From Planococcus plakortidis (GTDB lineage Bacteria; Bacillota; Bacilli; Bacillales_A; Planococcaceae): DNA of 64,000 nt. A program made the translations under genes and the position numbers. The stretch is from assembly GCF_001687605.2 (NCBI RefSeq), contig NZ_CP016539.2:2634501-2698500 (forward strand). The letters run 5' to 3'. The notes under the pieces are model-generated. The model ran no database searches. It was not told where the DNA came from and saw only the letters and a list, made by a program, of their open reading frames with translations. This document shows positions 1 through 64,000 of this stretch, in pieces; positions within the stretch are counted from its first letter, which is position 1, and each line of letters opens with the position of its first letter.

Positions 1-277
1 CCGTCAAGATGGCTGTCGCGAGCCCGACCTCCCATCCTTCCGTGATGGCGATGGTCGTGACGAGTGTAGGCAGCATGATATTGGAAATATTATTACCGAT
101 CAAGATAGTCGTGATCATCCGGTCCGGCTTCGCGATCAGTTTCTCAAGCTTCTGGGATTTGATGTCTCCCTGCTCCGCGCGAAGATGGACCTTCATCCTA
201 TTAACTGCCGTGAGTGCCGTTTCGCTTCCCGACAGGAAAAACGACATGATCAGAAATAAAGCCAATGCTATAAACAA
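1..277 (-). CDS. CNNM/HlyC-type membrane protein (5' part)
   Basis: The first 92 codons of a protein that runs off the left edge. The translation starts with a hydrophobic segment containing FFLSGSETALTAVNR, followed by KLIAKPDRMITTILIGNNIS and a second hydrophobic stretch. This is the typical N-terminal CNNM transmembrane domain of the hemolysin C / CorC family, whose members are linked to magnesium or other cation efflux; CBS and CorC domains would lie outside the window. The start is TTG at 277, preceded by a clear GGAGG. Substrate cannot be judged from this fragment. Confidence 0.85.
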   Translation of the reverse strand, partial: MFIALALFLIMSFFLSGSETALTAVNRMKVHLRAEQGDIKSQKLEKLIAKPDRMITTILIGNNISNIMLPTLVTTIAITEGWEVGLATAILT

Positions 278-382
278 ATTTACTTCCTCCAGTAAAATAC
301 ATATCAAATTTTTTCGAACTGTTTCCGTATTATCCATAGTACCACAGCAATTTTCCTCTTGTCGAAAAGGACAACTTAGCTA

Positions 383-391
383 TGCTATAAT
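383..391 (+). promoter_or_regulatory. extended -10 promoter for the M20 dipeptidase
   Basis: TATAAT at 386-391 is preceded by TG one base upstream (an extended -10). No good -35 lies 17 bases upstream; TTGTCG at 359-364 would need a 21-base spacer. It lies 37 bases before the start codon at 428. Confidence 0.5.
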
Positions 392-427
392 TTCCACATA
401 CTAAAAATACTGGAAAGCAGGGATTTC

Positions 428-1807
428 ATGAACGCCACTCAAATCGATAAGTACTTCAAAGATCACCGCCAGGCACACCTCGAAGAATTGAAAAACTTTT
501 TGCGCATTCCATCGGTCAGCTCCCTTTCCGAGCATAAAGCCGATATGCAAAAAGGCGCAGAATGGCTTATTCAATCGTTGACGAAAGCCGGCCTTGAGAA
601 TGCCAGCATCGATGAAACGGAAGGCCATCCGGTGGTCTACGCCGACTGGCTCCATGCCGAGGGCAAACCGACGATCCTCGTGTACGGCCATTACGATGTC
701 CAGCCGGTCGACCCGCTTCACTTATGGGAAACGCCGCCGTTCGACCCTCACGTACGCGACAATAAATTGTATGCCCGCGGCGCGAGCGACGATAAGGGCC
801 AAGTATTCATGCATATGAAAGCGGTCGAAGCATTGCTTCAGTTGAACGGCGAACTCCCCGTCAACATCAAATTCATCCTTGAAGGCGAAGAAGAGATTGG
901 CAGCCCGAGCTTGCCGAAATACGTGGAAGACAACAAGGAAAAACTTGCGGCTGATATCATCGTCATTTCCGATACCGGCATGCAAGGACCAGGGCGCCCC
1001 GCTGTCTGTTACGGGCTGCGCGGGCTCGCGGGCATCCAGATCGATGTCAACGGCCCTAAAGGCGACTTGCACTCCGGGCTTTACGGCGGCGCTGTCCAGA
1101 ACCCGCTTCACGCCATCGTGGAAATCCTGGAATCGTTCCGCGATAAAGAAGGGGTCATCCAAGTGGAAGGCTTCTACGACGATGTGCGCCCCGTCTCGGA
1201 TGAGGAACGCGCGGAATTCGCCGCGCTTGATTTCGATCTGGAAAATGAAAAGCAGGCAATCGGCATTACGGAAGATTTCGGCGAAAAAGGCTATTCGTTT
1301 GTCGAACGGACATGGATCCGCCCGACGCTCGAAATCAACGGCATCACCGGCGGGTTTTCCGGCGAAGGCATCAAGACCGTCCTGCCCGCTGAAGCCAGCT
1401 CGAAGATCACATGCCGGCTCGTCCCTGACCAGGATCCAGACGACATCATCGCCAAGCTGAAAGCGCATGTTGAAGCCCATAAACCGGCAGGCGTCACGGT
1501 CAGCATCACGGAGTTCGATAAAGGCAAGCCGTTCCTGACTCCATACGACCATCCGGCCATCCAGGCAGCGGGCCGCTCGTATGAAAAAGTGTATCAAGTG
1601 CCGACTGCTTTCACGCGCATGGGCGGATCGATTCCGATTGTCGCTGCGTTCGATGAAATTCTCGGATTCCCGGTCGTCTTGATGGGCTTCGGGCTTGCCT
1701 CGGAGAATTTCCATGCGCCGAATGAGCATTTCCATTTGGAGAATTTCGATAAAGGGCTCCGCGTCATCAGCGATTACTTGCTTGAAGCATCAAAACTAGG
1801 CCAATAA
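428..1807 (+). CDS. M20 family metallodipeptidase
   Basis: A 459-residue dizinc peptidase of the ArgE/DapE/ACY1/CNDP group, probably a cytosolic dipeptidase. Visible metal-site motifs are YGHYDVQP (His88, Asp90), RGASDDKGQ (about residues 118-125, bridging Asp), LEGEEEIGS (general-base and ligand Glu about 154-155), SDTG (about 181) and a late His in SENFHAPNEH. Length and motif order match dipeptidases with a lid/dimerisation domain in the middle. It seems to be a single-gene unit with its own extended -10 promoter and a terminator. Exact dipeptide preference is not evident. Confidence 0.9.
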   Translation: MNATQIDKYFKDHRQAHLEELKNFLRIPSVSSLSEHKADMQKGAEWLIQSLTKAGLENASIDETEGHPVVYADWLHAEGKPTILVYGHYDVQPVDPLHLWETPPFDPHVRDNKLYARGASDDKGQVFMHMKAVEALLQLNGELPVNIKFILEGEEEIGSPSLPKYVEDNKEKLAADIIVISDTGMQGPGRPAVCYGLRGLAGIQIDVNGPKGDLHSGLYGGAVQNPLHAIVEILESFRDKEGVIQVEGFYDDVRPVSDEERAEFAALDFDLENEKQAIGITEDFGEKGYSFVERTWIRPTLEINGITGGFSGEGIKTVLPAEASSKITCRLVPDQDPDDIIAKLKAHVEAHKPAGVTVSITEFDKGKPFLTPYDHPAIQAAGRSYEKVYQVPTAFTRMGGSIPIVAAFDEILGFPVVLMGFGLASENFHAPNEHFHLENFDKGLRVISDYLLEASKLGQ

Positions 1808-1814
1808 TCTTCAA

Positions 1815-1846
1815 AGCCTTCCCTGAGCTGGGGAGGCTCTTATTTT
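1815..1846 (+). terminator. intrinsic terminator after the dipeptidase
   Basis: AGCCTTCCC pairs with GGGAGGCT across a 7-base loop and is followed by the T-rich CTTATTTTAT. Confidence 0.6.
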
Positions 1847-1880
1847 ATATGGAATTGCATTCATTTACCGGAGGGTTTCG

Positions 1881-2456
1881 ATGGTTATTTTGTATTGGAT
1901 TGGCGCATATTTGCTTGGCACTGTTTTGACTGCCCTGTTGTTAGGAAAATGGAAAGGCATAGATATCACTTCTTCAGGAAGCGGCAACCCGGGTGCCCGC
2001 AATGCATGGCTCGTACTCGGCCGAAGGGCTTCCTTACTGGTCTTTCTCGGCGATTTCCTGAAAGGTTCGCTCGTTGTGTGGGCAGGGCTTTGGGGCGGGT
2101 TTTCATTATTGTCCGTGGCAGTTGCCGGATTGCTTTCAGTCGTCGGCCATATTTATCCCGTATGGCGAAAAGGCCGTGGCGGGAAAGGCATCTCGACTTT
2201 TGCCGGTGTCACTTTCTGGCTGACGCCAGATTTATTCTTGGCGATGCTTGTGTTGTCATTCGCTTTTTATCCGTGGCTGAAAAGTGCCACTCTATCGATG
2301 CTTGCTGGATTCAGCGCATTTTTCGCCGTTGCTTTTGCGTTTCAAGTTCAATCTGTTGTCTGGCCGCTGTTTGTTGCCATTATTATTATTGTAATTCGCC
2401 ACAAAGCGAATATTAAAGTTTCAATGGAGACACGTTTTCCTTCAAACAAAGCCTGA
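1881..2456 (+). CDS. PlsY-like glycerol-3-phosphate acyltransferase
   Basis: A 191-residue polytopic membrane protein with the PlsY signatures: SGSGNPGARNAW near residues 32-43, a KG in the second loop (FLKGSL), and GHIYPVWRKGRGGKGIST around residue 91. PlsY transfers an acyl group from acyl phosphate to glycerol 3-phosphate, the first step of phospholipid synthesis. About five hydrophobic segments are visible. GGAGG sits 6 bases before ATG 1881. The Arg-Asn spacing and Trp/Arg in motif 2 differ from the usual housekeeping PlsY, so this could be a second copy; the canonical plsY is not in this window. Confidence 0.8.
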   Translation: MVILYWIGAYLLGTVLTALLLGKWKGIDITSSGSGNPGARNAWLVLGRRASLLVFLGDFLKGSLVVWAGLWGGFSLLSVAVAGLLSVVGHIYPVWRKGRGGKGISTFAGVTFWLTPDLFLAMLVLSFAFYPWLKSATLSMLAGFSAFFAVAFAFQVQSVVWPLFVAIIIIVIRHKANIKVSMETRFPSNKA

Positions 2457-2558
2457 ATGTCCCGCTCTCGGAGATTTTTATTCAAGAAAGCTAGGACCAA
2501 TTTATTATCCGTGTTATAGTTTTATTATTCAAAATACTCGATAGATAGGGGTTTTACG

Positions 2559-3422
2559 ATGAAAAAGCCAATTGCATGGATCATGGATACAACCGGATAC
2601 GTCACAGAACAATTCAAATCGCACCCCGATGTCTATATCGTCCCGCTGAATATCCATTTCGGCTCGGAAGAATTCATCGATGACGGCATCGACCTCTCAA
2701 ACGATGAATTATACGCACGCATGAAAAGCTCAAAGGATTTCCCGAAAACTTCACAGCCTTCTGCAGGGAAATTTGCGGAACTTTACGAAAAGCTGAAAGA
2801 GGAATATGAATGCGCCATCGCTGTCCACGCCTCCGCCAAATTAAGCGGCACGATCGCCTCCTCCATGACCGGTGCGGAAATGACGGAGTTCAAGGTCTAT
2901 ACCGTCGATTCACTAGCTTTGTCATATGGGCTGTCCGGGCTTCTTGAACGCGGATTGGAACTCCAGGGCGAAGGGCTTTCCGCCGAGGAAATCACCAAGC
3001 GCCTTGAACAGGAAACCACAAACTTCCGCAATTTCATCCTGATCGGCAATCTAAGCCAATTGTATAAAGGCGGCCGGATGAGCGGCGCGCAATATTATAT
3101 CGGCAGCGTCCTGAAAATCAAGCCAATTGTCCAAATCACCGAGAAAGGTGAGCTGGAGCCGATCGACAAAGTGCGTTCCCATAAGAAAGCGCTCTCTTAT
3201 CTGCTTGATCGCGCCAAGGCAGACCACGAACAATACGGCATCGACTATTTCCAGATCATGCACGGCCATATCCCTGAACAGGCCGAGGAATTGAAGGCAG
3301 AACTTTTGAAGTTCGCGCCTGAAGCGAAAGTACTGGTCGGCAACTTGAGTTCGTCATTGGCTGTCCATGCCGGAGAAGGCACTTTGGCGTTCATGTGGAG
3401 AAGGCCGCCTGCGAATGCATAA
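2559..3422 (+). CDS. DegV family fatty-acid-binding protein
   Basis: A 287-residue DegV protein. It opens with IAWIMDTTGYV, the DegV variant of the conserved Asp-Ser/Thr start, has KTSQPSAGKF near residue 67, where the fatty-acid carboxylate is bound in the family, and GNLSQLYKGGRMSG near 165. DegV (FakB-type) proteins hold fatty acids for FakA phosphorylation; which partner this copy uses is unknown. Start ATG 2559 has AGGGG upstream. It is a lone gene, probably cytosolic. Confidence 0.88.
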   Translation: MKKPIAWIMDTTGYVTEQFKSHPDVYIVPLNIHFGSEEFIDDGIDLSNDELYARMKSSKDFPKTSQPSAGKFAELYEKLKEEYECAIAVHASAKLSGTIASSMTGAEMTEFKVYTVDSLALSYGLSGLLERGLELQGEGLSAEEITKRLEQETTNFRNFILIGNLSQLYKGGRMSGAQYYIGSVLKIKPIVQITEKGELEPIDKVRSHKKALSYLLDRAKADHEQYGIDYFQIMHGHIPEQAEELKAELLKFAPEAKVLVGNLSSSLAVHAGEGTLAFMWRRPPANA

Positions 3423-3521
3423 GAAAATGCCAGTCTTTAGTTCCACTTCAAAGCATTTTTCCGGGAAAATCTGGGGTTTATTGATACAATAAGGGCATAT
3501 GAAGACAGCGAGGTGGATTCG

Positions 3522-4541
3522 ATGCAACATATTGAACGGGAACTGACAGAATACGTTAAATTATGTGATGCCAAAGGCCAATTGAATCCAAGCGCCATCG
3601 GATATGCCAAGAAGCCCATAGTCGAAAGCAATTTGAAAGGCAATTTCCTGCGCAAGAAAAAGTGGAATTATTGGTGTGTATTCGGTGACGAAATCGTTTT
3701 CTCCGCGACCATTTGCCATTTGGATTATGCAGCTGTCTGCTTTGTCTATTTCCTTAATTATGAAACGCAGCGTTTTTTCGAGAAGACGGTCATGGTGCCC
3801 TATTCGAGAAGCCTGCTCTTGTCGGAAAGTGTATTGGGCAACTCGCTGTTCTACCATTCGGAGCTCTCTATCCATTCCATCTACGATGAAGGCAAGACGC
3901 GACTGGCAGTAACCGTGCCCGATTTCGATGGCGAAAAATTGCACGCCTCACTCACGATTGCCCATCCGGAAGACTTGGAATCGTTGAATGTCGTAATTCC
4001 ATGGAACCGCCAAACTTTCCAGTTCACCGCAAAGCATCACGCCTTGCCGACGGCGGGAACGGTGCAGATCGGGCCGAAACGCTACGATTTCGACGAATTG
4101 GATAGCTTTTCGGTATTGGACTTCGGCAGGGGCGTATGGCCGCGCGAAGCGGTATGGAATTGGGGAATGGCCTCCCAACGCTCGCTCGGCAAAGTCATCG
4201 GCTTGAATCTCGGCGGCAAATGGACAGATGGCACGGGCATGACGGAAAACGCCTTTTTTGTCAATGGCCGTATGACCAAAATCAGTGAAGATGTCATTTT
4301 CCGCTACGATGCAGAAAATTTCAAGAAACCGTGGCTCATCCATACGAAACTGAGCGATGACGTCAAATTGACGTTCACGCCATTTTATGAACGCGTGTCA
4401 AAATCGGATGCACGCCTTGTGAAATCGGAAGTCCATCAATTGTTCGGCTATTACAACGGCTATGTCCGCTATGCAGACGGCAAGAAGTTGAAGATCCATC
4501 AATTATTGGGATCTGTAGAAGAGCATTACGCGAAGTGGTAA
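3522..4541 (+). CDS. DUF2804 family protein
   Basis: A 339-residue protein matching DUF2804 throughout: an N-terminal ERELTEYVKLCDAKGQLN, a central FGRGVWPREAVWNWG and a Gly/Asn-rich VIGLNLGGKWTDGTGMTEN, typical of these beta-rich proteins. The family has no established function. AGGTGG at 3511-3516 suits ATG 3522 better than an in-frame GTG at 3513. No signal peptide or membrane segment. A very strong terminator follows. I give no function. Confidence 0.8.
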   Translation: MQHIERELTEYVKLCDAKGQLNPSAIGYAKKPIVESNLKGNFLRKKKWNYWCVFGDEIVFSATICHLDYAAVCFVYFLNYETQRFFEKTVMVPYSRSLLLSESVLGNSLFYHSELSIHSIYDEGKTRLAVTVPDFDGEKLHASLTIAHPEDLESLNVVIPWNRQTFQFTAKHHALPTAGTVQIGPKRYDFDELDSFSVLDFGRGVWPREAVWNWGMASQRSLGKVIGLNLGGKWTDGTGMTENAFFVNGRMTKISEDVIFRYDAENFKKPWLIHTKLSDDVKLTFTPFYERVSKSDARLVKSEVHQLFGYYNGYVRYADGKKLKIHQLLGSVEEHYAKW

Positions 4542-4554
4542 TTCCACCCAAAAC

Positions 4555-4601
4555 AAATAACCGCCTGCTGGATGTCGATCCGACATCCAGCAGGCGGTTT
4601 T
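4555..4601. terminator. strong bidirectional terminator
   Basis: A perfect 17-bp stem (4561-4577 with 4581-4597) with a 3-base loop, A-rich on the left and TTTT on the right. It separates the converging DUF2804 gene (+) and the GDPD / small-peptide pair (-). Confidence 0.95.
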
Positions 4602-4766
4602 CTATTTATGTTCAGCTATTTTCTTCGTGAAGCCCGAATACCATGGCTTGCCGATCGAAAAGGCAGGCAGCAGGACTAGCCCTGCAACGAGCGGCCAGTC
4701 TGCAGTTCCGGTGAATCCTAAGGTCAGTGTTGCAAGCAGCCATGTACTCAATACAACTCGCTTCAT
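4602..4766 (-). CDS. 54-residue hydrophobic peptide coupled to GDPD
   Basis: A short reading frame whose ATG (4766-4764) overlaps the TGA of the GDPD gene as ATGA, the usual sign of translational coupling. The product starts MKRVVLSTWLLATLTLGF and has two short hydrophobic stretches around a DWP and a GKPWYSGFTKK tail. It ends immediately before the strong terminator, so it is part of the GDPD transcript. No family recognised; a small membrane protein is the reasonable reading. Confidence 0.6.
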   Translation of the reverse strand: MKRVVLSTWLLATLTLGFTGTADWPLVAGLVLLPAFSIGKPWYSGFTKKIAEHK

Positions 4767-5473
4767 TTCAATTCCATCAGCATTTTTTCGGGATAATCGG
4801 TGAAGATGCCGGAAGCGCCGAGCTGCTGCAATTGCCCTGCATAGTCCAGCCGGTTGACCGTATACACATAGACCTCACAGCCTTTTCCGATCAATTCGGC
4901 CCCATGGCGAAGCGCATAGGGCAAGGAGAGGTGAAGCCGTTTCGTCCCGACCGTCCCAGCATAAGCGGCGATATCCACCAAAATATTGGAAGCCAGGATC
5001 GCTCCCGGCAACTGCTGGTGATGGATCGCCTGCTGCACGTCCTGGTGGTTGAATGAGGAGATGACGAGCCGTTTTTCCATTCCCTGTCCAGCTGCAAGCC
5101 TGGCCACTTTTTCCAACGCCCCCGCATACGGGAAAATATCCGTTTTCAGTTCCACATTCAGTATGTGGCCGGTATCTTTGAACACGCCGAAAACTTCTGC
5201 CAATGTCGGGATCGTGGCCCCGGCCCACTCTGCCGCTTTCCAGCTCCCGGCATCCAGTTGTTTCAGTTCAGCAAGCGACATGTCTTTTACATAGCCTTTG
5301 CCATTGGTGGTGCGGTTCACTTTTTCATCGTGGATGACGACAAGCTCCCCATCCTTCGATAAATGGATGTCCAGTTCCACCCCGTGAACCGGCAACGCCG
5401 CCGCTTCCCTAAACGCAGGCAATGTGTTTTCAGGATGCGTGCCCGAACTTCCGCGATGTGCAAAAATCTCCAT
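4763..5473 (-). CDS. glycerophosphodiester phosphodiesterase
   Basis: A 236-residue GDPD protein with the catalytic signatures at the start: FAHRGSSGTHPENT (catalytic His and Arg-Gly), GVELDIHLSKDGELVVIHD (metal Glu/Asp and second His), LNVELK (about 115) and a C-terminal VYVYTVNR / GIFTDYP pair. GDPD enzymes hydrolyse glycerophosphodiesters to glycerol 3-phosphate and an alcohol. No signal peptide, so cytoplasmic. ATG 5473 follows GGAGG; a longer upstream frame would overlap kynA and lacks family similarity. Confidence 0.9.
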   Translation of the reverse strand: MEIFAHRGSSGTHPENTLPAFREAAALPVHGVELDIHLSKDGELVVIHDEKVNRTTNGKGYVKDMSLAELKQLDAGSWKAAEWAGATIPTLAEVFGVFKDTGHILNVELKTDIFPYAGALEKVARLAAGQGMEKRLVISSFNHQDVQQAIHHQQLPGAILASNILVDIAAYAGTVGTKRLHLSLPYALRHGAELIGKGCEVYVYTVNRLDYAGQLQQLGASGIFTDYPEKMLMELK

Positions 5474-5490
5474 AAACCTGCCTCCCGCCG

Positions 5491-6345
5491 TTAGACATCT
5501 GTCCGGATTTGCCAAAGTTCCGGAAAGAAATATTGATCCAATACTTTTTTCAAATAATTGACGCCGGACGATCCGCCTGTCCCTTGTTTGAAGCCGATAA
5601 TTCGTTCGACCGTCTTCATGTGGCGGAAACGCCATTGCTGCAGCCAATCTTCGATATCCACCAACTTCTCCGCCAATTGATACAGCTCCCAGTGTTCATC
5701 GACATTGCGGTAAATTTCCTTCCACGCTTCCCGCACGCTGTCATTCGGTTCATACACGGTGCTGACATCGCGGGATAGCACGCTGTCGTCAATTTTAAAT
5801 CCGCTGCGCGCCAGTTTCTGGATGGCGGCATCATACAAGCCCGGGGCGTGGAAAGCTTCTGTCAGCTGCTCGTGCAAGACCGGGTCTTTTTCATAAATGC
5901 TCAAGACATGCTTCGTTTTGTATCCAAGCGCGAATTCGATCATGCGGTACTGGTAGGATTGGAAGCCGCTCGCATTGCCGAGCTCATCCCGGAACTCCAA
6001 ATATTCAGCAGGTGTCAAAGTCGACAATACATCCCAGCCCTGGATAATCTGCGATTGGATGCGCGATACGCGTGCCAATTGCTTGAACGCCGGCTGCAGA
6101 TCGTCTGCCTCGATGTGGCGGATGGCCGCCGACAGCTCATGCAAAATCAGCTTCATCCATAATTCGGATACTTGATGGATGATGATGAAAAGCGATTCAT
6201 CGTGATGCCCGCTGACGCCGTCCTGTGCAGTCAAGAGCTTGTCGAGATGCAGGTAATCGCCATAGGTCATGCTTTCCTTGAAATCGGTGCGGATGTTCTG
6301 TTCGGTGGCAGCGGCAATGTTTTGCCCATTTTGGTATTTATCCAT
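5491..6345 (-). CDS. kynA: tryptophan 2,3-dioxygenase
   Basis: A 284-residue heme enzyme that opens the indole ring of L-tryptophan to N-formylkynurenine. Hallmarks: [13 protein letters not shown] (residues 26-38), [16 protein letters not shown] with the substrate-side His57, and [20 protein letters not shown] with the proximal heme His at about 242 followed by GGSSG. Length matches bacterial TDO. ATG 6345 has TGGAG upstream; an in-frame TTG at 6363 would add six residues. The stop lies 17 bases before GDPD. No kynureninase or formamidase gene is in the window. Confidence 0.93.
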
Positions 6346-6492
6346 TTGAATGGCTCCATTCAAACTCTGCTTGTGCTCGGCTCTGCTCTCACTTGCTATT
6401 ATGCAATATTTTTTACATATTTCATTGCTTATCTTCCATAATTCAGGGAATAGAAATGTAGATACTTAAAACCGAAAGGGAGTTTATCTATT

Positions 6493-7008
6493 ATGGCAAA
6501 CAACAAAAAATTGGTCTTCCCTGCGCTCATCATGTCCGCTACACTCTTCTTGGCGGCATGTGGAGATGACGAGGAAGTGACGCAGCCTGTCACAGATGAT
6601 GCACCTGAAGAAACAGCACCGGAAGGGGAATCGGCTGAAGACGCTTCCCCAAGCGGGGACACTGCAGTGACTTCGGACGGCCAAACTTACGGTTTTACCG
6701 ACCTGTCCGTTGAGGTCGATATGCCTGACCAGGACGACGCACTGGACTTTAGCTACGAAGAAGAACGCGGCCAGGTCGAGGCCGAATATGAGAACAAAAT
6801 CGACGGTGTTGACCTGACAGGTGACGAAGCGTTCAATGAAATGGAACAAGGCCTGTCCCAGCTGAACATAAGCCCCGACACGCCGGATGATGAAGTCATC
6901 AGCCAAGTCGTAGAAGCTTTCGGTATCGATCCCGGTTTCAAGAAAATCGAAATTGAAGTAGACTATGCAGGAGGTTCCGATAAAAACTACGAACAAACAA
7001 ATCAATAA
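6493..7008 (+). CDS. YusW-like lipoprotein
   Basis: A 171-residue lipoprotein. The signal peptide ends in FLAAC with lipid-modified Cys23, followed by an acidic, Pro/Glu/Ser-rich linker to about residue 55. The C-terminal part (YGFTDLSVEVDMPD ... FKKIEIEVDYAGG) matches the YusW-like domain of Bacillus lipoproteins. Function unknown; it would sit on the outer face of the membrane. It is divergent from kynA and has its own terminator. ATG 6493 follows AAGGGAG at 10 bases. Confidence 0.8.
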   Translation: MANNKKLVFPALIMSATLFLAACGDDEEVTQPVTDDAPEETAPEGESAEDASPSGDTAVTSDGQTYGFTDLSVEVDMPDQDDALDFSYEEERGQVEAEYENKIDGVDLTGDEAFNEMEQGLSQLNISPDTPDDEVISQVVEAFGIDPGFKKIEIEVDYAGGSDKNYEQTNQ

Positions 7009-7022
7009 ACGCTAAAACTTGA

Positions 7023-7052
7023 CTGCCCCGCTCTCCAGCCGGGCAGTTTTTC
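7023..7052 (+). terminator. terminator between yusW-like and GNAT genes
   Basis: CTGCCC (7023-7028) pairs with GGGCAG (7041-7046), followed by TTTTTC. It lies between converging genes. Confidence 0.7.
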
Positions 7053-7054
7053 AT

Positions 7055-7903
7055 TCACCGGCGTTGCCAATATGAAATAGTCGATACCTTTGTAAATCCT
7101 GCCTTCCCGTAAACCGGCCAGGACGGATTTTCGGTCTCCACTTCGACCAGAACACGGCCCAAATTTTTCTGGTGCGCCAAATGCCGCGCCCATTTCAGGA
7201 AGGCCTGCCCAAAGCCTGAACGCTGGGCATCCGGCGACACTGCGAGCGCCGTCAGCCATAACGCCCCGTCTTCATTGCTTATGGTAGCCGTCGCCACCAA
7301 TTTGCCGCCTTGCTGCATCAAATAGACCTGGCGCTCCGGGTCTTCCAAATTATGTTCAAGAACGGGAAGGACGGATTCATCGAATGCCGCACGCAAAAGA
7401 TCCGCCAGTTCATCTAAATACTTCTCTTCATATGGAAAGATTTCGACCGTATCGGCTAATGGGTACACAGAAAGCGGTTGAGCTTCAAACTGCAGCTCCT
7501 GGAAAGAACAGCTATAGCCAAGTGCATTCAGCCAGGCATCCGCTGCTTCACTTTCAGCAAAAGCCGCCAATTCGCTTTCCGCCCCGCGCTGTTCGAGTGA
7601 ATGCTGCACCCCATCGGCCAGGGCGGTTGCCAGCCCAAGCCGGCGATAATCCGGCGCGACAAACGCCGACCATTCGTAATGATGTACGCCGACCAAATCC
7701 GCTGCCGCAGCACAACCTACCAACTCCCCGCTAACGGTATAGGCGAGCACCGCAAATCCTTTCGCAAATGGTTTTTGCCATAATTCCTTCAGCAGCAATG
7801 TCTGGCATTCTTCCGGTTCGCCGTCAATCAGCCGCTCCATTTCCCCTGCAGTTTCCGCATCCAGCGGAAACGATGCAATCGACAGGGACAATTCCATTTC
7901 CAT
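7055..7903 (-). CDS. tandem GNAT N-acetyltransferase
   Basis: A 282-residue protein with two GNAT-like halves. The first has APDYRRLGLATALADG (about residues 84-99) and the second SPDAQRSGFGQAFLKW (about 222-237), both acetyl-CoA pyrophosphate-loop motifs of the R/Q-x-x-G-x-G/A type, followed by YGKAGFTKV near the end. The duplicated fold is common in mycothiol-synthase-like and unassigned acetyltransferases. The acceptor substrate cannot be told. ATG 7903 is preceded by AAGGAAGG. It stands alone on its strand. Confidence 0.8.
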   Translation of the reverse strand: MEMELSLSIASFPLDAETAGEMERLIDGEPEECQTLLLKELWQKPFAKGFAVLAYTVSGELVGCAAAADLVGVHHYEWSAFVAPDYRRLGLATALADGVQHSLEQRGAESELAAFAESEAADAWLNALGYSCSFQELQFEAQPLSVYPLADTVEIFPYEEKYLDELADLLRAAFDESVLPVLEHNLEDPERQVYLMQQGGKLVATATISNEDGALWLTALAVSPDAQRSGFGQAFLKWARHLAHQKNLGRVLVEVETENPSWPVYGKAGFTKVSTISYWQRR

Positions 7904-8000
7904 CCCGCCTTCCTTTTCTTCTTATCATAACCGCCAAAAGCGCCTGCCGCCACCTGATTCCCGAAATTAAGATTCCTCCCCGCCCTCACCATTGCATAAA

Positions 8001-8036
8001 AAAAAGCAAAAGCCGGGATCGGCCCGGCTTTTGCTT
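8001..8036 (-). terminator. terminator of the ABC exporter operon
   Basis: On the minus strand AGCAAAAGCCGGG pairs with CCCGGCTTTTGCT and is followed by a run of T (A-run at 7998-8005 on the plus strand). Confidence 0.9.
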
Positions 8037-8044
8037 CAGTTTCC

Positions 8045-9868
8045 TCATAATTTGGCATCTGCCAACATGGTGGCATACAAACCGCCTTTTTCCAGCAATT
8101 CGCCCTGGCTGCCGGATTCGGCCAATTTGCCGAGCTCCATGACATAGACGAAGTCCGCTTTCCTCACCGTATTCAAACGGTGGGCGATGACGAAACTCGT
8201 GCGCCCTTCCATGAGCCTCTCGAGCGCTTCCTGGATTTTCAGTTCCGTCACGGTGTCGATCGAACTTGTCGCCTCATCGAGCAGCAAAATGACCGGGTCG
8301 GCGATCAGCGCACGGGCGATCGACAGCAGCTGCTTCTGCCCTTGGCTGATCATCGAACCATCGCCGGAAAGCACCGTGTCGTAGCCTTCCGGCAGTTTGG
8401 AGATGAAGTCATGGGCATTGGCTTTCTTGGCCGCTTCCACCACTTCTTCGTCTGTTGCATCGAGCTTGCCGTAACGGATGTTATCGCTGACCGTAGCTTC
8501 GAATAGGAACGGGTCCTGCAAGACGAAAGCGATCTGCTTGCGCAAGGTTTCGCGAGGCATCGCGCCGATTGGCGTTCCATCGATGCGGATCTCCCCTTCG
8601 TCGACATCGTAAAATCTGGCCAAAAGCTGCATGACTGTCGTTTTGCCGGCGCCTGTCGCGCCGACGAAAGCAGCCGTCTGCCCGGTTTCCACCGTAAAGC
8701 TGAGATCCCGGATGGTCCATTCTTCATCCGCGCCTTCATATTTGAAGGAGACATGATCGAATTCGACTTTTCCTTCGAGCCGTTTATCGGCGTTCTTCTT
8801 CGTATCGTCCGCTTCTTCCGCTTCGTCCATGATGGCGAATACGCGTTCAGCCCCCGCGATTGCCGAGAGCACGGTATTGAACTGGTTTGCCAAATCGTTC
8901 AACGGCCGCGTAAACTGGCGGGAATACTCGGTGAAAATGACGATAACGCCGATCGTGACCGAGCCGTTCAAAGCCAGCAATCCTCCGATGCCTGCAACAA
9001 GCGCGAAACTGCCGTTGTTCAGGAAGTTCATCACTTTCGGAATGAACCCGGCGTATGTCCAAGCCCAGAAACCGGTACGGCGGAGGCGTTCACTCTTGGC
9101 GAGGAACTCATCCATGACACGGTCTTCCTGGGAAAAGGCTTTGATGATCTTTTGCCCTGAAATGGTTTCTTCGATCATGCCGTTCAGGTCCCCGACAGCC
9201 TTTTGCTGTTCTTTGTACAAACGGCCTGTACGTTTCGTGATCCAGCGAATCGACCAGTACATAAGCGGGATGATGATGAATGTCAGCACCGTGAGAATCG
9301 GGCTGAGCGTGACCATCACCGCCGCAGTCCCGACCAGTGTCAAAACGCTCGAGAACACTTGAATGAACGAAGTGTTGAGCGTCGATGACACGTTTTCGAT
9401 ATCGTTGGTCACCCGGCTCATCAATTCACCGTGCTGGCGCTTGTCGAAAAACGATACCGGCAAGCGCTGCAAATGGCCGAACAGCCCCGCACGCATTTGA
9501 TAGATGACTTGCTGGGCGATGCCTACCATCCAGTAGTTCTGCAAGTACAGGGAAACCGAATGGAGCACATAGACCACAATAAGCCAGCCGATGATCAAGC
9601 CCATCCCCTCGAATGCCCCCGGCACGATATACGTGTCGATGATATAACCGATCAAGAACGGCCCGAGCAATGCCATCGCAGAGCTGACGAACACAAGTGC
9701 AAGGACCGCGATCAATAGCATGCGCTGTTCATCCACCAGCTTCCAGATCCGCAGCAAAGTGGATTTCCAGTTTTTTGCGCGTTCATTCTTTTTATCCGGT
9801 GACTTCTTTAGATCTTCCTTCGTCAATACCGGCTCATAGCCGAACGGCCGGCGAATTGCGTCAAACAT
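8045..9868 (-). CDS. ABC exporter half-transporter, canonical ATPase site
   Basis: A fused permease-ATPase of about 607 residues: six transmembrane helices (about 60-340) then an ATPase with Walker A GATGAGKTT, a variant signature ISQGQKQ and Walker B VILLLDEATSSID with the catalytic Glu. It is the second gene of a pair; size and order resemble Bacillus YfiB/YfiC-type multidrug exporters. Start: an AGGAGGTGG at the end of the upstream gene suits ATG 9868 (9 bases); ATG 9874 is the alternative. The overlap with the upstream gene implies coupled synthesis of a heterodimer. Confidence 0.9.
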   Translation of the reverse strand: MFDAIRRPFGYEPVLTKEDLKKSPDKKNERAKNWKSTLLRIWKLVDEQRMLLIAVLALVFVSSAMALLGPFLIGYIIDTYIVPGAFEGMGLIIGWLIVVYVLHSVSLYLQNYWMVGIAQQVIYQMRAGLFGHLQRLPVSFFDKRQHGELMSRVTNDIENVSSTLNTSFIQVFSSVLTLVGTAAVMVTLSPILTVLTFIIIPLMYWSIRWITKRTGRLYKEQQKAVGDLNGMIEETISGQKIIKAFSQEDRVMDEFLAKSERLRRTGFWAWTYAGFIPKVMNFLNNGSFALVAGIGGLLALNGSVTIGVIVIFTEYSRQFTRPLNDLANQFNTVLSAIAGAERVFAIMDEAEEADDTKKNADKRLEGKVEFDHVSFKYEGADEEWTIRDLSFTVETGQTAAFVGATGAGKTTVMQLLARFYDVDEGEIRIDGTPIGAMPRETLRKQIAFVLQDPFLFEATVSDNIRYGKLDATDEEVVEAAKKANAHDFISKLPEGYDTVLSGDGSMISQGQKQLLSIARALIADPVILLLDEATSSIDTVTELKIQEALERLMEGRTSFVIAHRLNTVRKADFVYVMELGKLAESGSQGELLEKGGLYATMLADAKL

Positions 9869-11585
9869 ATTCATCCACCTCCTCCGCTTGCTGGGACTGT
9901 GCGATTTCACGATACAGAGAAGACATTTCCAGCAGTTCATCATGTGTGCCATAAGCTGATGCGACGCCATCTTCCAACAACAGGATCCGGTCAGCGCGCA
10001 TCGCCGTCCGTACTTTCTGCGTCACGAGCAGTGTCGTCGCCTGCTCTTTGTCGAGCTCTGCCCACAGTGCAGATTCGGTCTTCACGTCAAGCGCGCTCGT
10101 ACTGTCATCGAGAATCAAAATCGATGGTTTGCGGACCAATGCCCGGGCGATCGACAGCCGCTGCTTTTGGCCGCCCGATAAATTGACGCCTTTTTGGCCG
10201 ACGCGCGTTTCATAGCCTTTCGGGAAGCGCCTCACCGTCTCGTCAATTTGCGCTTTCTCTGCCGCTCCTGTCAGTTCAGGGAGTTCCGCCTGCTCTTTGC
10301 CCCACGACAGGTTGTCGGAAATGCTGCCGGTGAAGAGCATCGATTGCTGTGGCACAAGCCCGATCGATTTGCGCAGCTCCTGCAAGTCCCACTCCCGGAC
10401 ATCGCGGCCGTGCACGTATACGGTTCCTTCCGTCGCCTCGTAGAATCTCGGGATCAATTGCAGCAATGAAGTCTTGCCCGAGCCCGTGGCGCCCATGATG
10501 GCCAGTTTTTCGCGCGGCGCCAGCTCGAAGCTGATATTTTGGAGCACTTTTCTCGACGTGCCCGGATACGTGAAGGAAACATCATCCAAACGGATGGCTC
10601 CTTCCTCGACCGGCGCCATCGCTCCTTGCACTTCCTCGCCGCCGTCATCCGCCAGCAGAATCTCTTCGATGCGGTCAGAGGAAGCCTTGGCGCGCGCGAA
10701 GGCCATGATGATGAATGAGAACATCGAAAAGGCCCCGGTCATGCGCATCGCATAATTGACGATAGCGACCAGTTCACCGATCTGCGCGTCGCCGGACTGG
10801 ATCTCGAACGCCCCGAACCAAACGACGGCAAGCAGCGAGATGTTCATGCCGAAAAGCAAGATCGGCAAAATGACTTCCATGATGCGGAACGCTTTGACCG
10901 TATCGGTCTTGAGCGCGCCAGCTACTTCCGAAAAGCGGTTCGCTTCATATTTGCCGCGCAAATAGGCTTTGATCAGCCGTACCGCCTGCAGGTTTTCCTG
11001 CACCATGCGGTTGACCTTATCAAGCCGCTGTTGGACAAAACTGAAATAGACGACGCCTTTTCTCACCATGAAGTATAAAAACGCCAATAAAACCGGAAAG
11101 ACAACGATTAAATAAATCGCCAATTGCGCATTGACGACGAATGCCATGACCATACTGCCGACCACTAGCAAGGGCGCTCGCAGCATGATGCGCAAACTCA
11201 TATAAAGTACTTGCTGGATCAGCTGGACATCACTCGTCAGCCTCGTGATGAGCCCTGATGCCGGAAACTTATTGAACATCGCGAGCGAGAACGACTGGAC
11301 GCGCCCATAGACTTCGCGCCTGACATCGAACGAAAAGCTATGGGATACGTGGGAAGCGAAATACGAATTGACCACGCCGGACAGAAACGCGATCAACGAC
11401 AGGCCGATGAGCACAAGGCCAAGCCGGGTGACCGTGTCCTGGTCCCCCGCCACAATGCCGTCATCGATGATGCTCGCAATGACCAGCGGCTGCAAGAGCT
11501 CGACCGCCAGCTCCAAAAGCATCAGGAATAAGGCGACGCCGATAAGCAATGAATAGGGTTTAGTATAGGAAAAGACAGTTTTCAT
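9861..11585 (-). CDS. ABC exporter half-transporter, degenerate ATPase site
   Basis: A 574-residue permease-ATPase, first gene of the exporter pair. Six transmembrane helices (about 10-310) precede an ATPase with Walker A GATGSGKTS, canonical LSGGQKQR and Walker B ILILDDSTSALD, where Asp replaces the catalytic Glu. Its partner has the normal Glu but a variant signature. Together they give one active and one degenerate ATP site, as in asymmetric heterodimeric exporters such as BmrCD or TM287/288. AGGAGG precedes ATG 11585 by 7 bases. Likely exports lipophilic compounds; substrate unknown. Confidence 0.92.
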   Translation of the reverse strand: MKTVFSYTKPYSLLIGVALFLMLLELAVELLQPLVIASIIDDGIVAGDQDTVTRLGLVLIGLSLIAFLSGVVNSYFASHVSHSFSFDVRREVYGRVQSFSLAMFNKFPASGLITRLTSDVQLIQQVLYMSLRIMLRAPLLVVGSMVMAFVVNAQLAIYLIVVFPVLLAFLYFMVRKGVVYFSFVQQRLDKVNRMVQENLQAVRLIKAYLRGKYEANRFSEVAGALKTDTVKAFRIMEVILPILLFGMNISLLAVVWFGAFEIQSGDAQIGELVAIVNYAMRMTGAFSMFSFIIMAFARAKASSDRIEEILLADDGGEEVQGAMAPVEEGAIRLDDVSFTYPGTSRKVLQNISFELAPREKLAIMGATGSGKTSLLQLIPRFYEATEGTVYVHGRDVREWDLQELRKSIGLVPQQSMLFTGSISDNLSWGKEQAELPELTGAAEKAQIDETVRRFPKGYETRVGQKGVNLSGGQKQRLSIARALVRKPSILILDDSTSALDVKTESALWAELDKEQATTLLVTQKVRTAMRADRILLLEDGVASAYGTHDELLEMSSLYREIAQSQQAEEVDEYV

Positions 11586-11717
11586 AAGGGTGCCTCCTGA
11601 ACATTTCGAAACTCGAACTTTCGTTAAAACCAGTATGCCATAATTTTCAGATATCAGGTAGGGATATCCCTTTTTCTGTCATGTATCAGAACGAATATTT
11701 TCGTATTCCAGACCGAG

Positions 11718-11757
11718 AAAGGCAAGCAGCAGCATGATGCTGCTGCTGCTTGCCTTT
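11718..11757. terminator. long GCA/TGC-rich terminator hairpin
   Basis: AAAGGCAAGCAGCAGCA pairs with TGCTGCTGCTTGCCTTT over a 6-base loop. It starts two bases after the EamA stop codon on the minus strand and so ends that gene. Confidence 0.85.
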
Positions 11758-11759
11758 AC

Positions 11760-12671
11760 TCACGAGTTGTCTTTGACAGGCTTTTTATTGCCGGCGAACG
11801 ATAGCCATGTGACGAATACCAGCATTAGCAAGGCCCCACCGATCTGCAAGGGGGATAGAAAATGGCCGAACCAGACGAGCGAGATGACCATCGCCGTCAA
11901 TGGCTCCATCGCCGATAGGATGCTCGTCTCCACAGGCGAAATGAAGCGCATGCTGCTCAGGAATAGCACAAATGCCATCGTGCCGATCAGGATGATCGCG
12001 ATGATCGCCAAAATAAGTGTCGGATCTGCCAACAGCCCCCACTCATCCGACAGGAAAATCGGGTTGATGAGCCCAAGGAAGATGCCACCGAACAGCATAG
12101 ACCAGCCGACGACGAGCAAAACGCCCCATTCCTGCATCAGCCTGGCAGGATAAAGCGTATAGAAGGTGAACGCCAATCCCACAAGGACACCCCAGAACAA
12201 GGCTTCTCCGCTGATGACCAGTGAATCCAGGCGGCCGTTCGTCAATAACAAGAACAACCCGGCAAGCGTCCCGAGCATGCCGAGCACCTGATAGACGGGC
12301 GGCCATTTGCGGAGGCGCAGGGAAATGAAGACGATGACATAGACCGGCGCCAAAAATTGCATCAAGGTCGCAAAGACGGCATTGCTCGTATCGATGGCTG
12401 CGACGAAGCTGTACTGGACGCCGAGCATGCCGGCCACTGAAAAAATCAATAGGGGGCGTGTCCATATCTTTTGCCGGAAAATCGATGTCACCTGCACTTT
12501 TTTCATTTTCAAAAATAGCAACAGCACGATGCCGGCGACAATAAGCCGGATGGTCAGCAAAAACGGCACCGTGATCGGGTAGACGTCGAGCGTCCATTCC
12601 ATGAGAGGCCCGGTCGCACCCCAAAGCATCGCCCCTATCAGTATCATGGATACTCCTTTTAACCGTTCCAT
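11760..12671 (-). CDS. EamA/DMT family transporter
   Basis: A 303-residue protein with ten predicted membrane helices in two EamA repeats (about 1-135 and 150-290). The first repeat opens GAMLWGATGPLMEW and the second ends SILSAMEPLTAMVISLVWFG, a DMT hallmark. DMT carriers export amino acids, purines or similar metabolites; no specificity can be given. GGAGTG precedes ATG 12671. Single gene followed by a terminator. Confidence 0.88.
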   Translation of the reverse strand: MERLKGVSMILIGAMLWGATGPLMEWTLDVYPITVPFLLTIRLIVAGIVLLLFLKMKKVQVTSIFRQKIWTRPLLIFSVAGMLGVQYSFVAAIDTSNAVFATLMQFLAPVYVIVFISLRLRKWPPVYQVLGMLGTLAGLFLLLTNGRLDSLVISGEALFWGVLVGLAFTFYTLYPARLMQEWGVLLVVGWSMLFGGIFLGLINPIFLSDEWGLLADPTLILAIIAIILIGTMAFVLFLSSMRFISPVETSILSAMEPLTAMVISLVWFGHFLSPLQIGGALLMLVFVTWLSFAGNKKPVKDNS

Positions 12672-12878
12672 TCGCCAGCACTCCTTCCATATGAAAAAAC
12701 CAACCCGTGACGAATTGGCCTATTATAGCTCCTTTTCTCTTTGAATCCATTAGAAATCGGGACAAACTGGTCGTTTCCCTCAATTTTCAATCGAATCATG
12801 CCTATTCTCTCATGAGAGCCTTAAAAAGGATAGTGTAATATCTGTGCTAAAATTCCCGTGTTATATTTTTGTAAAGTG

Positions 12879-12907
12879 GTGACGAAAGACCTTTTCTTCT
12901 TTATAAT
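12879..12907 (+). promoter_or_regulatory. SigA promoter of the GGDEF-EAL gene
   Basis: -35 GTGACG (12879-12884), 17-base spacer, perfect -10 TATAAT (12902-12907). The start codon follows 33 bases later. Confidence 0.7.
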
Positions 12908-12939
12908 GAAAGTACAAAACGGTTAAGGAGCGTCAGTTA

Positions 12940-14946
12940 ATGAGTGAAAAGCAGGATTTCTTGGCACAAACCCTAGCATATAACCATATTCCCTTCCCTA
13001 TCATCATTTTCGATCAAGAAGGACTCGTCACTTGGTTCAACGGGCATGCCGAACGCATCTTTCAACTAAATACAGAAACGGCTATGGGCCAACCCTTTTC
13101 CTATATGAACCCCGAACAAGCCGCATTCCATAAGCAGCCTTGGGAAATGCTATTGGAAAGCACGGACCCGGTGCGGTTCGAAAATATGGAAATCGGTCTT
13201 GGCAGCGGCGGCCAAAGCTATTCCACAGTTGTCACGAAAGCGTTCACATCGCATGGCGAACGTTTTCTCCTGACCATCTATGAAATCGATGATCAGGCAA
13301 GCGCCGGCTCAGCAGCAAGGGAATTGAGCCACCTGCGCCATGGGCTGGATGATTCATTCATGATGACTTATTTCGACCAGGAGTTCCTCGTCACCTACGC
13401 GAACCCCCATTTCCTGAAACTCAGCAAATGGACCCCGAAACGCGTGCTCGGCAAACCTGTATGGCAAATGTTCCACGATAGCGAAGAAGACCTGGAGTTT
13501 GTCGATTCGATCCTGGAAAGCTTGAAAGACGGGCAAGTCTGGAACGGCGAAGCGAAAAAAGCGACAAAAGACGGCGATACTTATTGGGTCGACCTGACAG
13601 CGATCCCGATGCAATTATCGGAGGAGGATGCATACTATATTTTCCTCGAAAAAGACATCACCGAAACGAAGCACGCACAGAAGCACCTGGAGGAAATCGC
13701 GTTCATCGACCCGATTACCGGGCTTGAGAATCGCCACCGCCTGGAACAAGCCGTCGCTGAACATATAAAGGAAGGACGCCATTTCTCCTTCCTGTTCCTT
13801 GACATCGACCGCTTCTATACCTTGCGCGATGTATCGGATACGGATACCGAAAATGAGTTGCTCATCGAGTTCACGAAACGCCTGCGCATGTATTTCTCGG
13901 ATTCATTGATCACGCGTGCCGGGCTTCATGAATTCGCGTTGATCACGCCATTGCCGAACTGGTTCATTGAAGGCTTCCTGCCATACCTGCAGCAGCATCC
14001 GATCTATATCGGCGGCACGGCCGTTCCCTTGACCGTCAGCGGCGCCATCACGAAATATCCGGAAGACCAGCAAAGCTTCGTCCATTTGATCAAGGCTTCC
14101 TATGCCACGATCAAGAAAGTCAAGGAACGCGGCGGCAGCGCCATTTCCACTTTGACGGCAGACGACCATGAACGCCTGAACCGGAAAGCGCTCATCGAAA
14201 AACGGCTTGTCCATGCACTGGACCGGAAAAACCTGCAATTGCTGTACCAGCCGCAAGTTAACCTCTCTACCGGCAGCGTAGAAAGCGTGGAAGCGCTCGT
14301 CCGCTGGAATGATGACGAAATCGGTGTCGTGACGCCTGATGAACTCATTCCGATCGCGGAAGAAAATGGCATGATCCATGAAATCGGCAGCTTTGTCCTG
14401 GAGACTGCCTGTGCGCAGCTGAAGGATTGGAAAGCGAAAGGCATCAATTTACGTATCAGCATCAACTCCTCCATCCGCGAATTCCGCGATAAGGACATGG
14501 CCAGCATGTTGATCGAGCAAATGAAAACGAATAATTGCGATCCCCAATCACTCATGATCGAGATCACCGAGAAGTTTGCGCTTGAGGCGGAAGCCGAACG
14601 CCCGATCATGCAGCAGATGAACCGCCTGAACCAGCAAGGCGTACAATTTGCGCTCGATGATTTCGGGACAGGCTATGCTTCTTTCCGTTATATGCTGCTA
14701 TTGCCGATTTCCTCATTGAAAATCGATCGGACCATCATCCAGTCGATTACGAAACAGGAAAAAATGCAGAAAATGATCAACGGCATGATCCAGTTCGGCA
14801 AGTCGCTCGACTTCCAAGTGACTGCAGAAGGCGTCGAAACGAACGAACAGCTCGAATTGCTTCGGGCAATGGAGTGCAACAGCATCCAGGGCTACATCAT
14901 CAGTCACCCGATGAACGCCCAGGAACTCGAAAAATGGATAAAATAA
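12940..14946 (+). CDS. PAS-PAS-GGDEF(degenerate)-EAL protein
   Basis: A 668-residue soluble c-di-GMP protein. Two PAS domains (about 10-110 and 125-245), a GGDEF-like domain (about 250-405) in which the signature reads AGLHEF, and an EAL domain (about 420-668). The EAL half keeps EALVRW, INSSIREFRD, IEITEKF, LDDFGTGYAS, LKIDRT, AEGVETN and QGY, so phosphodiesterase activity is expected; the cyclase site is not. The degenerate GGDEF may bind GTP to regulate the EAL domain, and the PAS domains presumably sense a signal. AAGGAG precedes ATG 12940. Monocistronic. Confidence 0.93.
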   Translation: MSEKQDFLAQTLAYNHIPFPIIIFDQEGLVTWFNGHAERIFQLNTETAMGQPFSYMNPEQAAFHKQPWEMLLESTDPVRFENMEIGLGSGGQSYSTVVTKAFTSHGERFLLTIYEIDDQASAGSAARELSHLRHGLDDSFMMTYFDQEFLVTYANPHFLKLSKWTPKRVLGKPVWQMFHDSEEDLEFVDSILESLKDGQVWNGEAKKATKDGDTYWVDLTAIPMQLSEEDAYYIFLEKDITETKHAQKHLEEIAFIDPITGLENRHRLEQAVAEHIKEGRHFSFLFLDIDRFYTLRDVSDTDTENELLIEFTKRLRMYFSDSLITRAGLHEFALITPLPNWFIEGFLPYLQQHPIYIGGTAVPLTVSGAITKYPEDQQSFVHLIKASYATIKKVKERGGSAISTLTADDHERLNRKALIEKRLVHALDRKNLQLLYQPQVNLSTGSVESVEALVRWNDDEIGVVTPDELIPIAEENGMIHEIGSFVLETACAQLKDWKAKGINLRISINSSIREFRDKDMASMLIEQMKTNNCDPQSLMIEITEKFALEAEAERPIMQQMNRLNQQGVQFALDDFGTGYASFRYMLLLPISSLKIDRTIIQSITKQEKMQKMINGMIQFGKSLDFQVTAEGVETNEQLELLRAMECNSIQGYIISHPMNAQELEKWIK

Positions 14947-14953
14947 TCTCTCT

Positions 14954-14991
14954 ACCCCAGGTTGCGGAAATTCCGCGGTCTGGGGTTTTTT
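14954..14991 (+). terminator. terminator of the GGDEF-EAL gene
   Basis: ACCCCAG pairs with CTGGGGT around an inner GCGGAA-TTCCGC stem, followed by six T. Confidence 0.9.
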
Positions 14992-15024
14992 ATCGTGTTC
15001 GGATTTTCGAATAACAGATCTCAA

Positions 15025-15060
15025 CAAAAAACAGGCTGCCCACAAATGAGGGTGCCTGTT
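15025..15060 (-). terminator. terminator of the thrE pair
   Basis: AACAGGC (15030-15036) pairs with GCCTGTT (15054-15060); on the minus strand it is followed by the T-run complementary to 15025-15030. Confidence 0.7.
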
Positions 15061-15069
15061 CGTTATGGA

Positions 15070-15537
15070 TTATTCCTGGGTAAAACCCATTTTTTTCTGC
15101 GTACGCCTAGCTTGGTACTTGAAATACAATTGCATGAGCACTTCGGCAAACACCAGCCCCATGGCGATGGCGCCTGAAATCATCAATGCCTGCACTGCAA
15201 AGTCGACCGCTTCGGCATAATCGTTTTCCACGATATTGCGCATCGCATTGTATGCCCGGCTTCCGGGAACGAGCGGGATGATGCCGGCGACACTGAAAAT
15301 GATCATCGGCATTTTAAAGATCTTCGCCAAGATGTGCGCAACAATCGCGACAATAAAAGCACCGATGAATGTCGCTTGGATCGGGTCGTCAAACGCGAGA
15401 AAATAACCCCGGTAGAACAGCCAGCCGCTCATCCCGACAAGGCCGCAACTGATAAGCGTTTTCCTGGGAATATTAAAAATGATGCCGAATGCGCCGGCAG
15501 CGAAAAAACTTAGAAACGCCTCCAAAGGCCAGTTCAT
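15070..15537 (-). CDS. threonine/serine exporter, C-terminal half (ThrE_2)
   Basis: A 155-residue membrane protein of the DUF3815/ThrE_2 type (YjjB-like): four to five helices with GIIPLVPGSRAYNAMRNI around residue 85, mirroring the same motif in the other half. It is the second gene of a two-gene unit, 12 bases after the N-terminal subunit, with AAGGAGG before ATG 15537. Together they form a split ThrE-type exporter for threonine, serine or a small organic acid; substrate is family inference. Confidence 0.88.
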   Translation of the reverse strand: MNWPLEAFLSFFAAGAFGIIFNIPRKTLISCGLVGMSGWLFYRGYFLAFDDPIQATFIGAFIVAIVAHILAKIFKMPMIIFSVAGIIPLVPGSRAYNAMRNIVENDYAEAVDFAVQALMISGAIAMGLVFAEVLMQLYFKYQARRTQKKMGFTQE

Positions 15538-15549
15538 TCGATCTCCTCC

Positions 15550-16305
15550 TTAAAATGACAATACGATGGCTATGCCGGCTCCGATAGCGAATGCCGTCAG
15601 AAAAGCCTCTGCACCCATCGACAGCCCGGACACAAAATGGCCGGCCATCATGTCGCGTACGGCATTAGTGATTAACAAGCCGGGAACAAGCGGCATGACC
15701 GAGCCGATGATGATCGTATCGGGATCGTTTCCGAAACCGCTATATACCGCAAGTACCGCTAAAGTACCGATGGCGACCGCTCCAATGAATTCGGCGAAAA
15801 ATTTGACTCTCGTTTTCACGAGTACCATTTCCACAATATAAAATCCGATGCCCCCGATCAGGAAAGCGAATGGGATATCTGCCCAGCCACCGCCCATCAA
15901 AATCAGGAAGCAGGCACTGGCGGCTGCAGCTGCCAGTACTTGCAGCCATAAAGGGAATAAATAATGGGTTTTTTCGATTTCCGTCATTTCATCATATGCC
16001 TGCTGCAATGTCAGCTGCCCCGCAACAAGTCGCCTCGATACGGCATTGACACGCGCTACCCGTTCGAGATCGGTGCGCCGGCCATGGATGCGGACAAAGC
16101 GTGTCGGCAAGTCATTGCTCGGGGAAAACATGATGCCTGCCGGAGTCACAAAGCAATGGGAATCCATCATATTTTGCGAAACTGCCATCCGGATCATCGT
16201 ATCTTCCACCCGGTAGGTCTCCGCTCCGCTTTCCATCATGACTTTTCCGGCCAACAGAAAACAATCCAGCGCAAGTTCTCTTCTGACTTCCGATATTTCG
16301 GCCAT
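15550..16305 (-). CDS. threonine/serine exporter, N-terminal half (ThrE)
   Basis: A 251-residue DUF1212/ThrE protein (YjjP-like). A soluble N-terminal stretch contains GAETYRVEDTMIRMA and the conserved TPAGIMFS, followed by about five helices including IIGSVMPLVPGLLITNAVRD. In full-length ThrE the two halves are fused; here they are separate, as in many Firmicutes. AAGGGGGGAG precedes ATG 16305. Located in the cytoplasmic membrane. Confidence 0.88.
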   Translation of the reverse strand: MAEISEVRRELALDCFLLAGKVMMESGAETYRVEDTMIRMAVSQNMMDSHCFVTPAGIMFSPSNDLPTRFVRIHGRRTDLERVARVNAVSRRLVAGQLTLQQAYDEMTEIEKTHYLFPLWLQVLAAAAASACFLILMGGGWADIPFAFLIGGIGFYIVEMVLVKTRVKFFAEFIGAVAIGTLAVLAVYSGFGNDPDTIIIGSVMPLVPGLLITNAVRDMMAGHFVSGLSMGAEAFLTAFAIGAGIAIVLSF

Positions 16306-16358
16306 CCGGTCTCCCCCCTTTTTTCTTCTGTACCATCATACCGCAGGCAAGGCAAAAT

Positions 16359-16386
16359 TAAAACGCTCCGGTAACCGGAGCGTTTC
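16359..16386. terminator. terminator after the alcohol dehydrogenase gene
   Basis: AAACGCTCCGG (16361-16371) pairs with CCGGAGCGTTT (16375-16385); on the minus strand it runs into TTTTAATTTT. Confidence 0.9.
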
Positions 16387-16396
16387 GTCGGCACGT

Positions 16397-17536
16397 TTAT
16401 GGTTTCAAAATGACTTTCGTACATTCGTCTTCGTGGTCGTTGAATATCCGGTAAGCTTCGCTCGCTTGTTCGAGCGGCACGATGTGGGAGATGATTTCAC
16501 GCGGGTCGAATTCGCCTCTTTCGATTTTGTCGAAAAGCATTGGCATCAAATGGATGACCGGTGCTTGCCCCATCTTCATCGTCACGTTGCGCTCGAACAG
16601 GTTGCCCAGCGGGAATTGGTTATAAGTCAATCCGTAAACGCCCGTCAATTGGATGGTCCCGAATTTACTGACGGCATCTTTCGCGATATCGATCGCGCTA
16701 AGCGTCCCGCCTTGCAGCATCAGCTTTTGTTGAACGGCTTCCGCTGTCGATTTCTTGCCGTCCATCCCGACGCAATCGATGACGACACGCGCGCCGCCTT
16801 TGGTGATTTCATGGATGAGCGCCCCTGTGTTGTCGTGTTTACTGAAGTCAACAATCTCCACATTATTCATCTTTTTCGCTTTTTCCATCCGGTATGGCAA
16901 TTCATCGACGGCAATGACGCGCGCCGCCCCTTTCATCCAGGCAAACTTCTGGGTCATGAGCCCGATCGGCCCACAACCAAGAACAACGACCGTGTCGCCT
17001 TCTTTGACTCCCGCGTTCTCGACACTCCACCAAGCGGTCGGCAGTACATCCGACAGGAAAAGGACCTGCTCATCTTCGAGCTCCGAAGACTCCGGAATGA
17101 CCAATGGCATGAAATTGGCGTATGGCACACGCAGATATTCAGCCTGCCCCCCTGAATAATCGCCATAGCGCTCTGTCAAACCGAAATAGGCGCCCGTATC
17201 GAAATGGGGATTGCCGTTTGAATTGTCGCATTGGCTTTCCATTTCATTGGAACAATAAAAACAATGGCCGCAACTCACATTAAATGGAAGGACGATGCGG
17301 TCGCCCTTTTTCACTTTCGTGACGTCCGGCCCGACTTCTTCTACGATGCCCATCGGTTCATGGCCGATGACGGTATCCTTCGTCGTGGGCAATGCCCCTT
17401 GATAAATGTGCAGGTCTGTCCCGCAAATAGCAGTGGACGTTATCTTCACGATAATGTCATCACGTTTTTGGATTTCCGGATCTTTTACCTCTTTTACTTG
17501 CATATCTTTTGTCCCTTGGAACGTTACTGCCTTCAT
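16397..17536 (-). CDS. zinc-dependent alcohol dehydrogenase (MDR family)
   Basis: A 379-residue medium-chain dehydrogenase. The catalytic-zinc motif STAICGTDLH (Cys about 38) and GHEPMGIVEEVG, the structural-zinc cluster CGHCFYCSNEMESQC (about 91-105) and the Rossmann GCGPIG (about 187) are all present. The long form with YGLTYNQFPLGNLFERNV resembles glutathione-independent formaldehyde dehydrogenase-like enzymes (AdhB type). It oxidises or reduces an alcohol/aldehyde with NAD(H); substrate not determinable. Monocistronic. Confidence 0.9.
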   Translation of the reverse strand: MKAVTFQGTKDMQVKEVKDPEIQKRDDIIVKITSTAICGTDLHIYQGALPTTKDTVIGHEPMGIVEEVGPDVTKVKKGDRIVLPFNVSCGHCFYCSNEMESQCDNSNGNPHFDTGAYFGLTERYGDYSGGQAEYLRVPYANFMPLVIPESSELEDEQVLFLSDVLPTAWWSVENAGVKEGDTVVVLGCGPIGLMTQKFAWMKGAARVIAVDELPYRMEKAKKMNNVEIVDFSKHDNTGALIHEITKGGARVVIDCVGMDGKKSTAEAVQQKLMLQGGTLSAIDIAKDAVSKFGTIQLTGVYGLTYNQFPLGNLFERNVTMKMGQAPVIHLMPMLFDKIERGEFDPREIISHIVPLEQASEAYRIFNDHEDECTKVILKP

Positions 17537-17638
17537 GACTTTCCCTCCCGTTTAGTGATATCAGAATATTTCTCTTATTCCCTCTTTCTGACAGTGCAAA
17601 CACACATTTTCAATCGCGGCCATCTTCCCGACGATAAA

Positions 17639-17666
17639 GAGCGGATCCCCATTAAGAGATCCGCTC
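17639..17666. repeat. hairpin A1, distal flank of element A
   Basis: GAGCGGATC pairs with GATCCGCTC around a 10-base loop. It matches hairpin A2 (18095-18122) in the same orientation at 27 of 29 aligned bases and marks the far end of element A. Confidence 0.8.
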
Positions 17667-17669
17667 CTC

Positions 17670-18092
17670 AGGCTGTCGAGATAGTTAAAAGCCGTATTTT
17701 CCGAAGCTTATTGCTCGCTTTCCGCGGGGCGGGAATCGAGCCTCCTCGTCACTAAAACCGTTGCTCCCACATCTGCTCAACCCTCACTATGTTCGGGCAT
17801 CGCAAAAGAGATCTGCAAGCAGATGCGTCGCAAATGAATGTGCTCAGCTAAGCTTCGCTCATTCATTGCCTGCGGGGTCTCTCAAACCCGTCGCTTCGCT
17901 GCTCCCGCAGGAAAGATAAGGTCGACCTACGGGAGACATTATCTTTGCGAAGTAATGCGCAGCATTATTGAGCAGAAAGGTTTACGAGCAAACACTTCTC
18001 CAAATACTTAAACAGGTCATTGATTTTTGAATGTCAAAAAGATGGTCAGCTTTTAATTTAATAACCGTCTAATAGACTTCTTCAACACTCTG
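17670..18092 (-). repeat. dispersed element, copy A (423 bp)
   Basis: Read on the minus strand it begins CAGAGTGTTGAAGAAGTC and ends TCTCGACAGCCTG, the same ends as copy B at 49448-49755. It shares long, nearly identical blocks with copy B, including a 35-base hairpin (17912-17946) identical in both copies and the tail GCGGAAAGCGAGC ... AAGCTTCGGAAAATACG. Relative to copy B it carries roughly 110 extra bases (about 17755-17870). No convincing protein frame. It lies between two near-identical hairpins. The gap 17537-18135 holds this element and its flanking hairpins and no gene. Confidence 0.85.
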
Positions 18093-18094
18093 AA

Positions 18095-18122
18095 GAGCGG
18101 ATCCCCATTAATGGATCCGCTC
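18095..18122 (-). terminator. hairpin A2, terminator of the beta-propeller gene
   Basis: GAGCGGATCC pairs with GGATCCGCTC (10 bp), 13 bases after the stop of the beta-propeller gene. It lacks a T-run because element A starts two bases beyond it. Near-duplicate of hairpin A1. Confidence 0.7.
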
Positions 18123-18135
18123 CTATCCATCGTCT

Positions 18136-20283
18136 TCATTGCAGCGGCAAAGTGCCGAGCGCTTCGAAATCCGCCAAATGATAACTTGTGATTTCCGCAT
18201 TGGCTACGGTATATAAAGCATCTTTCGCATAGACCAGCCGCTGGACCGAGGTATTCCAGTCTTCGTAAGGCTGGCTTGCCGGTTCGGTCAAATCTGCCGA
18301 TAACTCGATGCCTTGCGGCGTAATAGAATAAACCAGAGCCCCTTCGGCCTGGAATTCAATATACTCCGTGCCGTCGCCTACGTAAATCGATACCGGAAAC
18401 CCGAACAAGTTTTTTTGTTCATGGCGGAACAATGCTTTGTGGTCATACTGCAAGGCCGAATAGGTGCCCGGGCCGCCGATGATTTCCGTATCTGTTTCCT
18501 GTGGATCACCCATGTCACTGACATCAAACAGCGAGAGTTTCATCCCGCCCGTCACGATGCGCGGCTCGCCTCCCCCCTTGACCGGCTCGATTTTCGTATC
18601 GTACCCGAAACCGATCAAATGATTTTCATCGAGAGGATGCAAATAGTTGGAAAACCCAGGGATTTTTAATTCCCCGAGCACTTCCGGGGCTGCCGGATCG
18701 GAAACATCGATGGCAAAGAGCGGATCGGTCTCCCGGAAAGTCACCATATAGGCTTTGCTGCCGATAAAGCGGACCGAATAGATGCGTTCACCCGGCGCCA
18801 AGTTTTCCACTGAACCGGCCTGTTCCAATTGTTCATCCAAAATGAATAAATGGTTTTTCGGTTCGGAAGCCGGTGCCCAGGCAACCCCTTCAGTTGTCGC
18901 CAAGCGGAAATGGCCTTCGAATTCATCCATGGAAAACTGGTTCAACAAGGCTCCCTGGACACGGGCCGAAGCGATGAATTCCACCGAGATGCCGTCCAAT
19001 CCGAATTTGAAGATTTCCGTATCCGCTTGCTGCGGTACCCAAAGTGCCGTGTCCTCAAACTCCCCTTCAGCCGTCTCGAAAGCGGAAGCAGTCAAATAGA
19101 GATGCTGCTCGTTCATGTAAAGCTGCTCATTGCCGCCCAGAAAGCCTTTGGTGGAAATTTCATTGGAACCGGGCGTATCCAGGTTGATGGAGGCAATGAC
19201 GCTATAGCTTCCTTCCATCGTTCCTGGCAGGATGGTCAAGTCTTCGTATGGCAAGGGTCCAAGCTCTCCGCCATCCTTGGAATCGAACAGCCTTGGCCGC
19301 AGCTCCATATTCGGCTGCTCCTCCAATATCCAGTAGTTCGGGAACACGTTGCTGACATAACGGAGGATGCCACCCGAAAACCTCGCATTATTGAATGTAC
19401 CTTCGTTGCCGAATTCACGGATCAGTTGAGGATTGCCAGGCGAAGCTACATCGTAGAGAGAGACGACCGTGATGCCGGAGTATGGCATGAAGCTTTCCAT
19501 TTCCGCATCCGCTTCGGTTCCCATGAGCGAAAAGCGGCTTGAAATGACAGCAAGCGTATCGCCCGATAGGAATAATCTTTCGGGATACATTTCCCCGTCG
19601 AACTCCAGGGCTGCCGCAAGTTCCATATTTCCAGGGTCCCTGATGTCGGAAATCATCACGCGCGATTCACTGATGGAATATAAATAATCGCCGTCCGTTT
19701 GCACAATATCCCCTTCATCAACGCCTTCGACTTGGTTATTGGTCGTCGAATGGTCGCCGCCCCCCATTCCTCCCGATTCGCCTGAAGCGCTGTCTTCCGC
19801 TTCATCGACCCCTTCACCGAAACCTCTGTAGAACGGGTTATCTTTTTGCAATTTGAGCAGGCGGGTAAAATAAGTACGCAGCTCTTCTTTCCCGGCCAAA
19901 TTCTGGACTTCGTCTTGTATCGTGAACTCGAGCTGGTTTGTCGACAGGGTTTTCAGGAAGCTGCTGGCTAAAGCGGATTTGGTGACATGAAGCGTATAAT
20001 CCCCACTTTCGATGTCCGGAACTTCAAGTGTCCGGCCGCCATTCGCCAACTGCATATCCATCTCGAGCTTTTGGCCATCCGCATCCGTAAGATAAACGGC
20101 ACCTTTCTCGATTGCATCCATATCGAGCGGCGCTGAGAAGTTCGCCCGCCATCCCGATTCCGATAACGCTGTGGACGAACCGCTGATTGCCACATTTTCC
20201 GTCAGCAAGGCAAATGCTGTGCCGGAAAACACCAAAAGAATCGCTGCGATCCACCAAGCTTTGCTCCATTTCACGAAAACCAC
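18136..20283 (-). CDS. secreted beta-propeller domain protein
   Basis: A 715-residue exported protein. One N-terminal hydrophobic helix (about 8-27; signal peptide or anchor) is followed by an Ig-like SbsA-type region (about 30-125), then the marker NNQVEGVDEGDIVQTDGDY (about residue 185) of the beta-propeller family PF09826 and a repeat-rich propeller to the end. Function in Bacillales is not established; cell-surface location is likely. Start GTG 20283, with GTG 20274 an alternative better placed for GAAAGG. Its terminator region is occupied by element A. Confidence 0.85.
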   Translation of the reverse strand: MVFVKWSKAWWIAAILLVFSGTAFALLTENVAISGSSTALSESGWRANFSAPLDMDAIEKGAVYLTDADGQKLEMDMQLANGGRTLEVPDIESGDYTLHVTKSALASSFLKTLSTNQLEFTIQDEVQNLAGKEELRTYFTRLLKLQKDNPFYRGFGEGVDEAEDSASGESGGMGGGDHSTTNNQVEGVDEGDIVQTDGDYLYSISESRVMISDIRDPGNMELAAALEFDGEMYPERLFLSGDTLAVISSRFSLMGTEADAEMESFMPYSGITVVSLYDVASPGNPQLIREFGNEGTFNNARFSGGILRYVSNVFPNYWILEEQPNMELRPRLFDSKDGGELGPLPYEDLTILPGTMEGSYSVIASINLDTPGSNEISTKGFLGGNEQLYMNEQHLYLTASAFETAEGEFEDTALWVPQQADTEIFKFGLDGISVEFIASARVQGALLNQFSMDEFEGHFRLATTEGVAWAPASEPKNHLFILDEQLEQAGSVENLAPGERIYSVRFIGSKAYMVTFRETDPLFAIDVSDPAAPEVLGELKIPGFSNYLHPLDENHLIGFGYDTKIEPVKGGGEPRIVTGGMKLSLFDVSDMGDPQETDTEIIGGPGTYSALQYDHKALFRHEQKNLFGFPVSIYVGDGTEYIEFQAEGALVYSITPQGIELSADLTEPASQPYEDWNTSVQRLVYAKDALYTVANAEITSYHLADFEALGTLPLQ

Positions 20284-20345
20284 GACCTTTCCCGTGCCAT
20301 TTATCCATTAGACCTCTCACGGTTCGAAAAAGTTACAAGCTGTTT

Positions 20346-21524
20346 TCAACCAGATGCATGAATTTCGTTGAAAATTTCCTGGAAGCGCTCGAATGGCTCT
20401 TCCGTATTGCCGCCTCCTTGCGCAAGCGCAGGTGTCCCGCCTCCCTTGCCGTCCGTTTCAGCCAACAAGCGCTTCAAGGTCTCCCGCATGTCGGCAGCAG
20501 ATTCAGCGCCACGGGCACATACAAACCGGATACGGCCTTCTGCCTGTGCTGCGAACAATATACAGGCAGCGGGGTGTTCTTCAGTGGCCAGGCGCGCCAG
20601 CTGCTGCAATTCCTTGACTGGCCGGTCGCCGAAATTCCGGATGGCCATGCCGTTTTCGGGTGTCAAGGTCTTGGCTTCTGCCAACAGAAGCTGTTTTTTC
20701 AATTCCATAATTTCCTTGTCGGCTGCCGCCTTTTCTGACAGCAGGACATCTGCAGCCTGCACCAGTTCAGCGAGCGGGGCATTCAGCTTCCCGATCAATG
20801 CATCGCTCGTGTCGCTCAACTTGCCGAAATGTCCAAGCGCACGTTCACCGCATAGGAAATAAAGCCTTGTGCCGCCTTTCGCTTTTTCCGTGCCAATGAT
20901 TTTCAATAGCCCGATGCCCGCGGTATTGTCAGGATGGGTGCCGCCGCATGCGTTCAAATCGATGCCATCCATTTCCACCAGGCGAATGTCCCCACTAACT
21001 GCGGGCGGCTTACGAAGATCCAATTGCGCGAGCTGATCTTCATTTACCCAACGTGTCCGGATCGGCAAATGGCGGCTAATGATCCGATTTGCTTCGAGTT
21101 CCACTTGCCGCAAGGTTTCCCGGTCGATTGACGCCTTATGCAAATCGATCGACACCCGCTCTTGCCCGAGGTGGAAACTGGTAGTCCGGTAGCCGTGGCG
21201 ATCTTCCAGTAAAGCGCTTAAAAGGTGCTGCCCCGCATGCTGCTGCATATGCTCCCATCTTTTCTGCCAATCCAGCTTTGCTTGATATCGGCCGGGCTCA
21301 AGCTGCCGGTCCAGATAATGCCGGATCTCCCCGGCCTGGTTTTGGACATCCAGTACGGGGGCTGTGCCAATCATTCCCTGGTCTGCGGGCTGCCCTCCCC
21401 CTTCCGGATAAAAGCAGGTCTGGTCGAGCACTACATACTGGCCGCGCCCATCATTTGCCGACTCGGTGACTTGTACCGTCGTTTCCTTTAAATAAGCATC
21501 TTCGTAATATAGTTTCCTGGTCAT
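20346..21524 (-). CDS. alanyl-tRNA editing protein (AlaX-long type)
   Basis: A 392-residue trans-editing protein that hydrolyses mischarged Ser- or Gly-tRNA(Ala). It has the AlaRS editing-domain zinc motifs HAGQHLLSA (HxxxH) and CGGTH (CxxxH), the FYPEGGGQPAD motif near residue 40, and a C-terminal DHHA1-like region ending GGGTPALAQGGG. The synthetase catalytic domain is absent. ATG 21524 has GGAG 7 bases upstream; the in-frame GTG at 21542 lies before that site and is unlikely. Monocistronic and cytosolic. Confidence 0.93.
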   Translation of the reverse strand: MTRKLYYEDAYLKETTVQVTESANDGRGQYVVLDQTCFYPEGGGQPADQGMIGTAPVLDVQNQAGEIRHYLDRQLEPGRYQAKLDWQKRWEHMQQHAGQHLLSALLEDRHGYRTTSFHLGQERVSIDLHKASIDRETLRQVELEANRIISRHLPIRTRWVNEDQLAQLDLRKPPAVSGDIRLVEMDGIDLNACGGTHPDNTAGIGLLKIIGTEKAKGGTRLYFLCGERALGHFGKLSDTSDALIGKLNAPLAELVQAADVLLSEKAAADKEIMELKKQLLLAEAKTLTPENGMAIRNFGDRPVKELQQLARLATEEHPAACILFAAQAEGRIRFVCARGAESAADMRETLKRLLAETDGKGGGTPALAQGGGNTEEPFERFQEIFNEIHASG

Positions 21525-21617
21525 ATGAGCACTCCTTTTCACTGAATTGCGCAGCGAGTTTACTGCCCCTCTATAAGTGGAATGGTTGAGTAATGATGAA
21601 GAATGGAGGACTTACGC

Positions 21618-22529
21618 ATGGCCGGATTCACGCATTCCGTATTATTGTATAATGCACAGGCAGGCGCGTCCACGCTTGATGCGGTCATGGGCTTGGCCGT
21701 ACCGCAACTCGCCGCAGCTTCGAAGACATTGGAACTGATCAAGACCGATTCCCCGGAAGAAATGGAATCGGCCTGTCGCTCTGCCGCTGGACGCGCAGAC
21801 GCATTATTTGTCGCAGGCGGCGACGGCACAGTCCATTTAGCGGCACGCGCACTCAGCACAATCGACAATCCGCCGCCTCTCGGAATCTTGCCGAGCGGGA
21901 CGTGCAACGATTTTGCGCGCACGATGAATATCCCTTTATACCTCGATGAAGCCGCAAGAAGCTTGAGCCAAGGGAAACTGGAGCAAGTCGACACGGCCAC
22001 TCTCAATGAAGGAACGTTCCTGAATTTTGCCGGCATCGGCCTGATTACAGACGCTTCCTTCAATATCGCCCCCGACTTAAAGGAGCGTTATGGCAAACTC
22101 AGCTATTTCATGAGCGCGATGCAGACGATGAGGCAGGCAGAGCCGTTTAAGGTATCCATGTCGATCGACGGCCAATCGTATGAAGAAGAAGCCGTGTTGG
22201 TATTAGCGATGAACGGGAAATCCATCGGCACCCATTTGTTTCCGATGCAGAGCATCGACCCGGCTGATGGGCTTTTGGATGTATTCATCATCCAAAGCTC
22301 GTCGTTCGCCGCGATACGCGAATGGTTTTCCCTATCAAAACCGGACCTTACTGCGGAAGATCTCGAGCATATCATCCATCTACAAGGGCGGGACATCGAG
22401 ATCCATACGGAGGCTTCGATGGATGTCGATACAGACGGCGAAATCTACATGAAGACGCCAGCTTCGATTCGTGTCCAACCGGGAAAGCTCAATTTGCTTG
22501 TGCCGAACGAAGAAGATATTTTCACATGA
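21618..22529 (+). CDS. diacylglycerol kinase family lipid kinase
   Basis: A 303-residue DagK/YegS-type kinase. VAGGDGTVHLAARAL (about residue 66) is the ATP-binding GGDGT motif and LGILPSGTCNDFAR (about 90) the second conserved loop; LVLAMNGKSIGTHLFP and DPADGLLDVFII are the usual C-domain motifs. Such enzymes phosphorylate diacylglycerol or a related lipid at the membrane. GGAGG at 21606-21610 fits ATG 21618; an ATG at 21603 overlaps the ribosome binding site. Divergent from the alaX gene. Confidence 0.88.
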   Translation: MAGFTHSVLLYNAQAGASTLDAVMGLAVPQLAAASKTLELIKTDSPEEMESACRSAAGRADALFVAGGDGTVHLAARALSTIDNPPPLGILPSGTCNDFARTMNIPLYLDEAARSLSQGKLEQVDTATLNEGTFLNFAGIGLITDASFNIAPDLKERYGKLSYFMSAMQTMRQAEPFKVSMSIDGQSYEEEAVLVLAMNGKSIGTHLFPMQSIDPADGLLDVFIIQSSSFAAIREWFSLSKPDLTAEDLEHIIHLQGRDIEIHTEASMDVDTDGEIYMKTPASIRVQPGKLNLLVPNEEDIFT

Positions 22530-22531
22530 AA

Positions 22532-22587
22532 AACCACCGGAGTGATCCGGTGGTTCAAGCGGGCGGGGACATGCCCGCTCTTTTTTT
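22532..22587 (+). terminator. tandem hairpins, second with a T-run
   Basis: AACCACCGGA/TCCGGTGGTT (22532-22555), then GCGGGC/GCCCGC (22559-22578) followed by TCTTTTTTT. It ends the lipid kinase gene and may also serve the converging acyl-CoA dehydrogenase operon. Confidence 0.85.
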
Positions 22588-22600
22588 ATGCACAGACCAA

Positions 22601-23791
22601 TCAGCCGAATGGCCAGGCAGGCAACATGCGATTCAATTCCTTGTCCTGACGCTTTCCGAGCACATACTCTGCCTGCATGAGCGTATGGATCTCCCGGGTG
22701 CCTTCATAGATGACCGGCGCTTTGGAATTGCGCAAGTAGCGGGCGACGGGATAATCATCGGAATAACCGTAGGCACCGTGAATTTGGACCGCATCGTCTG
22801 CGGCTTTATTGGCAAAATCACATGCCTGCCATTTTGCAAGCGAGGTTTCACGCGTATTGCGCTTGCCGTTGTTCTTCAATTCACCCGCCCGGTAGACAAG
22901 CAAGCGGCTCATCTGATAGCCTGCTTCCATATTGGCGAGCATCTGTTGCACCAGTTGATGCTCACCGATCGGCTTGCCGAAGGTCGTCCGTGTCTTGCAG
23001 TAATCCAGGGATGCTTCCAGACAGGCCATCATCAAGCCGCATGCGCCGGCAGCGACCGTGAAACGGCCATTGTCCAGTGACGCCATCGCAATCTTGAACC
23101 CTTCGCCTTCTTCGCCGAGCCGGTTGCTTGACGGGATGCGCACATCCTCCATGAACAATTCACCCGTATTGCCGGCACGTATGCCGTATTTTCCTTTGAT
23201 GGCTTTGGAAGAAAACCCTGCCCGTCCACGTTCCACGATAAATGCCGAAATGCCGCCATGCGTTTTTTCCTTATCGGTATAGGCGAAGATGAGGAAATGG
23301 TCTGCTTGATCGCAGAGTGAAATCCAAGTTTTTTGCCCGTTCAGTACGTAATCGTCCCCATCGCGTTTGGCCGTTGTCGAAAGTGCCGCCACATCCGAGC
23401 CGGCTCCTGGCTCCGTCAATCCGAAGGCGCCAATTTTTTCGCCTTTCGCCTGTGGGATCAAAAACTGCTGTTTTTGTTCTTCCGTTCCCCATTGCAAAAG
23501 CGATAGTGAATTCAAACCGGTATGCACCGAAACAGCCGTGCGGAATGTGGTATCGCCGCGCTCCAGTTCTTCGCAGACGATCGCGAGCGAATTATAATCC
23601 ATGCCGCTGCCGCCGTAAACTTCGGGAATGCATACCCCCATAAGCCCGAGATCGGCCAGGCGCTGCCAGATTTCTTCCGGGAAACTCCCCTTGATGTCCC
23701 AGTCTTTTATATGTGGCATTATTTCTTCATCGACAAACTTCCGGACGGTTTTACGCAGCATCTTTTGTTCTTCGCTATGTTCAAAATCCAT
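22601..23791 (-). CDS. acyl-CoA dehydrogenase, possibly glutaryl-CoA type
   Basis: A 396-residue flavoprotein. FGLTEPGAGSD (about 122) and QKTWIS (about 154) are the FAD motifs, and PVIYEGTREIH (about 359-369) holds the catalytic-base Glu. The segment ELERGDTTFRTAVSVHTGL resembles the Arg-containing stretch of glutaryl-CoA dehydrogenases (ELERVDSGYRSAMS type in my memory), where the Arg binds the substrate carboxylate. With the two upstream genes, glutaryl-CoA oxidation and decarboxylation is a reasonable inference; a short-chain or branched-chain acyl-CoA enzyme is the alternative. Last gene of a three-gene unit. Confidence 0.82.
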   Translation of the reverse strand: MDFEHSEEQKMLRKTVRKFVDEEIMPHIKDWDIKGSFPEEIWQRLADLGLMGVCIPEVYGGSGMDYNSLAIVCEELERGDTTFRTAVSVHTGLNSLSLLQWGTEEQKQQFLIPQAKGEKIGAFGLTEPGAGSDVAALSTTAKRDGDDYVLNGQKTWISLCDQADHFLIFAYTDKEKTHGGISAFIVERGRAGFSSKAIKGKYGIRAGNTGELFMEDVRIPSSNRLGEEGEGFKIAMASLDNGRFTVAAGACGLMMACLEASLDYCKTRTTFGKPIGEHQLVQQMLANMEAGYQMSRLLVYRAGELKNNGKRNTRETSLAKWQACDFANKAADDAVQIHGAYGYSDDYPVARYLRNSKAPVIYEGTREIHTLMQAEYVLGKRQDKELNRMLPAWPFG

Positions 23792-23806
23792 GCTGTTCCC
23801 TCCTTG

Positions 23807-24973
23807 CTAGTTGTGATGCGTTGCCCGCTGCACTGTTTCGTGTATGTTTACGCCGCGCTTCTTCATTTCGGCGATGTATTCAGCACCCGGCACAATCTGT
23901 TCCGGTGGATAGACGCCGCGTTTTTGGATGCGCCCATCGGCGATCATCTGCGCCACCACGGAAATGCTGTAGGCCGTGGCCTGCGCCATCGCCGTCACAC
24001 CGGTTGACTCATCGCGAATGGTTACCATTTCATATCGGTATGTGCACTCCTCTTGCTCTTTCACGCCGGAAACCGTCACGCGCAAAAGCACGGCATCTTT
24101 CTCGTCACCGAGTTCCGTAATCGGCTCGAGCACTTTCAGCAATACTTCGCGGAGTGACACTTCATGCCCGCCTGCGGTCACTTTTCCTTCATGATCCGTC
24201 AAGCCCAATTCGACAAGTAAGCGAAACTTATCGGCGTGTCCCCGGTAACGGATCGTTTTGTATTCCAGCGAATCCACATCCTGGAACGTTTTCGTCAAAG
24301 TCGACGTGCCGCCGGATGTATGGAACGCTTCCAACTCGCCGAAGCCTTCAAATGCGATCGGCTCGATTTCCGATAACGATTCGACTTCTTCCAGTTCACC
24401 GCCGCGGATGACATGCGACGGGTCGGTGTAATGGTCGAAAACGCCTTCGAGCGAGAAAACGTGTTTGTATTCGAGCGGCGGTTCCGGATGGAGCGGTATG
24501 CCCCCGACATAAATCCGGATCGATTCGACCTCGTCCAATTGACTCGCACCATAGCCGGTTAAAATATTGATCATTCCTGGCGCAACGCCCAGGTCGGGGA
24601 TGATGGTCACGCCTTGGCTCGACGCTTGCTCATGCATGGCGAGCACCTTATCCGTAGCACCGCCGATATGCCCTCCGAGATCGACCGAATGAACACCGCA
24701 TTCAATCGCAAGTTTCGCTACTTTCTCATTAAATGTATAGAATAGCGCATTGATCACGACATCCGCCTGTGCGATGACTTGCTTCAGTTCGTCGTCACGG
24801 CCGGCATCCATCTTGGCGATTTCCAGCCGGGAATCGCCCAATTGCCGGCGGAACGCTTCCGCTTTTTCCGTAGTCCGGTCCGCCAGAATCACTTTCTCTA
24901 CCTGCTCGTTGCGAAGTAAATCACGCGCTGCTTGTTTTCCCATCAATCCAGCTCCGAGTACCGCAAATTTCAT
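23807..24973 (-). CDS. lysine 6-dehydrogenase / saccharopine dehydrogenase-like
   Basis: A 388-residue NAD(P)-dependent enzyme of the saccharopine dehydrogenase fold: [16 protein letters not shown] (residues 4-19) is the dinucleotide-binding loop, then [43 protein letters not shown] and HTSGGTSTL. These blocks and the length closely recall the lysine 6-dehydrogenase of Geobacillus, which oxidises L-lysine to aminoadipate semialdehyde/piperideine carboxylate with release of ammonia. The gene lies 14 bases after an aldehyde dehydrogenase that could oxidise that product. True saccharopine cleavage is the alternative. Confidence 0.8.
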
Positions 24974-24987
24974 CTCCGCCGCCCCCT

Positions 24988-26469
24988 TTATGCTTCGTTG
25001 TCGATCTGTGCACGCTGCAATTTGCCGCTAAAATCCACATAGACGCTTTTCCATTCCGTGAAGACGTCGAGTGCCGCGACGCCTGAATCGCGGTGGCCAT
25101 TGCCGGTGCCTTTCGTGCCGCCAAACGGCAAATGGATTTCAGCCCCCGTGGTGCCTGCGTTGATGTAGACGATGCCGGTATCGAGGTCGCGCTGCGCTTT
25201 GAATGCCCGGTTGACATCCGCCGTGAAAATCGAACTCGACAAGCCGTAAATGACGCCGTTATTCACTTCAATCGCTTCTTCAAAACTTGCGACCTCAATC
25301 AAAGAAATAACCGGGCCGAAAATTTCTTCCTGCGCAATACGCATGTCCGGCGTGACACCTGCAAACAATGTCGGTGCGTAATAGTTCCCTTGATCATAAT
25401 GGCCGCCAGTCAAAATTTCGCCGCCCTTGACGAGTTCTGCGCCTTCACCCTTGCCGATTTCGATATAGGAATGGATTTTCTCCAGCGCTTTCTTATTGAT
25501 GACTGGGCCGATTTTGACCGATTCGTCCATGCCGTCGCCGATCGTCAATTTATCCATCTTTTCGAGCAGGCGCTGCTGTAATTGCTCTTTCGCATCTTTG
25601 TGCACGATGACACGGCTGCAGGCCGTGCAACGCTGGCCGGCTGTGCCGAACGCACTCCACAAAATACCGTCCACCGCCAGGTCCAGATCCGCATCGTCCA
25701 TGACGATGACCGCATTTTTCCCACCCATCTCAAGCGATACTTTCTTCAAGTGGCGACCGCCGAGTTCCGCAACTTTGCGGCCTGTATCGGTCGATCCGGT
25801 AAATGAAATGACCCGGATATCGGGATGTTCGATCATCGCCGTCCCGACTTCTGAACCGGAACCGAAAACGATATTGGCGACACCATCCGGCAAGCCGGCT
25901 TCCTTGAAAATCTTAGCCATTTCATAAGCCATCATCGGTGTTTCCGTTGCCGGTTTCCAAATGAAGGTGTTACCCGCCACGATTGCCGGAAACGATTTCC
26001 ATGTAGCGATCGCTACCGGAAAATTCCACGGGGTGATGAGCCCGACGACACCGATCGGCGCACGGATACTCATCGCAAATTTATCCGCCAGTTCCGAAGG
26101 CGTCGTTTCGCCAAACAACCTTCTGCCCTCGCCCGCCATATAGAACGCCATATCGATGCCTTCCTGAACCTCACCGCGCCCTTCTTCGATCACTTTGCCC
26201 ATTTCCTTTGTCAGCACCGACGCTAAGTGCTCTTTCCGCTCTTTCATCAAGCGTCCGATTTCATACAGATAATCCGCGCGTTTCGGTGCCGGGACAAGCG
26301 CCCATTTTTTCTGGGCTTTCTTGGCTGCCTTTACCGCTTCCTCCACGTTTTTGGCAGTTGAACGCTGCACGCTTGCCAGCTCTTCCCCTGTTGCCGGGTT
26401 GACGACCGGCACAAATTCGGCGCCCCCCTCCTGCAGGAACTCCCCATTCACAAAATTCGTCAGTTTCAT
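24988..26469 (-). CDS. aldehyde dehydrogenase (probable aminoadipate-semialdehyde type)
   Basis: A 493-residue NAD(P)-dependent dehydrogenase. [17 protein letters not shown] (about 155), [11 protein letters not shown] (about 233), the general-base Glu in LEMGGKNA (about 256) and the nucleophile Cys in GQRCTACSR (about 291) are intact, with [16 protein letters not shown] near the end. First gene of a three-gene operon with a lysine 6-dehydrogenase-like gene and an acyl-CoA dehydrogenase, so the likely substrate is aminoadipate semialdehyde. ATG 26469 follows AAAGGGG; a longer frame from 26508 crosses the cre site and is unlikely. Confidence 0.88.
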
Positions 26470-26493
26470 CGAATTACCCCTTTCCACAATGAA

Positions 26494-26507
26494 TGTAAAC
26501 GCTTTCA
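26494..26507 (-). promoter_or_regulatory. cre-like site for CcpA
   Basis: TGTAAACGCTTTCA fits the core cre consensus TGNAANCGNNNNCA completely. It lies 25 bases upstream of the aldehyde dehydrogenase start, where bound CcpA would block initiation or early transcription, so the operon should be repressed on good carbon sources. Confidence 0.7.
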
Positions 26508-26624
26508 CTATCTACTCTATTCCCTACAAAACCAAAAACTCCTACATGCTTTCGCAAGTTCCTCCGATTAGTTTGTCAAGCTGCGCACATTCGGCCATTT
26601 TCCAGGAAAATTCCCCGGAAACGG

Positions 26625-26653
26625 TTGACACTGACCATTCGTCATAGTCTAAT
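26625..26653 (+). promoter_or_regulatory. MerR-family promoter with embedded operator
   Basis: -35 TTGACA (26625-26630), 17-base spacer, -10 TCTAAT (26648-26653). Within it lies an inverted repeat, GACACTGAC (26627-26635), five bases, GTCATAGTC (26641-26649), with 7 of 9 positions symmetric. A dyad between -35 and -10 is the classic MerR-family operator, so the regulator probably controls its own transcription. Confidence 0.72.
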
Positions 26654-26673
26654 CAAGAGTAGAGGTGATTGAA

Positions 26674-27468
26674 ATGTACAAAGTACAAGAAGTGGCAAGA
26701 ATCGCAGGTGTCAGTGTACGGACACTGCACCATTACGACAGCATCGATTTAATGAAACCGAGCAATAAAGGATCGAACCGATACCGCTATTACAGCGATG
26801 AAGACTTGAAATTGCTTCAGCAAATCCTGTTTCTCAAGGAACTTGGGTTTTCGTTGAAGAAAATCCAGGAAATCATAAAAAATGGCTATGAGGCGGAATA
26901 TGCCATGGCGCGCCATATCGAGTTGCTCGAACAGAAAAAGTTCCGCATCGAGCAATTGATCGACAATGCCCGCATGACACAGAATGAGTTTTCATCAGGA
27001 GAACCCCTCAGCAATGAACAGCGCTTTGCCGCATTCTCCATCCGCCATACGCCTGACCGCATCGACCTGTACCAGAAACCGGAAATCGAAGTATCCGTCA
27101 AGGGAGACCTGGAAAACATCAAGGATGAAACTTCAATGCTTGAAGCTTCATCTCCCCAAGCAGCCAAACCTGAAAAAGAAGCGGAAGACCTCGAAGAAAT
27201 CGATCGTGAAGCGAACCGCATCTACAGCGCCGTTGCCGGCCTCATGAACCTGCCGGCCGACGCACCTGAAGTCCAGGAGGAAATGGCCGCCTATTACCAT
27301 TTGCTTGACCGTTTCTATGAATGCACGCCAAACATGTTCCGCAACTTGGCCAACCTTTATGCGAACGACAGCCGCTTCTCCCGGACCATCGACCAGCATG
27401 GCGACGGCTTGTCCAATTACCTGAAAGACGCGATGCACGTGCACGCGAATGCCTTGCAGCATGCGTGA
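26674..27468 (+). CDS. MerR-family regulator with TipAS-like domain
   Basis: A 264-residue regulator. The winged-helix DNA-binding domain (MYKVQEVARIAGVSVRTLHHYDSIDLMKPS, then NRYRYYSDEDLKLLQQILFLKELGFSL) fills residues 1-75, a coiled-coil dimerisation helix follows (about 76-115), and after a linker the C-terminal region (about 175-264) with YYHLLDRFYECTPNMFRNLA looks like the TipAS ligand-binding domain of Mta/TipA-type multidrug regulators. ATG 26674 has GAGGTGA upstream. It probably activates a drug-response gene elsewhere. Confidence 0.88.
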   Translation: MYKVQEVARIAGVSVRTLHHYDSIDLMKPSNKGSNRYRYYSDEDLKLLQQILFLKELGFSLKKIQEIIKNGYEAEYAMARHIELLEQKKFRIEQLIDNARMTQNEFSSGEPLSNEQRFAAFSIRHTPDRIDLYQKPEIEVSVKGDLENIKDETSMLEASSPQAAKPEKEAEDLEEIDREANRIYSAVAGLMNLPADAPEVQEEMAAYYHLLDRFYECTPNMFRNLANLYANDSRFSRTIDQHGDGLSNYLKDAMHVHANALQHA

Positions 27469-27589
27469 GCTTATCGGCCCTTGCAGCAATTGCGGCAAAG
27501 ATGTCTATTGCCGTGACGGATTCTTGGACGGCGTCTATATCGATGGGGAATTGATCTGCCAGGAGTGTGCAGAACAACTCGAAAATTAA
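27461..27589 (+). CDS. 42-residue double-CxxC zinc-ribbon-like protein
   Basis: A small frame that begins 8 bases before the end of the merR-type gene and has no obvious ribosome binding site, so it is probably translated by coupling. The product contains CSNCGKDVYC near the N-terminus and CQEC near the C-terminus, i.e. four well placed cysteines for one zinc, with DGFLDGVYIDGELI between. A terminator follows 9 bases later. I know no assigned function; a small zinc-binding partner of the regulator is speculation. Confidence 0.65.
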   Translation: MRELIGPCSNCGKDVYCRDGFLDGVYIDGELICQECAEQLEN

Positions 27590-27597
27590 TCCAGCAA

Positions 27598-27633
27598 AAA
27601 AAGCCTGAACGGAAATTTCCGGTCAGGCTTTTT
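27598..27633. terminator. bidirectional terminator
   Basis: AAAAAGCCTGA pairs with TCAGGCTTTTT around an inner GGAAATTTCC. It separates the converging merR/zinc-ribbon pair and trhO. Confidence 0.92.
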
Positions 27634-27640
27634 CGATTTC

Positions 27641-28600
27641 TTATTGTGCAGTTTCTTTCAATGCCTCGAGGCGCTGTTGTACCTGCTCCCCTGTCAAGCC
27701 GTGCTCAAAAGCATAGCGGTTGCGCGGATGCTCGCGGCAGTCGTCCGAACACGAACGCATGTATTTGTGCTCGTTTTCTTCAGAGCACAGAATTTTCGCG
27801 TTGCATTCCGGGTTCGCGCAATTGACGTAGCGTTCACAAGGCTCGCCCGTGAAATGGTCTTTCCCGACAATGGTATGCTCGACACGGTTGACCGGTACAG
27901 CGATACGCTCATCAAAGACGTACAATTGCCCGTCCCAAAGCTTGCCTTGCACTTCCGGATCCTTGCCGTACATGACGATGCCGCCGTGTAGCTGGTTGAC
28001 GTCCTCGAAGCCTTCGCGTTTCAGCCAGCCCGAGAATTTTTCACAGCGGATGCCCCCTGTGCAATACGTCAAAATCTTCTTGCCTTCGAACTGCTCTTTG
28101 TTTTCCTGTATCCAGTTCGGCAAATCGCGGAAAGTTTCCACATCAGGGCGCACCGCACCGCGGAAATGGCCCAAGTCGTACTCATAATCGTTGCGTGCAT
28201 CGATAACGACTGTATCCTGGTCCTGCATCAATTTATAAAATTCTTCCGGCTCCAGATAATTGCCGGTCAATTCGTTCGGGTTGATATCATCTTCAAGTCC
28301 TAGGTGGACAATTTCTTTTTTCGCACGGACGTGCATTTTTTTGAAAGCATGGCCATCCGCTTCGTCGATTTTAAAGACGATGTCAGCAAAGCGCGGATCG
28401 CTCTTCACCATCTCCATGTATTGTTCGGTTTGCTCGATCGTGCCGGAGCATGTGCCGTTGATTCCTTCGCGGGAGACGAGGATACGGCCTTTCAACCCGA
28501 TTTCCTTGCAGGCTGCCAAATGCTCGGCCGCAAACTCTTCCGGATTTTCGATCGGGGTGTATAGGTAGTACAGTAAGACATTATGTGTATGATTTTGCAT
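27641..28600 (-). CDS. trhO: tRNA uridine hydroxylase, rhodanese type
   Basis: A 319-residue TrhO (YceA/YbfQ-type) protein that makes 5-hydroxyuridine at the wobble position of certain tRNAs using oxygen. An N-terminal acylphosphatase-like domain with [10 protein letters not shown] (about 41-50) precedes a rhodanese domain with the active loop [10 protein letters not shown] (Cys180, Cys186) and a C-terminal region with [12 protein letters not shown] and CSDDC, probably zinc-binding. GGAGG precedes ATG 28600 by 8 bases. Monocistronic with terminators on both sides. Confidence 0.93.
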
Positions 28601-28716
28601 GAATCATACCTCCTGATTTTCGATTTGGCCCATTCCTTTGATACAGGAAAAACCTAGCCTATTTTACCCCAGTGCGCAAAAAAATTCAACTTGCCTTGCC
28701 CCCCAACGAGCGCCAA

Positions 28717-28748
28717 TAAAAAAACAGCCCCGGTTGCCGCCGGGACTG
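28717..28748 (-). terminator. terminator of the hydroxyacid dehydrogenase gene
   Basis: CAGCCCCGG (28725-28733) pairs with CCGGGACTG (28740-28748), one bulge; on the minus strand it is followed by seven T. Confidence 0.88.
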
Positions 28749-28754
28749 CCAGTG

Positions 28755-29705
28755 TTAACAAACCCGGTTCTTGACGGGTTTGTGATTCGCGCAAGCTTGG
28801 AGCGCCTCTTTGTTCAATTGCATCATCGCATAGCGCGTCTGTACTGTTGCGCTGCCAATATGCGGCGTGACCGTTAAATTGTCGAGCGTTTGAAGCGGAT
28901 GGTCCAATGGCAGCGGCTCTTGCTCGAACACATCTAACCCTGCTCCCCAAATGGATTTACTTTTCAACGCCTCGTATAGAGCCCGTTCGTCGACGATTCC
29001 GCCTCTGCCGCAATTGATGAGGATCGCGGTATCTTTCATCAAGGACAGTTCGCGTTCACCGATCATGCCTTTCGTCTGTTCGGTCAGCGGCGCAAGGATC
29101 ACCACGAAATCCGAGCGCTTCAGCAGGTCGTCAAGTTCCGCATATTGCGCCTCTTCCAGGCTTTTGCGCGTCCGGTTATGGTAGATGACTTCCATATTGA
29201 AACCTTGCGCCCGCATGCAGACCGCTTCTCCGATCCGCCCCATGCCGATAATCCCGACAGTCGTGCCGTGCACATTCTGCCCGGTCAATCCCATCGGCGT
29301 CCAGGCTTTCCATTCGCCGTTTCTGACCGTCTTTTCCGCTTCGACCAAGCGGCGGGCGGTCGCCAGCATCAACGCGAATGTCAGATCAGCTGTCGTTTCG
29401 GTCAAGACATCCGGCGTATTGGTGACAATCACTTTATGTTCTCTTGCTGCATCAAGATCGATGTTATTATAGCCAACCGCCAGATTCGCGACGATTTTCA
29501 AGTTGGGTGCCGCTTCGAACAGTTCCCGGTCAATTCGGTCACCGAGCATGGTCCATAGCGCATGTGCTTCCTTCACTTCTTCAAGCAATTTTTCACGTGG
29601 CGCATTGCGCTCCTCTTCCGGCCACATCCGCACTTCGTAGGCCTCCTGCAGATCCGCCACTACTTGTTCTGGCAATTTTTGGGTAATGAATAAAATCGGT
29701 TTCAT
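28755..29705 (-). CDS. D-2-hydroxyacid dehydrogenase (glyoxylate/hydroxypyruvate reductase type)
   Basis: A 316-residue dehydrogenase. VGIIGMGRIGEAV (about 149) is the NAD(P) loop, and the catalytic triad is visible as Arg in NCGRGGIVDE, Glu in DVFEQEP and His in TPHIGSAT. LAVGYNNIDLDAA (about 75) is the substrate loop. It reduces glyoxylate or hydroxypyruvate to glycolate or D-glycerate. GGAGG precedes ATG 29705. The DedA gene lies 47 bases upstream on the same strand. Confidence 0.9.
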   Translation of the reverse strand: MKPILFITQKLPEQVVADLQEAYEVRMWPEEERNAPREKLLEEVKEAHALWTMLGDRIDRELFEAAPNLKIVANLAVGYNNIDLDAAREHKVIVTNTPDVLTETTADLTFALMLATARRLVEAEKTVRNGEWKAWTPMGLTGQNVHGTTVGIIGMGRIGEAVCMRAQGFNMEVIYHNRTRKSLEEAQYAELDDLLKRSDFVVILAPLTEQTKGMIGERELSLMKDTAILINCGRGGIVDERALYEALKSKSIWGAGLDVFEQEPLPLDHPLQTLDNLTVTPHIGSATVQTRYAMMQLNKEALQACANHKPVKNRVC

Positions 29706-29752
29706 GAAGTTCCTCCACCCTTCTCCTGATTAGCTTTCCTATCGCAAAAGAT

Positions 29753-30364
29753 TCACCGCCCGCCGCCGCGCCTTTTTTTGTACATCCACAAACCGGCGAT
29801 GGCGCCGATGGTAAGCAAAACATAGACACTATTCGAATAAACGCCCAATTGCTGCAGAATTTCTTCCCGGTTTTCACCGACAGCGCGCCCGACGTAGACG
29901 AGCACTGTGTTCCAGATCAAGGTGCCGGCTGTCGTAAAGGCCAGGAATAAAACGAATTTCATATTGGACATGCCAGCTGGAATCGATATAAGGCTGCGGA
30001 CCAGCGGAATGAGCCGCCCGATGAATACGGCGAATCCCCCGAAGCGATCGAACCAGCGATCCGCTTTATGGAGATCCGCTTTTTTGAGGCGCAGCCAATT
30101 GCCGTGTTTTTCGATGATTCGCTCCAGCCGTTCGACATCCAATAAAAGGCCGAGCCCATAGAGCATGACAGCCCCGGCAACCGATCCTGCCGTGGCCGAC
30201 AGGATGACTCCCCATACAGTGAGGCTGGTCGTCGATGTCATAAATCCCCCGGCCGTCAACACCACTTCCGAAGGCACCGGCGGGAATACGTTTTCCAGCA
30301 AAATAAGCAGGAAAATCCCGAAATAGCCGTAATTCTCCATTACCGATGTAATCCACTGCTCCAT
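29753..30364 (-). CDS. DedA family membrane protein
   Basis: A 203-residue DedA protein. It has ENVFPPVPSEVVL near residue 25 (the acidic re-entrant motif), FGGFAVFIGRLIPLVRSLISIPAGMS (about 108-133) with the two essential arginines, and four to five hydrophobic segments. DedA proteins act as lipid scramblases or flippases, including undecaprenyl-phosphate recyclers; which lipid this one moves cannot be told. It may be cotranscribed with the downstream hydroxyacid dehydrogenase. Confidence 0.9.
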   Translation of the reverse strand: MEQWITSVMENYGYFGIFLLILLENVFPPVPSEVVLTAGGFMTSTTSLTVWGVILSATAGSVAGAVMLYGLGLLLDVERLERIIEKHGNWLRLKKADLHKADRWFDRFGGFAVFIGRLIPLVRSLISIPAGMSNMKFVLFLAFTTAGTLIWNTVLVYVGRAVGENREEILQQLGVYSNSVYVLLTIGAIAGLWMYKKRRGGGR

Positions 30365-30461
30365 AGGTGGCCCCCTTCTGAACGTCTGGACTCCTATTTT
30401 TTCTTATGTCCGCCTACCTATATATATTGACGAAAGCCGAACATCTTAAACAGCATCGAAA

Positions 30462-30487
30462 AAGCCGCGCTGGTTTCAGCGCGGCTT
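30462..30487. terminator. terminator of the acyl-CoA synthetase operon
   Basis: AAGCCGCGCTG pairs with CAGCGCGGCTT around GTTT; minus-strand readout ends in TTTCGATG, plus-strand in GCTTTTC. Confidence 0.8.
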
Positions 30488-30493
30488 GCTTTT

Positions 30494-32065
30494 CTAAGCG
30501 TTCATCTTACGCAATTCCACACGGCGGATCTTTCCGGAAGTCGTTTTCGGAAGTTCCGTCAAGAACTCAATGACACGCGGGTATTTGTAAGGGGCGGTAA
30601 TTCCTTTGACATGATCCTGTAATTCCTTGACCATCGCCTCATCCTGTTTGCCTCCGTCCCGCAAGACGACGAACGCCTTGACAATATTGCCCCGGATTTC
30701 ATCTGGAGCTGCGACGACTGCGCATTCCTGCACGGAGGGGTGCTTCATCAGCGCATCTTCCACTTCGAACGGCCCGATCGTATAACCCGAAGAAATGATG
30801 ATGTCATCGCTGCGTCCTTCAAACCAGAAATAGCCGTCTTCATCGCGTGAAGCCTGGTCGCCCGTCAAATACCAATCACCGCGGAAAGACGCTTGCGTCC
30901 GTTCCGGATCCCGGTAATATTCACGGAACAGTGCCGGGCAACTTTTGTGTACGGCAATATCGCCGACTTCCCCAGGCGCTGCGGGCTGTCCGTCCTCATT
31001 GATGATCTCCACCGGATTTCCTGGCGTCGGTTTGCCCATTGCCCCCGGCTTCATGTCCATATCCTGCAGGATACACACGAGCAAAGTATTTTCCGTCTGG
31101 CCGTAACCATCACGGACATTCAAGTGGAATGCGTCCTGGAAGGCATCGATTACTTGACGATTGAGCGGCTCGCCAGCAGAAACCGCACTGCGCAAATGAG
31201 GTAATTTATACTCCTTCAAATTTTCGACCTTTGCCATGATGCGGTATTCAGTCGGCGTGCAGCACAGCACATTGACTTTTTCTTCCTCGAGGATATCCAG
31301 GTATTTCAGTGCATCGAATCCGCCGTTATAGACGAGTGCCGTCGCCCCAAGCGTAATCGTCGAAAGGAATGGGCTCCAAATCCACTTCTGCCAGCCCGGG
31401 GCTGCCGTTGCCCAAACGATGTCGCCGCTTTGCACGCCGAGCCATTCAGTCGCAGCTGTCCGCACATGCGCATAGCCCCATCCGTGGACATGGACCACGC
31501 CTTTGGGATTGCCGGTCGTTCCGGAAGTATAAGATAGAAACGCCATGTCTTCGCGGTCCGTAACGACCGCTTCGAATTCTGCCGATTCAGCGGAAGCTAA
31601 TTCTTCCAGCGACTTCCACCCTTCTTCTTTACCGCCGACAATCAATTTATTGTCCAACGCAGCGTAGTTCTCTTCAATGGAATTCGTTTCAGCTGTCGTT
31701 TTATAATGCGCGATGATCGCTTTCGCGCCGGAATGCTCCATGCGGTAGCTCAAATCTTTTTTGCGCAGCATTTCAGAACATGGAATCGCGACAAGCCCTG
31801 CACGCAAACAAGCCAAATACGTAATGTACGCTTCCGGGATACGCGGCAAAATGATCAAGACCCGGTCGCCTTTTTCCAGGCCCAGATTCATCAGGGCCTG
31901 CGCATACTGGTTCATTTCCGAAAACAGCTTCTGATAGGAAAGGTCGACCCGGTTATTATCCGCATCGAACCAGCGCACCGCAATCCGTTCGGCATCGTTC
32001 TTGTATGCTTCCAATTCAGAAGTGATATTGTATTGTTCAGGCGCAATCAATTGTTCAACATTCAT
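30494..32065 (-). CDS. acyl-CoA synthetase, short/medium or branched chain
   Basis: A 523-residue AMP-forming ligase of the acetyl-CoA synthetase/MACS group. LSYTSGTTGNPKGVVH (about 176-191) is the ATP loop, GYGQTENTLL (about 319) the A5 motif, WYLTGDQASRDEDGYF (about 394) the A7 region, and PKTTSGKIRR holds the catalytic Lys near the end. It resembles YtcI/MbcS enzymes that activate propionate, butyrate or methylbutyrate. Last gene of a four-gene unit with a sodium:solute symporter, so imported short carboxylates are the likely substrate. Confidence 0.88.
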   Translation of the reverse strand: MNVEQLIAPEQYNITSELEAYKNDAERIAVRWFDADNNRVDLSYQKLFSEMNQYAQALMNLGLEKGDRVLIILPRIPEAYITYLACLRAGLVAIPCSEMLRKKDLSYRMEHSGAKAIIAHYKTTAETNSIEENYAALDNKLIVGGKEEGWKSLEELASAESAEFEAVVTDREDMAFLSYTSGTTGNPKGVVHVHGWGYAHVRTAATEWLGVQSGDIVWATAAPGWQKWIWSPFLSTITLGATALVYNGGFDALKYLDILEEEKVNVLCCTPTEYRIMAKVENLKEYKLPHLRSAVSAGEPLNRQVIDAFQDAFHLNVRDGYGQTENTLLVCILQDMDMKPGAMGKPTPGNPVEIINEDGQPAAPGEVGDIAVHKSCPALFREYYRDPERTQASFRGDWYLTGDQASRDEDGYFWFEGRSDDIIISSGYTIGPFEVEDALMKHPSVQECAVVAAPDEIRGNIVKAFVVLRDGGKQDEAMVKELQDHVKGITAPYKYPRVIEFLTELPKTTSGKIRRVELRKMNA

Positions 32066-32086
32066 TTAATTTCCTCCTTTTTGCAT

Positions 32087-32653
32087 TCAACTCGCAGGGA
32101 TGACCAAATAATAGATACTTGCCAGAAACAGGAACGCCATGCCGGCAGACAGATACGCCTTCGTTGCCGAAAACCCTTGGACTACTTGGACGATCTTGAC
32201 ACCGACCAGGTACATCCAGATTATGCCGGCGACAAGGAACAGATTCACCCATACCGACCCGCCGCCTAGCCCCGCCAAATACGGGGCGCCGAGCAGTCCC
32301 GGCAATAGCGCAACCGGAGTCACCAAGCTGACAGCGCGGTACTTCGCAGTTCCGCCCAATGCCTTGGACCCTGCCCACAGCAGCGCTGCCATACCGACTT
32401 TCGTAATGAACGCCGTCAAGATCCCGAAGAGGATGAAGATTGCAGGAACAAGGAAGTTCTGCAGTAAAGCGGAATCGAAACTGCTTATGTATGAGGCTTG
32501 CGACGCGATCGAAATCGCGCCGTAGCCCAGCCCCACGACGAGCAGCAATAGCCGGCTCACCGTTTCGGTTTTCGGTAATTCCAGGAATGACCGGTAAGAT
32601 GGATCATCCAGGCTAATCATTTTTCCAACCAACTTTGACACTCCCTTTATCAT
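32087..32653 (-). CDS. YIP1-like polytopic membrane protein
   Basis: A 188-residue protein with about five hydrophobic helices and no soluble domain. LGGTAKYRAVSLVTPVALLPGLLG and the overall layout match the Yip1/YIP1-type membrane family, whose bacterial members have no assigned role. Its ATG directly follows the TAA of the symporter and it precedes the acyl-CoA synthetase by 21 bases, so all are co-expressed. A role in carboxylate handling is only contextual. Confidence 0.7.
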   Translation of the reverse strand: MIKGVSKLVGKMISLDDPSYRSFLELPKTETVSRLLLLVVGLGYGAISIASQASYISSFDSALLQNFLVPAIFILFGILTAFITKVGMAALLWAGSKALGGTAKYRAVSLVTPVALLPGLLGAPYLAGLGGGSVWVNLFLVAGIIWMYLVGVKIVQVVQGFSATKAYLSAGMAFLFLASIYYLVIPAS

Positions 32654-34300
32654 TTACATTCCCCAAGGCATTAACGCCCAGATTGCCACAGCAGCGGAGA
32701 CGATAACCGTAATCCCCGCCCCAAGCGTGCTGTTGTAACGGTAAGCTTTGATATCTTTCCAGCCATGGATGCGCTCGATCAATTCGATATCGGCTTGCTT
32801 CGTCAATTTCCCGGAAAGTGACGGCATGCGGTTCGTGATATAAGACACCACGATCAATAGAATAAAGCTGACTGGCACCGCAAGCATCGCCCCGGAAAGC
32901 CCCATGCCGTCCGTCACCCCATGCCCCGTCAAGACAATGCTCGGGAACACGAATGGAGAGACGATGATGTAGAGCGCCCCGCCAACAACAGATGCCACGA
33001 TCGCACCGAATTTATTCGCTTCTTTCCACCAGACGCCGACAATGATCAGCGGCGCATTGGTGACACCTGCCAAACCGAAGGCCCATAGGATACTGACGAC
33101 TAGGAAAGCTGGCGGGTTAATCGCAAGCAGGATACTCGCGATCCCACCGGCGAAAATCGCGATGAAGCCGATGCGTAAGTTCAAGCGCTGCGAGATGTTC
33201 GGTTTCAATGTCGAGATGATATCCTGTGAAATCAACGCACCGATCGCCAGCAAGTTGCCGCTGAGTGTCGAAAGGCCCGCTGAGATTGCACCGGCAATGA
33301 CAAGCGCCGTGACCCATTCCGGGTTATAGACCATGTTCAAGATGATCGTTAGTTTATCGGCATCCGCATCGGAAATCGTCACGCCTTGCGTAGTTGTCGC
33401 AAAGACGCCGACAAAGCCCATCGCATATGTCGCAGAGAACACCAAACCGAGAATGAACGCGAACCAAACCATCGCGGAGCGCGCACTCTTTAATGAAGAA
33501 GCCGTGTAAACACGCATCGCCAAGTGAGGCAAACCGAGCGCCCCGATCGTCAGTGCCGGAATGATGGAGAAATACCATTTCGGCGAGAATTGGTAATCAA
33601 AGAATGATGGCAACGCATCCATCATTGCCGGCACCATGTCCGAATAGAGCAATGGCGGGAAATACCACCCCGAAGCACCGATCGCTTTCATGATGGCAGC
33701 AAGCGGCACGATGAACATCAACGCAATGATGACCATCTGGATGGCGGCATTGTTCGTTGCTCCCGCCATTCCGCCGATCGTGATATACCCGACAATCAAA
33801 ATCCCGAAAATGAATAGACCGGTGATATACGGGATGCCAAGCAAGGTTTCAAAGGTGATCGCGATACCGATCATCTGGCCGAGCGCATACATGATCGAGA
33901 CAAGGATCATGAACAACGCAGCGATGATGGACGCTGTCTTGCCATAACGGTCACGGATGAAATGGGTCGGCGAAAACGCGCCCATGCGGCGCAAACTCGT
34001 ACCGTAAATGATCGTGATCAATGGAATGGCCAAAATCAATTGAATCCACAACATGATAAAAGGAACCTGCAATTGTAGAATAAGTGCGGTAATGCCCAAG
34101 AAAGTCGCCAAACTCATATATGTTGCGGCCATCGCCAAGCCATTCGTGATCGCCCCGACGTTCGATCCGCCCACGTACAGTTCTTTCGCTGATTTGCTTT
34201 GGCGGTTCGAAATGAAACCGACGATATAGAACAAGACAAAGGTCGCACCTACGACCACAAGCCCAAGTATTGGATTATCCAGTTGCCAACTCTGCTCCAT
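32654..34300 (-). CDS. sodium:solute symporter (acetate/short-chain carboxylate type)
   Basis: A 548-residue SSS-family carrier with about 13 helices. AKELYVGGSNVGAITNGLAMAATYMSLATFLG (about 38-69) is the typical start, GALGLPHLAMRVYTA (about 252) and GAISAGLSTLSGNLLAIGALIS (about 335) carry the sodium-site serines. It resembles ActP/VC2705-type carriers that work with a small DUF4212-like subunit, which is encoded immediately upstream. Probably takes up acetate, propionate or a related acid at the cell membrane, feeding the acyl-CoA synthetase in the same operon. Confidence 0.9.
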   Translation of the reverse strand: MEQSWQLDNPILGLVVVGATFVLFYIVGFISNRQSKSAKELYVGGSNVGAITNGLAMAATYMSLATFLGITALILQLQVPFIMLWIQLILAIPLITIIYGTSLRRMGAFSPTHFIRDRYGKTASIIAALFMILVSIMYALGQMIGIAITFETLLGIPYITGLFIFGILIVGYITIGGMAGATNNAAIQMVIIALMFIVPLAAIMKAIGASGWYFPPLLYSDMVPAMMDALPSFFDYQFSPKWYFSIIPALTIGALGLPHLAMRVYTASSLKSARSAMVWFAFILGLVFSATYAMGFVGVFATTTQGVTISDADADKLTIILNMVYNPEWVTALVIAGAISAGLSTLSGNLLAIGALISQDIISTLKPNISQRLNLRIGFIAIFAGGIASILLAINPPAFLVVSILWAFGLAGVTNAPLIIVGVWWKEANKFGAIVASVVGGALYIIVSPFVFPSIVLTGHGVTDGMGLSGAMLAVPVSFILLIVVSYITNRMPSLSGKLTKQADIELIERIHGWKDIKAYRYNSTLGAGITVIVSAAVAIWALMPWGM

Positions 34301-34303
34301 CGC

Positions 34304-34573
34304 TTACACTTCCTTTACTTCGTCGGCATGGCCGAGCGTGTCGTTTTCTCTTTCAATCTCATCATCGATCCGGTTGCCGATCTTCCCTGCGACAAGCGTC
34401 AACAGGAACACGCCGAACCATCCCATTAAAATAGGTACGATATACATGACCGGAAAGCCGAACAGCATGGCATCTACCGGGAAAATGGAAAAGATCAAGC
34501 CGACGTTCCCTACCAGAATAAACGCCGCTGTCATCCAAATGGTAAATTGCACTTCCTTTTTGTAAGCTTTCAT
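34304..34573 (-). CDS. symporter small subunit (DUF4212-like)
   Basis: An 89-residue protein with two membrane helices (about 10-32 and 42-64) and a charged C-terminal tail. It is first in the operon and ends three bases before the symporter start. Its size, topology and position match the small subunits (DUF4212/DUF485-like) that pair with SSS symporters. GGAGG lies just upstream of ATG 34573. Confidence 0.78.
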   Translation of the reverse strand: MKAYKKEVQFTIWMTAAFILVGNVGLIFSIFPVDAMLFGFPVMYIVPILMGWFGVFLLTLVAGKIGNRIDDEIERENDTLGHADEVKEV

Positions 34574-34620
34574 GTTTTCTCCTCCAATATGGTGAAATCT
34601 CTCTTTTCATACACCCCAGA

Positions 34621-34636
34621 CTGAGCGTTCGCTCAG
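34621..34636. promoter_or_regulatory. palindrome in the symporter leader
   Basis: CTGAGCG-TT-CGCTCAG is symmetric apart from the central two bases. It lies in the expected 5' untranslated region, about 45-60 bases past the predicted transcription start. It could be a TetR-type operator (the half-site TGAGCG is reminiscent of FadR-like sites) or an RNA hairpin. Confidence 0.5.
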
Positions 34637-34687
34637 GTTTCACTCAAGCGATCCCCCTTTAAAATTATTATCATGATAACTCCTTTG

Positions 34688-34717
34688 ATTGTAACCGCTT
34701 GCATAAATGATAGTCAA
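34688..34717 (-). promoter_or_regulatory. SigA promoter overlapped by a perfect cre
   Basis: On the minus strand: -35 TTGACT (34712-34717), 18-base spacer, -10 TACAAT (34688-34693). The plus-strand sequence TTGTAACCGCTTGCAT (34689-34704) fits the full 16-base cre consensus WTGNAANCGNWWNCAW with no mismatch and covers the -10 and part of the spacer. CcpA binding there would shut off the symporter/acyl-CoA synthetase operon. Confidence 0.8.
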
Positions 34718-34990
34718 CTGAATTTTTATAAAATTTAAACAATTATATCAATAACCTTTTAGTCCTATATCATTTCCATTTGGTTCGTAAAACTAAGCTT
34801 TTTATCCCTTAGTTCCTTCTACTTTTGTGTTGTGACTCATTTTCCCAAAGATCAAGTATATTATATAAATATATATTTCATTCAAAATATAAGAGGATTT
34901 TTCTTACAGTTGATATGTATATCGATGTTTAATTATTCATTTCGTCGTGGGTTTTTCTCTCCTTCCCGCCCTAGCGCCATATATTTGCAT
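34718..34990. other. AT-rich intergenic stretch
   Basis: Very AT-rich spacer upstream of the symporter promoter, with runs such as ATATAAATATATATTTCATT. I see no credible reading frame, RNA motif or repeat in it. It might contain UP-element-like sequence. Confidence 0.5.
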
Positions 34991-35020
34991 AAAAAATGCG
35001 CCCGGCATATGCCGGGCGCA
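34991..35020 (-). terminator. terminator of the channel-like gene
   Basis: A perfect 12-bp self-complementary stem, TGCGCCCGGCA-TA-TGCCGGGCGCA (34997-35020), followed on the minus strand by six T. Confidence 0.92.
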
Positions 35021-35032
35021 GCAGAAGATAGC

Positions 35033-36291
35033 TTACATATTCGGTTTATTGTCTTCCTCTTTCATTTTCTTTTCCATTTTAGCCAATTGGTTTTTCGCGA
35101 AGTCGCGGCCGCCAATCCCGAAGGCAATGGCGAAAGCGACTGCGAGCCCTGCAATGATGAACAGGAATGCCAGGTTGACGATATTGGAAGCGAAGTTCAA
35201 TTGGTCGAGCGTCATGAAAATGGCAATGATGAAGATGGCATATTTCACGATGCCCCCGAATAATCTATTGCCTGACGCACGGGTGATGTAATTCCCAAGC
35301 ATGCTGCCCCGATAAGCCCAAGCCCGAGGATGATCAAGGAGCTGATCAATAGCGGCAAGTATGCGATGACTGCATTACCGATGGAGTTCAACACATCCAG
35401 CTGCAAGACATTCATGGCTTCGACGACGAAGAAGATGATGATGATCGCCTGGACGACCTTGCCGATGATCTGCGCGATATCGAACGATGGTTCTTTCGTC
35501 TTGTCAGGACTTAAATAAGACGAGAAGCGGTTGATGCCCGTGCCGTTCAACAGGCCGATCAGCAAATCCGCGACGAATTTCGCGATGAAGACGCCGGCAA
35601 GGATGAGGATGATGCCGACAAAGATATTCGGGATCATTCCCAGCACTTGGTTAAGCATCGAGACGATCGGTTGCGAAATCGATTCGATGTTCAGGGTTTC
35701 AAGCGCTACCGTAACGATCGGGATCAAGACGATGACAAAGACCACATTCGCCAGGACTTTAGCTAGCGTGTTTTGGTCGCTTGGCGCCACCCGCTCGTTC
35801 GTTCCGGATTTATTGGTCATCTTATTGAACCATTTGTCGATGTTCATCGTGGCCAATAAGCTCTCGACCAACTTCTTGACGAATTTCGCGATAAAGTACC
35901 CGATCACCAAGATCAGGATCGCCATGAACAGGTTCGGCAGGAACGCCAGGAACTTGTCCATCATGTTCGAGATCGGCTGGGCGACATTGTGCATATCGAG
36001 TGCTTGCAATACACTAGGAATGAACAGGATGAAAATCAAATAATAAAGAATTTTCCCGATAGAGTCCAGTTTGTCATCTGCGTCTTCCTTCGTTTTAGCC
36101 ATATGTCCTTTTACCATGGCGTTGTCAGCACCGATTTTTTTCAGCCCTTTCGAGAAGATCGCTCTGACGATCGTAGCGACGAGCCACGCGACGACGAGCA
36201 ATAACAGGGCGCCTAGAATGTTCGGGATGTAGTTGATGATCGTATTCCCGACATTCTGGAATGAATTGGTTACATCATTCAAATGTGTCAT
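35033..36291 (-). pseudogene. mechanosensitive-channel-like membrane protein, frameshifted
   Basis: Two frames that together encode one protein of about 419 residues. It contains repeated blocks of the conserved TM-helix type (YIPNILGALLLLVVAWLVA, then FLPNLFMAILILVIGYFIAKFVKKL and MIPNIFVGIILILAGVFIAKF) found in MscS-related Firmicute channel proteins. The first frame reads LGLGLIG and then goes off into unrelated sequence; adding one G to the G-run complementary to 35307-35310 restores IGGSMLGNYITRASGN and joins the second frame. Either a real mutation or a sequencing error. Confidence 0.8.
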
Positions 36292-36322
36292 CTCCTTTAC
36301 AAGTTAATGGTTCATTTTTATT

Positions 36323-36347
36323 ATCCCCTCTTATATTTTTCCTAAAC
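36323..36347 (-). promoter_or_regulatory. SigB-like promoter of the channel-like gene
   Basis: Minus strand GTTTAG (36342-36347), 13-base spacer, GGGGAT (36323-36328); each hexamer has five of six consensus bases. Located about 30 bases before the start codon. Confidence 0.45.
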
Positions 36348-36409
36348 GCAATCCGGCGCCATTACGTCCCCGACCCCCATTTAATTTTTAAAATGAAACA
36401 AGGTTTGGC

Positions 36410-36444
36410 AAAAACCGCCGACGGGAAGCCCCATCGGCGGTTAT
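36410..36444 (-). terminator. terminator of the histidine kinase operon
   Basis: AACCGCCGA pairs with CGGCGGTT around the loop 36422-36434; the minus-strand readout ends in TTTTTGCC. Confidence 0.85.
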
Positions 36445-36458
36445 TTGTGTTCATTCAT

Positions 36459-38606
36459 CTATTGCTGATTCGGCAGCAGGACGGTGACCTTGAACAAGTC
36501 CCCATCTACTGCGAGCTTCATCTGGCCGCCGTGAAGGTCGACGATGGATTGGGCGATGGCGAGCCCAAGCCCTGAACCCTCGGTCTGCCGCGAAGTGTCT
36601 CCCCGCTTGAAACGTTCGAGCAATTCTTCGATATTGTCGCCCAGTTCATAGCGCGTGACGTTTTTCATCGTCATGGCCAGTTCACCTGCCCCTTCTGTCA
36701 GCCCAATATAGACGCGGCTCCCCGGCAATGAATATTTGGTGGCGTTCAGGATCAAGTTATCGATCAGCCGCCACCATTTCTGCCCATCGACTGAAGCATA
36801 CACCGGGTGGCCCGGCGCCGTGATGCGGACATCGAGCCCGGCTTCCTGCACCGCTTCCTCATGTTCCGCCAAGGCCTGCATCAACAACTGTTTCATATCC
36901 AGCTGTTGTTTTGCGATTTCCGCGTTGCCGCTGGCCATTTTCGACACTTCGAATAAATCTTCAATCAACACTTTCAACCGCTCCGATTTCCGGTCAAGAA
37001 TATCGATATATTTCCGCCGTTCTTCGTTTCCAAGGTCCTCGTTCTTCAGCAAATCCGTGTAGGTGATGATCGATGTCAGCGGCGTGCGGAGGTCATGGCT
37101 GACATTGGTGATCAGTTCCGTTTTCAAACGCTCGCTCTTTGCTTGCTCCGAGACCGACTCCTTGTAGCCCTCCCGCAACATATTCAAATGAGCGGCATGG
37201 CGGGCAAGCGGCGATTTGCCTTTCACTTTCAGTTCCGCTCCCAATCTTCCCGCAGCAAGCTGTTCCGTCCCTTGAAGCAGCCGGTTCAAATAACCGAAGC
37301 GCGTCATCAAAAACAGCAGCGACGGCAGCCCGATCAATAATGTAGCCGGCACCCAGACGATAAGCAAGACCGGTTGAAATGCCATGAGCGCAGTCCCCGC
37401 TCCCCATAAAAATACCACTGCGAGCACCCAGGCCATCTGAAAACCGATTGTCCGGTTGAGAAAGGCATCTTTCGCCGAATAGATCTGGGAAACAGTGAAA
37501 CTTTGCAGAATCTCTTCTTTAAAGCAACTCCAGTTGCCGAAATGCTGCCATAGCCAGATTGCCTGCAACATGCTTAGCGATAGGAACAGCACCGCGCATG
37601 CCAGTGCGATGAAGACTTCCAGTAAAGAGCCATTCCCAGCTTCCCACGGCCTTGTCAACACTGCCGCGAAATGGTTCGCAGCAGCCAAGGCGAACATAGC
37701 CGAGATGATGAACCCGATGAGTTTCCACTCGACGGCAAGTTTTTGCCATTTGCGATAGCTGGTTAATTCCGTATACCAGGCTGTCCGGACCGGGCGCTTT
37801 TTGAATAGCCACCATGCACCGGCTGTTGCTGCTGCCAACAAAAAATACAGGAAGAACTTGAGCAGCTGGAATTGGTTTATCCCGCTGATTACCGATGCCC
37901 CCGCTACTCCCTTTTCCGGTATTTGGATGACCCCTGAAAAACGCTTATCTGCCAGCGTGCGATTGGCACCATCATACGGAAAGTCAAAACTCCAATAACC
38001 ATTGCTGAAATAAAGCGGCTCTTGTGCAGAATATACCTGTTCGAAAAAAGGTTCATCGTTGATGGTGCCTTTTGTGAATACTTCACCGCTATCCAAATCC
38101 CTTAATTGATAGGTATAGCCCGAAGCTTGGCCTTCAAATTGGGTTTTCTGTGCAGCCAATTGCCCCAGTGCTTCCTCGTAATCCGCTTCACGTTGCTCGA
38201 TAATGGCTGTTTTCGCTGCCTCGTCGTCGGAAAATTCTTCACGAACAGCCGAAATTTCCTCTGTGCGCTGTGCTTTCAATTCTTCCACTAAAGAGCTATC
38301 GCCTTCTTTTTCAGCTGCTGAAACCGCATCCGCATATTGATCCCGGACCGCCTGAATCTGGTCAGTCAAGGAATTGTGATCCATGCGGTATTGGTCGATT
38401 TCCCAGGAAGCGACCGATTGATCGACCGTGGCATTCGGCGGAGCCAGTTCGAACAGCAGCAACCCTTCCGTAAACCTGGCAAAATCGTAATGAAAAGCTT
38501 CTGTGTCCGTGTAAGCTTTGCCAAAATAACCCGCCCCTTTTTCCACGACGGTCCATACGCACAAGAGCAACAAGGAAATGCCTGCAAGCCACATCCATTT
38601 CTTCAT
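36459..38606 (-). CDS. membrane sensor histidine kinase
   Basis: A 715-residue kinase. An N-terminal helix (about 5-22), a large extracytoplasmic region (about 25-245) with a Glu/Ala-rich coiled coil (about 75-160), several more membrane helices (about 250-440), then HisKA with NVSHDLRTPLTS (phospho-acceptor His504) and an ATPase domain with LIDNLILNATKYS (N box) and EGSGLGLAI (G2 box). The usual DxGxG G1 box is replaced by KNVTRYELGDN, a form I associate with one Bacillus kinase subfamily. It is the last gene of a regulator / small peptide / kinase unit. Signal unknown. Confidence 0.9.
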   Translation of the reverse strand: MKKWMWLAGISLLLLCVWTVVEKGAGYFGKAYTDTEAFHYDFARFTEGLLLFELAPPNATVDQSVASWEIDQYRMDHNSLTDQIQAVRDQYADAVSAAEKEGDSSLVEELKAQRTEEISAVREEFSDDEAAKTAIIEQREADYEEALGQLAAQKTQFEGQASGYTYQLRDLDSGEVFTKGTINDEPFFEQVYSAQEPLYFSNGYWSFDFPYDGANRTLADKRFSGVIQIPEKGVAGASVISGINQFQLLKFFLYFLLAAATAGAWWLFKKRPVRTAWYTELTSYRKWQKLAVEWKLIGFIISAMFALAAANHFAAVLTRPWEAGNGSLLEVFIALACAVLFLSLSMLQAIWLWQHFGNWSCFKEEILQSFTVSQIYSAKDAFLNRTIGFQMAWVLAVVFLWGAGTALMAFQPVLLIVWVPATLLIGLPSLLFLMTRFGYLNRLLQGTEQLAAGRLGAELKVKGKSPLARHAAHLNMLREGYKESVSEQAKSERLKTELITNVSHDLRTPLTSIITYTDLLKNEDLGNEERRKYIDILDRKSERLKVLIEDLFEVSKMASGNAEIAKQQLDMKQLLMQALAEHEEAVQEAGLDVRITAPGHPVYASVDGQKWWRLIDNLILNATKYSLPGSRVYIGLTEGAGELAMTMKNVTRYELGDNIEELLERFKRGDTSRQTEGSGLGLAIAQSIVDLHGGQMKLAVDGDLFKVTVLLPNQQ

Positions 38607-38607
38607 A

Positions 38608-38766
38608 TTATAGTTCTCCTTTTGTTAAGTGGCGGAGTGTGGCGAGCAAATCTTCCGGTGACTTGATGACAAAGTCCAAAATAAAAGAAGAGCAGTAGAC
38701 GAGACAGATCACAGCAACTGCAATCGCAGCAACCGACCAAAGATCATTTTTCCATTTTGTAGCCAA
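38608..38766 (-). CDS. 52-residue single-helix membrane peptide
   Basis: A frame from TTG 38766 to TAA 38608 that overlaps the end of the response regulator gene by 23 bases and stops one base before the kinase ATG. AAGGTGG lies nine bases before the TTG. The product, beginning MATKWKNDLW, has one strong membrane helix (about residues 11-31, Ala/Val/Ile-rich with two Cys) and a C-terminal tail KSPEDLLATLRHLTKGEL. The regulator and kinase genes would otherwise be 137 bases apart, unusual for a coupled pair, which supports a real gene. Confidence 0.62.
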   Translation of the reverse strand: MATKWKNDLWSVAAIAVAVICLVYCSSFILDFVIKSPEDLLATLRHLTKGEL

Positions 38767-39436
38767 TGCCCCACACCACCTTTACATACCGCGGATTTTT
38801 CGGATCCGCTTCGATCTTCTCCCGGATTTTACGGATATGTACAGCGACGATGTTTTCTGCATTATATGCCGGCTCCCGCCAGACCCGTTCGTAGATCTCA
38901 CCGATGGAAAAGACACGGCCAGGATGCTGCATCAACAACTCTGTTATATTGAACTCTGTCGGTGTCATACGGATTTCTGCGCCGTCTACCGCCACCGTTT
39001 TCGACTCTGAATCCAGCCTCAATCCGTCGATTTCAAGTGTATGGCCCGACTGCTCATAATCCCCAAGAGTCACGTAACGTCTGAGTTGCGATTTCACCCG
39101 CGCCATCAATTCCATCGGGTGGAATGGCTTAGTCACATAATCGTCCGCACCGATCGACAACCCGTGGATCTTATCGGAATCCTCGCTTCTCGCACTCAGC
39201 ATGATGATCGGGATATTGCGTTTTTCACGAATCTTGAATGTTGAATGGATGCCGTCAAGCTTCGGCATCATGATATCCATGATGACCAGATGCACTTGCG
39301 TCGTTTCCAGCAAATCGAGCGCTTCCTGGCCATCTGCTGCCCCTACTACCAGAAAGCCTTCATTTTTCAGATAGATGCCGATCCCTTCCCGGATTTCCTG
39401 GTCATCATCCGCCACCATCACTGTCAATTGTTCCAC
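38744..39436 (-). CDS. OmpR-family response regulator
   Basis: A 230-residue regulator. The receiver domain has the acidic cluster VADDD, phospho-acceptor Asp54 in VIMDIMMPKLDG, LSARSED and VTKPF with the conserved Lys; the C-terminal winged helix (about 130-230) has TPTEFNITELLMQHPGRVFS. Partner of the histidine kinase encoded two genes on. AGAGGTGG suits GTG 39436; the GTG at 39445 lies inside that site. Two direct repeats upstream may be its own binding sites. Confidence 0.9.
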   Translation of the reverse strand: MEQLTVMVADDDQEIREGIGIYLKNEGFLVVGAADGQEALDLLETTQVHLVIMDIMMPKLDGIHSTFKIREKRNIPIIMLSARSEDSDKIHGLSIGADDYVTKPFHPMELMARVKSQLRRYVTLGDYEQSGHTLEIDGLRLDSESKTVAVDGAEIRMTPTEFNITELLMQHPGRVFSIGEIYERVWREPAYNAENIVAVHIRKIREKIEADPKNPRYVKVVWGIGYKMEK

Positions 39437-39475
39437 ACGTTCCACCTCTTTTCATTTCTGGCTTAAGTATAAATT

Positions 39476-39522
39476 GAAATTCTTAAGCGAAGACCACTCA
39501 AATTCTGAAGAAATTCTTAAGC
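39476..39522 (-). promoter_or_regulatory. 13-bp direct repeats upstream of the response regulator
   Basis: GAAATTCTTAAGC occurs at 39476-39488 and again, identically, at 39510-39522 (34 bases start to start). The proximal copy lies next to a -10 TATACT whose -35 region is poor, as expected for a promoter that needs an activator. Probably response-regulator binding sites. The distal copy overlaps the last bases of the neighbouring EamA gene. Confidence 0.5.
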
Positions 39523-40380
39523 TTTGCGGTTTTTGCCGAATGCCAGCAGCGCAATGCCGCCGAGCAGCAGCATCACTCCGATCCACGATTGCCCGCTCAA
39601 TGCTTCGCCGACAACAGCCACTCCCAATACGGAAGCCGTCAGCGGTTCGGCAAGCGATAAAGTGACCGCTGATGAGGAGGGGATGGCTTTCAGCCCGCTC
39701 GAGAATAATAGATAGGCAAGACTTGTCGCTGCAAGGCCCAGATAAGCCACGATCATCAAGTTCTGGGGTTCAGCCAAATAACCGATATCCAGGAAAATCA
39801 GGAACGGCAATAAGCCGATGCCGCTCAATGAAAAGATCACAGCCACCGCAGGCACCACGTCCATGAGGCCCAATACATTTTTGCTGAACATGGCGTATCC
39901 CGCAAACGCCAACCCGGCGAGCAGGGCCAGCGCCACTCCGAGCGGGTCGACAATATAACTATCCCGGTTCGCAAAAAGCAAAATACAGCCGGCGACCGAT
40001 AAGACGCTCGAAAATACCCACACGCGATCGGGTTTGCGCTTCAATACGAGCGCTTCCAATATTCCCGAAAAAGCCGGCGCGCTGCCGATTGCCACGACCG
40101 TTCCGATCGCCACTCCCGTCAATTGCACCGACGAAAAAAAGAACGGCTGGAACAGGGCCATGCACAACGCCGAAAGCCCGATCCAAAACCATGGGATCCG
40201 TACACCTTTCAATCTCCCTGACATCCACACGAACACCAAAAGGCCGAAGCCCCCAATCGCGAGACGTGCCGCACCGATCGTCAACGGATGGGCTTCCCCC
40301 ACCAGAAAAGTCTGGGCAGTCCCTGTGGTCCCCCAAAGCATTGCCGCAACTAACACCCATATGTATGCCTTTATTTGCAT
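39517..40380 (-). CDS. EamA/DMT family transporter
   Basis: A 287-residue, ten-helix DMT carrier. MLWGTTGTAQTFL (about residue 13) opens repeat one and SSAVTLSLAEPLTASVLGV (about 233) closes repeat two. This is the second EamA protein in the window and only distantly like the one at 11760. ATG 40380 has GGTGG six bases upstream; longer frames to 40434 lack a site. Probably exports an amino acid or similar metabolite. Confidence 0.85.
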   Translation of the reverse strand: MQIKAYIWVLVAAMLWGTTGTAQTFLVGEAHPLTIGAARLAIGGFGLLVFVWMSGRLKGVRIPWFWIGLSALCMALFQPFFFSSVQLTGVAIGTVVAIGSAPAFSGILEALVLKRKPDRVWVFSSVLSVAGCILLFANRDSYIVDPLGVALALLAGLAFAGYAMFSKNVLGLMDVVPAVAVIFSLSGIGLLPFLIFLDIGYLAEPQNLMIVAYLGLAATSLAYLLFSSGLKAIPSSSAVTLSLAEPLTASVLGVAVVGEALSGQSWIGVMLLLGGIALLAFGKNRKA

Positions 40381-40511
40381 CAGCTTCCACCGCTTTCTAT
40401 CTCTATGGTATAAAATATTCTTTTTGAAAAGCATGCTGGAAAAATCGCCTTTCTTGCACTAGATTCTGGAAATCCTTTGGCACCTCCTAAAGATAACATG
40501 GCGCGGATGGT

Positions 40512-40540
40512 TTGAGATAGGCTGTAAATAAGATTATAAT
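40512..40540 (+). promoter_or_regulatory. SigA promoter of the small HTH gene
   Basis: -35 TTGAGA (40512-40517), 17-base spacer, perfect -10 TATAAT (40535-40540). Confidence 0.75.
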
Positions 40541-40563
40541 AGAAGAAAAGAGGAGGCGATCGC

Positions 40564-40794
40564 ATGTATATGACAGTCCCGGAAACTGCCGCTTTTTTGT
40601 CGATGCCGGAAGAGCAAGTCAACCGCTATGTACTTGAAGGCCGGATTCGCGCAGTCCACGACGGAGAACAATACTTGATCAACACCTCCCAATTCGAAAG
40701 CCATTTCCAACAGCTCGAAATCGCCAAACTTGAGCTGGAAGAGTGGCGCGCGACGCCAATCCCCGATGACATCGATATTAAAGACGAGGATTGA
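40564..40794 (+). CDS. small excisionase-like HTH protein
   Basis: A 76-residue protein. MTVPETAAFLSMPEEQVNRYVLEGRIRAVHDGEQYLINTSQF spans a MerR/excisionase-like helix-turn-helix with wing (residues 3-45); the acidic tail is likely helical. Such proteins are common as stand-alone, unassigned regulators in Bacillales. GGAGG is seven bases before ATG 40564, with a good SigA promoter and a strong terminator, so it is an independent gene. Target unknown. Confidence 0.8.
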   Translation: MYMTVPETAAFLSMPEEQVNRYVLEGRIRAVHDGEQYLINTSQFESHFQQLEIAKLELEEWRATPIPDDIDIKDED

Positions 40795-40802
40795 CGAAAC
40801 GC

Positions 40803-40839
40803 AAAAAAGATCGAAGCCGTATAGGCTTCGATCTTTTTT
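40803..40839. terminator. bidirectional terminator
   Basis: AAAAAAGATCGAAGCC pairs perfectly with GGCTTCGATCTTTTTT around GTATA. Shared by the HTH gene (+) and metX (-). Confidence 0.95.
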
Positions 40840-40850
40840 AATGAACAGGT

Positions 40851-41870
40851 TTATGCTAATACGCGGCTTTTGGCATTCACCGTTTTCCGCAGTTGCGCCT
40901 GGACGTGATGTGCCCATTTTTCGAATTCCACCAAGAATCCATCGTGGCCAAAATCCGTTTCGATTTTCTCCCATTTGGCATTCGGCTGGGCTTCGACCCA
41001 AGGAATCATCAATTCTCCCGGATACAATAAGTCGTGGCTATAGGAAATCGATAGCAGTTCAGTGTCCAGTTCCGCATCTTCTACATCATGGGAATTCATC
41101 GCTTTCAGCAAAACGAGATAGCTGTTCGGGTCGAAGCGCCCTGCCAGCTTGCGCCCTTGATAATCCAAATAGGATTGAACCTCGAAATCCTCTCCGCAAC
41201 GGGCGCGCCCAAAGCGCCCATTGAACAATTGGCCACTCCGGTATGTCACCATGCCGGCCATGCGTGCGATTTCAAAGCCTTTCAGCCGTGTTCCCGATAT
41301 ATAATTCCCTGATTCGAATTCCGGATCGTTTTCGATCGCCTGGATGCCGATATGGTTGAACGCTACACCATAGTCCCCATAATACGGTGTCACTGCAAGT
41401 GTTATTGCCGTATCCAGAAACTCAGGGTACAACCTGGCCCACTCCAAGGTTTTCATGCCTCCGAGAGATCCACCGATCACTGCTGCAAGGTGGTCGATCT
41501 CCAGCGCCTCCAGCGCCTTTTTCTCCGCTCTCACCATATCGCGGATCGTCAGTTCAGGAAATGCCGCACGGTAAGGTTCACCGGTTTCCGGGTTGACCGA
41601 AAGCGGGCCTGTCGAACCGCTGCAGCCGCCGAGTACATTGAAAGTGATGACTTGGAACTGCCCGGTATCCACCGCTTTCCCCGGGCCGATCAGCCCTGCC
41701 CACCAGCCCGGTTGATCTGCAGTTCCCACTGCATATTGATCGCCCGTCAACGCATGGCAAACCAGAATCGCCGGTGCAGAACTGTTTCCGACGCGTTCAT
41801 ACGCTAATTCCACTTCGGGCAATAATTGACCTGATTCAAGTGTCAGCTGGCCGATGGATACTGTCGTCAT
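40851..41870 (-). CDS. metX: homoserine O-acetyltransferase
   Basis: A 339-residue alpha/beta hydrolase-fold acyltransferase of methionine synthesis, transferring acetyl (or succinyl in some MetX homologues) to L-homoserine. Nucleophile Ser135 in IGGSLGGMKTLEW, Asp in SHDLLYPGE and His in DFGHDGFL form the triad; NVLGGCSGSTGP is the oxyanion region. It lies 12 bases after metY on the same transcript, controlled by the SAM riboswitch at 43273-43387. GGAGGG precedes ATG 41870. Confidence 0.93.
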   Translation of the reverse strand: MTTVSIGQLTLESGQLLPEVELAYERVGNSSAPAILVCHALTGDQYAVGTADQPGWWAGLIGPGKAVDTGQFQVITFNVLGGCSGSTGPLSVNPETGEPYRAAFPELTIRDMVRAEKKALEALEIDHLAAVIGGSLGGMKTLEWARLYPEFLDTAITLAVTPYYGDYGVAFNHIGIQAIENDPEFESGNYISGTRLKGFEIARMAGMVTYRSGQLFNGRFGRARCGEDFEVQSYLDYQGRKLAGRFDPNSYLVLLKAMNSHDVEDAELDTELLSISYSHDLLYPGELMIPWVEAQPNAKWEKIETDFGHDGFLVEFEKWAHHVQAQLRKTVNAKSRVLA

Positions 41871-41882
41871 CCCAATCCCTCC

Positions 41883-43172
41883 TTACGCGTTCTCGAGTAC
41901 TGCCGCTTGGATCGCTTGTTCCAAATCAGCGATTAAATCTTCATGGTTTTCCAGTCCTACAGACAGACGGATCAATTCTTCCGTGACGCCACTGTTTTTC
42001 AGTTCTTCTGCTGTCAATTGCTGATGTGTCGTTGAGGCCGGATGAATGATCAATGATTTGGCATCGCCGACATTCGCCACGTGAGACCATAAATTGACAC
42101 CGTCGATCACTTTGCGGCCGGCTTCCCGCCCGCCTTTGATACCGAAGTTGACGATCGAACCGTAGCTGTCTTTCAGATATTTATCTGCAAGTTCCTTGGA
42201 TGGATGCCCTTCAAGCCCGAGGTAATTGACCCATTCGACTTGCGGATGGCCATTCAAGTATTCCGCGACTTTTTGTGCGTTCGTCGCGTGGCGAGGAATC
42301 CGGAGATGTAAAGTTTCAAGTCCCTGGAGCAGTGCATGGGCGCTGTCCGCACTGAGCGATGGCCCGAAATCACGCAACAGCTGGACACGCAATTTCGTCG
42401 CGAATGCGGCTTCCGGCACATCGATTCCAAAGCGGATGCCGTGGTATGTTTCATCCGGTTCCGTGTAATTCGGGAAGCGCGGGTTGTCCCAGTTGAAACG
42501 TCCTGCATCGACTGCTACGCCGCCGATCGTCGTCCCGTGCCCGCCGATCCATTTCGTGGCGGAATGAATGACCACGTCTGCGCCGAATTCAATCGGGTTG
42601 CTGACAAAAGGCGATGCGAATGTATTATCGATCAACAGCGGTACGCCATTTTCATGCGCGATATCCGCCACACGTTCCACATCGAAGACGTTCAAGCTCG
42701 GATTTCCGATGATTTCGCCGAACAAGGCTTTTGTCTTGTCCGTGATCGCTGCGCGGAAATTTTCAGGGTCGGTCGCATCGACGAATTTTACGTTAATGCC
42801 GTAGCGCGGCAATGTGTTGGCGAATAAGTTGTAAGTGCCGCCGTACAAATTGCTATCAGCAACAATTTCATCTCCCGCTTCCGCTATATTCAACACGGAG
42901 AAGGCGATGGCTGCCATTCCTGACGACAAAGCTACTGCAGCGGTCCCGCCTTCAAGAAGAGCGACGCGCTGTTCGAATACATCGACTGTCGGGTTCATGA
43001 TGCGCGAATAGATATTACCTGTCTCTTTCAAGCCGAATAGGTTCTGTGCGTGCTCAGTATCTTTGAATACATAAGAAGTCGTTTTATGGACCGGTACGCC
43101 GCGAGCGCCTGTCACTGGATCCGGTTCTTGGCCGCCGTGTAATAGAAGAGTTTCTGGTTTGAAGTTTGTCAT
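41883..43172 (-). CDS. metY: O-acetylhomoserine sulfhydrylase
   Basis: A 429-residue PLP enzyme of the Cys/Met-metabolism family that makes homocysteine from O-acetylhomoserine and sulfide. YSRIMNPTVDVFEQRVA near residue 57, LSSGMAAIAF near 84 and the PLP-binding Lys (about 207) in IHSATKWIGGHG are visible; the length and the GLETLHLR block fit MetY rather than MetB/MetC. AGGAGG sits eight bases before ATG 43172 (an in-frame TTG two codons upstream is less likely). First gene after a SAM riboswitch. Confidence 0.93.
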   Translation of the reverse strand: MTNFKPETLLLHGGQEPDPVTGARGVPVHKTTSYVFKDTEHAQNLFGLKETGNIYSRIMNPTVDVFEQRVALLEGGTAAVALSSGMAAIAFSVLNIAEAGDEIVADSNLYGGTYNLFANTLPRYGINVKFVDATDPENFRAAITDKTKALFGEIIGNPSLNVFDVERVADIAHENGVPLLIDNTFASPFVSNPIEFGADVVIHSATKWIGGHGTTIGGVAVDAGRFNWDNPRFPNYTEPDETYHGIRFGIDVPEAAFATKLRVQLLRDFGPSLSADSAHALLQGLETLHLRIPRHATNAQKVAEYLNGHPQVEWVNYLGLEGHPSKELADKYLKDSYGSIVNFGIKGGREAGRKVIDGVNLWSHVANVGDAKSLIIHPASTTHQQLTAEELKNSGVTEELIRLSVGLENHEDLIADLEQAIQAAVLENA

Positions 43173-43222
43173 TGTCAATTCCTCCTGTGTTTATAATGGT
43201 TGTTCGGGTTTGAGGAGGACAC

Positions 43223-43252
43223 AAAAAGGCCCTCTTCAGAAAGAAGAGGGCC
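43223..43252 (-). terminator. riboswitch terminator before metY
   Basis: GGCCCTCTTC pairs with GAAGAGGGCC; minus-strand readout continues into TTTTTGTG. This is the expression-platform terminator of the SAM riboswitch. Confidence 0.93.
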
Positions 43253-43272
43253 GTCATATACGGATTTGCCTC

Positions 43273-43387
43273 CTCTTATCTTTCAGCGACGCAAATGCGC
43301 GCTGTAGGATTTAGCACCTTTCCAGACATGAGCCTGTCGGTTGCCGGGCATCGTAGGGCCTATTCCCTCCGCCTCTCGTGATAAGAG
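43273..43387 (-). ncRNA. SAM-I (S-box) riboswitch, metY-metX leader
   Basis: Minus-strand aptamer closed by CTCTTATC/GATAAG with GAGAGGCGGAGGGA, GCCCGGCAACC and AAGGTGCTAAATCC, the hallmark S-box segments. SAM binding frees the downstream terminator to form and stops metY-metX transcription. Confidence 0.95.
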
Positions 43388-43415
43388 TATTCAGTTATTT
43401 TTTTGCTTGAGGAAA

Positions 43416-43445
43416 AGTATAGGGGACACCGCCATTCAAAGTCAA
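43416..43445 (-). promoter_or_regulatory. promoter of the metY-metX leader
   Basis: -35 TTGACT (43440-43445), 18-base spacer, -10 TATACT (43416-43421), placing the start about 20 bases before the S-box. Confidence 0.75.
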
Positions 43446-43514
43446 GCATATTTTTCAAAAAATTTTAACTACTATAAATGTCTGGGGCCGCCAAAAAAAA
43501 ATCTTCAAAAGCTG

Positions 43515-43543
43515 TTGACTTTTTCCTTAATTCAAAATAGAGT
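43515..43543 (+). promoter_or_regulatory. promoter of the metNPQ leader
   Basis: -35 TTGACT (43515-43520), 17-base spacer, -10 TAGAGT (43538-43543). Divergent from the metY promoter, about 70 bases away. Confidence 0.65.
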
Positions 43544-43573
43544 AGGAATCACGAATTGAATAGCTTACATCAC

Positions 43574-43690
43574 TTTCTTATCCAGAGAAATCGAGGGACA
43601 GGCCCTATGACGTTTCGGCAGCAGATTCGCAAATCCGCGAAAACTGTGCTAATTCCTGCAAATGCTTCGGCATTTGGAAGATGAGAATGA
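43574..43690 (+). ncRNA. SAM-I (S-box) riboswitch, metNPQ leader
   Basis: Plus-strand aptamer: TTCTTATCCAGAGAAATCGA, GGGACAGGCCCTATGACG, TTTCGGCAGC, GTGCTAATTCCTGC and closing GATGAGAA. Sequence differs clearly from the metY S-box, so this is not a recent duplication. Confidence 0.93.
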
Positions 43691-43708
43691 GATGGTTTCA
43701 TATTTTGG

Positions 43709-43750
43709 AGCCCTCTTTTTTCTTGTGGACAAGAAAAAAGAGGGCTTTTT
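43709..43750 (+). terminator. riboswitch terminator before metN
   Basis: A 17-bp stem of AGCCCTCTTTTTTCTTG with CAAGAAAAAAGAGGGCT, loop TGGA, then TTTT. Located between the S-box and metN. Confidence 0.95.
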
Positions 43751-43819
43751 GTTGTTATTTCAAGAAAGTGTTCGTACGCACTCATTCGAATCGTTATTTG
43801 CAGCCACAGGAGGGACACC

Positions 43820-44851
43820 ATGATTCAATTTGAAGCAGTCGAGAAAACTTATGTATCCGGCAAACAGCAAGTCCATGCACTCAACGGCATCGATTTGACC
43901 GTCGAGACCGGCGAGATTTACGGCGTCATCGGATTCAGCGGTGCCGGAAAAAGCTCATTGATCCGCACAGTGAATTTGCTCGAGCGCCCATCGAAAGGCC
44001 GCGTGCTCATCCACGGGGAGGATATTTCCACTTTGAGCGCACGTAAAATCCGCGATACGCGAAAAGACATCGGCATGATCTTCCAGCATTTCAATTTGCT
44101 GAACTCAAAAACCGTGCACCATAATATCGCGATGCCGCTGCTCCTGGCCAAGACCCCGAAAGCGGAAGTCGACCGGAAAGTCGCAGAACTATTGGAGTTT
44201 GTCGGGCTTGCCGACCAAGCCAAGAAATACCCCGACCAACTATCCGGCGGGCAAAAGCAGCGCATCGGCATTGCGCGGGCACTCGCCACAAACCCATCAA
44301 TACTGCTATGCGATGAAGCAACGTCGGCACTTGACCCGCAGACGACCCAGTCGATCCTGGATCTTTTGCGCCGCATCAACCAGGAATACAACATCACCAT
44401 TTTGCTTATCACCCATGAGATGGGCGTCATCCGGGAAATCTGCGACAAAGTGGCAGTCCTTGAAGAGGGGCGCGTCATCGAACAAGGCAGCGTATTTGAA
44501 GTGTTCACCAATCCAAAGCATTCGACGACGAAGCGTTTCGTCCGTTCCGTCATGAACGATGAATTGCCGGACTCCCTGCTTGAGCAGATCCGTCATAATG
44601 ATGGCGCACGGCCGATCTACCGGGTGCAGTTTACCGGAAATTCGGTCGGCCAGCCGTTCATGTCAAGGGTATCGCGCGAATTCCAGCTTGATTTGAATGT
44701 ATTGTTCGGCAATATTACCGAACTTCAAGGCATTCCGTACGGCAACTTGATTGTGGAATTCGACGGCGCACCCACTGAAATCGACCGGGCTCTTGCCTCG
44801 ATCCGCAACGACAACATCCAAGTAGAGGAGGTGCAGCAGCATGCAGGTTGA
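43820..44851 (+). CDS. metN: methionine ABC transporter ATPase
   Basis: A 343-residue ATPase: Walker A GFSGAGKSS (about 37-45), Q-loop IFQHFNLL, signature LSGGQKQR (about 140) and Walker B ILLCDEATSALD. The extra C-terminal domain (about 270-343, with FGNITELQGIPYGNLIVEF) is the NIL/ACT-like domain through which methionine inhibits MetN. First gene of metN-metP-metQ behind a SAM riboswitch; it drives methionine uptake, either isomer. Confidence 0.95.
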   Translation: MIQFEAVEKTYVSGKQQVHALNGIDLTVETGEIYGVIGFSGAGKSSLIRTVNLLERPSKGRVLIHGEDISTLSARKIRDTRKDIGMIFQHFNLLNSKTVHHNIAMPLLLAKTPKAEVDRKVAELLEFVGLADQAKKYPDQLSGGQKQRIGIARALATNPSILLCDEATSALDPQTTQSILDLLRRINQEYNITILLITHEMGVIREICDKVAVLEEGRVIEQGSVFEVFTNPKHSTTKRFVRSVMNDELPDSLLEQIRHNDGARPIYRVQFTGNSVGQPFMSRVSREFQLDLNVLFGNITELQGIPYGNLIVEFDGAPTEIDRALASIRNDNIQVEEVQQHAG

Positions 44852-45491
44852 TCAATCGCAAATCCTCGAAGCTCTATGGGAAACGCTTTACATGACGGGC
44901 GCTTCATTCGTGTTCTCACTGTTCATCGGCTTGCCGCTCGGCATCTTGCTGGTCGTTACAAGAAAAGGACATTTGCTGGAAAACGAAGCGGTCTTCAACG
45001 TATTGAACATTATCATCAATATTTTCCGTTCGGTTCCATTCATCATTCTGATGGTCGCCATCATTCCATTGACGCGCATCATTGTCGGCACCTCGATCGG
45101 CACGGCCGCAGCCATTGTCCCACTGGTATTCTACGCAGGGCCATACATCGCCCGGCTCATCGAAAACTCTTTGCTTGAAGTCGATAAAGGCGTCATCGAA
45201 GCCGCACAGGCAATGGGTGCCTCTCCCGGCCAGATCATTTTCCGCTTCCTGATTCCGGAAGCGCTCAGCTCCCTTGTTCTCGCCTTGACGATCGCCATCG
45301 TCGGCTTGATCGGCGCATCCGCCATGGCCGGCGCGATCGGAGGCGGCGGGCTTGGCGACTTGGCCATCACTTATGGTTATCAGCGTTTCGACACCCTGGT
45401 CATGTTCTTGACTGTCGCTATTCTCGTTGTCCTAGTCCAAGGCGTCCAATCGCTCGGCAACCTTATGTCCAGAAGAGTACGGCGGAGTTAA
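44841..45491 (+). CDS. metP: methionine ABC transporter permease
   Basis: A 216-residue permease with five membrane helices. The EAA-type coupling loop EAAQAMGASPGQIIFRFLIPEAL (about 114-136) contacts MetN. It overlaps the end of metN by 11 bases with AGGAGGTG upstream of ATG 44841. Called metI in proteobacteria. Confidence 0.95.
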   Translation: MQVDQSQILEALWETLYMTGASFVFSLFIGLPLGILLVVTRKGHLLENEAVFNVLNIIINIFRSVPFIILMVAIIPLTRIIVGTSIGTAAAIVPLVFYAGPYIARLIENSLLEVDKGVIEAAQAMGASPGQIIFRFLIPEALSSLVLALTIAIVGLIGASAMAGAIGGGGLGDLAITYGYQRFDTLVMFLTVAILVVLVQGVQSLGNLMSRRVRRS

Positions 45492-45559
45492 CTTAATCCG
45501 CATTAACCTATCGATCAATCAAATCAACTATTATAAAAACCCAATTGGAGGATTTCACC

Positions 45560-46393
45560 ATGAAAAAACTGACAGCACTTATAGCAACAGCAGGACTAGC
45601 CACACTTCTCACCGCATGTGGAGATGACAGCTCAGCCGGAGAAACCACGAAAGTGACACTTGGCATCAGCGGATCGGATACGACCATCTGGGATTATGTC
45701 GGCGATAAAGCCGCAAAAGAAGGCATCGAGCTCGACATCATCACCTTTTCGGATTACGTCGCGCCAAACCTGGCACTTGCTGAAGGTGAACTCGATTTGA
45801 ATGCTTTCCAGACCATCTCGTATTTCGATGAATTTGTCGAAGAGCACAATGTCGATATCGTCCCGATCGGCTCTACCGTCATTGCGCCGATGGGCTTGTA
45901 TTCCGAAAAATACGACTCGATCGAAGAACTTCCTGATGGCGCCCAGATCGCCATGCCGAATGAAGCGACCAATATGGGCCGCGCGCTTCTTTTGCTCGAT
46001 GAATCCGGACTTATCACTTTATCAGACGAGGCAGGGCTGACGGGGACAGAAGCAGACATCGTCGAGAATCCGAAAAACATCGAAATAGTCCCTATGACTT
46101 CCGGCCATACGCCGCGTGCCATGGCCGATGTCGCTGCTTCCGTCGTCAATAATGGCATCGCCGTCGACGCCGGATTGAACCCGACAGAAGACCCTATCGC
46201 CCGCGAAAGCGATACGGCAAAACCATATATCAACTTGATTGCCGCACAAAAAGGCCAGGAAGATAACGAAGCGTATCAGCGCATCGTCGAATTGTATCAG
46301 GAAGAAGATACAGCTGAATTTGTCATCGAGCATACCGAAGGCGCTCAAATCCCGACTTTCGTTTCGGTTGAAGAATTAGTCGATTACCAATAA
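45560..46393 (+). CDS. metQ: methionine-binding lipoprotein
   Basis: A 277-residue NlpA/MetQ-type substrate-binding lipoprotein. Signal peptide with lipobox LLTAC (Cys about 20), then LGISGSDTTIWDYVGDKAAK and LNAFQTISYFDEF, and PNEATNMGRALLLL in the ligand cleft. Anchored outside the membrane, it delivers methionine to MetNP. TTGGAGG precedes ATG 45560; the frame from 45545 begins inside that site. Conserved spacing (68 bases) after metP. Confidence 0.94.
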   Translation: MKKLTALIATAGLATLLTACGDDSSAGETTKVTLGISGSDTTIWDYVGDKAAKEGIELDIITFSDYVAPNLALAEGELDLNAFQTISYFDEFVEEHNVDIVPIGSTVIAPMGLYSEKYDSIEELPDGAQIAMPNEATNMGRALLLLDESGLITLSDEAGLTGTEADIVENPKNIEIVPMTSGHTPRAMADVAASVVNNGIAVDAGLNPTEDPIARESDTAKPYINLIAAQKGQEDNEAYQRIVELYQEEDTAEFVIEHTEGAQIPTFVSVEELVDYQ

Positions 46394-46458
46394 GTAAACA
46401 AACGATTTGCAGTTGCATGCCGTTGAAAAATGAAATTCCATTCGAGGGGGACGATCAC

Positions 46459-47664
46459 ATGACCATCATTAGCGAAGCGCGCGAGACAATTACGGAATCG
46501 ATCGACAAGAACCGTGCACAGTATTTACGCATCAGCCATGCCATCCATGAAAATCCGGAAATCGGCAACGAAGAAGTGTTCGCGAGCGGACTGTTGACCG
46601 GATTGCTTGAAGAAGCGGGATTCCAGGTTGAATACGGTGTCGCTGGCCACCACACCGCTTTTTACGCAGTCCGCGACAGCCAAAAGCCTGGACCGACCGT
46701 CGCGTTTCTTGCTGAATACGACGCCTTGCCGGGCATCGGGCATGCATGTGGGCACAATATTATCGGCACGACCAGTGTTGCAGCCGCGATTGCGCTCAGT
46801 AAAACCTTGGAATTGACCGGCGGGCGCGTCGTCGTCCTCGGCACCCCCGCTGAAGAAGGCGGGCCGAATGGCAGCGCGAAAGGAAGTTTCGTCAAACACG
46901 GTCTGCTCGAAAAAATCGACGCCGCATTGATGCTCCATCCTTCAGGCAATTCAGCTGTGACTGGCCCATCACTCGCCGTCGATCCCTTGAGTTTTCATTT
47001 TTACGGCAAGCCGGCCCATGCTGCAGGGTCTCCTGAAAAAGGCATCAATGCACTCGATGCCGTGCTTCAATTGTTCAATGGCATCAACGCCCTTCGCCAG
47101 CAACTGCCGGATGATGCCCGGGTCCACGGCATCATCACGCATGGCGGCGATGCACCGAACATCATTCCGGAGTACGCCTCTGCCCGCTTCTATATCCGTG
47201 GGGATTCTTGGAAAAAAACAGCGGAGACGGCGAAAAAAGTACGGGCCATCGCTGAAGGTGCTGCCCTCGCAACAGGCGCACGGGTCGAAATCGAACGTTT
47301 CCAGAACGAAGTGAAAGACTTAGTCGTTACGCCTGAACTCGATGCAATTCTTAAAGCCGAGCTTGAAACACTGGGCGACCAAGTAGCCGACTCTCGCATT
47401 TCCGGACTCGGTTCGACCGATGCCGGCAACATCAGCTATGAAGTGCCGACTGCCCACGGCTACATCAAAATCGGACCCGAAAGCCTCATTGCCCATACCG
47501 AAGAATTCCGGGAAGCCGCCCGCTCGAAAGCCGGCGACGAAGCCTTGATCAAAGGGGCAAAAGCATTGGCCCAAACCGGTTACCGTTTGCTGACTGAACA
47601 TGCTTTACTGGCGCAAGTCAAACAAGCCCATATCCGGTCACTCGCCGCCAAGCAACAAGACTAA
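46459..47664 (+). CDS. M20 family amidohydrolase of the met operon
   Basis: A 401-residue M20D-type amidohydrolase (AbgB/YtnL/YxeP/HipO-like). ISHAIHENPEIGNEE (about residue 25) is the usual start, GIGHACGHNIIG (about 93) gives Cys/His metal ligands, GTPAEEGGPNG (about 127) the catalytic Glu pair and LMLHPSG (about 158) a further His. It follows metQ on the same strand with no terminator between. In this setting deacylation of imported N-acyl-methionine, N-acetylcysteine conjugates or similar sulfur compounds is likely. AGGGGG is eight bases before ATG 46459. Confidence 0.85.
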   Translation: MTIISEARETITESIDKNRAQYLRISHAIHENPEIGNEEVFASGLLTGLLEEAGFQVEYGVAGHHTAFYAVRDSQKPGPTVAFLAEYDALPGIGHACGHNIIGTTSVAAAIALSKTLELTGGRVVVLGTPAEEGGPNGSAKGSFVKHGLLEKIDAALMLHPSGNSAVTGPSLAVDPLSFHFYGKPAHAAGSPEKGINALDAVLQLFNGINALRQQLPDDARVHGIITHGGDAPNIIPEYASARFYIRGDSWKKTAETAKKVRAIAEGAALATGARVEIERFQNEVKDLVVTPELDAILKAELETLGDQVADSRISGLGSTDAGNISYEVPTAHGYIKIGPESLIAHTEEFREAARSKAGDEALIKGAKALAQTGYRLLTEHALLAQVKQAHIRSLAAKQQD

Positions 47665-47690
47665 AAACCAGCGCTCAGGCGCTGGTTTTT
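47663..47690 (+). terminator. terminator of the metNPQ operon
   Basis: AAAAACCAGCGC pairs with GCGCTGGTTTTT around TCAG; it overlaps the stop codon. Confidence 0.93.
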
Positions 47691-47801
47691 AAAGATGTTA
47701 AGGAAGTCATAGCTTTTCGTTTACAAATTATTTATTTAATATCCTAATTACTTTCTAATGAAATATAAAAGCGAGTTGAATAAATAATTATTCGACGCTA
47801 G

Positions 47802-47919
47802 TGGAGTGCAAGCCGGCGACTCCTGCGGGACCAGCGCGAGCCGAAGACCCTGCAGGAGCGTCAGCGACGAAGCGGCTGAGGCCGTGCCCGCGGAAAGCGT
47901 CCGGCTGGAACGTAACGAG
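47802..47919 (+). repeat. short GC-rich repeat, copy C1
   Basis: About 110 bases almost identical to 49275-49383 (roughly six differences in 109). A hairpin CTCCTGCGG / CCTGCAGGAG is followed by GCTGAGGCC...GCCCGCGGAAAGCGT. It lies just upstream of pepT. Frames through it encode only low-complexity Arg/Pro/Ala-rich peptides, so it is not a gene. I recall similar sequences from intergenic regions of other Bacillales. The gap 47665-47996 holds only this and the pepT promoter region. Confidence 0.85.
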
Positions 47920-47996
47920 AAAGGCGTTCGAGGTTTTTCTATGTATTTCGAATTTCGTGTTAAAATGGAGTCATTCCATACATAGGAGGCTCTACA

Positions 47997-49214
47997 ATGA
48001 TCGAAAACCTGATCGAACGCCTGATTCGCTACGCCAAAATCGACACGCAATCCGATTTTGAAAATGACGCTACACCTTCTACACCCGGACAATGGGATCT
48101 GCTCAACGAACTGGAGAAAGAAATGAAGGATATCGGCTTAGAGGAAGTTGAAGTGGACGAACACGGCTATTTATTCGGCACATTGCCGGCGAATACGGAA
48201 GAGCAGCGCCCTGTCATCGGCTTTCTCGCACATGTCGATACCGCGACCGATTTCACCGGAAAAGGCGTCAACCCACAGCGCATCGAACATTATGACGGGA
48301 AAGATATTCCACTAAGTGGCAAAGTGACGATGAAAACGGCTGATTTCCCTGCTTTGCAGAACTACATCGGCCATACCTTGATCACGACAGACGGCACGAC
48401 TTTGCTTGGCGCCGACAACAAGGCGGGAATTGCCGAAATCATGACGGCGATGGAATATTTGATGGCCCACCCTGAAATCGAACATGGCAAGATCCGTATC
48501 GGCTTTACACCTGACGAGGAAATCGGCCGCGGACCGCATAAATTCGATGTCGCCCGTTTCGGTGCAGATTATGCGTATACGATGGATGGCGGGCCGCTTG
48601 GCGAGCTTCAATACGAGAGCTTCAATGCCGCGAGCGCGAAATTGACCGTCCACGGAACAAGCGTCCACCCTGGTTCTGCAAAAGACAAGATGGTCAACGC
48701 CATCACGGTCGCCACACGATTCCAAGCAGAAATGCCATCCCATGAAGTGCCCGAGAAAACAGAAGGCTATGAAGGCTTTATCCATTTGAATAATTTCAAT
48801 GGTTCCGTCGAACAAGCCGTGCTGCAGTACATTGTGCGTGATTTCGATAAGGACAAATTCGAAGCGAAAAAACGCCATATGGAACAAGTGGCCGCAAGCT
48901 TGCAAGAAGAATTCGGGACAGAAGCGATCGAACTCGAACTTGAGGATCAATATTACAATATGCGCGAGAAAATCGAGCCGGTGATGGAAATCGTCGACCA
49001 AGCCGAACAAGCGATGAAAACATTGGACATCGCTCCCGCCATCCTGCCTATTCGCGGCGGCACGGATGGATCCCAATTATCCTATATGGGCTTGCCGACG
49101 CCGAACATCTTTACGGGCGGCGAAAACTACCACGGCAAATTTGAGTTTATTTCCGCTGAAAACATGGAAAAAGCGACTCAAGTGATTGTGGAAGTCGCCA
49201 AAATCGCCAAATAA
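47997..49214 (+). CDS. pepT: peptidase T (tripeptide aminopeptidase)
   Basis: A 405-residue M20B dizinc aminopeptidase that removes N-terminal residues from tripeptides. Metal-site motifs: [10 protein letters not shown] (about 76-85), [12 protein letters not shown] (about 140), [10 protein letters not shown] (about 174) with the catalytic Glu pair, and [13 protein letters not shown] (about 195); [23 protein letters not shown] near the end is PepT-typical. GGAGG precedes ATG 47997. Flanked by repeats on both sides. Confidence 0.95.
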
Positions 49215-49265
49215 TCGGGTTCCCCTATCCGATTCGCTGAAATTGAGTAGTCAAAAATACCGACA

Positions 49266-49383
49266 GTGAAGCGGAAGCCGGCGACTCCTGCGGAAACAGC
49301 GCGAGCCGAAGACCCTGCAGGAGCGTCAGCGACGAAGCGGCTGAGGCCGCGCCCGCGGAAAGCGTCCGACTGGAGCGAAACGC
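49266..49383 (+). repeat. short GC-rich repeat, copy C2
   Basis: Second copy of the C repeat (core 49275-49383), same orientation as C1, immediately downstream of pepT. It continues into a small hairpin (GCTGCCGAG / CTCGACAGC, 49390-49411) whose end TTTCTCGACAGCCT is also the 3' end of elements A and B. Confidence 0.85.
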
Positions 49384-49415
49384 AAAAAAGCTGCCGAGGT
49401 TTCTCGACAGCCTGG

Positions 49416-49447
49416 AAAAAGCAACGGCATCATGCCGTTGCTTTTTT
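49416..49447. repeat. hairpin B1, proximal flank of element B
   Basis: AAAAAGCAACGGCAT pairs with ATGCCGTTGCTTTTT around one base, followed by T: a very strong terminator-like hairpin. Near-duplicate of B2 (49757-49787). Confidence 0.88.
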
Positions 49448-49755
49448 CAGAGTGTTGAAGAAGTCCATTAACCCATTACGAATTAAAAGGAGAATATCTT
49501 TACAACATTCAAAAATCAGTGGTCAAACTAAGTATTTGGAGAAGCGTTCGCTCGTAAACCCCTCTGCTCAATAATGCTGCGCATTACTTTCGCAAAGATA
49601 ATGTCTCCCGTAGGTCGACCTTATCTTTCCTGTGGATCAGCGAGACGACCGAGACCCCGCAAGGCGCGAAGCGACTGAGGAGGCTTGGGCGCGAGCCCAC
49701 GGAAAGCGAGCGATAAGCTTCGGAAAATACGACTTCTTATCTTTCTCGATAGCCT
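49448..49755 (+). repeat. dispersed element, copy B (308 bp)
   Basis: Begins CAGAGTGTTGAAGAAGTC and ends TTTCTCGATAGCCT like copy A (17670-18092, opposite strand). It includes a 35-base hairpin (49594-49628; AAAGATAA/TTATCTTT around GGTCGACC) identical to that in A, a small hairpin TAATGC/GCATTA, and a GC-rich module ending CCCACGGAAAGCGAGC that resembles the C repeats. No protein frame with family similarity. The gap 49215-49829 holds C2, B1, this element and B2, and no gene. Confidence 0.85.
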
Positions 49756-49756
49756 A

Positions 49757-49787
49757 GAAAAAGCAACCGCATCATGGTTGCTTTTTT
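49757..49787. terminator. hairpin B2, terminator of lipA
   Basis: AAAAAGCAACC pairs with GGTTGCTTTTT around GCATCAT, T-rich on both sides. Differs from B1 by one substitution and a three-base deletion. It is the nearest hairpin 3' of lipA on the minus strand. Confidence 0.85.
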
Positions 49788-49829
49788 CTTTATCAGAGGA
49801 TGGTTTTCAGCCATGCCTGGCTCTATCCG

Positions 49830-50773
49830 TTAAAATTCGATGCGATCGATTTTTGCGCCTGTCGATTCGACGCCTTTCATGTATTTAATGCGTTTCTGCA
49901 CAGCGGTTTCGTTCACTTGTTCATCTGCATGGTAGGAAGAACGCACCATCGGGCCAGCTTCGCAATGCTTAAATCCTTTTGAGAGCGCGATTTCCTTCAA
50001 TTCCTGGAATTCATCCGGATGGTAATAACGGACGACGTCCAGGTGTTTCAATGTCGGCTGCAAATATTGGCCGATTGTCATGATGTCGACGTTGTGTGCC
50101 AACAAATCATCCATCGCTTCGATGATCTCTTCTTTCGTTTCCCCAAGCCCGACCATGATGCTCGATTTTGTCGGCACATGCGGCGCGATTTCCTTAACCC
50201 GCTTCAGCAATTCCAGGGAACGGTCATATGTCGCTCTCGCCCGGACGCGTTTCGTCAGGCGGCGCACCGTTTCGATATTGTGGTTGAAGATATCCGGTTC
50301 ACTGCTCATCAACATATGCAGGCTTTCGTAATCGCCTTTCATATCGGACGGCAAAATCTCGACAGTCGTTTCCGGCATTTTCCGGTGGATGGCACGCACC
50401 GTCTCTGCAAAGACTGCAGCGCCTCCGTCCTTTAAATCATCACGCGCTACCGCTGTCACGACGACATGCTTCAAGTTCATGATTTCCGTCGATTCGGCTA
50501 CGCGCTCCGGCTCGCCCCAATCCAATTCGTTCGGCAAGCCGGTCTTGACGGCACAGAACCGGCACGCTCTTGTGCATGTATCCCGAGGATCATGAAAGTC
50601 GCAGTGCGGCGCTCGCTCCAACATTCGTGGATATTCGGGCATCTTGCTTCTTCGCATACCGTGTTCAAATTTTTCTCACGCATCAATTTCTTCAGATCAT
50701 TATAGGTTTCGTTCGTGTTCAATTTCACTTTTAGCCATTCGGGTTTACGTTCACGCTGCTTGGTTTTTGTCAT
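49830..50773 (-). pseudogene. lipA: lipoyl synthase, frameshifted
   Basis: Two overlapping frames that together give a complete 314-residue lipoyl synthase, the radical-SAM enzyme that inserts two sulfurs into protein-bound octanoate. Frame one carries [25 protein letters not shown] (auxiliary cluster, CxxxxCxxxxxC); frame two resumes at [10 protein letters not shown] (radical-SAM CxxxCxxC) and continues to the normal C-terminus. Restoring one G to the run complementary to 50582-50584 joins them. ATG 50773 overlaps the lipM stop (ATGA). Real inactivation would force reliance on scavenged lipoate; a sequencing error is equally possible. Confidence 0.88.
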
Positions 50774-51606
50774 CGCATAAGTTCCCCTTTCTCTTCTCGT
50801 CGGTAGTTCCACTCTTCACTCGCGTATTTGGCTTCGAGCACACGTACTTCTTCCAGCAATTCAGCTGGCGGTTCGAATTTTTCCAGACGGATGCCAAGCC
50901 CCGTTTCAAATCCAGCCTTGAATGCCTGCTGCACTTTTTCTAAGCTTGCCGGTTCTGGCATGAGCTCGTTGATCGCGACAGCGCGTGTGCGGAAAGCTTG
51001 GCGCGCCCTTTCCTTCACCGATTCACTCGGGTAGACGAACAATTCGAACAAACGTTTTTCATCCAACTGCAGCGGAATCGAACCGTGCTGCAAAATGATG
51101 CCTTGTTTTCTTGTCTGTGCGCTTCCTGCCGCTTTCCTGCCTTCAACAGTCAGTTCATGCCAGGATGGTTCTTCAAAACATACCGCCGAAGATTCTTTCG
51201 GCCGCTTAGATTCAGCAGCTAATTGTGCATGAATCCCTAAGTTCCGGTAGCCTTCGAGCAAGCCGCGGGAAATGACCAAATACGCTTCTTTCACTGACTT
51301 CGGCATGGATGGATGATGCTCCGGAATCACTATGCTGTAAGTCAATTCCTGGTCGTGCAGCACGGCTTTTCCGCCGGTCTGCCTCCTGACCAAGGGTACG
51401 CCCATTTGCGCAGCTTTTTCGAGATCGATGCTGCCGTTCAATTTCTGGAAAAATCCCACTGATATCCCAGCTGGCGCCCATCCGTAAAACCGGAGGGTGG
51501 GTTTCATGCCCGTCTTGCGCTGCCAGTTCATCAATGCTTCATCCATTGCCATATTGTAGGCCGGCGTGCAAAGCCCCGACTCCATATAGCCCCATGTTTC
51601 CTCCAA
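50770..51606 (-). CDS. lipM: octanoyl-ACP:GcvH octanoyltransferase
   Basis: A 278-residue LipM-type transferase that moves octanoate from acyl carrier protein to GcvH, the first step of lipoate assembly in Bacillales. Signatures: [14 protein letters not shown] (15-28), [17 protein letters not shown] (38-54), [18 protein letters not shown] (74-91) and the nucleophile Cys143 in [18 protein letters not shown]. The C-terminal [10 protein letters not shown] matches B. subtilis LipM as I remember it. Start TTG 51606 with AGGAG ten bases upstream. Its transcript leader carries a TPP riboswitch and terminator. Confidence 0.93.
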
Positions 51607-51650
51607 AATGTCTCAACTCCTCTCAGCTTATGCATGACTCCTAAGCCCAT

Positions 51651-51684
51651 AAAAAAACACCGCTTTCCCATGGGGAAGCGGTGT
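51651..51684 (-). terminator. riboswitch terminator before lipM
   Basis: ACACCGCTT pairs with AAGCGGTGT (inner TCCC/GGGG also pairs), then seven T on the minus strand. It stands 45 bases before the lipM start. Confidence 0.92.
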
Positions 51685-51709
51685 ATGCAGGCAAGTGGAA
51701 GCATACGTA

Positions 51710-51799
51710 CCACTTCCCTACGCTGGCATGGTCCAGATCAGGTTCAAGGGGTCCAGGCATTCGCCCGTCTCAGCCAGTCAATCCCGGCTCCCCCAGTGG
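51710..51799 (-). ncRNA. TPP (THI-box) riboswitch upstream of lipM-lipA
   Basis: Minus-strand aptamer: closing CCACT/AGTGG, then GGGGGAGCC, GGCTGAGAC, CCTTGAACCTGATCTGG and GCCAGCGTAGGGAAG, all THI-box hallmarks. A terminator follows 25 bases on, then lipM. No thiamine gene lies in this window. Together with an imperfect hairpin further upstream this accounts for the gap 51607-51948. Confidence 0.95.
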
Positions 51800-51904
51800 T
51801 CAGCTATGTATAGTTCTCCTTGAGCTTAACATTGTCCTTAAGAAATCTCAATATACAAAATAATTTTTCTTTCATTTTCATCCATTTATTTAAATTTATA
51901 ACAA

Positions 51905-51945
51905 ATAAAACTCTCCTTTTCCGTCGGATGGATAGGAAGAGTTTT
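51905..51945 (-). terminator. imperfect terminator of the V4R-STAS gene
   Basis: AAAACTCTCC (51907-51916) pairs with GGAAGAGTTTT (51935-51945) with a bulge; minus-strand readout ends TTTTATTTG. Confidence 0.6.
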
Positions 51946-51948
51946 ACA

Positions 51949-52968
51949 TCAGATGATGGTCTTGCCATTTTGCGCTAAAGCGAAATGGATGCTGTGCTGA
52001 AGGGTACGGAAGCATTCATACCCCGAAAGATCCACACCCGCTTCTGTGATCGTCATGCTGGTATGCGGTGAAATACCGGCCAGTACGGTCTTTGTGCCAA
52101 TCAAACCGGCGGCAGAACCCAGTTTTTCGATGAGCATCGCGGCATGCTGGTTGAAGCTTTCATTCAGCCCGGTCAAATCAAGCAGCAAATAGCGCGCTTT
52201 GTATTTCGGCAAATTTTCAAGCGTCTTGAACAACAGCTCTTCAGCACGCGCTTCGTCGTAGCGGCCAAGAAGCGGTACGACGACGATATCTTCGAGCACC
52301 GGGATCAGAGGAGAAGAAAGTTCACGAATCATGTCATGGAGATCCGCCGTCTTTTCGTCCACTAGCTGTTCAAGTTCGCGGATTTTTTCGGATTCCTTGC
52401 GGCGTGCCAGTGAATGGATATTTTTTTCAATCGTCTCGTCCGATGGGAAATAACGGATCAGGCATCCTTCATGTCCTTCGATCTGAGAATGGACAACTTC
52501 ATACCAAATGTTGCGGCCCAAAAGCGAGCTGAAGATCCCTGCATAATGGGCAGGCAAAAAACTGCCGCCGATCTTTTTTCCTTGTGCCACATTGATTTGA
52601 TATTCCCAGCTGTTTTTCAGCGTCACTTCCAAAGTCCCGGCTTCGACGTCCAGATTATGGATCGTTGCCACTCCCCATCCGGCTGATGCATATGTATTGG
52701 TGATGAGTTCAGAAGCTCTCAGAACGGAGACCCCGCCCATTTTGTGGAAGTAATCCCCCACTACCTGGCCTTGCCGATACCCTGTCGATTCCAAAACGAC
52801 AGCTGCCGCCTCTTCCCCGGAGATTTCCTCAATCGAATCAAAAAACATTTTCATTGCAGTGGAAGTCCAAAACAGCACCGAATTCTGGCCTTCAAAGAGG
52901 AAGCGCCCTTCCGTGAGGTCCCATTCAAAATCCAATCCGCCCACGTTAACCTTCGTTTGTTGCGTCAT
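51949..52968 (-). CDS. V4R-domain plus RsbR-like STAS protein
   Basis: A 339-residue sensor. Residues about 10-190 (VLFWTSTAMKMFFDSI ... EGCLIRYFPS) match the V4R/XylR-N small-molecule-binding fold; a coiled-coil linker (about 195-230) leads to a STAS domain (about 235-335) with LLLDLTGLNES and TKTVLAGISPHTSMTITEAGVDLS, like RsbR/YtvA stressosome proteins. The Thr matching the second RsbR phosphosite is present (SMTITEAG); the position of the first appears to be non-Thr. It may feed the SigB stress response. ATG 52968 lies 11 bases after GGAGG. Confidence 0.82.
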   Translation of the reverse strand: MTQQTKVNVGGLDFEWDLTEGRFLFEGQNSVLFWTSTAMKMFFDSIEEISGEEAAAVVLESTGYRQGQVVGDYFHKMGGVSVLRASELITNTYASAGWGVATIHNLDVEAGTLEVTLKNSWEYQINVAQGKKIGGSFLPAHYAGIFSSLLGRNIWYEVVHSQIEGHEGCLIRYFPSDETIEKNIHSLARRKESEKIRELEQLVDEKTADLHDMIRELSSPLIPVLEDIVVVPLLGRYDEARAEELLFKTLENLPKYKARYLLLDLTGLNESFNQHAAMLIEKLGSAAGLIGTKTVLAGISPHTSMTITEAGVDLSGYECFRTLQHSIHFALAQNGKTII

Positions 52969-53102
52969 CGTATAGCCATCCTCCCTAATTAGTCCTATGG
53001 ATTCATCATACGCGAGCCCGTAACCCCCATCAAGTTTGAATGTTTTAAAGCGTTTCAATTAAGGAATAGATAAACAAGAACGCTAAAGGAGAGGTGCTAA
53101 CA

Positions 53103-53333
53103 ATGGCAGAAAAAGACCGTTTCAACGAAAAGGAACGAAAGTCGAACGACGGGGCTCCAATGGACAATCCTGAACAAATCAAAACCGATAAAGAAACCAT
53201 GACAGAGATGCACGAAGAAGAAATGAACGTGGATTCCATCCCTTTGGAAGATTTGAAGCAGGACATGAAAGACGAGAAAAATCCCCGTGACACTAAAGAT
53301 GATTCAGCGAGTGAGGAAAAACATCCTGAATGA
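53103..53333 (+). CDS. 76-residue acidic hydrophilic protein
   Basis: A charged, disordered-looking protein (MAEKDRFNEKERKSNDGAPM to the C-terminus DDSASEEKHPE) with no hydrophobic segment or recognisable family. Composition is like small stress-associated hydrophilins. AGGAGAGGTG lies upstream of ATG 53103; three upstream in-frame codons belong to the leader. It lies 66 bases before a general-stress-type PNPOx gene on the same strand and diverges from the V4R-STAS gene. Function unknown. Confidence 0.6.
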   Translation: MAEKDRFNEKERKSNDGAPMDNPEQIKTDKETMTEMHEEEMNVDSIPLEDLKQDMKDEKNPRDTKDDSASEEKHPE

Positions 53334-53399
53334 TTCAATCTGCAGGCTCCTGGCCCGCAGCTTATCGGTAGATAATACCACTGCAAAGGAGAGAGTTGG

Positions 53400-53822
53400 A
53401 TGGCACAAGAAGAACTGAAACAACAAGCCTTAAAAATATTGGAAGACAGCATGATCGGGACCTTGGCAACCATTAAAGACAACAAACCGCACTCCCGTTA
53501 CATGACTTTCTTTAACGATGAATTCACTTTATACACGGCGACAAGCAAGCAGACGCAGAAAGTCGATGAACTGGAGAAGAACCCGAACGCACACATCCTG
53601 CTAGGTTACGAGGGTGAAGGCGTAGGCGATAGCTTTCTCGAAATCGAAGGGCAAATGTCGCTGCGGGATGACCGTGAGCTGATCGATAAAGTATGGAATG
53701 AGCACTTGACCGGCTGGTTCGACGGCCCTGAAGACCCGAACTTGATCATCCTGGCGATCACGCCGACTCGTGTGCGCTTGATGAACCGCAAAGGCAAAGA
53801 TCCCCAAACAATTGAACTGTAA
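53400..53822 (+). CDS. pyridoxamine 5'-phosphate oxidase-like general stress protein
   Basis: A 140-residue split-barrel flavin-binding protein of the general-stress-protein-26 type (YdaG-like). IGTLATIKDNKPHSRYMTFFNDEFTLYTATSK (about 19-50) is the family core; VWNEHLTGWFDGPEDPNLIILAITPTRVRLM is the C-terminal half. Members bind FMN or F420; true PNPOx activity is not expected. GGAG precedes ATG 53400. Probably cotranscribed with the preceding small gene. Confidence 0.87.
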   Translation: MAQEELKQQALKILEDSMIGTLATIKDNKPHSRYMTFFNDEFTLYTATSKQTQKVDELEKNPNAHILLGYEGEGVGDSFLEIEGQMSLRDDRELIDKVWNEHLTGWFDGPEDPNLIILAITPTRVRLMNRKGKDPQTIEL

Positions 53823-53824
53823 AC

Positions 53825-53852
53825 AAAAAGCCTCCGGTACCGGAGGCTTTTT
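53825..53852. terminator. bidirectional terminator
   Basis: AAAAAGCCTCCGG and CCGGAGGCTTTTT form a perfect stem with loop TA. Shared by the PNPOx-like gene and nsrR. Confidence 0.95.
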
Positions 53853-54286
53853 CATGTGCGCAACAACTCGCGCAATGCATCTTTATTAAATAGAAGATCT
53901 TGCAGATTGTATTCATCCAATACTGCCAAATAGGCATGCAATGCTTTGCCGAGCACTCCCCTCAACCCGCAAATAGGGGAAATCGGGCATGTATTGGTCT
54001 CCGAACTGAAACACTCCACCAAGTGGAAGTCTTCTTCCATTCGACGGACGACCGTCCCGACATTGATATTCTCAGGGCGGTCCGCCAAGCGAATGCCGCC
54101 TCCCCTGCCCCTGACCGTTTCAATGAATCCCGCTTTGCCGAGTTCAAAGGTCACTTTCATCAGATGGTTCTTGGATATATGATAAGCGTCGGAAATTTCC
54201 TGTATGGTGGTCAACTTGCCGTCTTCTTTCGTTCCTAAATAAATGAGTACACGCAATGAATAATCCGTATACATCGTTAACCTCAT
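53852..54286 (-). CDS. nsrR: NO-sensing Rrf2-family repressor
   Basis: A 144-residue Rrf2 regulator. MRLTMYTDYSLRVLIYL and ISKNHLMKV are the winged-helix N-terminus; the Fe-S ligands are Cys92, Cys100 and Cys106 (CFSSETNTCPISPIC), the same positions as in B. subtilis NsrR. The cluster reacts with nitric oxide, releasing the repressor. It is divergent from hmp, and a near-perfect NsrR dyad lies between. AAGGTG precedes ATG 54286; the longer frame to 54376 has no support. Confidence 0.93.
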   Translation of the reverse strand: MRLTMYTDYSLRVLIYLGTKEDGKLTTIQEISDAYHISKNHLMKVTFELGKAGFIETVRGRGGGIRLADRPENINVGTVVRRMEEDFHLVECFSSETNTCPISPICGLRGVLGKALHAYLAVLDEYNLQDLLFNKDALRELLRT

Positions 54287-54422
54287 TGGTCTCACCTTCC
54301 CTGCACGTCCATTATACTCGCCGCCTGAATTTCTGGAAAGGAAACGCATCTGCGGAATCCAGGCTTTTTGCGCCAATATTCCATGTGTGACTTTTCTGTG
54401 AAATGAAATGTGTCTAAATTTT

Positions 54423-54447
54423 AAAGATGTATTTTAAATATATCTTT
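54423..54447. promoter_or_regulatory. NsrR operator in the hmp promoter
   Basis: AAAGATGTATTT, one T, AAATATATCTTT: a 12+12 dyad with a single mismatch, of the known ATRTATYTTAAATATAYAT type. It lies just upstream of the -10 TATAGT (54464-54469) and would cover the -35 region. Confidence 0.88.
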
Positions 54448-54501
54448 AAACACTTTTTCAGGTTATAGTGGGACTATAGAAAACAAAAGGAGAGATTGAC
54501 T

Positions 54502-55683
54502 ATGTTATCCGAACAAACAAGAACAATCGTCAAATCCACCGCCCCTGTATTAGCTGAACACGGTAAAACCATCACGACCGTTTTTTACAGCAATATGTTC
54601 GAAGCCCATCCAGAACTCTTAAATATCTTCAACCAAGCCAACCAAAAACAAGGGCGCCAGCAAACAGCGCTTGCCAATACAGTATATGCGGCTGCTGTCC
54701 ATATCGATAATTTGGAAGCGATCCTTCCAGCCGTCGAACAGATCGCCCACAAACACGTGAGCCTCGGCGTCAAAGCGGAACATTATCCAATCGTCGGTGA
54801 ATATCTTTTGAAGGCGATCAAAGAAGTACTCGGCGATGCAGCGACAGACGACATCATCAACGCTTGGGCAGAAGCTTATGGCGTCATCGCCGATGTTTTC
54901 ATCAGCATCGAAAATGGCATGTACGAAAAAGCGGAAACCCAGGAAAATGGCTGGAGCTTCTTCAAAGACTTCACCATCGCACGCAAAGTCAAAGAAAGCG
55001 AGAATATCACTTCCTTCTATCTTAAACCTGCGGATGGCAAAAACGTGCCGAGCTATGAAGCTGGCCAATACATCACGGTCCGCCTGGCGATCCCGGGAGA
55101 AGAGTTCCTGTTCAATCGCCAATACAGCTTGTCACAAGCATCACGTCCGGATGAGTTCCGCATTTCCGTCAAACGCGAATCCGATAACGACCCGAACGGA
55201 ATGGTTTCCGTCTACTTGCACGAAAACATGAACGAAGGCGACACCATTGAAGTAAGTGCGCCTGCCGGCGAATTCGTGCTCGATACAAAACGCGAAACGC
55301 CAGTGGCATTCGTCAGCGGCGGCGTAGGTATCACGCCGATGATGAGCATGTTCGAAACCGTTGCAACGCAAACACCGGAACGCCCGGTTTCATTCCTTCA
55401 TGCAGCACGTAATGAAACTTTGCATGCATTCGACAAAGACGTCCAAAAATACGTCGCCACAATGGACAATGCAAAATACAAAACTTTGTATTCCGATGAA
55501 CCGCAAGGCTATATCACTCGTGAAATCCTGGAAGATATGGTCGATGCAAGCGGCGAAGTATACGTTTGCGGACCGGTTCCATTCATGGAGAAAATGATCA
55601 GCGAATTGCGTGCACTCGGCATGTCCGATGAACAGATCCACTATGAATTCTTCGGCCCTGCTGTAGCCCTGCAATCCGTCTAA
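54502..55683 (+). CDS. hmp: flavohemoprotein (NO dioxygenase)
   Basis: A 393-residue Hmp that oxidises nitric oxide to nitrate with oxygen and NADPH. Globin domain (1-140) with Tyr29 and proximal His85 (IAHKHVSLG); FAD domain (about 150-260) with RQYSLS; NAD domain (about 265-393) with [13 protein letters not shown] and [18 protein letters not shown] lies nine bases before ATG 54502. Repressed by NsrR from the adjacent gene and induced by NO. Confidence 0.96.
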
Positions 55684-55688
55684 ACAGC

Positions 55689-55724
55689 AAAAGCCGCTTC
55701 CCGATCGAGGGAAGCGGCTTTTTT
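55689..55724 (+). terminator. terminator of hmp
   Basis: AAAAGCCGCTTCCC pairs with GGGAAGCGGCTTTT around GATCGA, followed by further T. Confidence 0.95.
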
Positions 55725-55779
55725 GATGCTTGGCAGCCCCGCCCTATTCCGGTAGCATGGAGAAAAAGGGGGAATTGAG

Positions 55780-56463
55780 ATGCACTTGCCTATGGCCGTT
55801 AAACAAGCACTCCAAATGCAATCGGTCATCGTCGACCGGCTTCCTGCCCATCCCTTTTCTTCTTCCAATCCGGAGATATTGATTGAAGAGTTAAAGGACT
55901 GGAGCGGAACGGAAAACAATGGAGTGGCTGTTTCTTATTTTTTTCGCCAAATCGCATTATTCGTGACGGCCCAATTCAGCTTAATCCACCAGCAGGGCGG
56001 ATATTTCAAGACCCCGCCTGAAAAACTTGGCTATGGCCGGATACAGAATTACGGCTTGCCGCTCATTTCTTTTCACGTCGAGTCAGCTGATTTCATTGAA
56101 ATTCCCGCTGAACAAAGAAGCGAAGCTTTCCGGTATGTATTGATCGGGCAGACAGATGCGCTGCTCCGGCAATTGCGCCGCCACGCAAAGATATCGCCGA
56201 TTACGTGCTGGGAAAATGTGCTCGGCTCACTTGCTTGGTATTACGCAAACCTTCAAAGACACTATCCGCTGATGGCCGCTGAAGATCTCGAATGGCTGAT
56301 GGAAGACCAGAATTGGGAACCCCTCCGCAAATCCCAGTGGCGCAATTTCATCGGCACCACGCCCCTTGAACGGGCAGTCTCCGTGCCAATGCGGAAAACT
56401 TGCTGCTTGTATAAGGAATTGGCGGCGTTCGATACATGCACGTTTTGCCCACAACCCCATTAA
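55780..56463 (+). CDS. FhuF-like (2Fe-2S) ferric-siderophore reductase
   Basis: A 227-residue soluble protein. The C-terminus has Cys208, Cys209, Cys220 and Cys223 (CC-x10-C-x2-C, in TCCLYKELAAFDTCTFCPQ), the unusual 2Fe-2S motif of FhuF-type reductases that release iron from siderophores in the cytoplasm. The central WENVLGSLAWYYANL fits the family. No Fur box or siderophore gene is visible nearby. AGGGGGAAT precedes ATG 55780. Confidence 0.78.
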   Translation: MHLPMAVKQALQMQSVIVDRLPAHPFSSSNPEILIEELKDWSGTENNGVAVSYFFRQIALFVTAQFSLIHQQGGYFKTPPEKLGYGRIQNYGLPLISFHVESADFIEIPAEQRSEAFRYVLIGQTDALLRQLRRHAKISPITCWENVLGSLAWYYANLQRHYPLMAAEDLEWLMEDQNWEPLRKSQWRNFIGTTPLERAVSVPMRKTCCLYKELAAFDTCTFCPQPH

Positions 56464-56490
56464 AAAAGCTCCGGCTGGGCCGGAGCTTTT
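56463..56490. terminator. bidirectional terminator
   Basis: AAAAAGCTCCGGC and GCCGGAGCTTTTT form the stem, loop TGG. Shared by the FhuF-like gene and the aeRF1-type gene. Confidence 0.93.
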
Positions 56491-56492
56491 TA

Positions 56493-57355
56493 TTATTTCT
56501 CAAAAACTTCATGCAGAATCTTGTCTGCACTATTATTGATCAGGTTTTTATGGATGCAGCTGTTGGGCTTTTTGTGGAGCGCTTTCGAAAATGACTGGGC
56601 GTGCTCAGCTTCCCCGATGACGTGGATTTCTTCCCAGCGCCGCTCTTTTTTCAACTTCTCGATTTTCGCGCCCATGTCTTTATAGAAACGGTCCAAGTTT
56701 TCTTTTAAGCGGTGGTCGAGTTCATCGACAGGGCTTCCCCCGCCGCTTCCCCGATGACCGGGCTGTTTCCGCCAGCAGCGCCGCCGCCAGTCGAACCAGC
56801 GCCGCTGCGGCCTTGGATGCGCCCCGAGCTTCTGACGCCTTTTTGCTCAGTCCATACTTCAAGGCCTGCGTCGAATTCGTAATAGACTTCTTCATTGACG
56901 ATGCCGACAGATGTATCAAGCACGCGGATGCCTTTGAAGCTCGGCAGGATCACGCCTGCGTATGGATATGCTTTGTAGATATAGCGCAATTGGTCGAGTG
57001 CCGGTTTGTTTTCCCATTGGAAATCGGTTTTGACGGAAATCTGCAAATGCTTCACCCAAAACAGGTCGTCTTGAGTGGATGCAAAAATAACGACACCCTT
57101 CTGGAGGTCGCCTTGATTGTCCAATATTTCCTTTTCCACTTTTTTACGTAATTCTTTGTAGGCTTTCAATTCCTTTTCATCTTTTGAGGCGGTCAAATAC
57201 TCGTCGAGGCGCTTCAGGCCGTTCTTCAACTGGATCTTCCAGGCCCCGTTCTGCGCTTCACGGTCTGCCGGGTTCGTATTGAGATATACACTCAATACAC
57301 AGCGGTCTTCACATTCGAATTGTTTCAGCTCTTGGATTTCGTCGTATAATGTCAT
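56493..57355 (-). pseudogene. VLRF1-like aeRF1-type release factor, frameshifted
   Basis: Two frames make one protein of about 287 residues. Frame one (57355-56705) has the bacterial aeRF1-type start LSVYLNTNPADREAQNGAWK and an SGRIQGRSGAGSTGGGAAGG stretch at the place of the Gly-rich release-factor loop; it then drifts off. Adding one G to the G5 run near 56747-56752 leads into SPVDELDHRLKENLDRFYKD and a normal C-terminus. Such factors are implicated in peptide release on stalled ribosomes. A perfect SigB promoter precedes it. Mutation or sequencing error. Confidence 0.8.
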
Positions 57356-57394
57356 TCACCCATCATCCTCCTTTAATCCTTACTTGTTATCTGA

Positions 57395-57419
57395 ATACCC
57401 CAACCGCCTGTGCTTAAAC
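57395..57419 (-). promoter_or_regulatory. perfect SigB promoter of the aeRF1-type gene
   Basis: Minus strand GTTTAA (57414-57419), 13-base spacer, GGGTAT (57395-57400): an exact match to the SigB consensus, about 40 bases before the start codon. Confidence 0.85.
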
Positions 57420-57452
57420 GGCAGCCACCCTTTTCTTTTTCAATATTCCAAC

Positions 57453-57477
57453 GTTTAAATTGTCCTGTCTGTGGTAA
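57453..57477 (+). promoter_or_regulatory. SigB-like promoter of the DUF3243 gene
   Basis: GTTTAA (57453-57458), 13-base spacer, TGGTAA (57472-57477; four of six). It is divergent from the aeRF1-type promoter. Confidence 0.45.
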
Positions 57478-57517
57478 ACAATGACTAGCAACAAAAATGA
57501 CGAGGAGTGAATTATAC

Positions 57518-57829
57518 ATGGAAAACATTGATAAAAAAGTAGAAGAGAAATTGAGCAATACGGATAATAAGAAGAAAGAACAGATTTTAGCGGAATTCTC
57601 GACTTTCATCGATTATTTGGGCGATAAAGTTCAGATGGGCGAGAAAATGGGCTTAAGCGAAGAGCGCATCGCGCAGCTGGCGTCTAAAGTAGCCGATTAC
57701 CTGGCGAAAAAAGAAGATCCGAAAAATAGCGAAGAGTACCTATTGCAGCGCTTATGGCAAGTAGGCGACAAAGAAGAGCAGCATATGCTCGCCCATATGC
57801 TAGTCAAGTTGGCAAAAGAACAGAACTGA
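57518..57829 (+). CDS. DUF3243 family protein
   Basis: A 103-residue protein. FSTFIDYLGDKVQMGEKMGLSEERIAQLASKVADYLAKKEDPKNSEEYLL and QRLWQVGDKEEQHMLAHMLVKL match DUF3243 (B. subtilis YmfJ type), a small helical family without known function; a lysine-rich N-terminal extension of about 25 residues precedes the domain. GAGGAG lies before ATG 57518. Divergent from the aeRF1-type gene, with SigB-like sequences on both sides. Confidence 0.85.
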   Translation: MENIDKKVEEKLSNTDNKKKEQILAEFSTFIDYLGDKVQMGEKMGLSEERIAQLASKVADYLAKKEDPKNSEEYLLQRLWQVGDKEEQHMLAHMLVKLAKEQN

Positions 57830-57835
57830 TCACGC

Positions 57836-57867
57836 AAAAAGCCTGAGCTTAACCGCTCAGGCTTTTT
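57836..57867. terminator. bidirectional terminator
   Basis: AAAAAGCCTGAGC pairs with GCTCAGGCTTTTT around TTAACC. Between DUF3243 and the MFS gene. Confidence 0.95.
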
Positions 57868-57878
57868 CCTATGCTCAG

Positions 57879-59153
57879 CTATGCGCTTATGGCAGCTCTT
57901 TTTTCATATAAATGGAACATCCATAGATAAACGAATCCGCTCAACACCGCGAATGCCCCAAGGATGATAAAGGTCCAGCCGAACCCGAACCAGGCAGTCA
58001 TCGGGATGGAGACCGGCGCAATCATCCGGCCAATCGTATAGCGCAGGCTCGCCGCGGCGAAATACTGGCCGCGCATCGATTCGGGCGCAAGTTTGGAAAT
58101 GAAGCTCTGCTGCAGCCCGACAATCATCAATTCAGCAAATGTAAAGACCGCCATCCCCACAAAGAATATCCAAAACCACGAAGTCATCGGGAAAATCGCC
58201 ATCGATAAGCCGAACAACATGGCCGAGAAGAAGAACACCCATTTTTCGGGGAACTTGGTCATCCACCGTGTAATGACGACTGTCAGAAGTGCCACAATCA
58301 AGCCATTCTCCGCAAGCAGGATACCGAAAGACGTTTCCCCGGTCACCGACCATTCACGACCCAGGAAATCCAGGATCGTTTGGCGGTCAATCGTTTCCTT
58401 CAAGTAGACCGGGATGACAAGGTCCAGTTGCATGAAGGTCTGCGCTCCCAATACGCCTGCTACGACAAACAATAAAAAGACACGGTCTTTCAAGATGATG
58501 CCGTAATCCTTCACTTGCGAAAGCAATGCGCCTCTCCATCCAGTCGCTCCCCCTTCTTTCCATTTATCCATAACTTCAGCCGATAAGGTCTCTTCAGTGT
58601 ACAGGCGCAATAATAGCCCGAGCAGCATCGAAATGATGGCAACTGCCAACAGCAACTCGAAACGATAAGAGAAAAACAGCACAGCACCGAATAAAGGGCC
58701 GATAACGACGGCAATATTCAAGGTCGTATAGAACACCGCAAATACATCGCTCCGGTATTTTTCAGGAATGACGTCCGCAATCATCGCCTGGCTCGCTGGC
58801 CAGTACAAGGAACCGCACATGCCGGCCAGCGTGAACGCCACGAAACTGAGTTCGGGCGAACTGAGCCACGGCGAGTTTGCCGCAGCGAACAGCAAGAACG
58901 CAAAACCCTGTGCCACAGCAGCGGACACGAGCATTCGCTTGCGCCCGAAACGGTCAGCAAAATAGCCGCCAAATAAATTGGCAGCTACGGAAAACATTTG
59001 GGAGACGATCAACAATAGCCCCGCCAGCCCTTTCCCGAACTCTTCGGCAAAATAAATCGCCAAGAACGGGAATACCATCCAAAAACTTGTATTCATGAAA
59101 AACTCGCCCACCAGCCGGACTTTCAGGCTGCGGTTCCAATCCCTGATCTTCAT
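57879..59153 (-). CDS. MFS transporter
   Basis: A 424-residue major facilitator with twelve helices. GGYFADRFGRKRMLVSA (about 57-73) is the loop 2-3 motif of the family and VIGPLFGAVLFF (about 150) the drug-exporter-like helix 5 motif. Probably a drug or metabolite exporter; specificity unknown. GCGAGGAA is a modest ribosome binding site before ATG 59153. The helicase gene lies upstream, 31 bases away on the same strand, so they may be cotranscribed. Confidence 0.87.
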   Translation of the reverse strand: MKIRDWNRSLKVRLVGEFFMNTSFWMVFPFLAIYFAEEFGKGLAGLLLIVSQMFSVAANLFGGYFADRFGRKRMLVSAAVAQGFAFLLFAAANSPWLSSPELSFVAFTLAGMCGSLYWPASQAMIADVIPEKYRSDVFAVFYTTLNIAVVIGPLFGAVLFFSYRFELLLAVAIISMLLGLLLRLYTEETLSAEVMDKWKEGGATGWRGALLSQVKDYGIILKDRVFLLFVVAGVLGAQTFMQLDLVIPVYLKETIDRQTILDFLGREWSVTGETSFGILLAENGLIVALLTVVITRWMTKFPEKWVFFFSAMLFGLSMAIFPMTSWFWIFFVGMAVFTFAELMIVGLQQSFISKLAPESMRGQYFAAASLRYTIGRMIAPVSIPMTAWFGFGWTFIILGAFAVLSGFVYLWMFHLYEKRAAISA

Positions 59154-59184
59154 CTATATTTCCTCGCTTCTGCGTCTATCTTCA

Positions 59185-61314
59185 TCACACCAGTTCAAGC
59201 AATTGATATTGCAGGCAAATTTCCAATAGAAATTCTTTATGCTCTTTGGCAAACTGGATGCCGACTTTCTCGTCGTCCAACTCCGTAATCCGCCCATTCC
59301 CGAAGACGCGATGGCGAATTTGCGCCCCCACCTGCAATTCCTCTGTGGAACTGACAGCGTCCGGGTTGTGCGGCACTGTAATTTTCGTTTTCGGCGCTTT
59401 CGTTGCGGAACGGTTGAACGTTTCCGCTTTCTTCATTTTCGGCAAGGCGATGCGCCGCACTTCTTCCACAAAGCGCGACTCCTTGTCGTAACTGAGCAAT
59501 TCCAGGTGGCGTTTCGCCCGTGTCATGCCGACATAGAACAAGCGTCTTGCTTCCTCCAGCAAAGCAGGATCATCGGCATCTTCTTCTGTCGGCACAATCC
59601 CCTCGACCAGGTCAATCAAATAGACCCGGTCAAACTCTAAACCTTTTGAGCTGTGCAGCGTGGACAATGTCAGCATATCATCGGCCTTTTCGGTTTTCGC
59701 CTGCCTTGTCACTTCCTCGAGCTGTTTCAAGCGTTTCGCAAAAGCCATCATCGTGGGAAGCGGTTCGGCGATTTGTTCGAGCGTGCTGAGGATCTGCTGC
59801 AAATAATCGAGCTTCATGCCGAATTTCTCTGCGCGGCTCTTGAGCATCTGGTCGTAGCCCATATCGCGGCGAATTGCCTGGATCACTTTCAAAGGCTTCA
59901 TGTCCTTCAATGCGTCCATCGATCTGCGCTGTTCCGTAATAATCCGCAGCTGGTAATCCTTCATCGTGATGGCTAACGTGATTTCTTCGAAAGCATGCCG
60001 CTTTGTCGGCTGCATCCTCCCCAATTGCTTAAGCTGGGACGCCGACCAATAGGCGTTCGTCTTCGAAGCGACTTTGGAGTATAAATCCACCCGCTCCGGG
60101 CGCAAACTGAAACGCATGAAGTTTAGGATGTCCTGGACGATCCAATGGCTGAAAAAGCGGTTGTCCGCATCTTTCATATAGAAAGGGATGCCGAGGCGGT
60201 CCAGCTCATCCATCAATAAAGTTGACGAAGAGTTATTGCGGTACAGAATTGCAACATTTCCGTATTCCTCGAGAGCGGAAAGTTCTTTCAACAGATACTT
60301 CAGCTGCGCTTCTTGGGAAGCAAGGCGGCGAATGACGATCGGTCCGCCTTCCGGCCTGTCGGTGAACATGTTTTTATCATGACGCAGTTTATTGGCCTTG
60401 ATGAATTGATTGGCTGTACTGACGATAGTGCCGGATGAGCGGTAATTGCGTTCCATCTTCATGATGTAGGCATCCGGGTACACTTGGCGGAATTTGAGCA
60501 AATAGCTTGGCTCCGCTGCACGCCACGTGTAAATCGACTGGTCGTCATCCGCCACGACACATAGATTGCGATGGTTTTCGACCAGCTTTTCAACGATGGC
60601 GTGCTGGACCATGGAAGTGTCCTGGCTTTCATCGGTCATGACGTAATCCCAGCGTTTCTGATACTTCGACAGCAGTTTGCGGTCTGTGTCCAATGCTTCA
60701 AAAGCGATCGTCAGCATATCATCGAAATCGACGAGCCGCGGTTCGTGGTTTTCTTTGAACTCTTCGTAGACCGTCAAAATATCGATGGCACCCGGGAATG
60801 GTTCATCAAGTGTTTTCCACTTTCTTTTCGGCACCATCTTGTTTTTCACGAAACTGATGAACGACACCAATTCCTCCAATTGGTCGTCGGTGATCGGCTC
60901 GTCATTCTCACGGGCATAAATATCCTTCAATAAGCGTTTTTTGTTGAGGCGGTTCGAGTCGCCGCCCTCGATCATCAAGTAATCGCCGGCAGATAAGTAT
61001 TCCCTGGTGATTTGAAAAGCCAGGCTGTGTATAGTCGAAAAGTCCACCGGCGCAAGGCCTGGAAAGAACCGCGCATAGCGTTCCAGCATATCGGTTGCCG
61101 ATGCCCGGCTGAACGTGATGGCTTTGATGCGCTTCGGCTGGACGCCCTTTTCCTCGATCAAATAGCCGATCCGCATGATCATGGTTGTCGTTTTCCCGGA
61201 ACCGGGACATGCGAGAAGCAATAGCGGCCCTTCTGTCTTGGTCACCGCTTTTTTCTGTATTTTATTCAGCTCGACTCCGAGCTCTTGTTTTTTTCGTTCA
61301 AAAAAATCGCTCAT
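59185..61314 (-). CDS. UvrD/Rep-family DNA helicase
   Basis: A 709-residue superfamily 1A helicase, about the size of B. subtilis YjcD. Motif I LLACPGSGKTTTM (about 36-48), Ia ITFSRASATDM, II MTDESQDTS (about 226), III VADDDQSIYTWRAAEP, IV MERNYRSSGTIV, V TLHSSKGLEFDRVYL (about 545) and VI RRLFYVGMTRAKRHL are all present. A C-terminal Tudor-like stretch (GAQIRHRVFGNGRI) is typical of PcrA-like proteins. The replicative pcrA is not in this window, so this is a second, repair-type helicase. AAGGAG precedes ATG 61314. Confidence 0.92.
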   Translation of the reverse strand: MSDFFERKKQELGVELNKIQKKAVTKTEGPLLLLACPGSGKTTTMIMRIGYLIEEKGVQPKRIKAITFSRASATDMLERYARFFPGLAPVDFSTIHSLAFQITREYLSAGDYLMIEGGDSNRLNKKRLLKDIYARENDEPITDDQLEELVSFISFVKNKMVPKRKWKTLDEPFPGAIDILTVYEEFKENHEPRLVDFDDMLTIAFEALDTDRKLLSKYQKRWDYVMTDESQDTSMVQHAIVEKLVENHRNLCVVADDDQSIYTWRAAEPSYLLKFRQVYPDAYIMKMERNYRSSGTIVSTANQFIKANKLRHDKNMFTDRPEGGPIVIRRLASQEAQLKYLLKELSALEEYGNVAILYRNNSSSTLLMDELDRLGIPFYMKDADNRFFSHWIVQDILNFMRFSLRPERVDLYSKVASKTNAYWSASQLKQLGRMQPTKRHAFEEITLAITMKDYQLRIITEQRRSMDALKDMKPLKVIQAIRRDMGYDQMLKSRAEKFGMKLDYLQQILSTLEQIAEPLPTMMAFAKRLKQLEEVTRQAKTEKADDMLTLSTLHSSKGLEFDRVYLIDLVEGIVPTEEDADDPALLEEARRLFYVGMTRAKRHLELLSYDKESRFVEEVRRIALPKMKKAETFNRSATKAPKTKITVPHNPDAVSSTEELQVGAQIRHRVFGNGRITELDDEKVGIQFAKEHKEFLLEICLQYQLLELV

Positions 61315-61356
61315 GGTAGACTCCTTTTTGCGTGGCAATCTCTTTCATGATAGCAC

Positions 61357-61386
61357 AAAAGCAGGCCCATTTAAGCGGCCTGCTTT
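61357..61386 (-). terminator. terminator of the ywbE-small gene pair
   Basis: AAAAGCAGGCC pairs with GGCCTGCTTT; minus-strand readout ends in TTTTGTGC. Confidence 0.8.
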
Positions 61387-61390
61387 CCGT

Positions 61391-61564
61391 TCAAATAAAA
61401 TTGCGTTCATGGGGTTTGGCGGGGTCGCCTGTTTGGCGCTTGTCTTTTCTCGTCGCCAGATCTTCATGGACACGCTCTTTTTCGTCCTGTGCTTTGCTCG
61501 TGCGGTTCGCCCCGATCCTTCTCGGGTCAGATGATTGCAGATCGCTGTTCTTTTGATCGCTCAT
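61391..61564 (-). CDS. 57-residue hydrophilic protein
   Basis: A small frame from ATG 61564 (GGAAGGG upstream) to TGA 61391, product starting MSDQKNSDLQSSDPRRIGAN, followed by charged residues and ending KPHERNFI. No hydrophobic segment, no recognised family. It follows the YwbE gene by 15 bases and is closed by a terminator, which supports expression as the second gene of that unit. Confidence 0.6.
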   Translation of the reverse strand: MSDQKNSDLQSSDPRRIGANRTSKAQDEKERVHEDLATRKDKRQTGDPAKPHERNFI

Positions 61565-61579
61565 GCAAATCCCTTCCTT

Positions 61580-61780
61580 TCACTTGCCGTCCAGAATTTC
61601 ACAAACACGGCCGACTTGCCCATCCTCGAGGCGCACTTTAATGCCGTGAGGATGCGTCGCGGAGTTCGTCAATAAATCCTTGACGACGCCTTTCGTTTTC
61701 TTGCCGGTCCGCTGGTCTTTTTTCAAGATCACGTTCACTTCAAGCCCTGGCTTTACATCGCTTCTTTTTTTCCCGTCCAT
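61580..61780 (-). CDS. YwbE family protein
   Basis: A 66-residue protein matching YwbE: VKPGLEVNVILKKDQRTGKKT, then GVVKDLLTNSATHPHGIKVR and LEDGQVGRVCEI. The family is conserved in Firmicutes without an assigned function; the composition suggests a small beta-rich nucleic-acid- or protein-binding fold. GGAGG is seven bases before ATG 61780; an ATG two codons earlier is too close to it. First gene of a two-gene unit. Confidence 0.9.
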   Translation of the reverse strand: MDGKKRSDVKPGLEVNVILKKDQRTGKKTKGVVKDLLTNSATHPHGIKVRLEDGQVGRVCEILDGK

Positions 61781-61831
61781 CTTCATCCCTCCAAGCTTGC
61801 TTCCATTATAATCGAATTACCCTGGCCATAC

Positions 61832-61862
61832 AAAAAAGCGGAGGGAAGGCCCCTCCGCTTTT
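61832..61862 (-). terminator. terminator of the DUF2382 gene
   Basis: AAAGCGGAGGG (61835-61845) pairs with CCCTCCGCTTT (61851-61861); six T follow on the minus strand. Confidence 0.92.
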
Positions 61863-61874
61863 CATCCAGCTTGC

Positions 61875-62972
61875 TTATAATCTGTCGCGGTCTGTACGGT
61901 CTTTGCGGTCAAATTCGCCTTCTTCAACCAAGTCGCCGTCTTTATGGATGTCAGCTTCTTCTTTACGGACTGTTTCACTGACATGTTCTGTATCCTGTAC
62001 TTTGTTTTTCCCGATGGAAATTTCTTCAGATACTACATCTTTCTTCGTCACGTCTACACGCTCTTCGGAAACCGGTACGTGAATATCTTCGCCTTCCGTA
62101 TAGTTATGCGTGCCAGTCGTCGTTTCTTCATTCACCGGGCGGCGCTCCACATATACTTCCTCACGCTCCACCGGCACTTCAAGTGTCTGCTCTTCCTCGA
62201 CGACATGCTTGTCGACATGGACTTCGCCCGTTTGGACGCGTTCTTTATTGACTTGCAAACGCTCTTCATGCAAACGCAGGCGTTCTTCTTCAGATCCTGC
62301 ACGTTCCAAGTCGCGGTCGATATCTTCGACTGTGCGGTTGCGGTTCGTTACATCATCATTGAAATCCGAAGTTGCACGGTGAGTGCCTGCCGCATGGGCG
62401 TCAGTTGTAGTGCGGTCTTCCGCTCCCAGGCCAAATCCTGTACCGCGCTCTTTGTCGACGCCGGCCGTTTCGGAGCCGAGTGCGTCGCGCTCTGTGTTGT
62501 ACGCCATGTCATTGCTTTCATTTGTATCTACAGTCAAGCCATCACGTGCCACTGCCGAGTTGTCGACTTTCGTAGTACTTGTCGTGCTGTCGACATTGCC
62601 GTAGCTTGTGTTATCGTAAGGCGCTGCCCCTTCATAGTTCGCGCCGAACTCGCGGTCGACGAACAAGAGGATCTTGCCGTTTTGCACTTCGTTATAGTAG
62701 CGGTCTGCTTCCGCTTCGTCTACACCCATATTGGAGAAGGCTTCACGCGTCGGTTCATTGCCTGATAGGAAGCCCATGAATTTATCCATCCAATTGCCTT
62801 CGGATGATTTATAATCCACGTCTGTTCTTCCGCGCACCATTGAAATCTGGTCTTCGTTGCGGGCCATCACGTACATGTCTTCTTCACGTGAGCCTTGCGC
62901 TTTCATGTCTTCGATTTTTTTCAGTACTTCTGTTTCTGTGTCGAATGTTCCCATGAATTTATTGTTAGCCAT
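61875..62972 (-). CDS. general stress protein 17M-like / DUF2382 protein
   Basis: A 365-residue stress protein. The N-terminal FMGTFDTETEVLKKIEDMKAQG and MYVMARNEDQ (1-110) are the heat-induced YflT/GSP17M domain; a long Thr/Asp/Gly-rich linker (about 120-210) leads to a DUF2382 domain (about 225-350) with RLHEERLQVNKERVQTGEV and VPVEREEVYVERRPVNE. No signal peptide. DUF2382 is a common stress-associated domain of unknown activity. A perfect SigB promoter lies upstream. GGAGG precedes ATG 62972. Confidence 0.87.
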   Translation of the reverse strand: MANNKFMGTFDTETEVLKKIEDMKAQGSREEDMYVMARNEDQISMVRGRTDVDYKSSEGNWMDKFMGFLSGNEPTREAFSNMGVDEAEADRYYNEVQNGKILLFVDREFGANYEGAAPYDNTSYGNVDSTTSTTKVDNSAVARDGLTVDTNESNDMAYNTERDALGSETAGVDKERGTGFGLGAEDRTTTDAHAAGTHRATSDFNDDVTNRNRTVEDIDRDLERAGSEEERLRLHEERLQVNKERVQTGEVHVDKHVVEEEQTLEVPVEREEVYVERRPVNEETTTGTHNYTEGEDIHVPVSEERVDVTKKDVVSEEISIGKNKVQDTEHVSETVRKEEADIHKDGDLVEEGEFDRKDRTDRDRL

Positions 62973-63023
62973 TTCAAATTCCTCCATTTTTTTGAGAAGT
63001 TTTTTTGCTTTCTAGTCTTGAAA

Positions 63024-63048
63024 ATACCCCTCAGTTATGTTATTAAAC
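63024..63048 (-). promoter_or_regulatory. perfect SigB promoter of the DUF2382 gene
   Basis: Minus strand GTTTAA (63043-63048), 13-base spacer, GGGTAT (63024-63029), exact consensus. Confidence 0.88.
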
Positions 63049-63096
63049 ATATCCGGTTCGAAATGTGCCAAAATACTACTTTTCCACCATATTTTA

Positions 63097-64000
63097 TCAA
63101 ACTTCCCGAGTCCAGTGGCGGTGCGCTGTGATTGCCTCGATAAAGCTATCTGCGAATCCTTTCATGGAATCATCCGTGACGACTCCCGGTTCGCCGGTGT
63201 AGCCATTGGCATCCAGCCATTTCTTGCCTTCATGTGTTGCACCGATCGGCTTGAAGTGCCCGAACGCTTCCGTTACATAATAAGCGGTGTTCCGGGCGAA
63301 CTTCTTGCTGACATCGGGGCCGCCTACTGCATAGATGGCGTCGAACAATACCGGGTCCGCTGTCGTGAAGGTATGGTCGATTTTCAGTTGTTTGCCGTTT
63401 CCTGCATCCAGCTTCCCTTGCTTCTCGCTGATGATTTCATATTGAAGGCCTTTGGATTCAAGCTGCTCCAATACTTCCATGACTTCCTTGCCGTTGAAGT
63501 CAGGTGCCACGATAACGCCGACTTTACGCGTCTTCGCGGATTTCACCGTATTTTCCTGGCTCAATGCCGGTGATTTTTTACTGGTATCGGTCGTACCGGT
63601 CTGTGGAGCTTTAACCCCGATGTTGCCGGCAATTTCCTGCGCCAGCTTAAGGTTGACGTTTGCATACATATCCACGACTTGCTGGCGGATGTCGATGCTG
63701 TCGCATTTGCCCAGCTCAAAGCTGAATGCTTCGATAATATGTTGTTGTTCCGGCTCGCTCATGCTGTTCCAGAACATCGTAGCTTGTGAGAAATGGTCTT
63801 TAAAGCTGTCGCTGCGCTTGCGCACTTTACGGCCTTCCACTTTCTCCTGGTAATGGACGTATCCACCGTCCGCTTCGCTGACCGGTGCCGGCGTGTGGTT
63901 GGTGAAGGAACTCTTTTGATAAGATACTTTTCCTTTATTGATCGTCTGGCGGCCATAGCCATCGCGTTGATTGTTGTGGAACGGGCAAACGGCGCGGTTG
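63097..64000 (-). CDS. large-subunit catalase, C-terminal part
   Basis: The last 301 codons of a catalase that begins beyond the right edge. Sequence from 64000 reads NRAVCPFHNNQRDGYGRQTI, the segment that follows the catalase barrel, then the wrapping region (VHYQEKVEGRKVRKRSD ... FWNSMSEPEQQHI) and a C-terminal flavodoxin/class-I-amidotransferase-like domain (about the last 150 residues, VGVIVAPDFNGKEV ... YAVGGPDVSKKF ... THEGKKWL). This extra domain marks the large-subunit HPII/KatE type. It detoxifies hydrogen peroxide. Heme ligands are outside the window. Confidence 0.92.
   Translation of the reverse strand, partial: NRAVCPFHNNQRDGYGRQTINKGKVSYQKSSFTNHTPAPVSEADGGYVHYQEKVEGRKVRKRSDSFKDHFSQATMFWNSMSEPEQQHIIEAFSFELGKCDSIDIRQQVVDMYANVNLKLAQEIAGNIGVKAPQTGTTDTSKKSPALSQENTVKSAKTRKVGVIVAPDFNGKEVMEVLEQLESKGLQYEIISEKQGKLDAGNGKQLKIDHTFTTADPVLFDAIYAVGGPDVSKKFARNTAYYVTEAFGHFKPIGATHEGKKWLDANGYTGEPGVVTDDSMKGFADSFIEAITAHRHWTREV

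Follow-up and report, generated by a model that had tools for sequence, protein, structure and literature searches.

The element that lies between two terminator hairpins in the window (the whole stretch of 64,000 nucleotides of Planococcus plakortidis DNA analyzed here) is very probably a MITE mobilized by the transposase of an IS1182 clade with CAG...CTG ends, which would choose its targets by secondary structure, chiefly terminator palindromes. The features of a MITE are all present. The element is short, carries no transposase gene, has inverted ends, occurs in many copies (28 with both ends in its own genome, G000), and is bordered by a target site duplication (TSD) in 50 of the 67 two-ended copies sampled. 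What is duplicated is the hairpin itself. Neither the assignment to IS1182 nor the centering of the duplication on the hairpin dyad was part of an earlier, sequence-only reading of this DNA, several claims of which are taken up below.

The window contains two copies of the element, A and B (Table 1). The hairpins on the two sides of copy A are direct repeats, identical at 30/32 bases when anchored on the element ends; the sequence-only reading had recognized this genuine pair as a slightly shorter match of 27/29 bases. It had also given the element as 423 bp starting at 17670, and although its end at 18092 was correct, the element is 424 bp long and starts at 17669. The terminator hairpin comes after the minus-strand ORF 18136-20283, and the next minus-strand ORF beyond copy A is 16397-17536. 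None of the listed ORFs of at least 80 aa lies wholly within 17669-18092, and no Rfam family reaches its gathering score at the site. Elsewhere in the window, the riboswitches are two divergent SAM riboswitches (43273-43387, minus strand, and 43575-43687, plus strand) and one TPP riboswitch (51698-51804, minus strand). The window has 21 strong hairpins, of which that of copy A is the only one with a nearby second copy, as assessed in direct orientation at ≥78% identity, without gaps and within 700 bp. Copy B escaped this ungapped test because the loops of its hairpins differ by an indel. As had been proposed, copy B is flanked by two copies of a hairpin unlike that of copy A, and the hairpins are therefore a property of each locus and not of the element, different hairpins being found at different copies. 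The order within 49229-49787 is an IS-like end (186 bp, with its terminus against the hairpin), hairpin, copy B, and hairpin.

Table 1. Positions in the window of the two MITE copies, their flanking hairpins and an adjoining IS-like end
Feature	Positions	Strand	Remarks
Hairpin copy 1 of copy A (TSD), 32 bp	17637-17668		AAGAGCGGATCCCCATTAAGAGATCCGCTCCT; 30/32 identical to 18093-18124, anchored on element termini
MITE copy A, 424 bp	17669-18092	+	CAGGCTGTCGAGATAG end at 17669, CTTCTTCAACACTCTG end at 18092
Hairpin copy 2 of copy A	18093-18124		AAGAGCGGATCCCCATTAATGGATCCGCTCCT; just downstream of minus-strand ORF 18136-20283
Probable relic, left end of an IS1182-type IS (or of a shorter repeat sharing that end)	49229-49414	-	94% identity with the L212 query (bases 1-185)
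Copy B hairpin, one side	49415-49447		Indel relative to the loop of the partner hairpin
MITE copy B, 309 bp	49448-49756	-	Between ORFs 47997-49214 (+) and 49830-50657 (-)
Copy B hairpin, other side	49757-49787		Read from the sequence

MITE-matching sequence is dispersed in the genome of origin (3.26 Mb, one contig), where a DNA search gave 65 matches that group into at least 40 loci, a lower bound because 40 of 74 candidates were scored. Both ends are present at 28 of these 40 loci, and the remainder are partial. Genus-wide, 33 of 40 genomes (including that of origin) have matches to a 246-base query. Four loci (L053, L054, L055, and L057) apparently belong to another dispersed repeat that shares a middle module of 90-120 bp with the window MITE, and the MITE family therefore looks mosaic. 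To these 40 loci we added 40 copies from ten relatives, which were among the best full-length matches and are partly orthologous to each other (e.g. L151 and L152). Of the resulting 80 copies, 67 showed both ends and measured 146-464 bp (235-464 bp in 63 of them). As compared by eye, the terminal inverted repeats are imperfect (11/16).

The flanks of these two-ended copies bear out the predicted hairpin duplicates. An end-anchored TSD is present in 23 of 28 copies in the genome of origin and in 27 of 39 in the ten relatives. Its length is 28-38 bp in 47 of the 50 cases (mean 31.0 bp), and its two halves are identical in 16. The duplication of about 30 bp that had been claimed from copy A thus holds, and corresponds to the whole hairpin. 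The 13 remaining loci (12 own, 1 from a relative) fall outside the end-anchored count, since both ends were not found, and one of them, L070, nevertheless has a hairpin repeat. In the 17 two-ended copies without an end-anchored TSD, a hairpin is still seen by inspection at one or both ends of each; reading these sequences suggests that the partner hairpin has decayed, been deleted or overrun, or diverged by indels. At L157 and L168, the partner hairpin beside the MITE is interrupted by sequence with an GGGGCTGTCC-type end, which is known from another IS1182 subgroup. As a control, left and right flanks from two different relative copies were paired, and a score above 15 was reached by 3/613 such swapped pairs versus 28/40 true pairs. 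A fixed-boundary TSD test, since superseded by the end-anchored calling, had placed 17 of the 40 own-genome loci above the null maximum. That test missed the window copy because its hairpins lay inside the query match, and partial loci were missed as well. Mismatches between hairpin copies affect 20/279 loop versus 51/1272 stem positions, a weak difference (p 0.027), and pairing is kept in both copies for 15 of the 51 stem mismatches.

We then compared filled with empty sites, by searching 14 relatives with a query in which the two flanks of each of ten own loci were brought together around a single hairpin. For the copy A locus, a match spanning the junction was found in 10 of the 14 relatives among the matches listed. 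All ten were fetched and all ten have a single hairpin, as anticipated for orthologous empty sites, with no second direct copy above 17/32. The other empty sites fetched are likewise single-hairpin in 8/8 cases (four for L067, two for L052, and two for L032). Together with the hairpin TSDs, these empty sites uphold the earlier proposal of insertion at a terminator. The L067 hairpin site is filled in relatives G138, G136, G137, and G118. The MITE stands one way in G000 and G118 and the opposite way in G137, G138, and G136, with the same hairpin copies throughout; L067, L204, L205, L306, and L307 are thus a single terminator with a MITE in five genomes, in both orientations. The opposite orientations may stem from a local inversion. 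Nevertheless, the presence of both at one hairpin favors repeated independent insertion, and the best reading of these sites is that this hairpin has apparently been struck several times.

A partner for the MITE was sought by transposase searches in the bacterial family, which led to IS1182-type elements. In the same genus, L098 has an IS of 1532 bp, whose termini are CAGCTTGTTGAGAAAC and CAGGCTGTCGAGAAAC, between exact 32-bp copies of a terminator. The IS in L212, in G135 of the same genus, has the ends CAGGCTGTCGAGAAAC and CAGAGTGTTGAGAAAC, to which the MITE end sequences match at 15/16 and 13/16 positions. This IS adjoins a MITE copy, and the two occupy one terminator (L212 1315-3009, continuing in L154), in the order hairpin, IS, hairpin, MITE, hairpin. 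Of the ISs from this genus, those whose ends match best (L098, L211, and L212) have no full-length reading frame. The L212 transposase fragment scores 251 bits against NF033551 (IS1182), under the cut-off of 270, because it is partial. Two intact transposases of 456-459 aa, at loci L110 and L128, come from other genera and score 478.7 and 493.2 bits, respectively, against the same model; both contain PF13751, PF05598, and PF01609 (DDE). It is this score above the curated cut-off, along with the DDE domain and terminal inverted repeats (CAG...CTG), that places the partner ISs in IS1182. No intact partner was found in the genome of origin, which has one broken PF13751 gene and 30 matches to the L212 IS, every one within its first 220 bases. 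The MITE shares closely similar ends with the L212 IS, whose gene is itself broken, and the rule of a hairpin TSD centered on the dyad with the ISs described next.

The ISs duplicate hairpins in the same manner. Two sets of loci were analyzed, which overlap by at least five. In the set from the same bacterial family, 27 of 59 loci (repeat fetches counted once) have the strict CAG-type end pattern, the 59 taking in other IS1182 subgroups and fragments at contig ends. An exact hairpin TSD of 20-52 bp is present in 24 of these 27 two-ended copies (mean 27.8 bp, the one of 52 bp included). Loci with a short transposase (L110-L138) show a hairpin repeat in 22 of 29 cases and lack it in 7. The set from named species, which comprises Lysinibacillus, Ureibacillus, Cytobacillus, Neobacillus, Sporosarcina, Saccharibacillus, and others, consists of the 80 top-scoring stretches out of 548 that were confirmed, a single genome contributing several loci in places. 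Both ends were found in 73 of these 80, no recognizable end pair being present in the other 7, and the TSD is one hairpin of 19-42 bp in 69 of the 73, with identical halves in 64. It is absent in four (L231, L244, L247, and L282); in the first three, one side carries a hairpin, and L282 is bordered by two different ones. At L101 (the same locus as L282), L123, and L125, the IS ends abut two different hairpins, as would be expected if two IS copies had recombined. IS1182 elements with a longer transposase (L139-L149) display best spanning repeats of 9-12 bp, none of them hairpin-like, and none at all for L148; the longest frame, which was the one picked, may not be the transposase at some of these loci. 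Some longer-transposase elements have short inverted A/T arms outside their ends, perhaps left over from a hairpin that was replaced. In a transposase tree with identical proteins collapsed, the longer-transposase elements form a separate clade with the duplication in 0/20, versus 53/69 in the other clade, whose unlabeled rows include untested and recombined copies.

DDE transposases usually leave a short TSD of fixed length. The TSDs described here are both odd and even in length and extend over roughly two turns of the helix or more, and it is their center that is constant. The hairpin dyad is the exact center of the TSD in 42 of 50 MITE copies and lies within 0.5 bp of it in 48; for the ISs, the TSD is dyad-centered in 23/24 (same bacterial family) and 68/69 (named species) cases. 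In the named-species set, the palindrome continues past the TSD edge by at least one pair in 53/69 cases, so the foot of the longest stem does not by itself mark the joining point. There is a strong base preference at and just outside the TSD edges, for A on the 5' side and T on the 3' side, which is weak further inside.

How the hairpin comes to be duplicated can be explained in several ways. We consider it probable, with less assurance than the identity of the element, that this DDE clade acts on the two feet of a hairpin extruded from the DNA, which would make the stagger as long as the hairpin (19-52 bp), and that with its MITEs it constitutes a terminator-homing system that spares the neighboring transcription units. 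The main rival, to which we give a minor but real share of the probability, is that the transposase binds the terminator as a double-stranded palindrome, as a symmetric and flexible dimer, and makes a long staggered cut with no hairpin or cruciform. A symmetric TSD would by itself be compatible with every target of two-fold symmetry, and a sequence cue is still conceivable given the A/T preference at and just outside its edges. However, TSD length is variable in both IS sets, odd as well as even, so there is no fixed distance or helical phase between the two joining points, and there is little base consensus further inside the arms.

Two further explanations were considered. The sequence-only reading had offered, beside insertion, a copying mechanism using the terminator stem. 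Spread by copying seeded at that stem, whether by template switching or by a group IIC intron or other retroelement, agrees with terminators being the targets, and group IIC introns do insert beside terminators. We nevertheless deem it very improbable, as the site yields no Rfam hit at gathering score, the termini are matched by those of a DDE transposon family that leaves the same signature, and a single hairpin carries the element in both orientations. Moreover, such copying is unnecessary because IS1182-family transposons with matching ends show the same duplication themselves. A group IIC intron in particular was considered and rejected, the element having no Rfam match at gathering score and no listed ORF inside. 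Tandem terminators do occur in bacteria, and an element might merely have inserted between members of a pre-existing or chance pair, but this is the least credible reading of all: the 18 empty sites fetched, ten of them at the copy A locus, are all single-hairpin, a second direct copy lies nearby for only one of the 21 strong hairpins, and flank-swapped pairs hardly ever exceed the score that most true pairs pass.

According to the hairpin-attack reading that we prefer as the simplest account, the IS1182-clade transposase would act in trans on the MITE, its targets being chiefly the A-tract/stem-loop/T-tract palindromes of intrinsic terminators. The actual substrate would be cruciform or hairpin DNA, attacked at the two 5' feet of the hairpin, and the 3' ends of the element would be joined at symmetric points flanking it. 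Gap repair would then copy the hairpin to both sides of the element, with the likely benefit that both neighboring genes retain a complete terminator.

Both the family (IS1182) and the target class (stem-loops/terminators) are already known. In the sections available to us, Wan et al. 2017 (PMC5678879) describe IS1272, the relative in the IS1182 family that has been studied best, as targeting stem-loops, often terminators, without a primary sequence consensus; stem-loop replacement was found, with no TSD, and duplication of the whole hairpin was drawn as hypothetical pathway b in the model of their Figure 13. TnSha1 is similarly presented, in the part of Furi et al. 2016 (PMC4923244) available, as targeting hairpins/terminators with partial deletion and no duplication. 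The elements described here resemble both in belonging to IS1182 and in their stem-loop targets, often terminators, but duplicate the whole stem-loop, whereas those delete or replace it without a TSD, as far as these excerpts go. Stem-loop replacement of the IS1272 type was hence rejected for our elements, in which the stem-loop is duplicated and not lost. ISPse1 (PMC3281130) and ISCaa15 (PMC3196728) are likewise IS1182 members, of 1.4-1.7 kb in the tables of those papers, which list a 4-bp direct repeat in contrast to the variable 19-52-bp hairpin TSD. MITEs assigned to ISMac2 (PMC3852290) are also short non-autonomous elements with an IS1182-family partner, but their direct repeats, as the columns read, measure 4 and 0 bp, and hairpin duplication is not mentioned in the portion available. 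IS1182-type transposases are stated, in an extract of PMC12056078, to act with or without target duplication and may recognize DNA structure.

In the partial texts covered by the literature search, no published report of whole-hairpin TSDs was found. The repeat lengths recorded for IS1182 vary widely, and single cases may therefore already be catalogued in ISfinder. As far as we have seen, what appears to be new is that one clade regularly duplicates the whole hairpin, and that the MITEs of this clade are found in terminators. A hairpin TSD of variable length, centered on the dyad in dozens of insertions, makes structure-guided targeting by an IS1182 clade directly testable, and offers natural evidence for the pathway sketched by the authors of the IS1272 study. 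It also provides an example of a transposon that uses terminators as targets while leaving a complete hairpin on each side.
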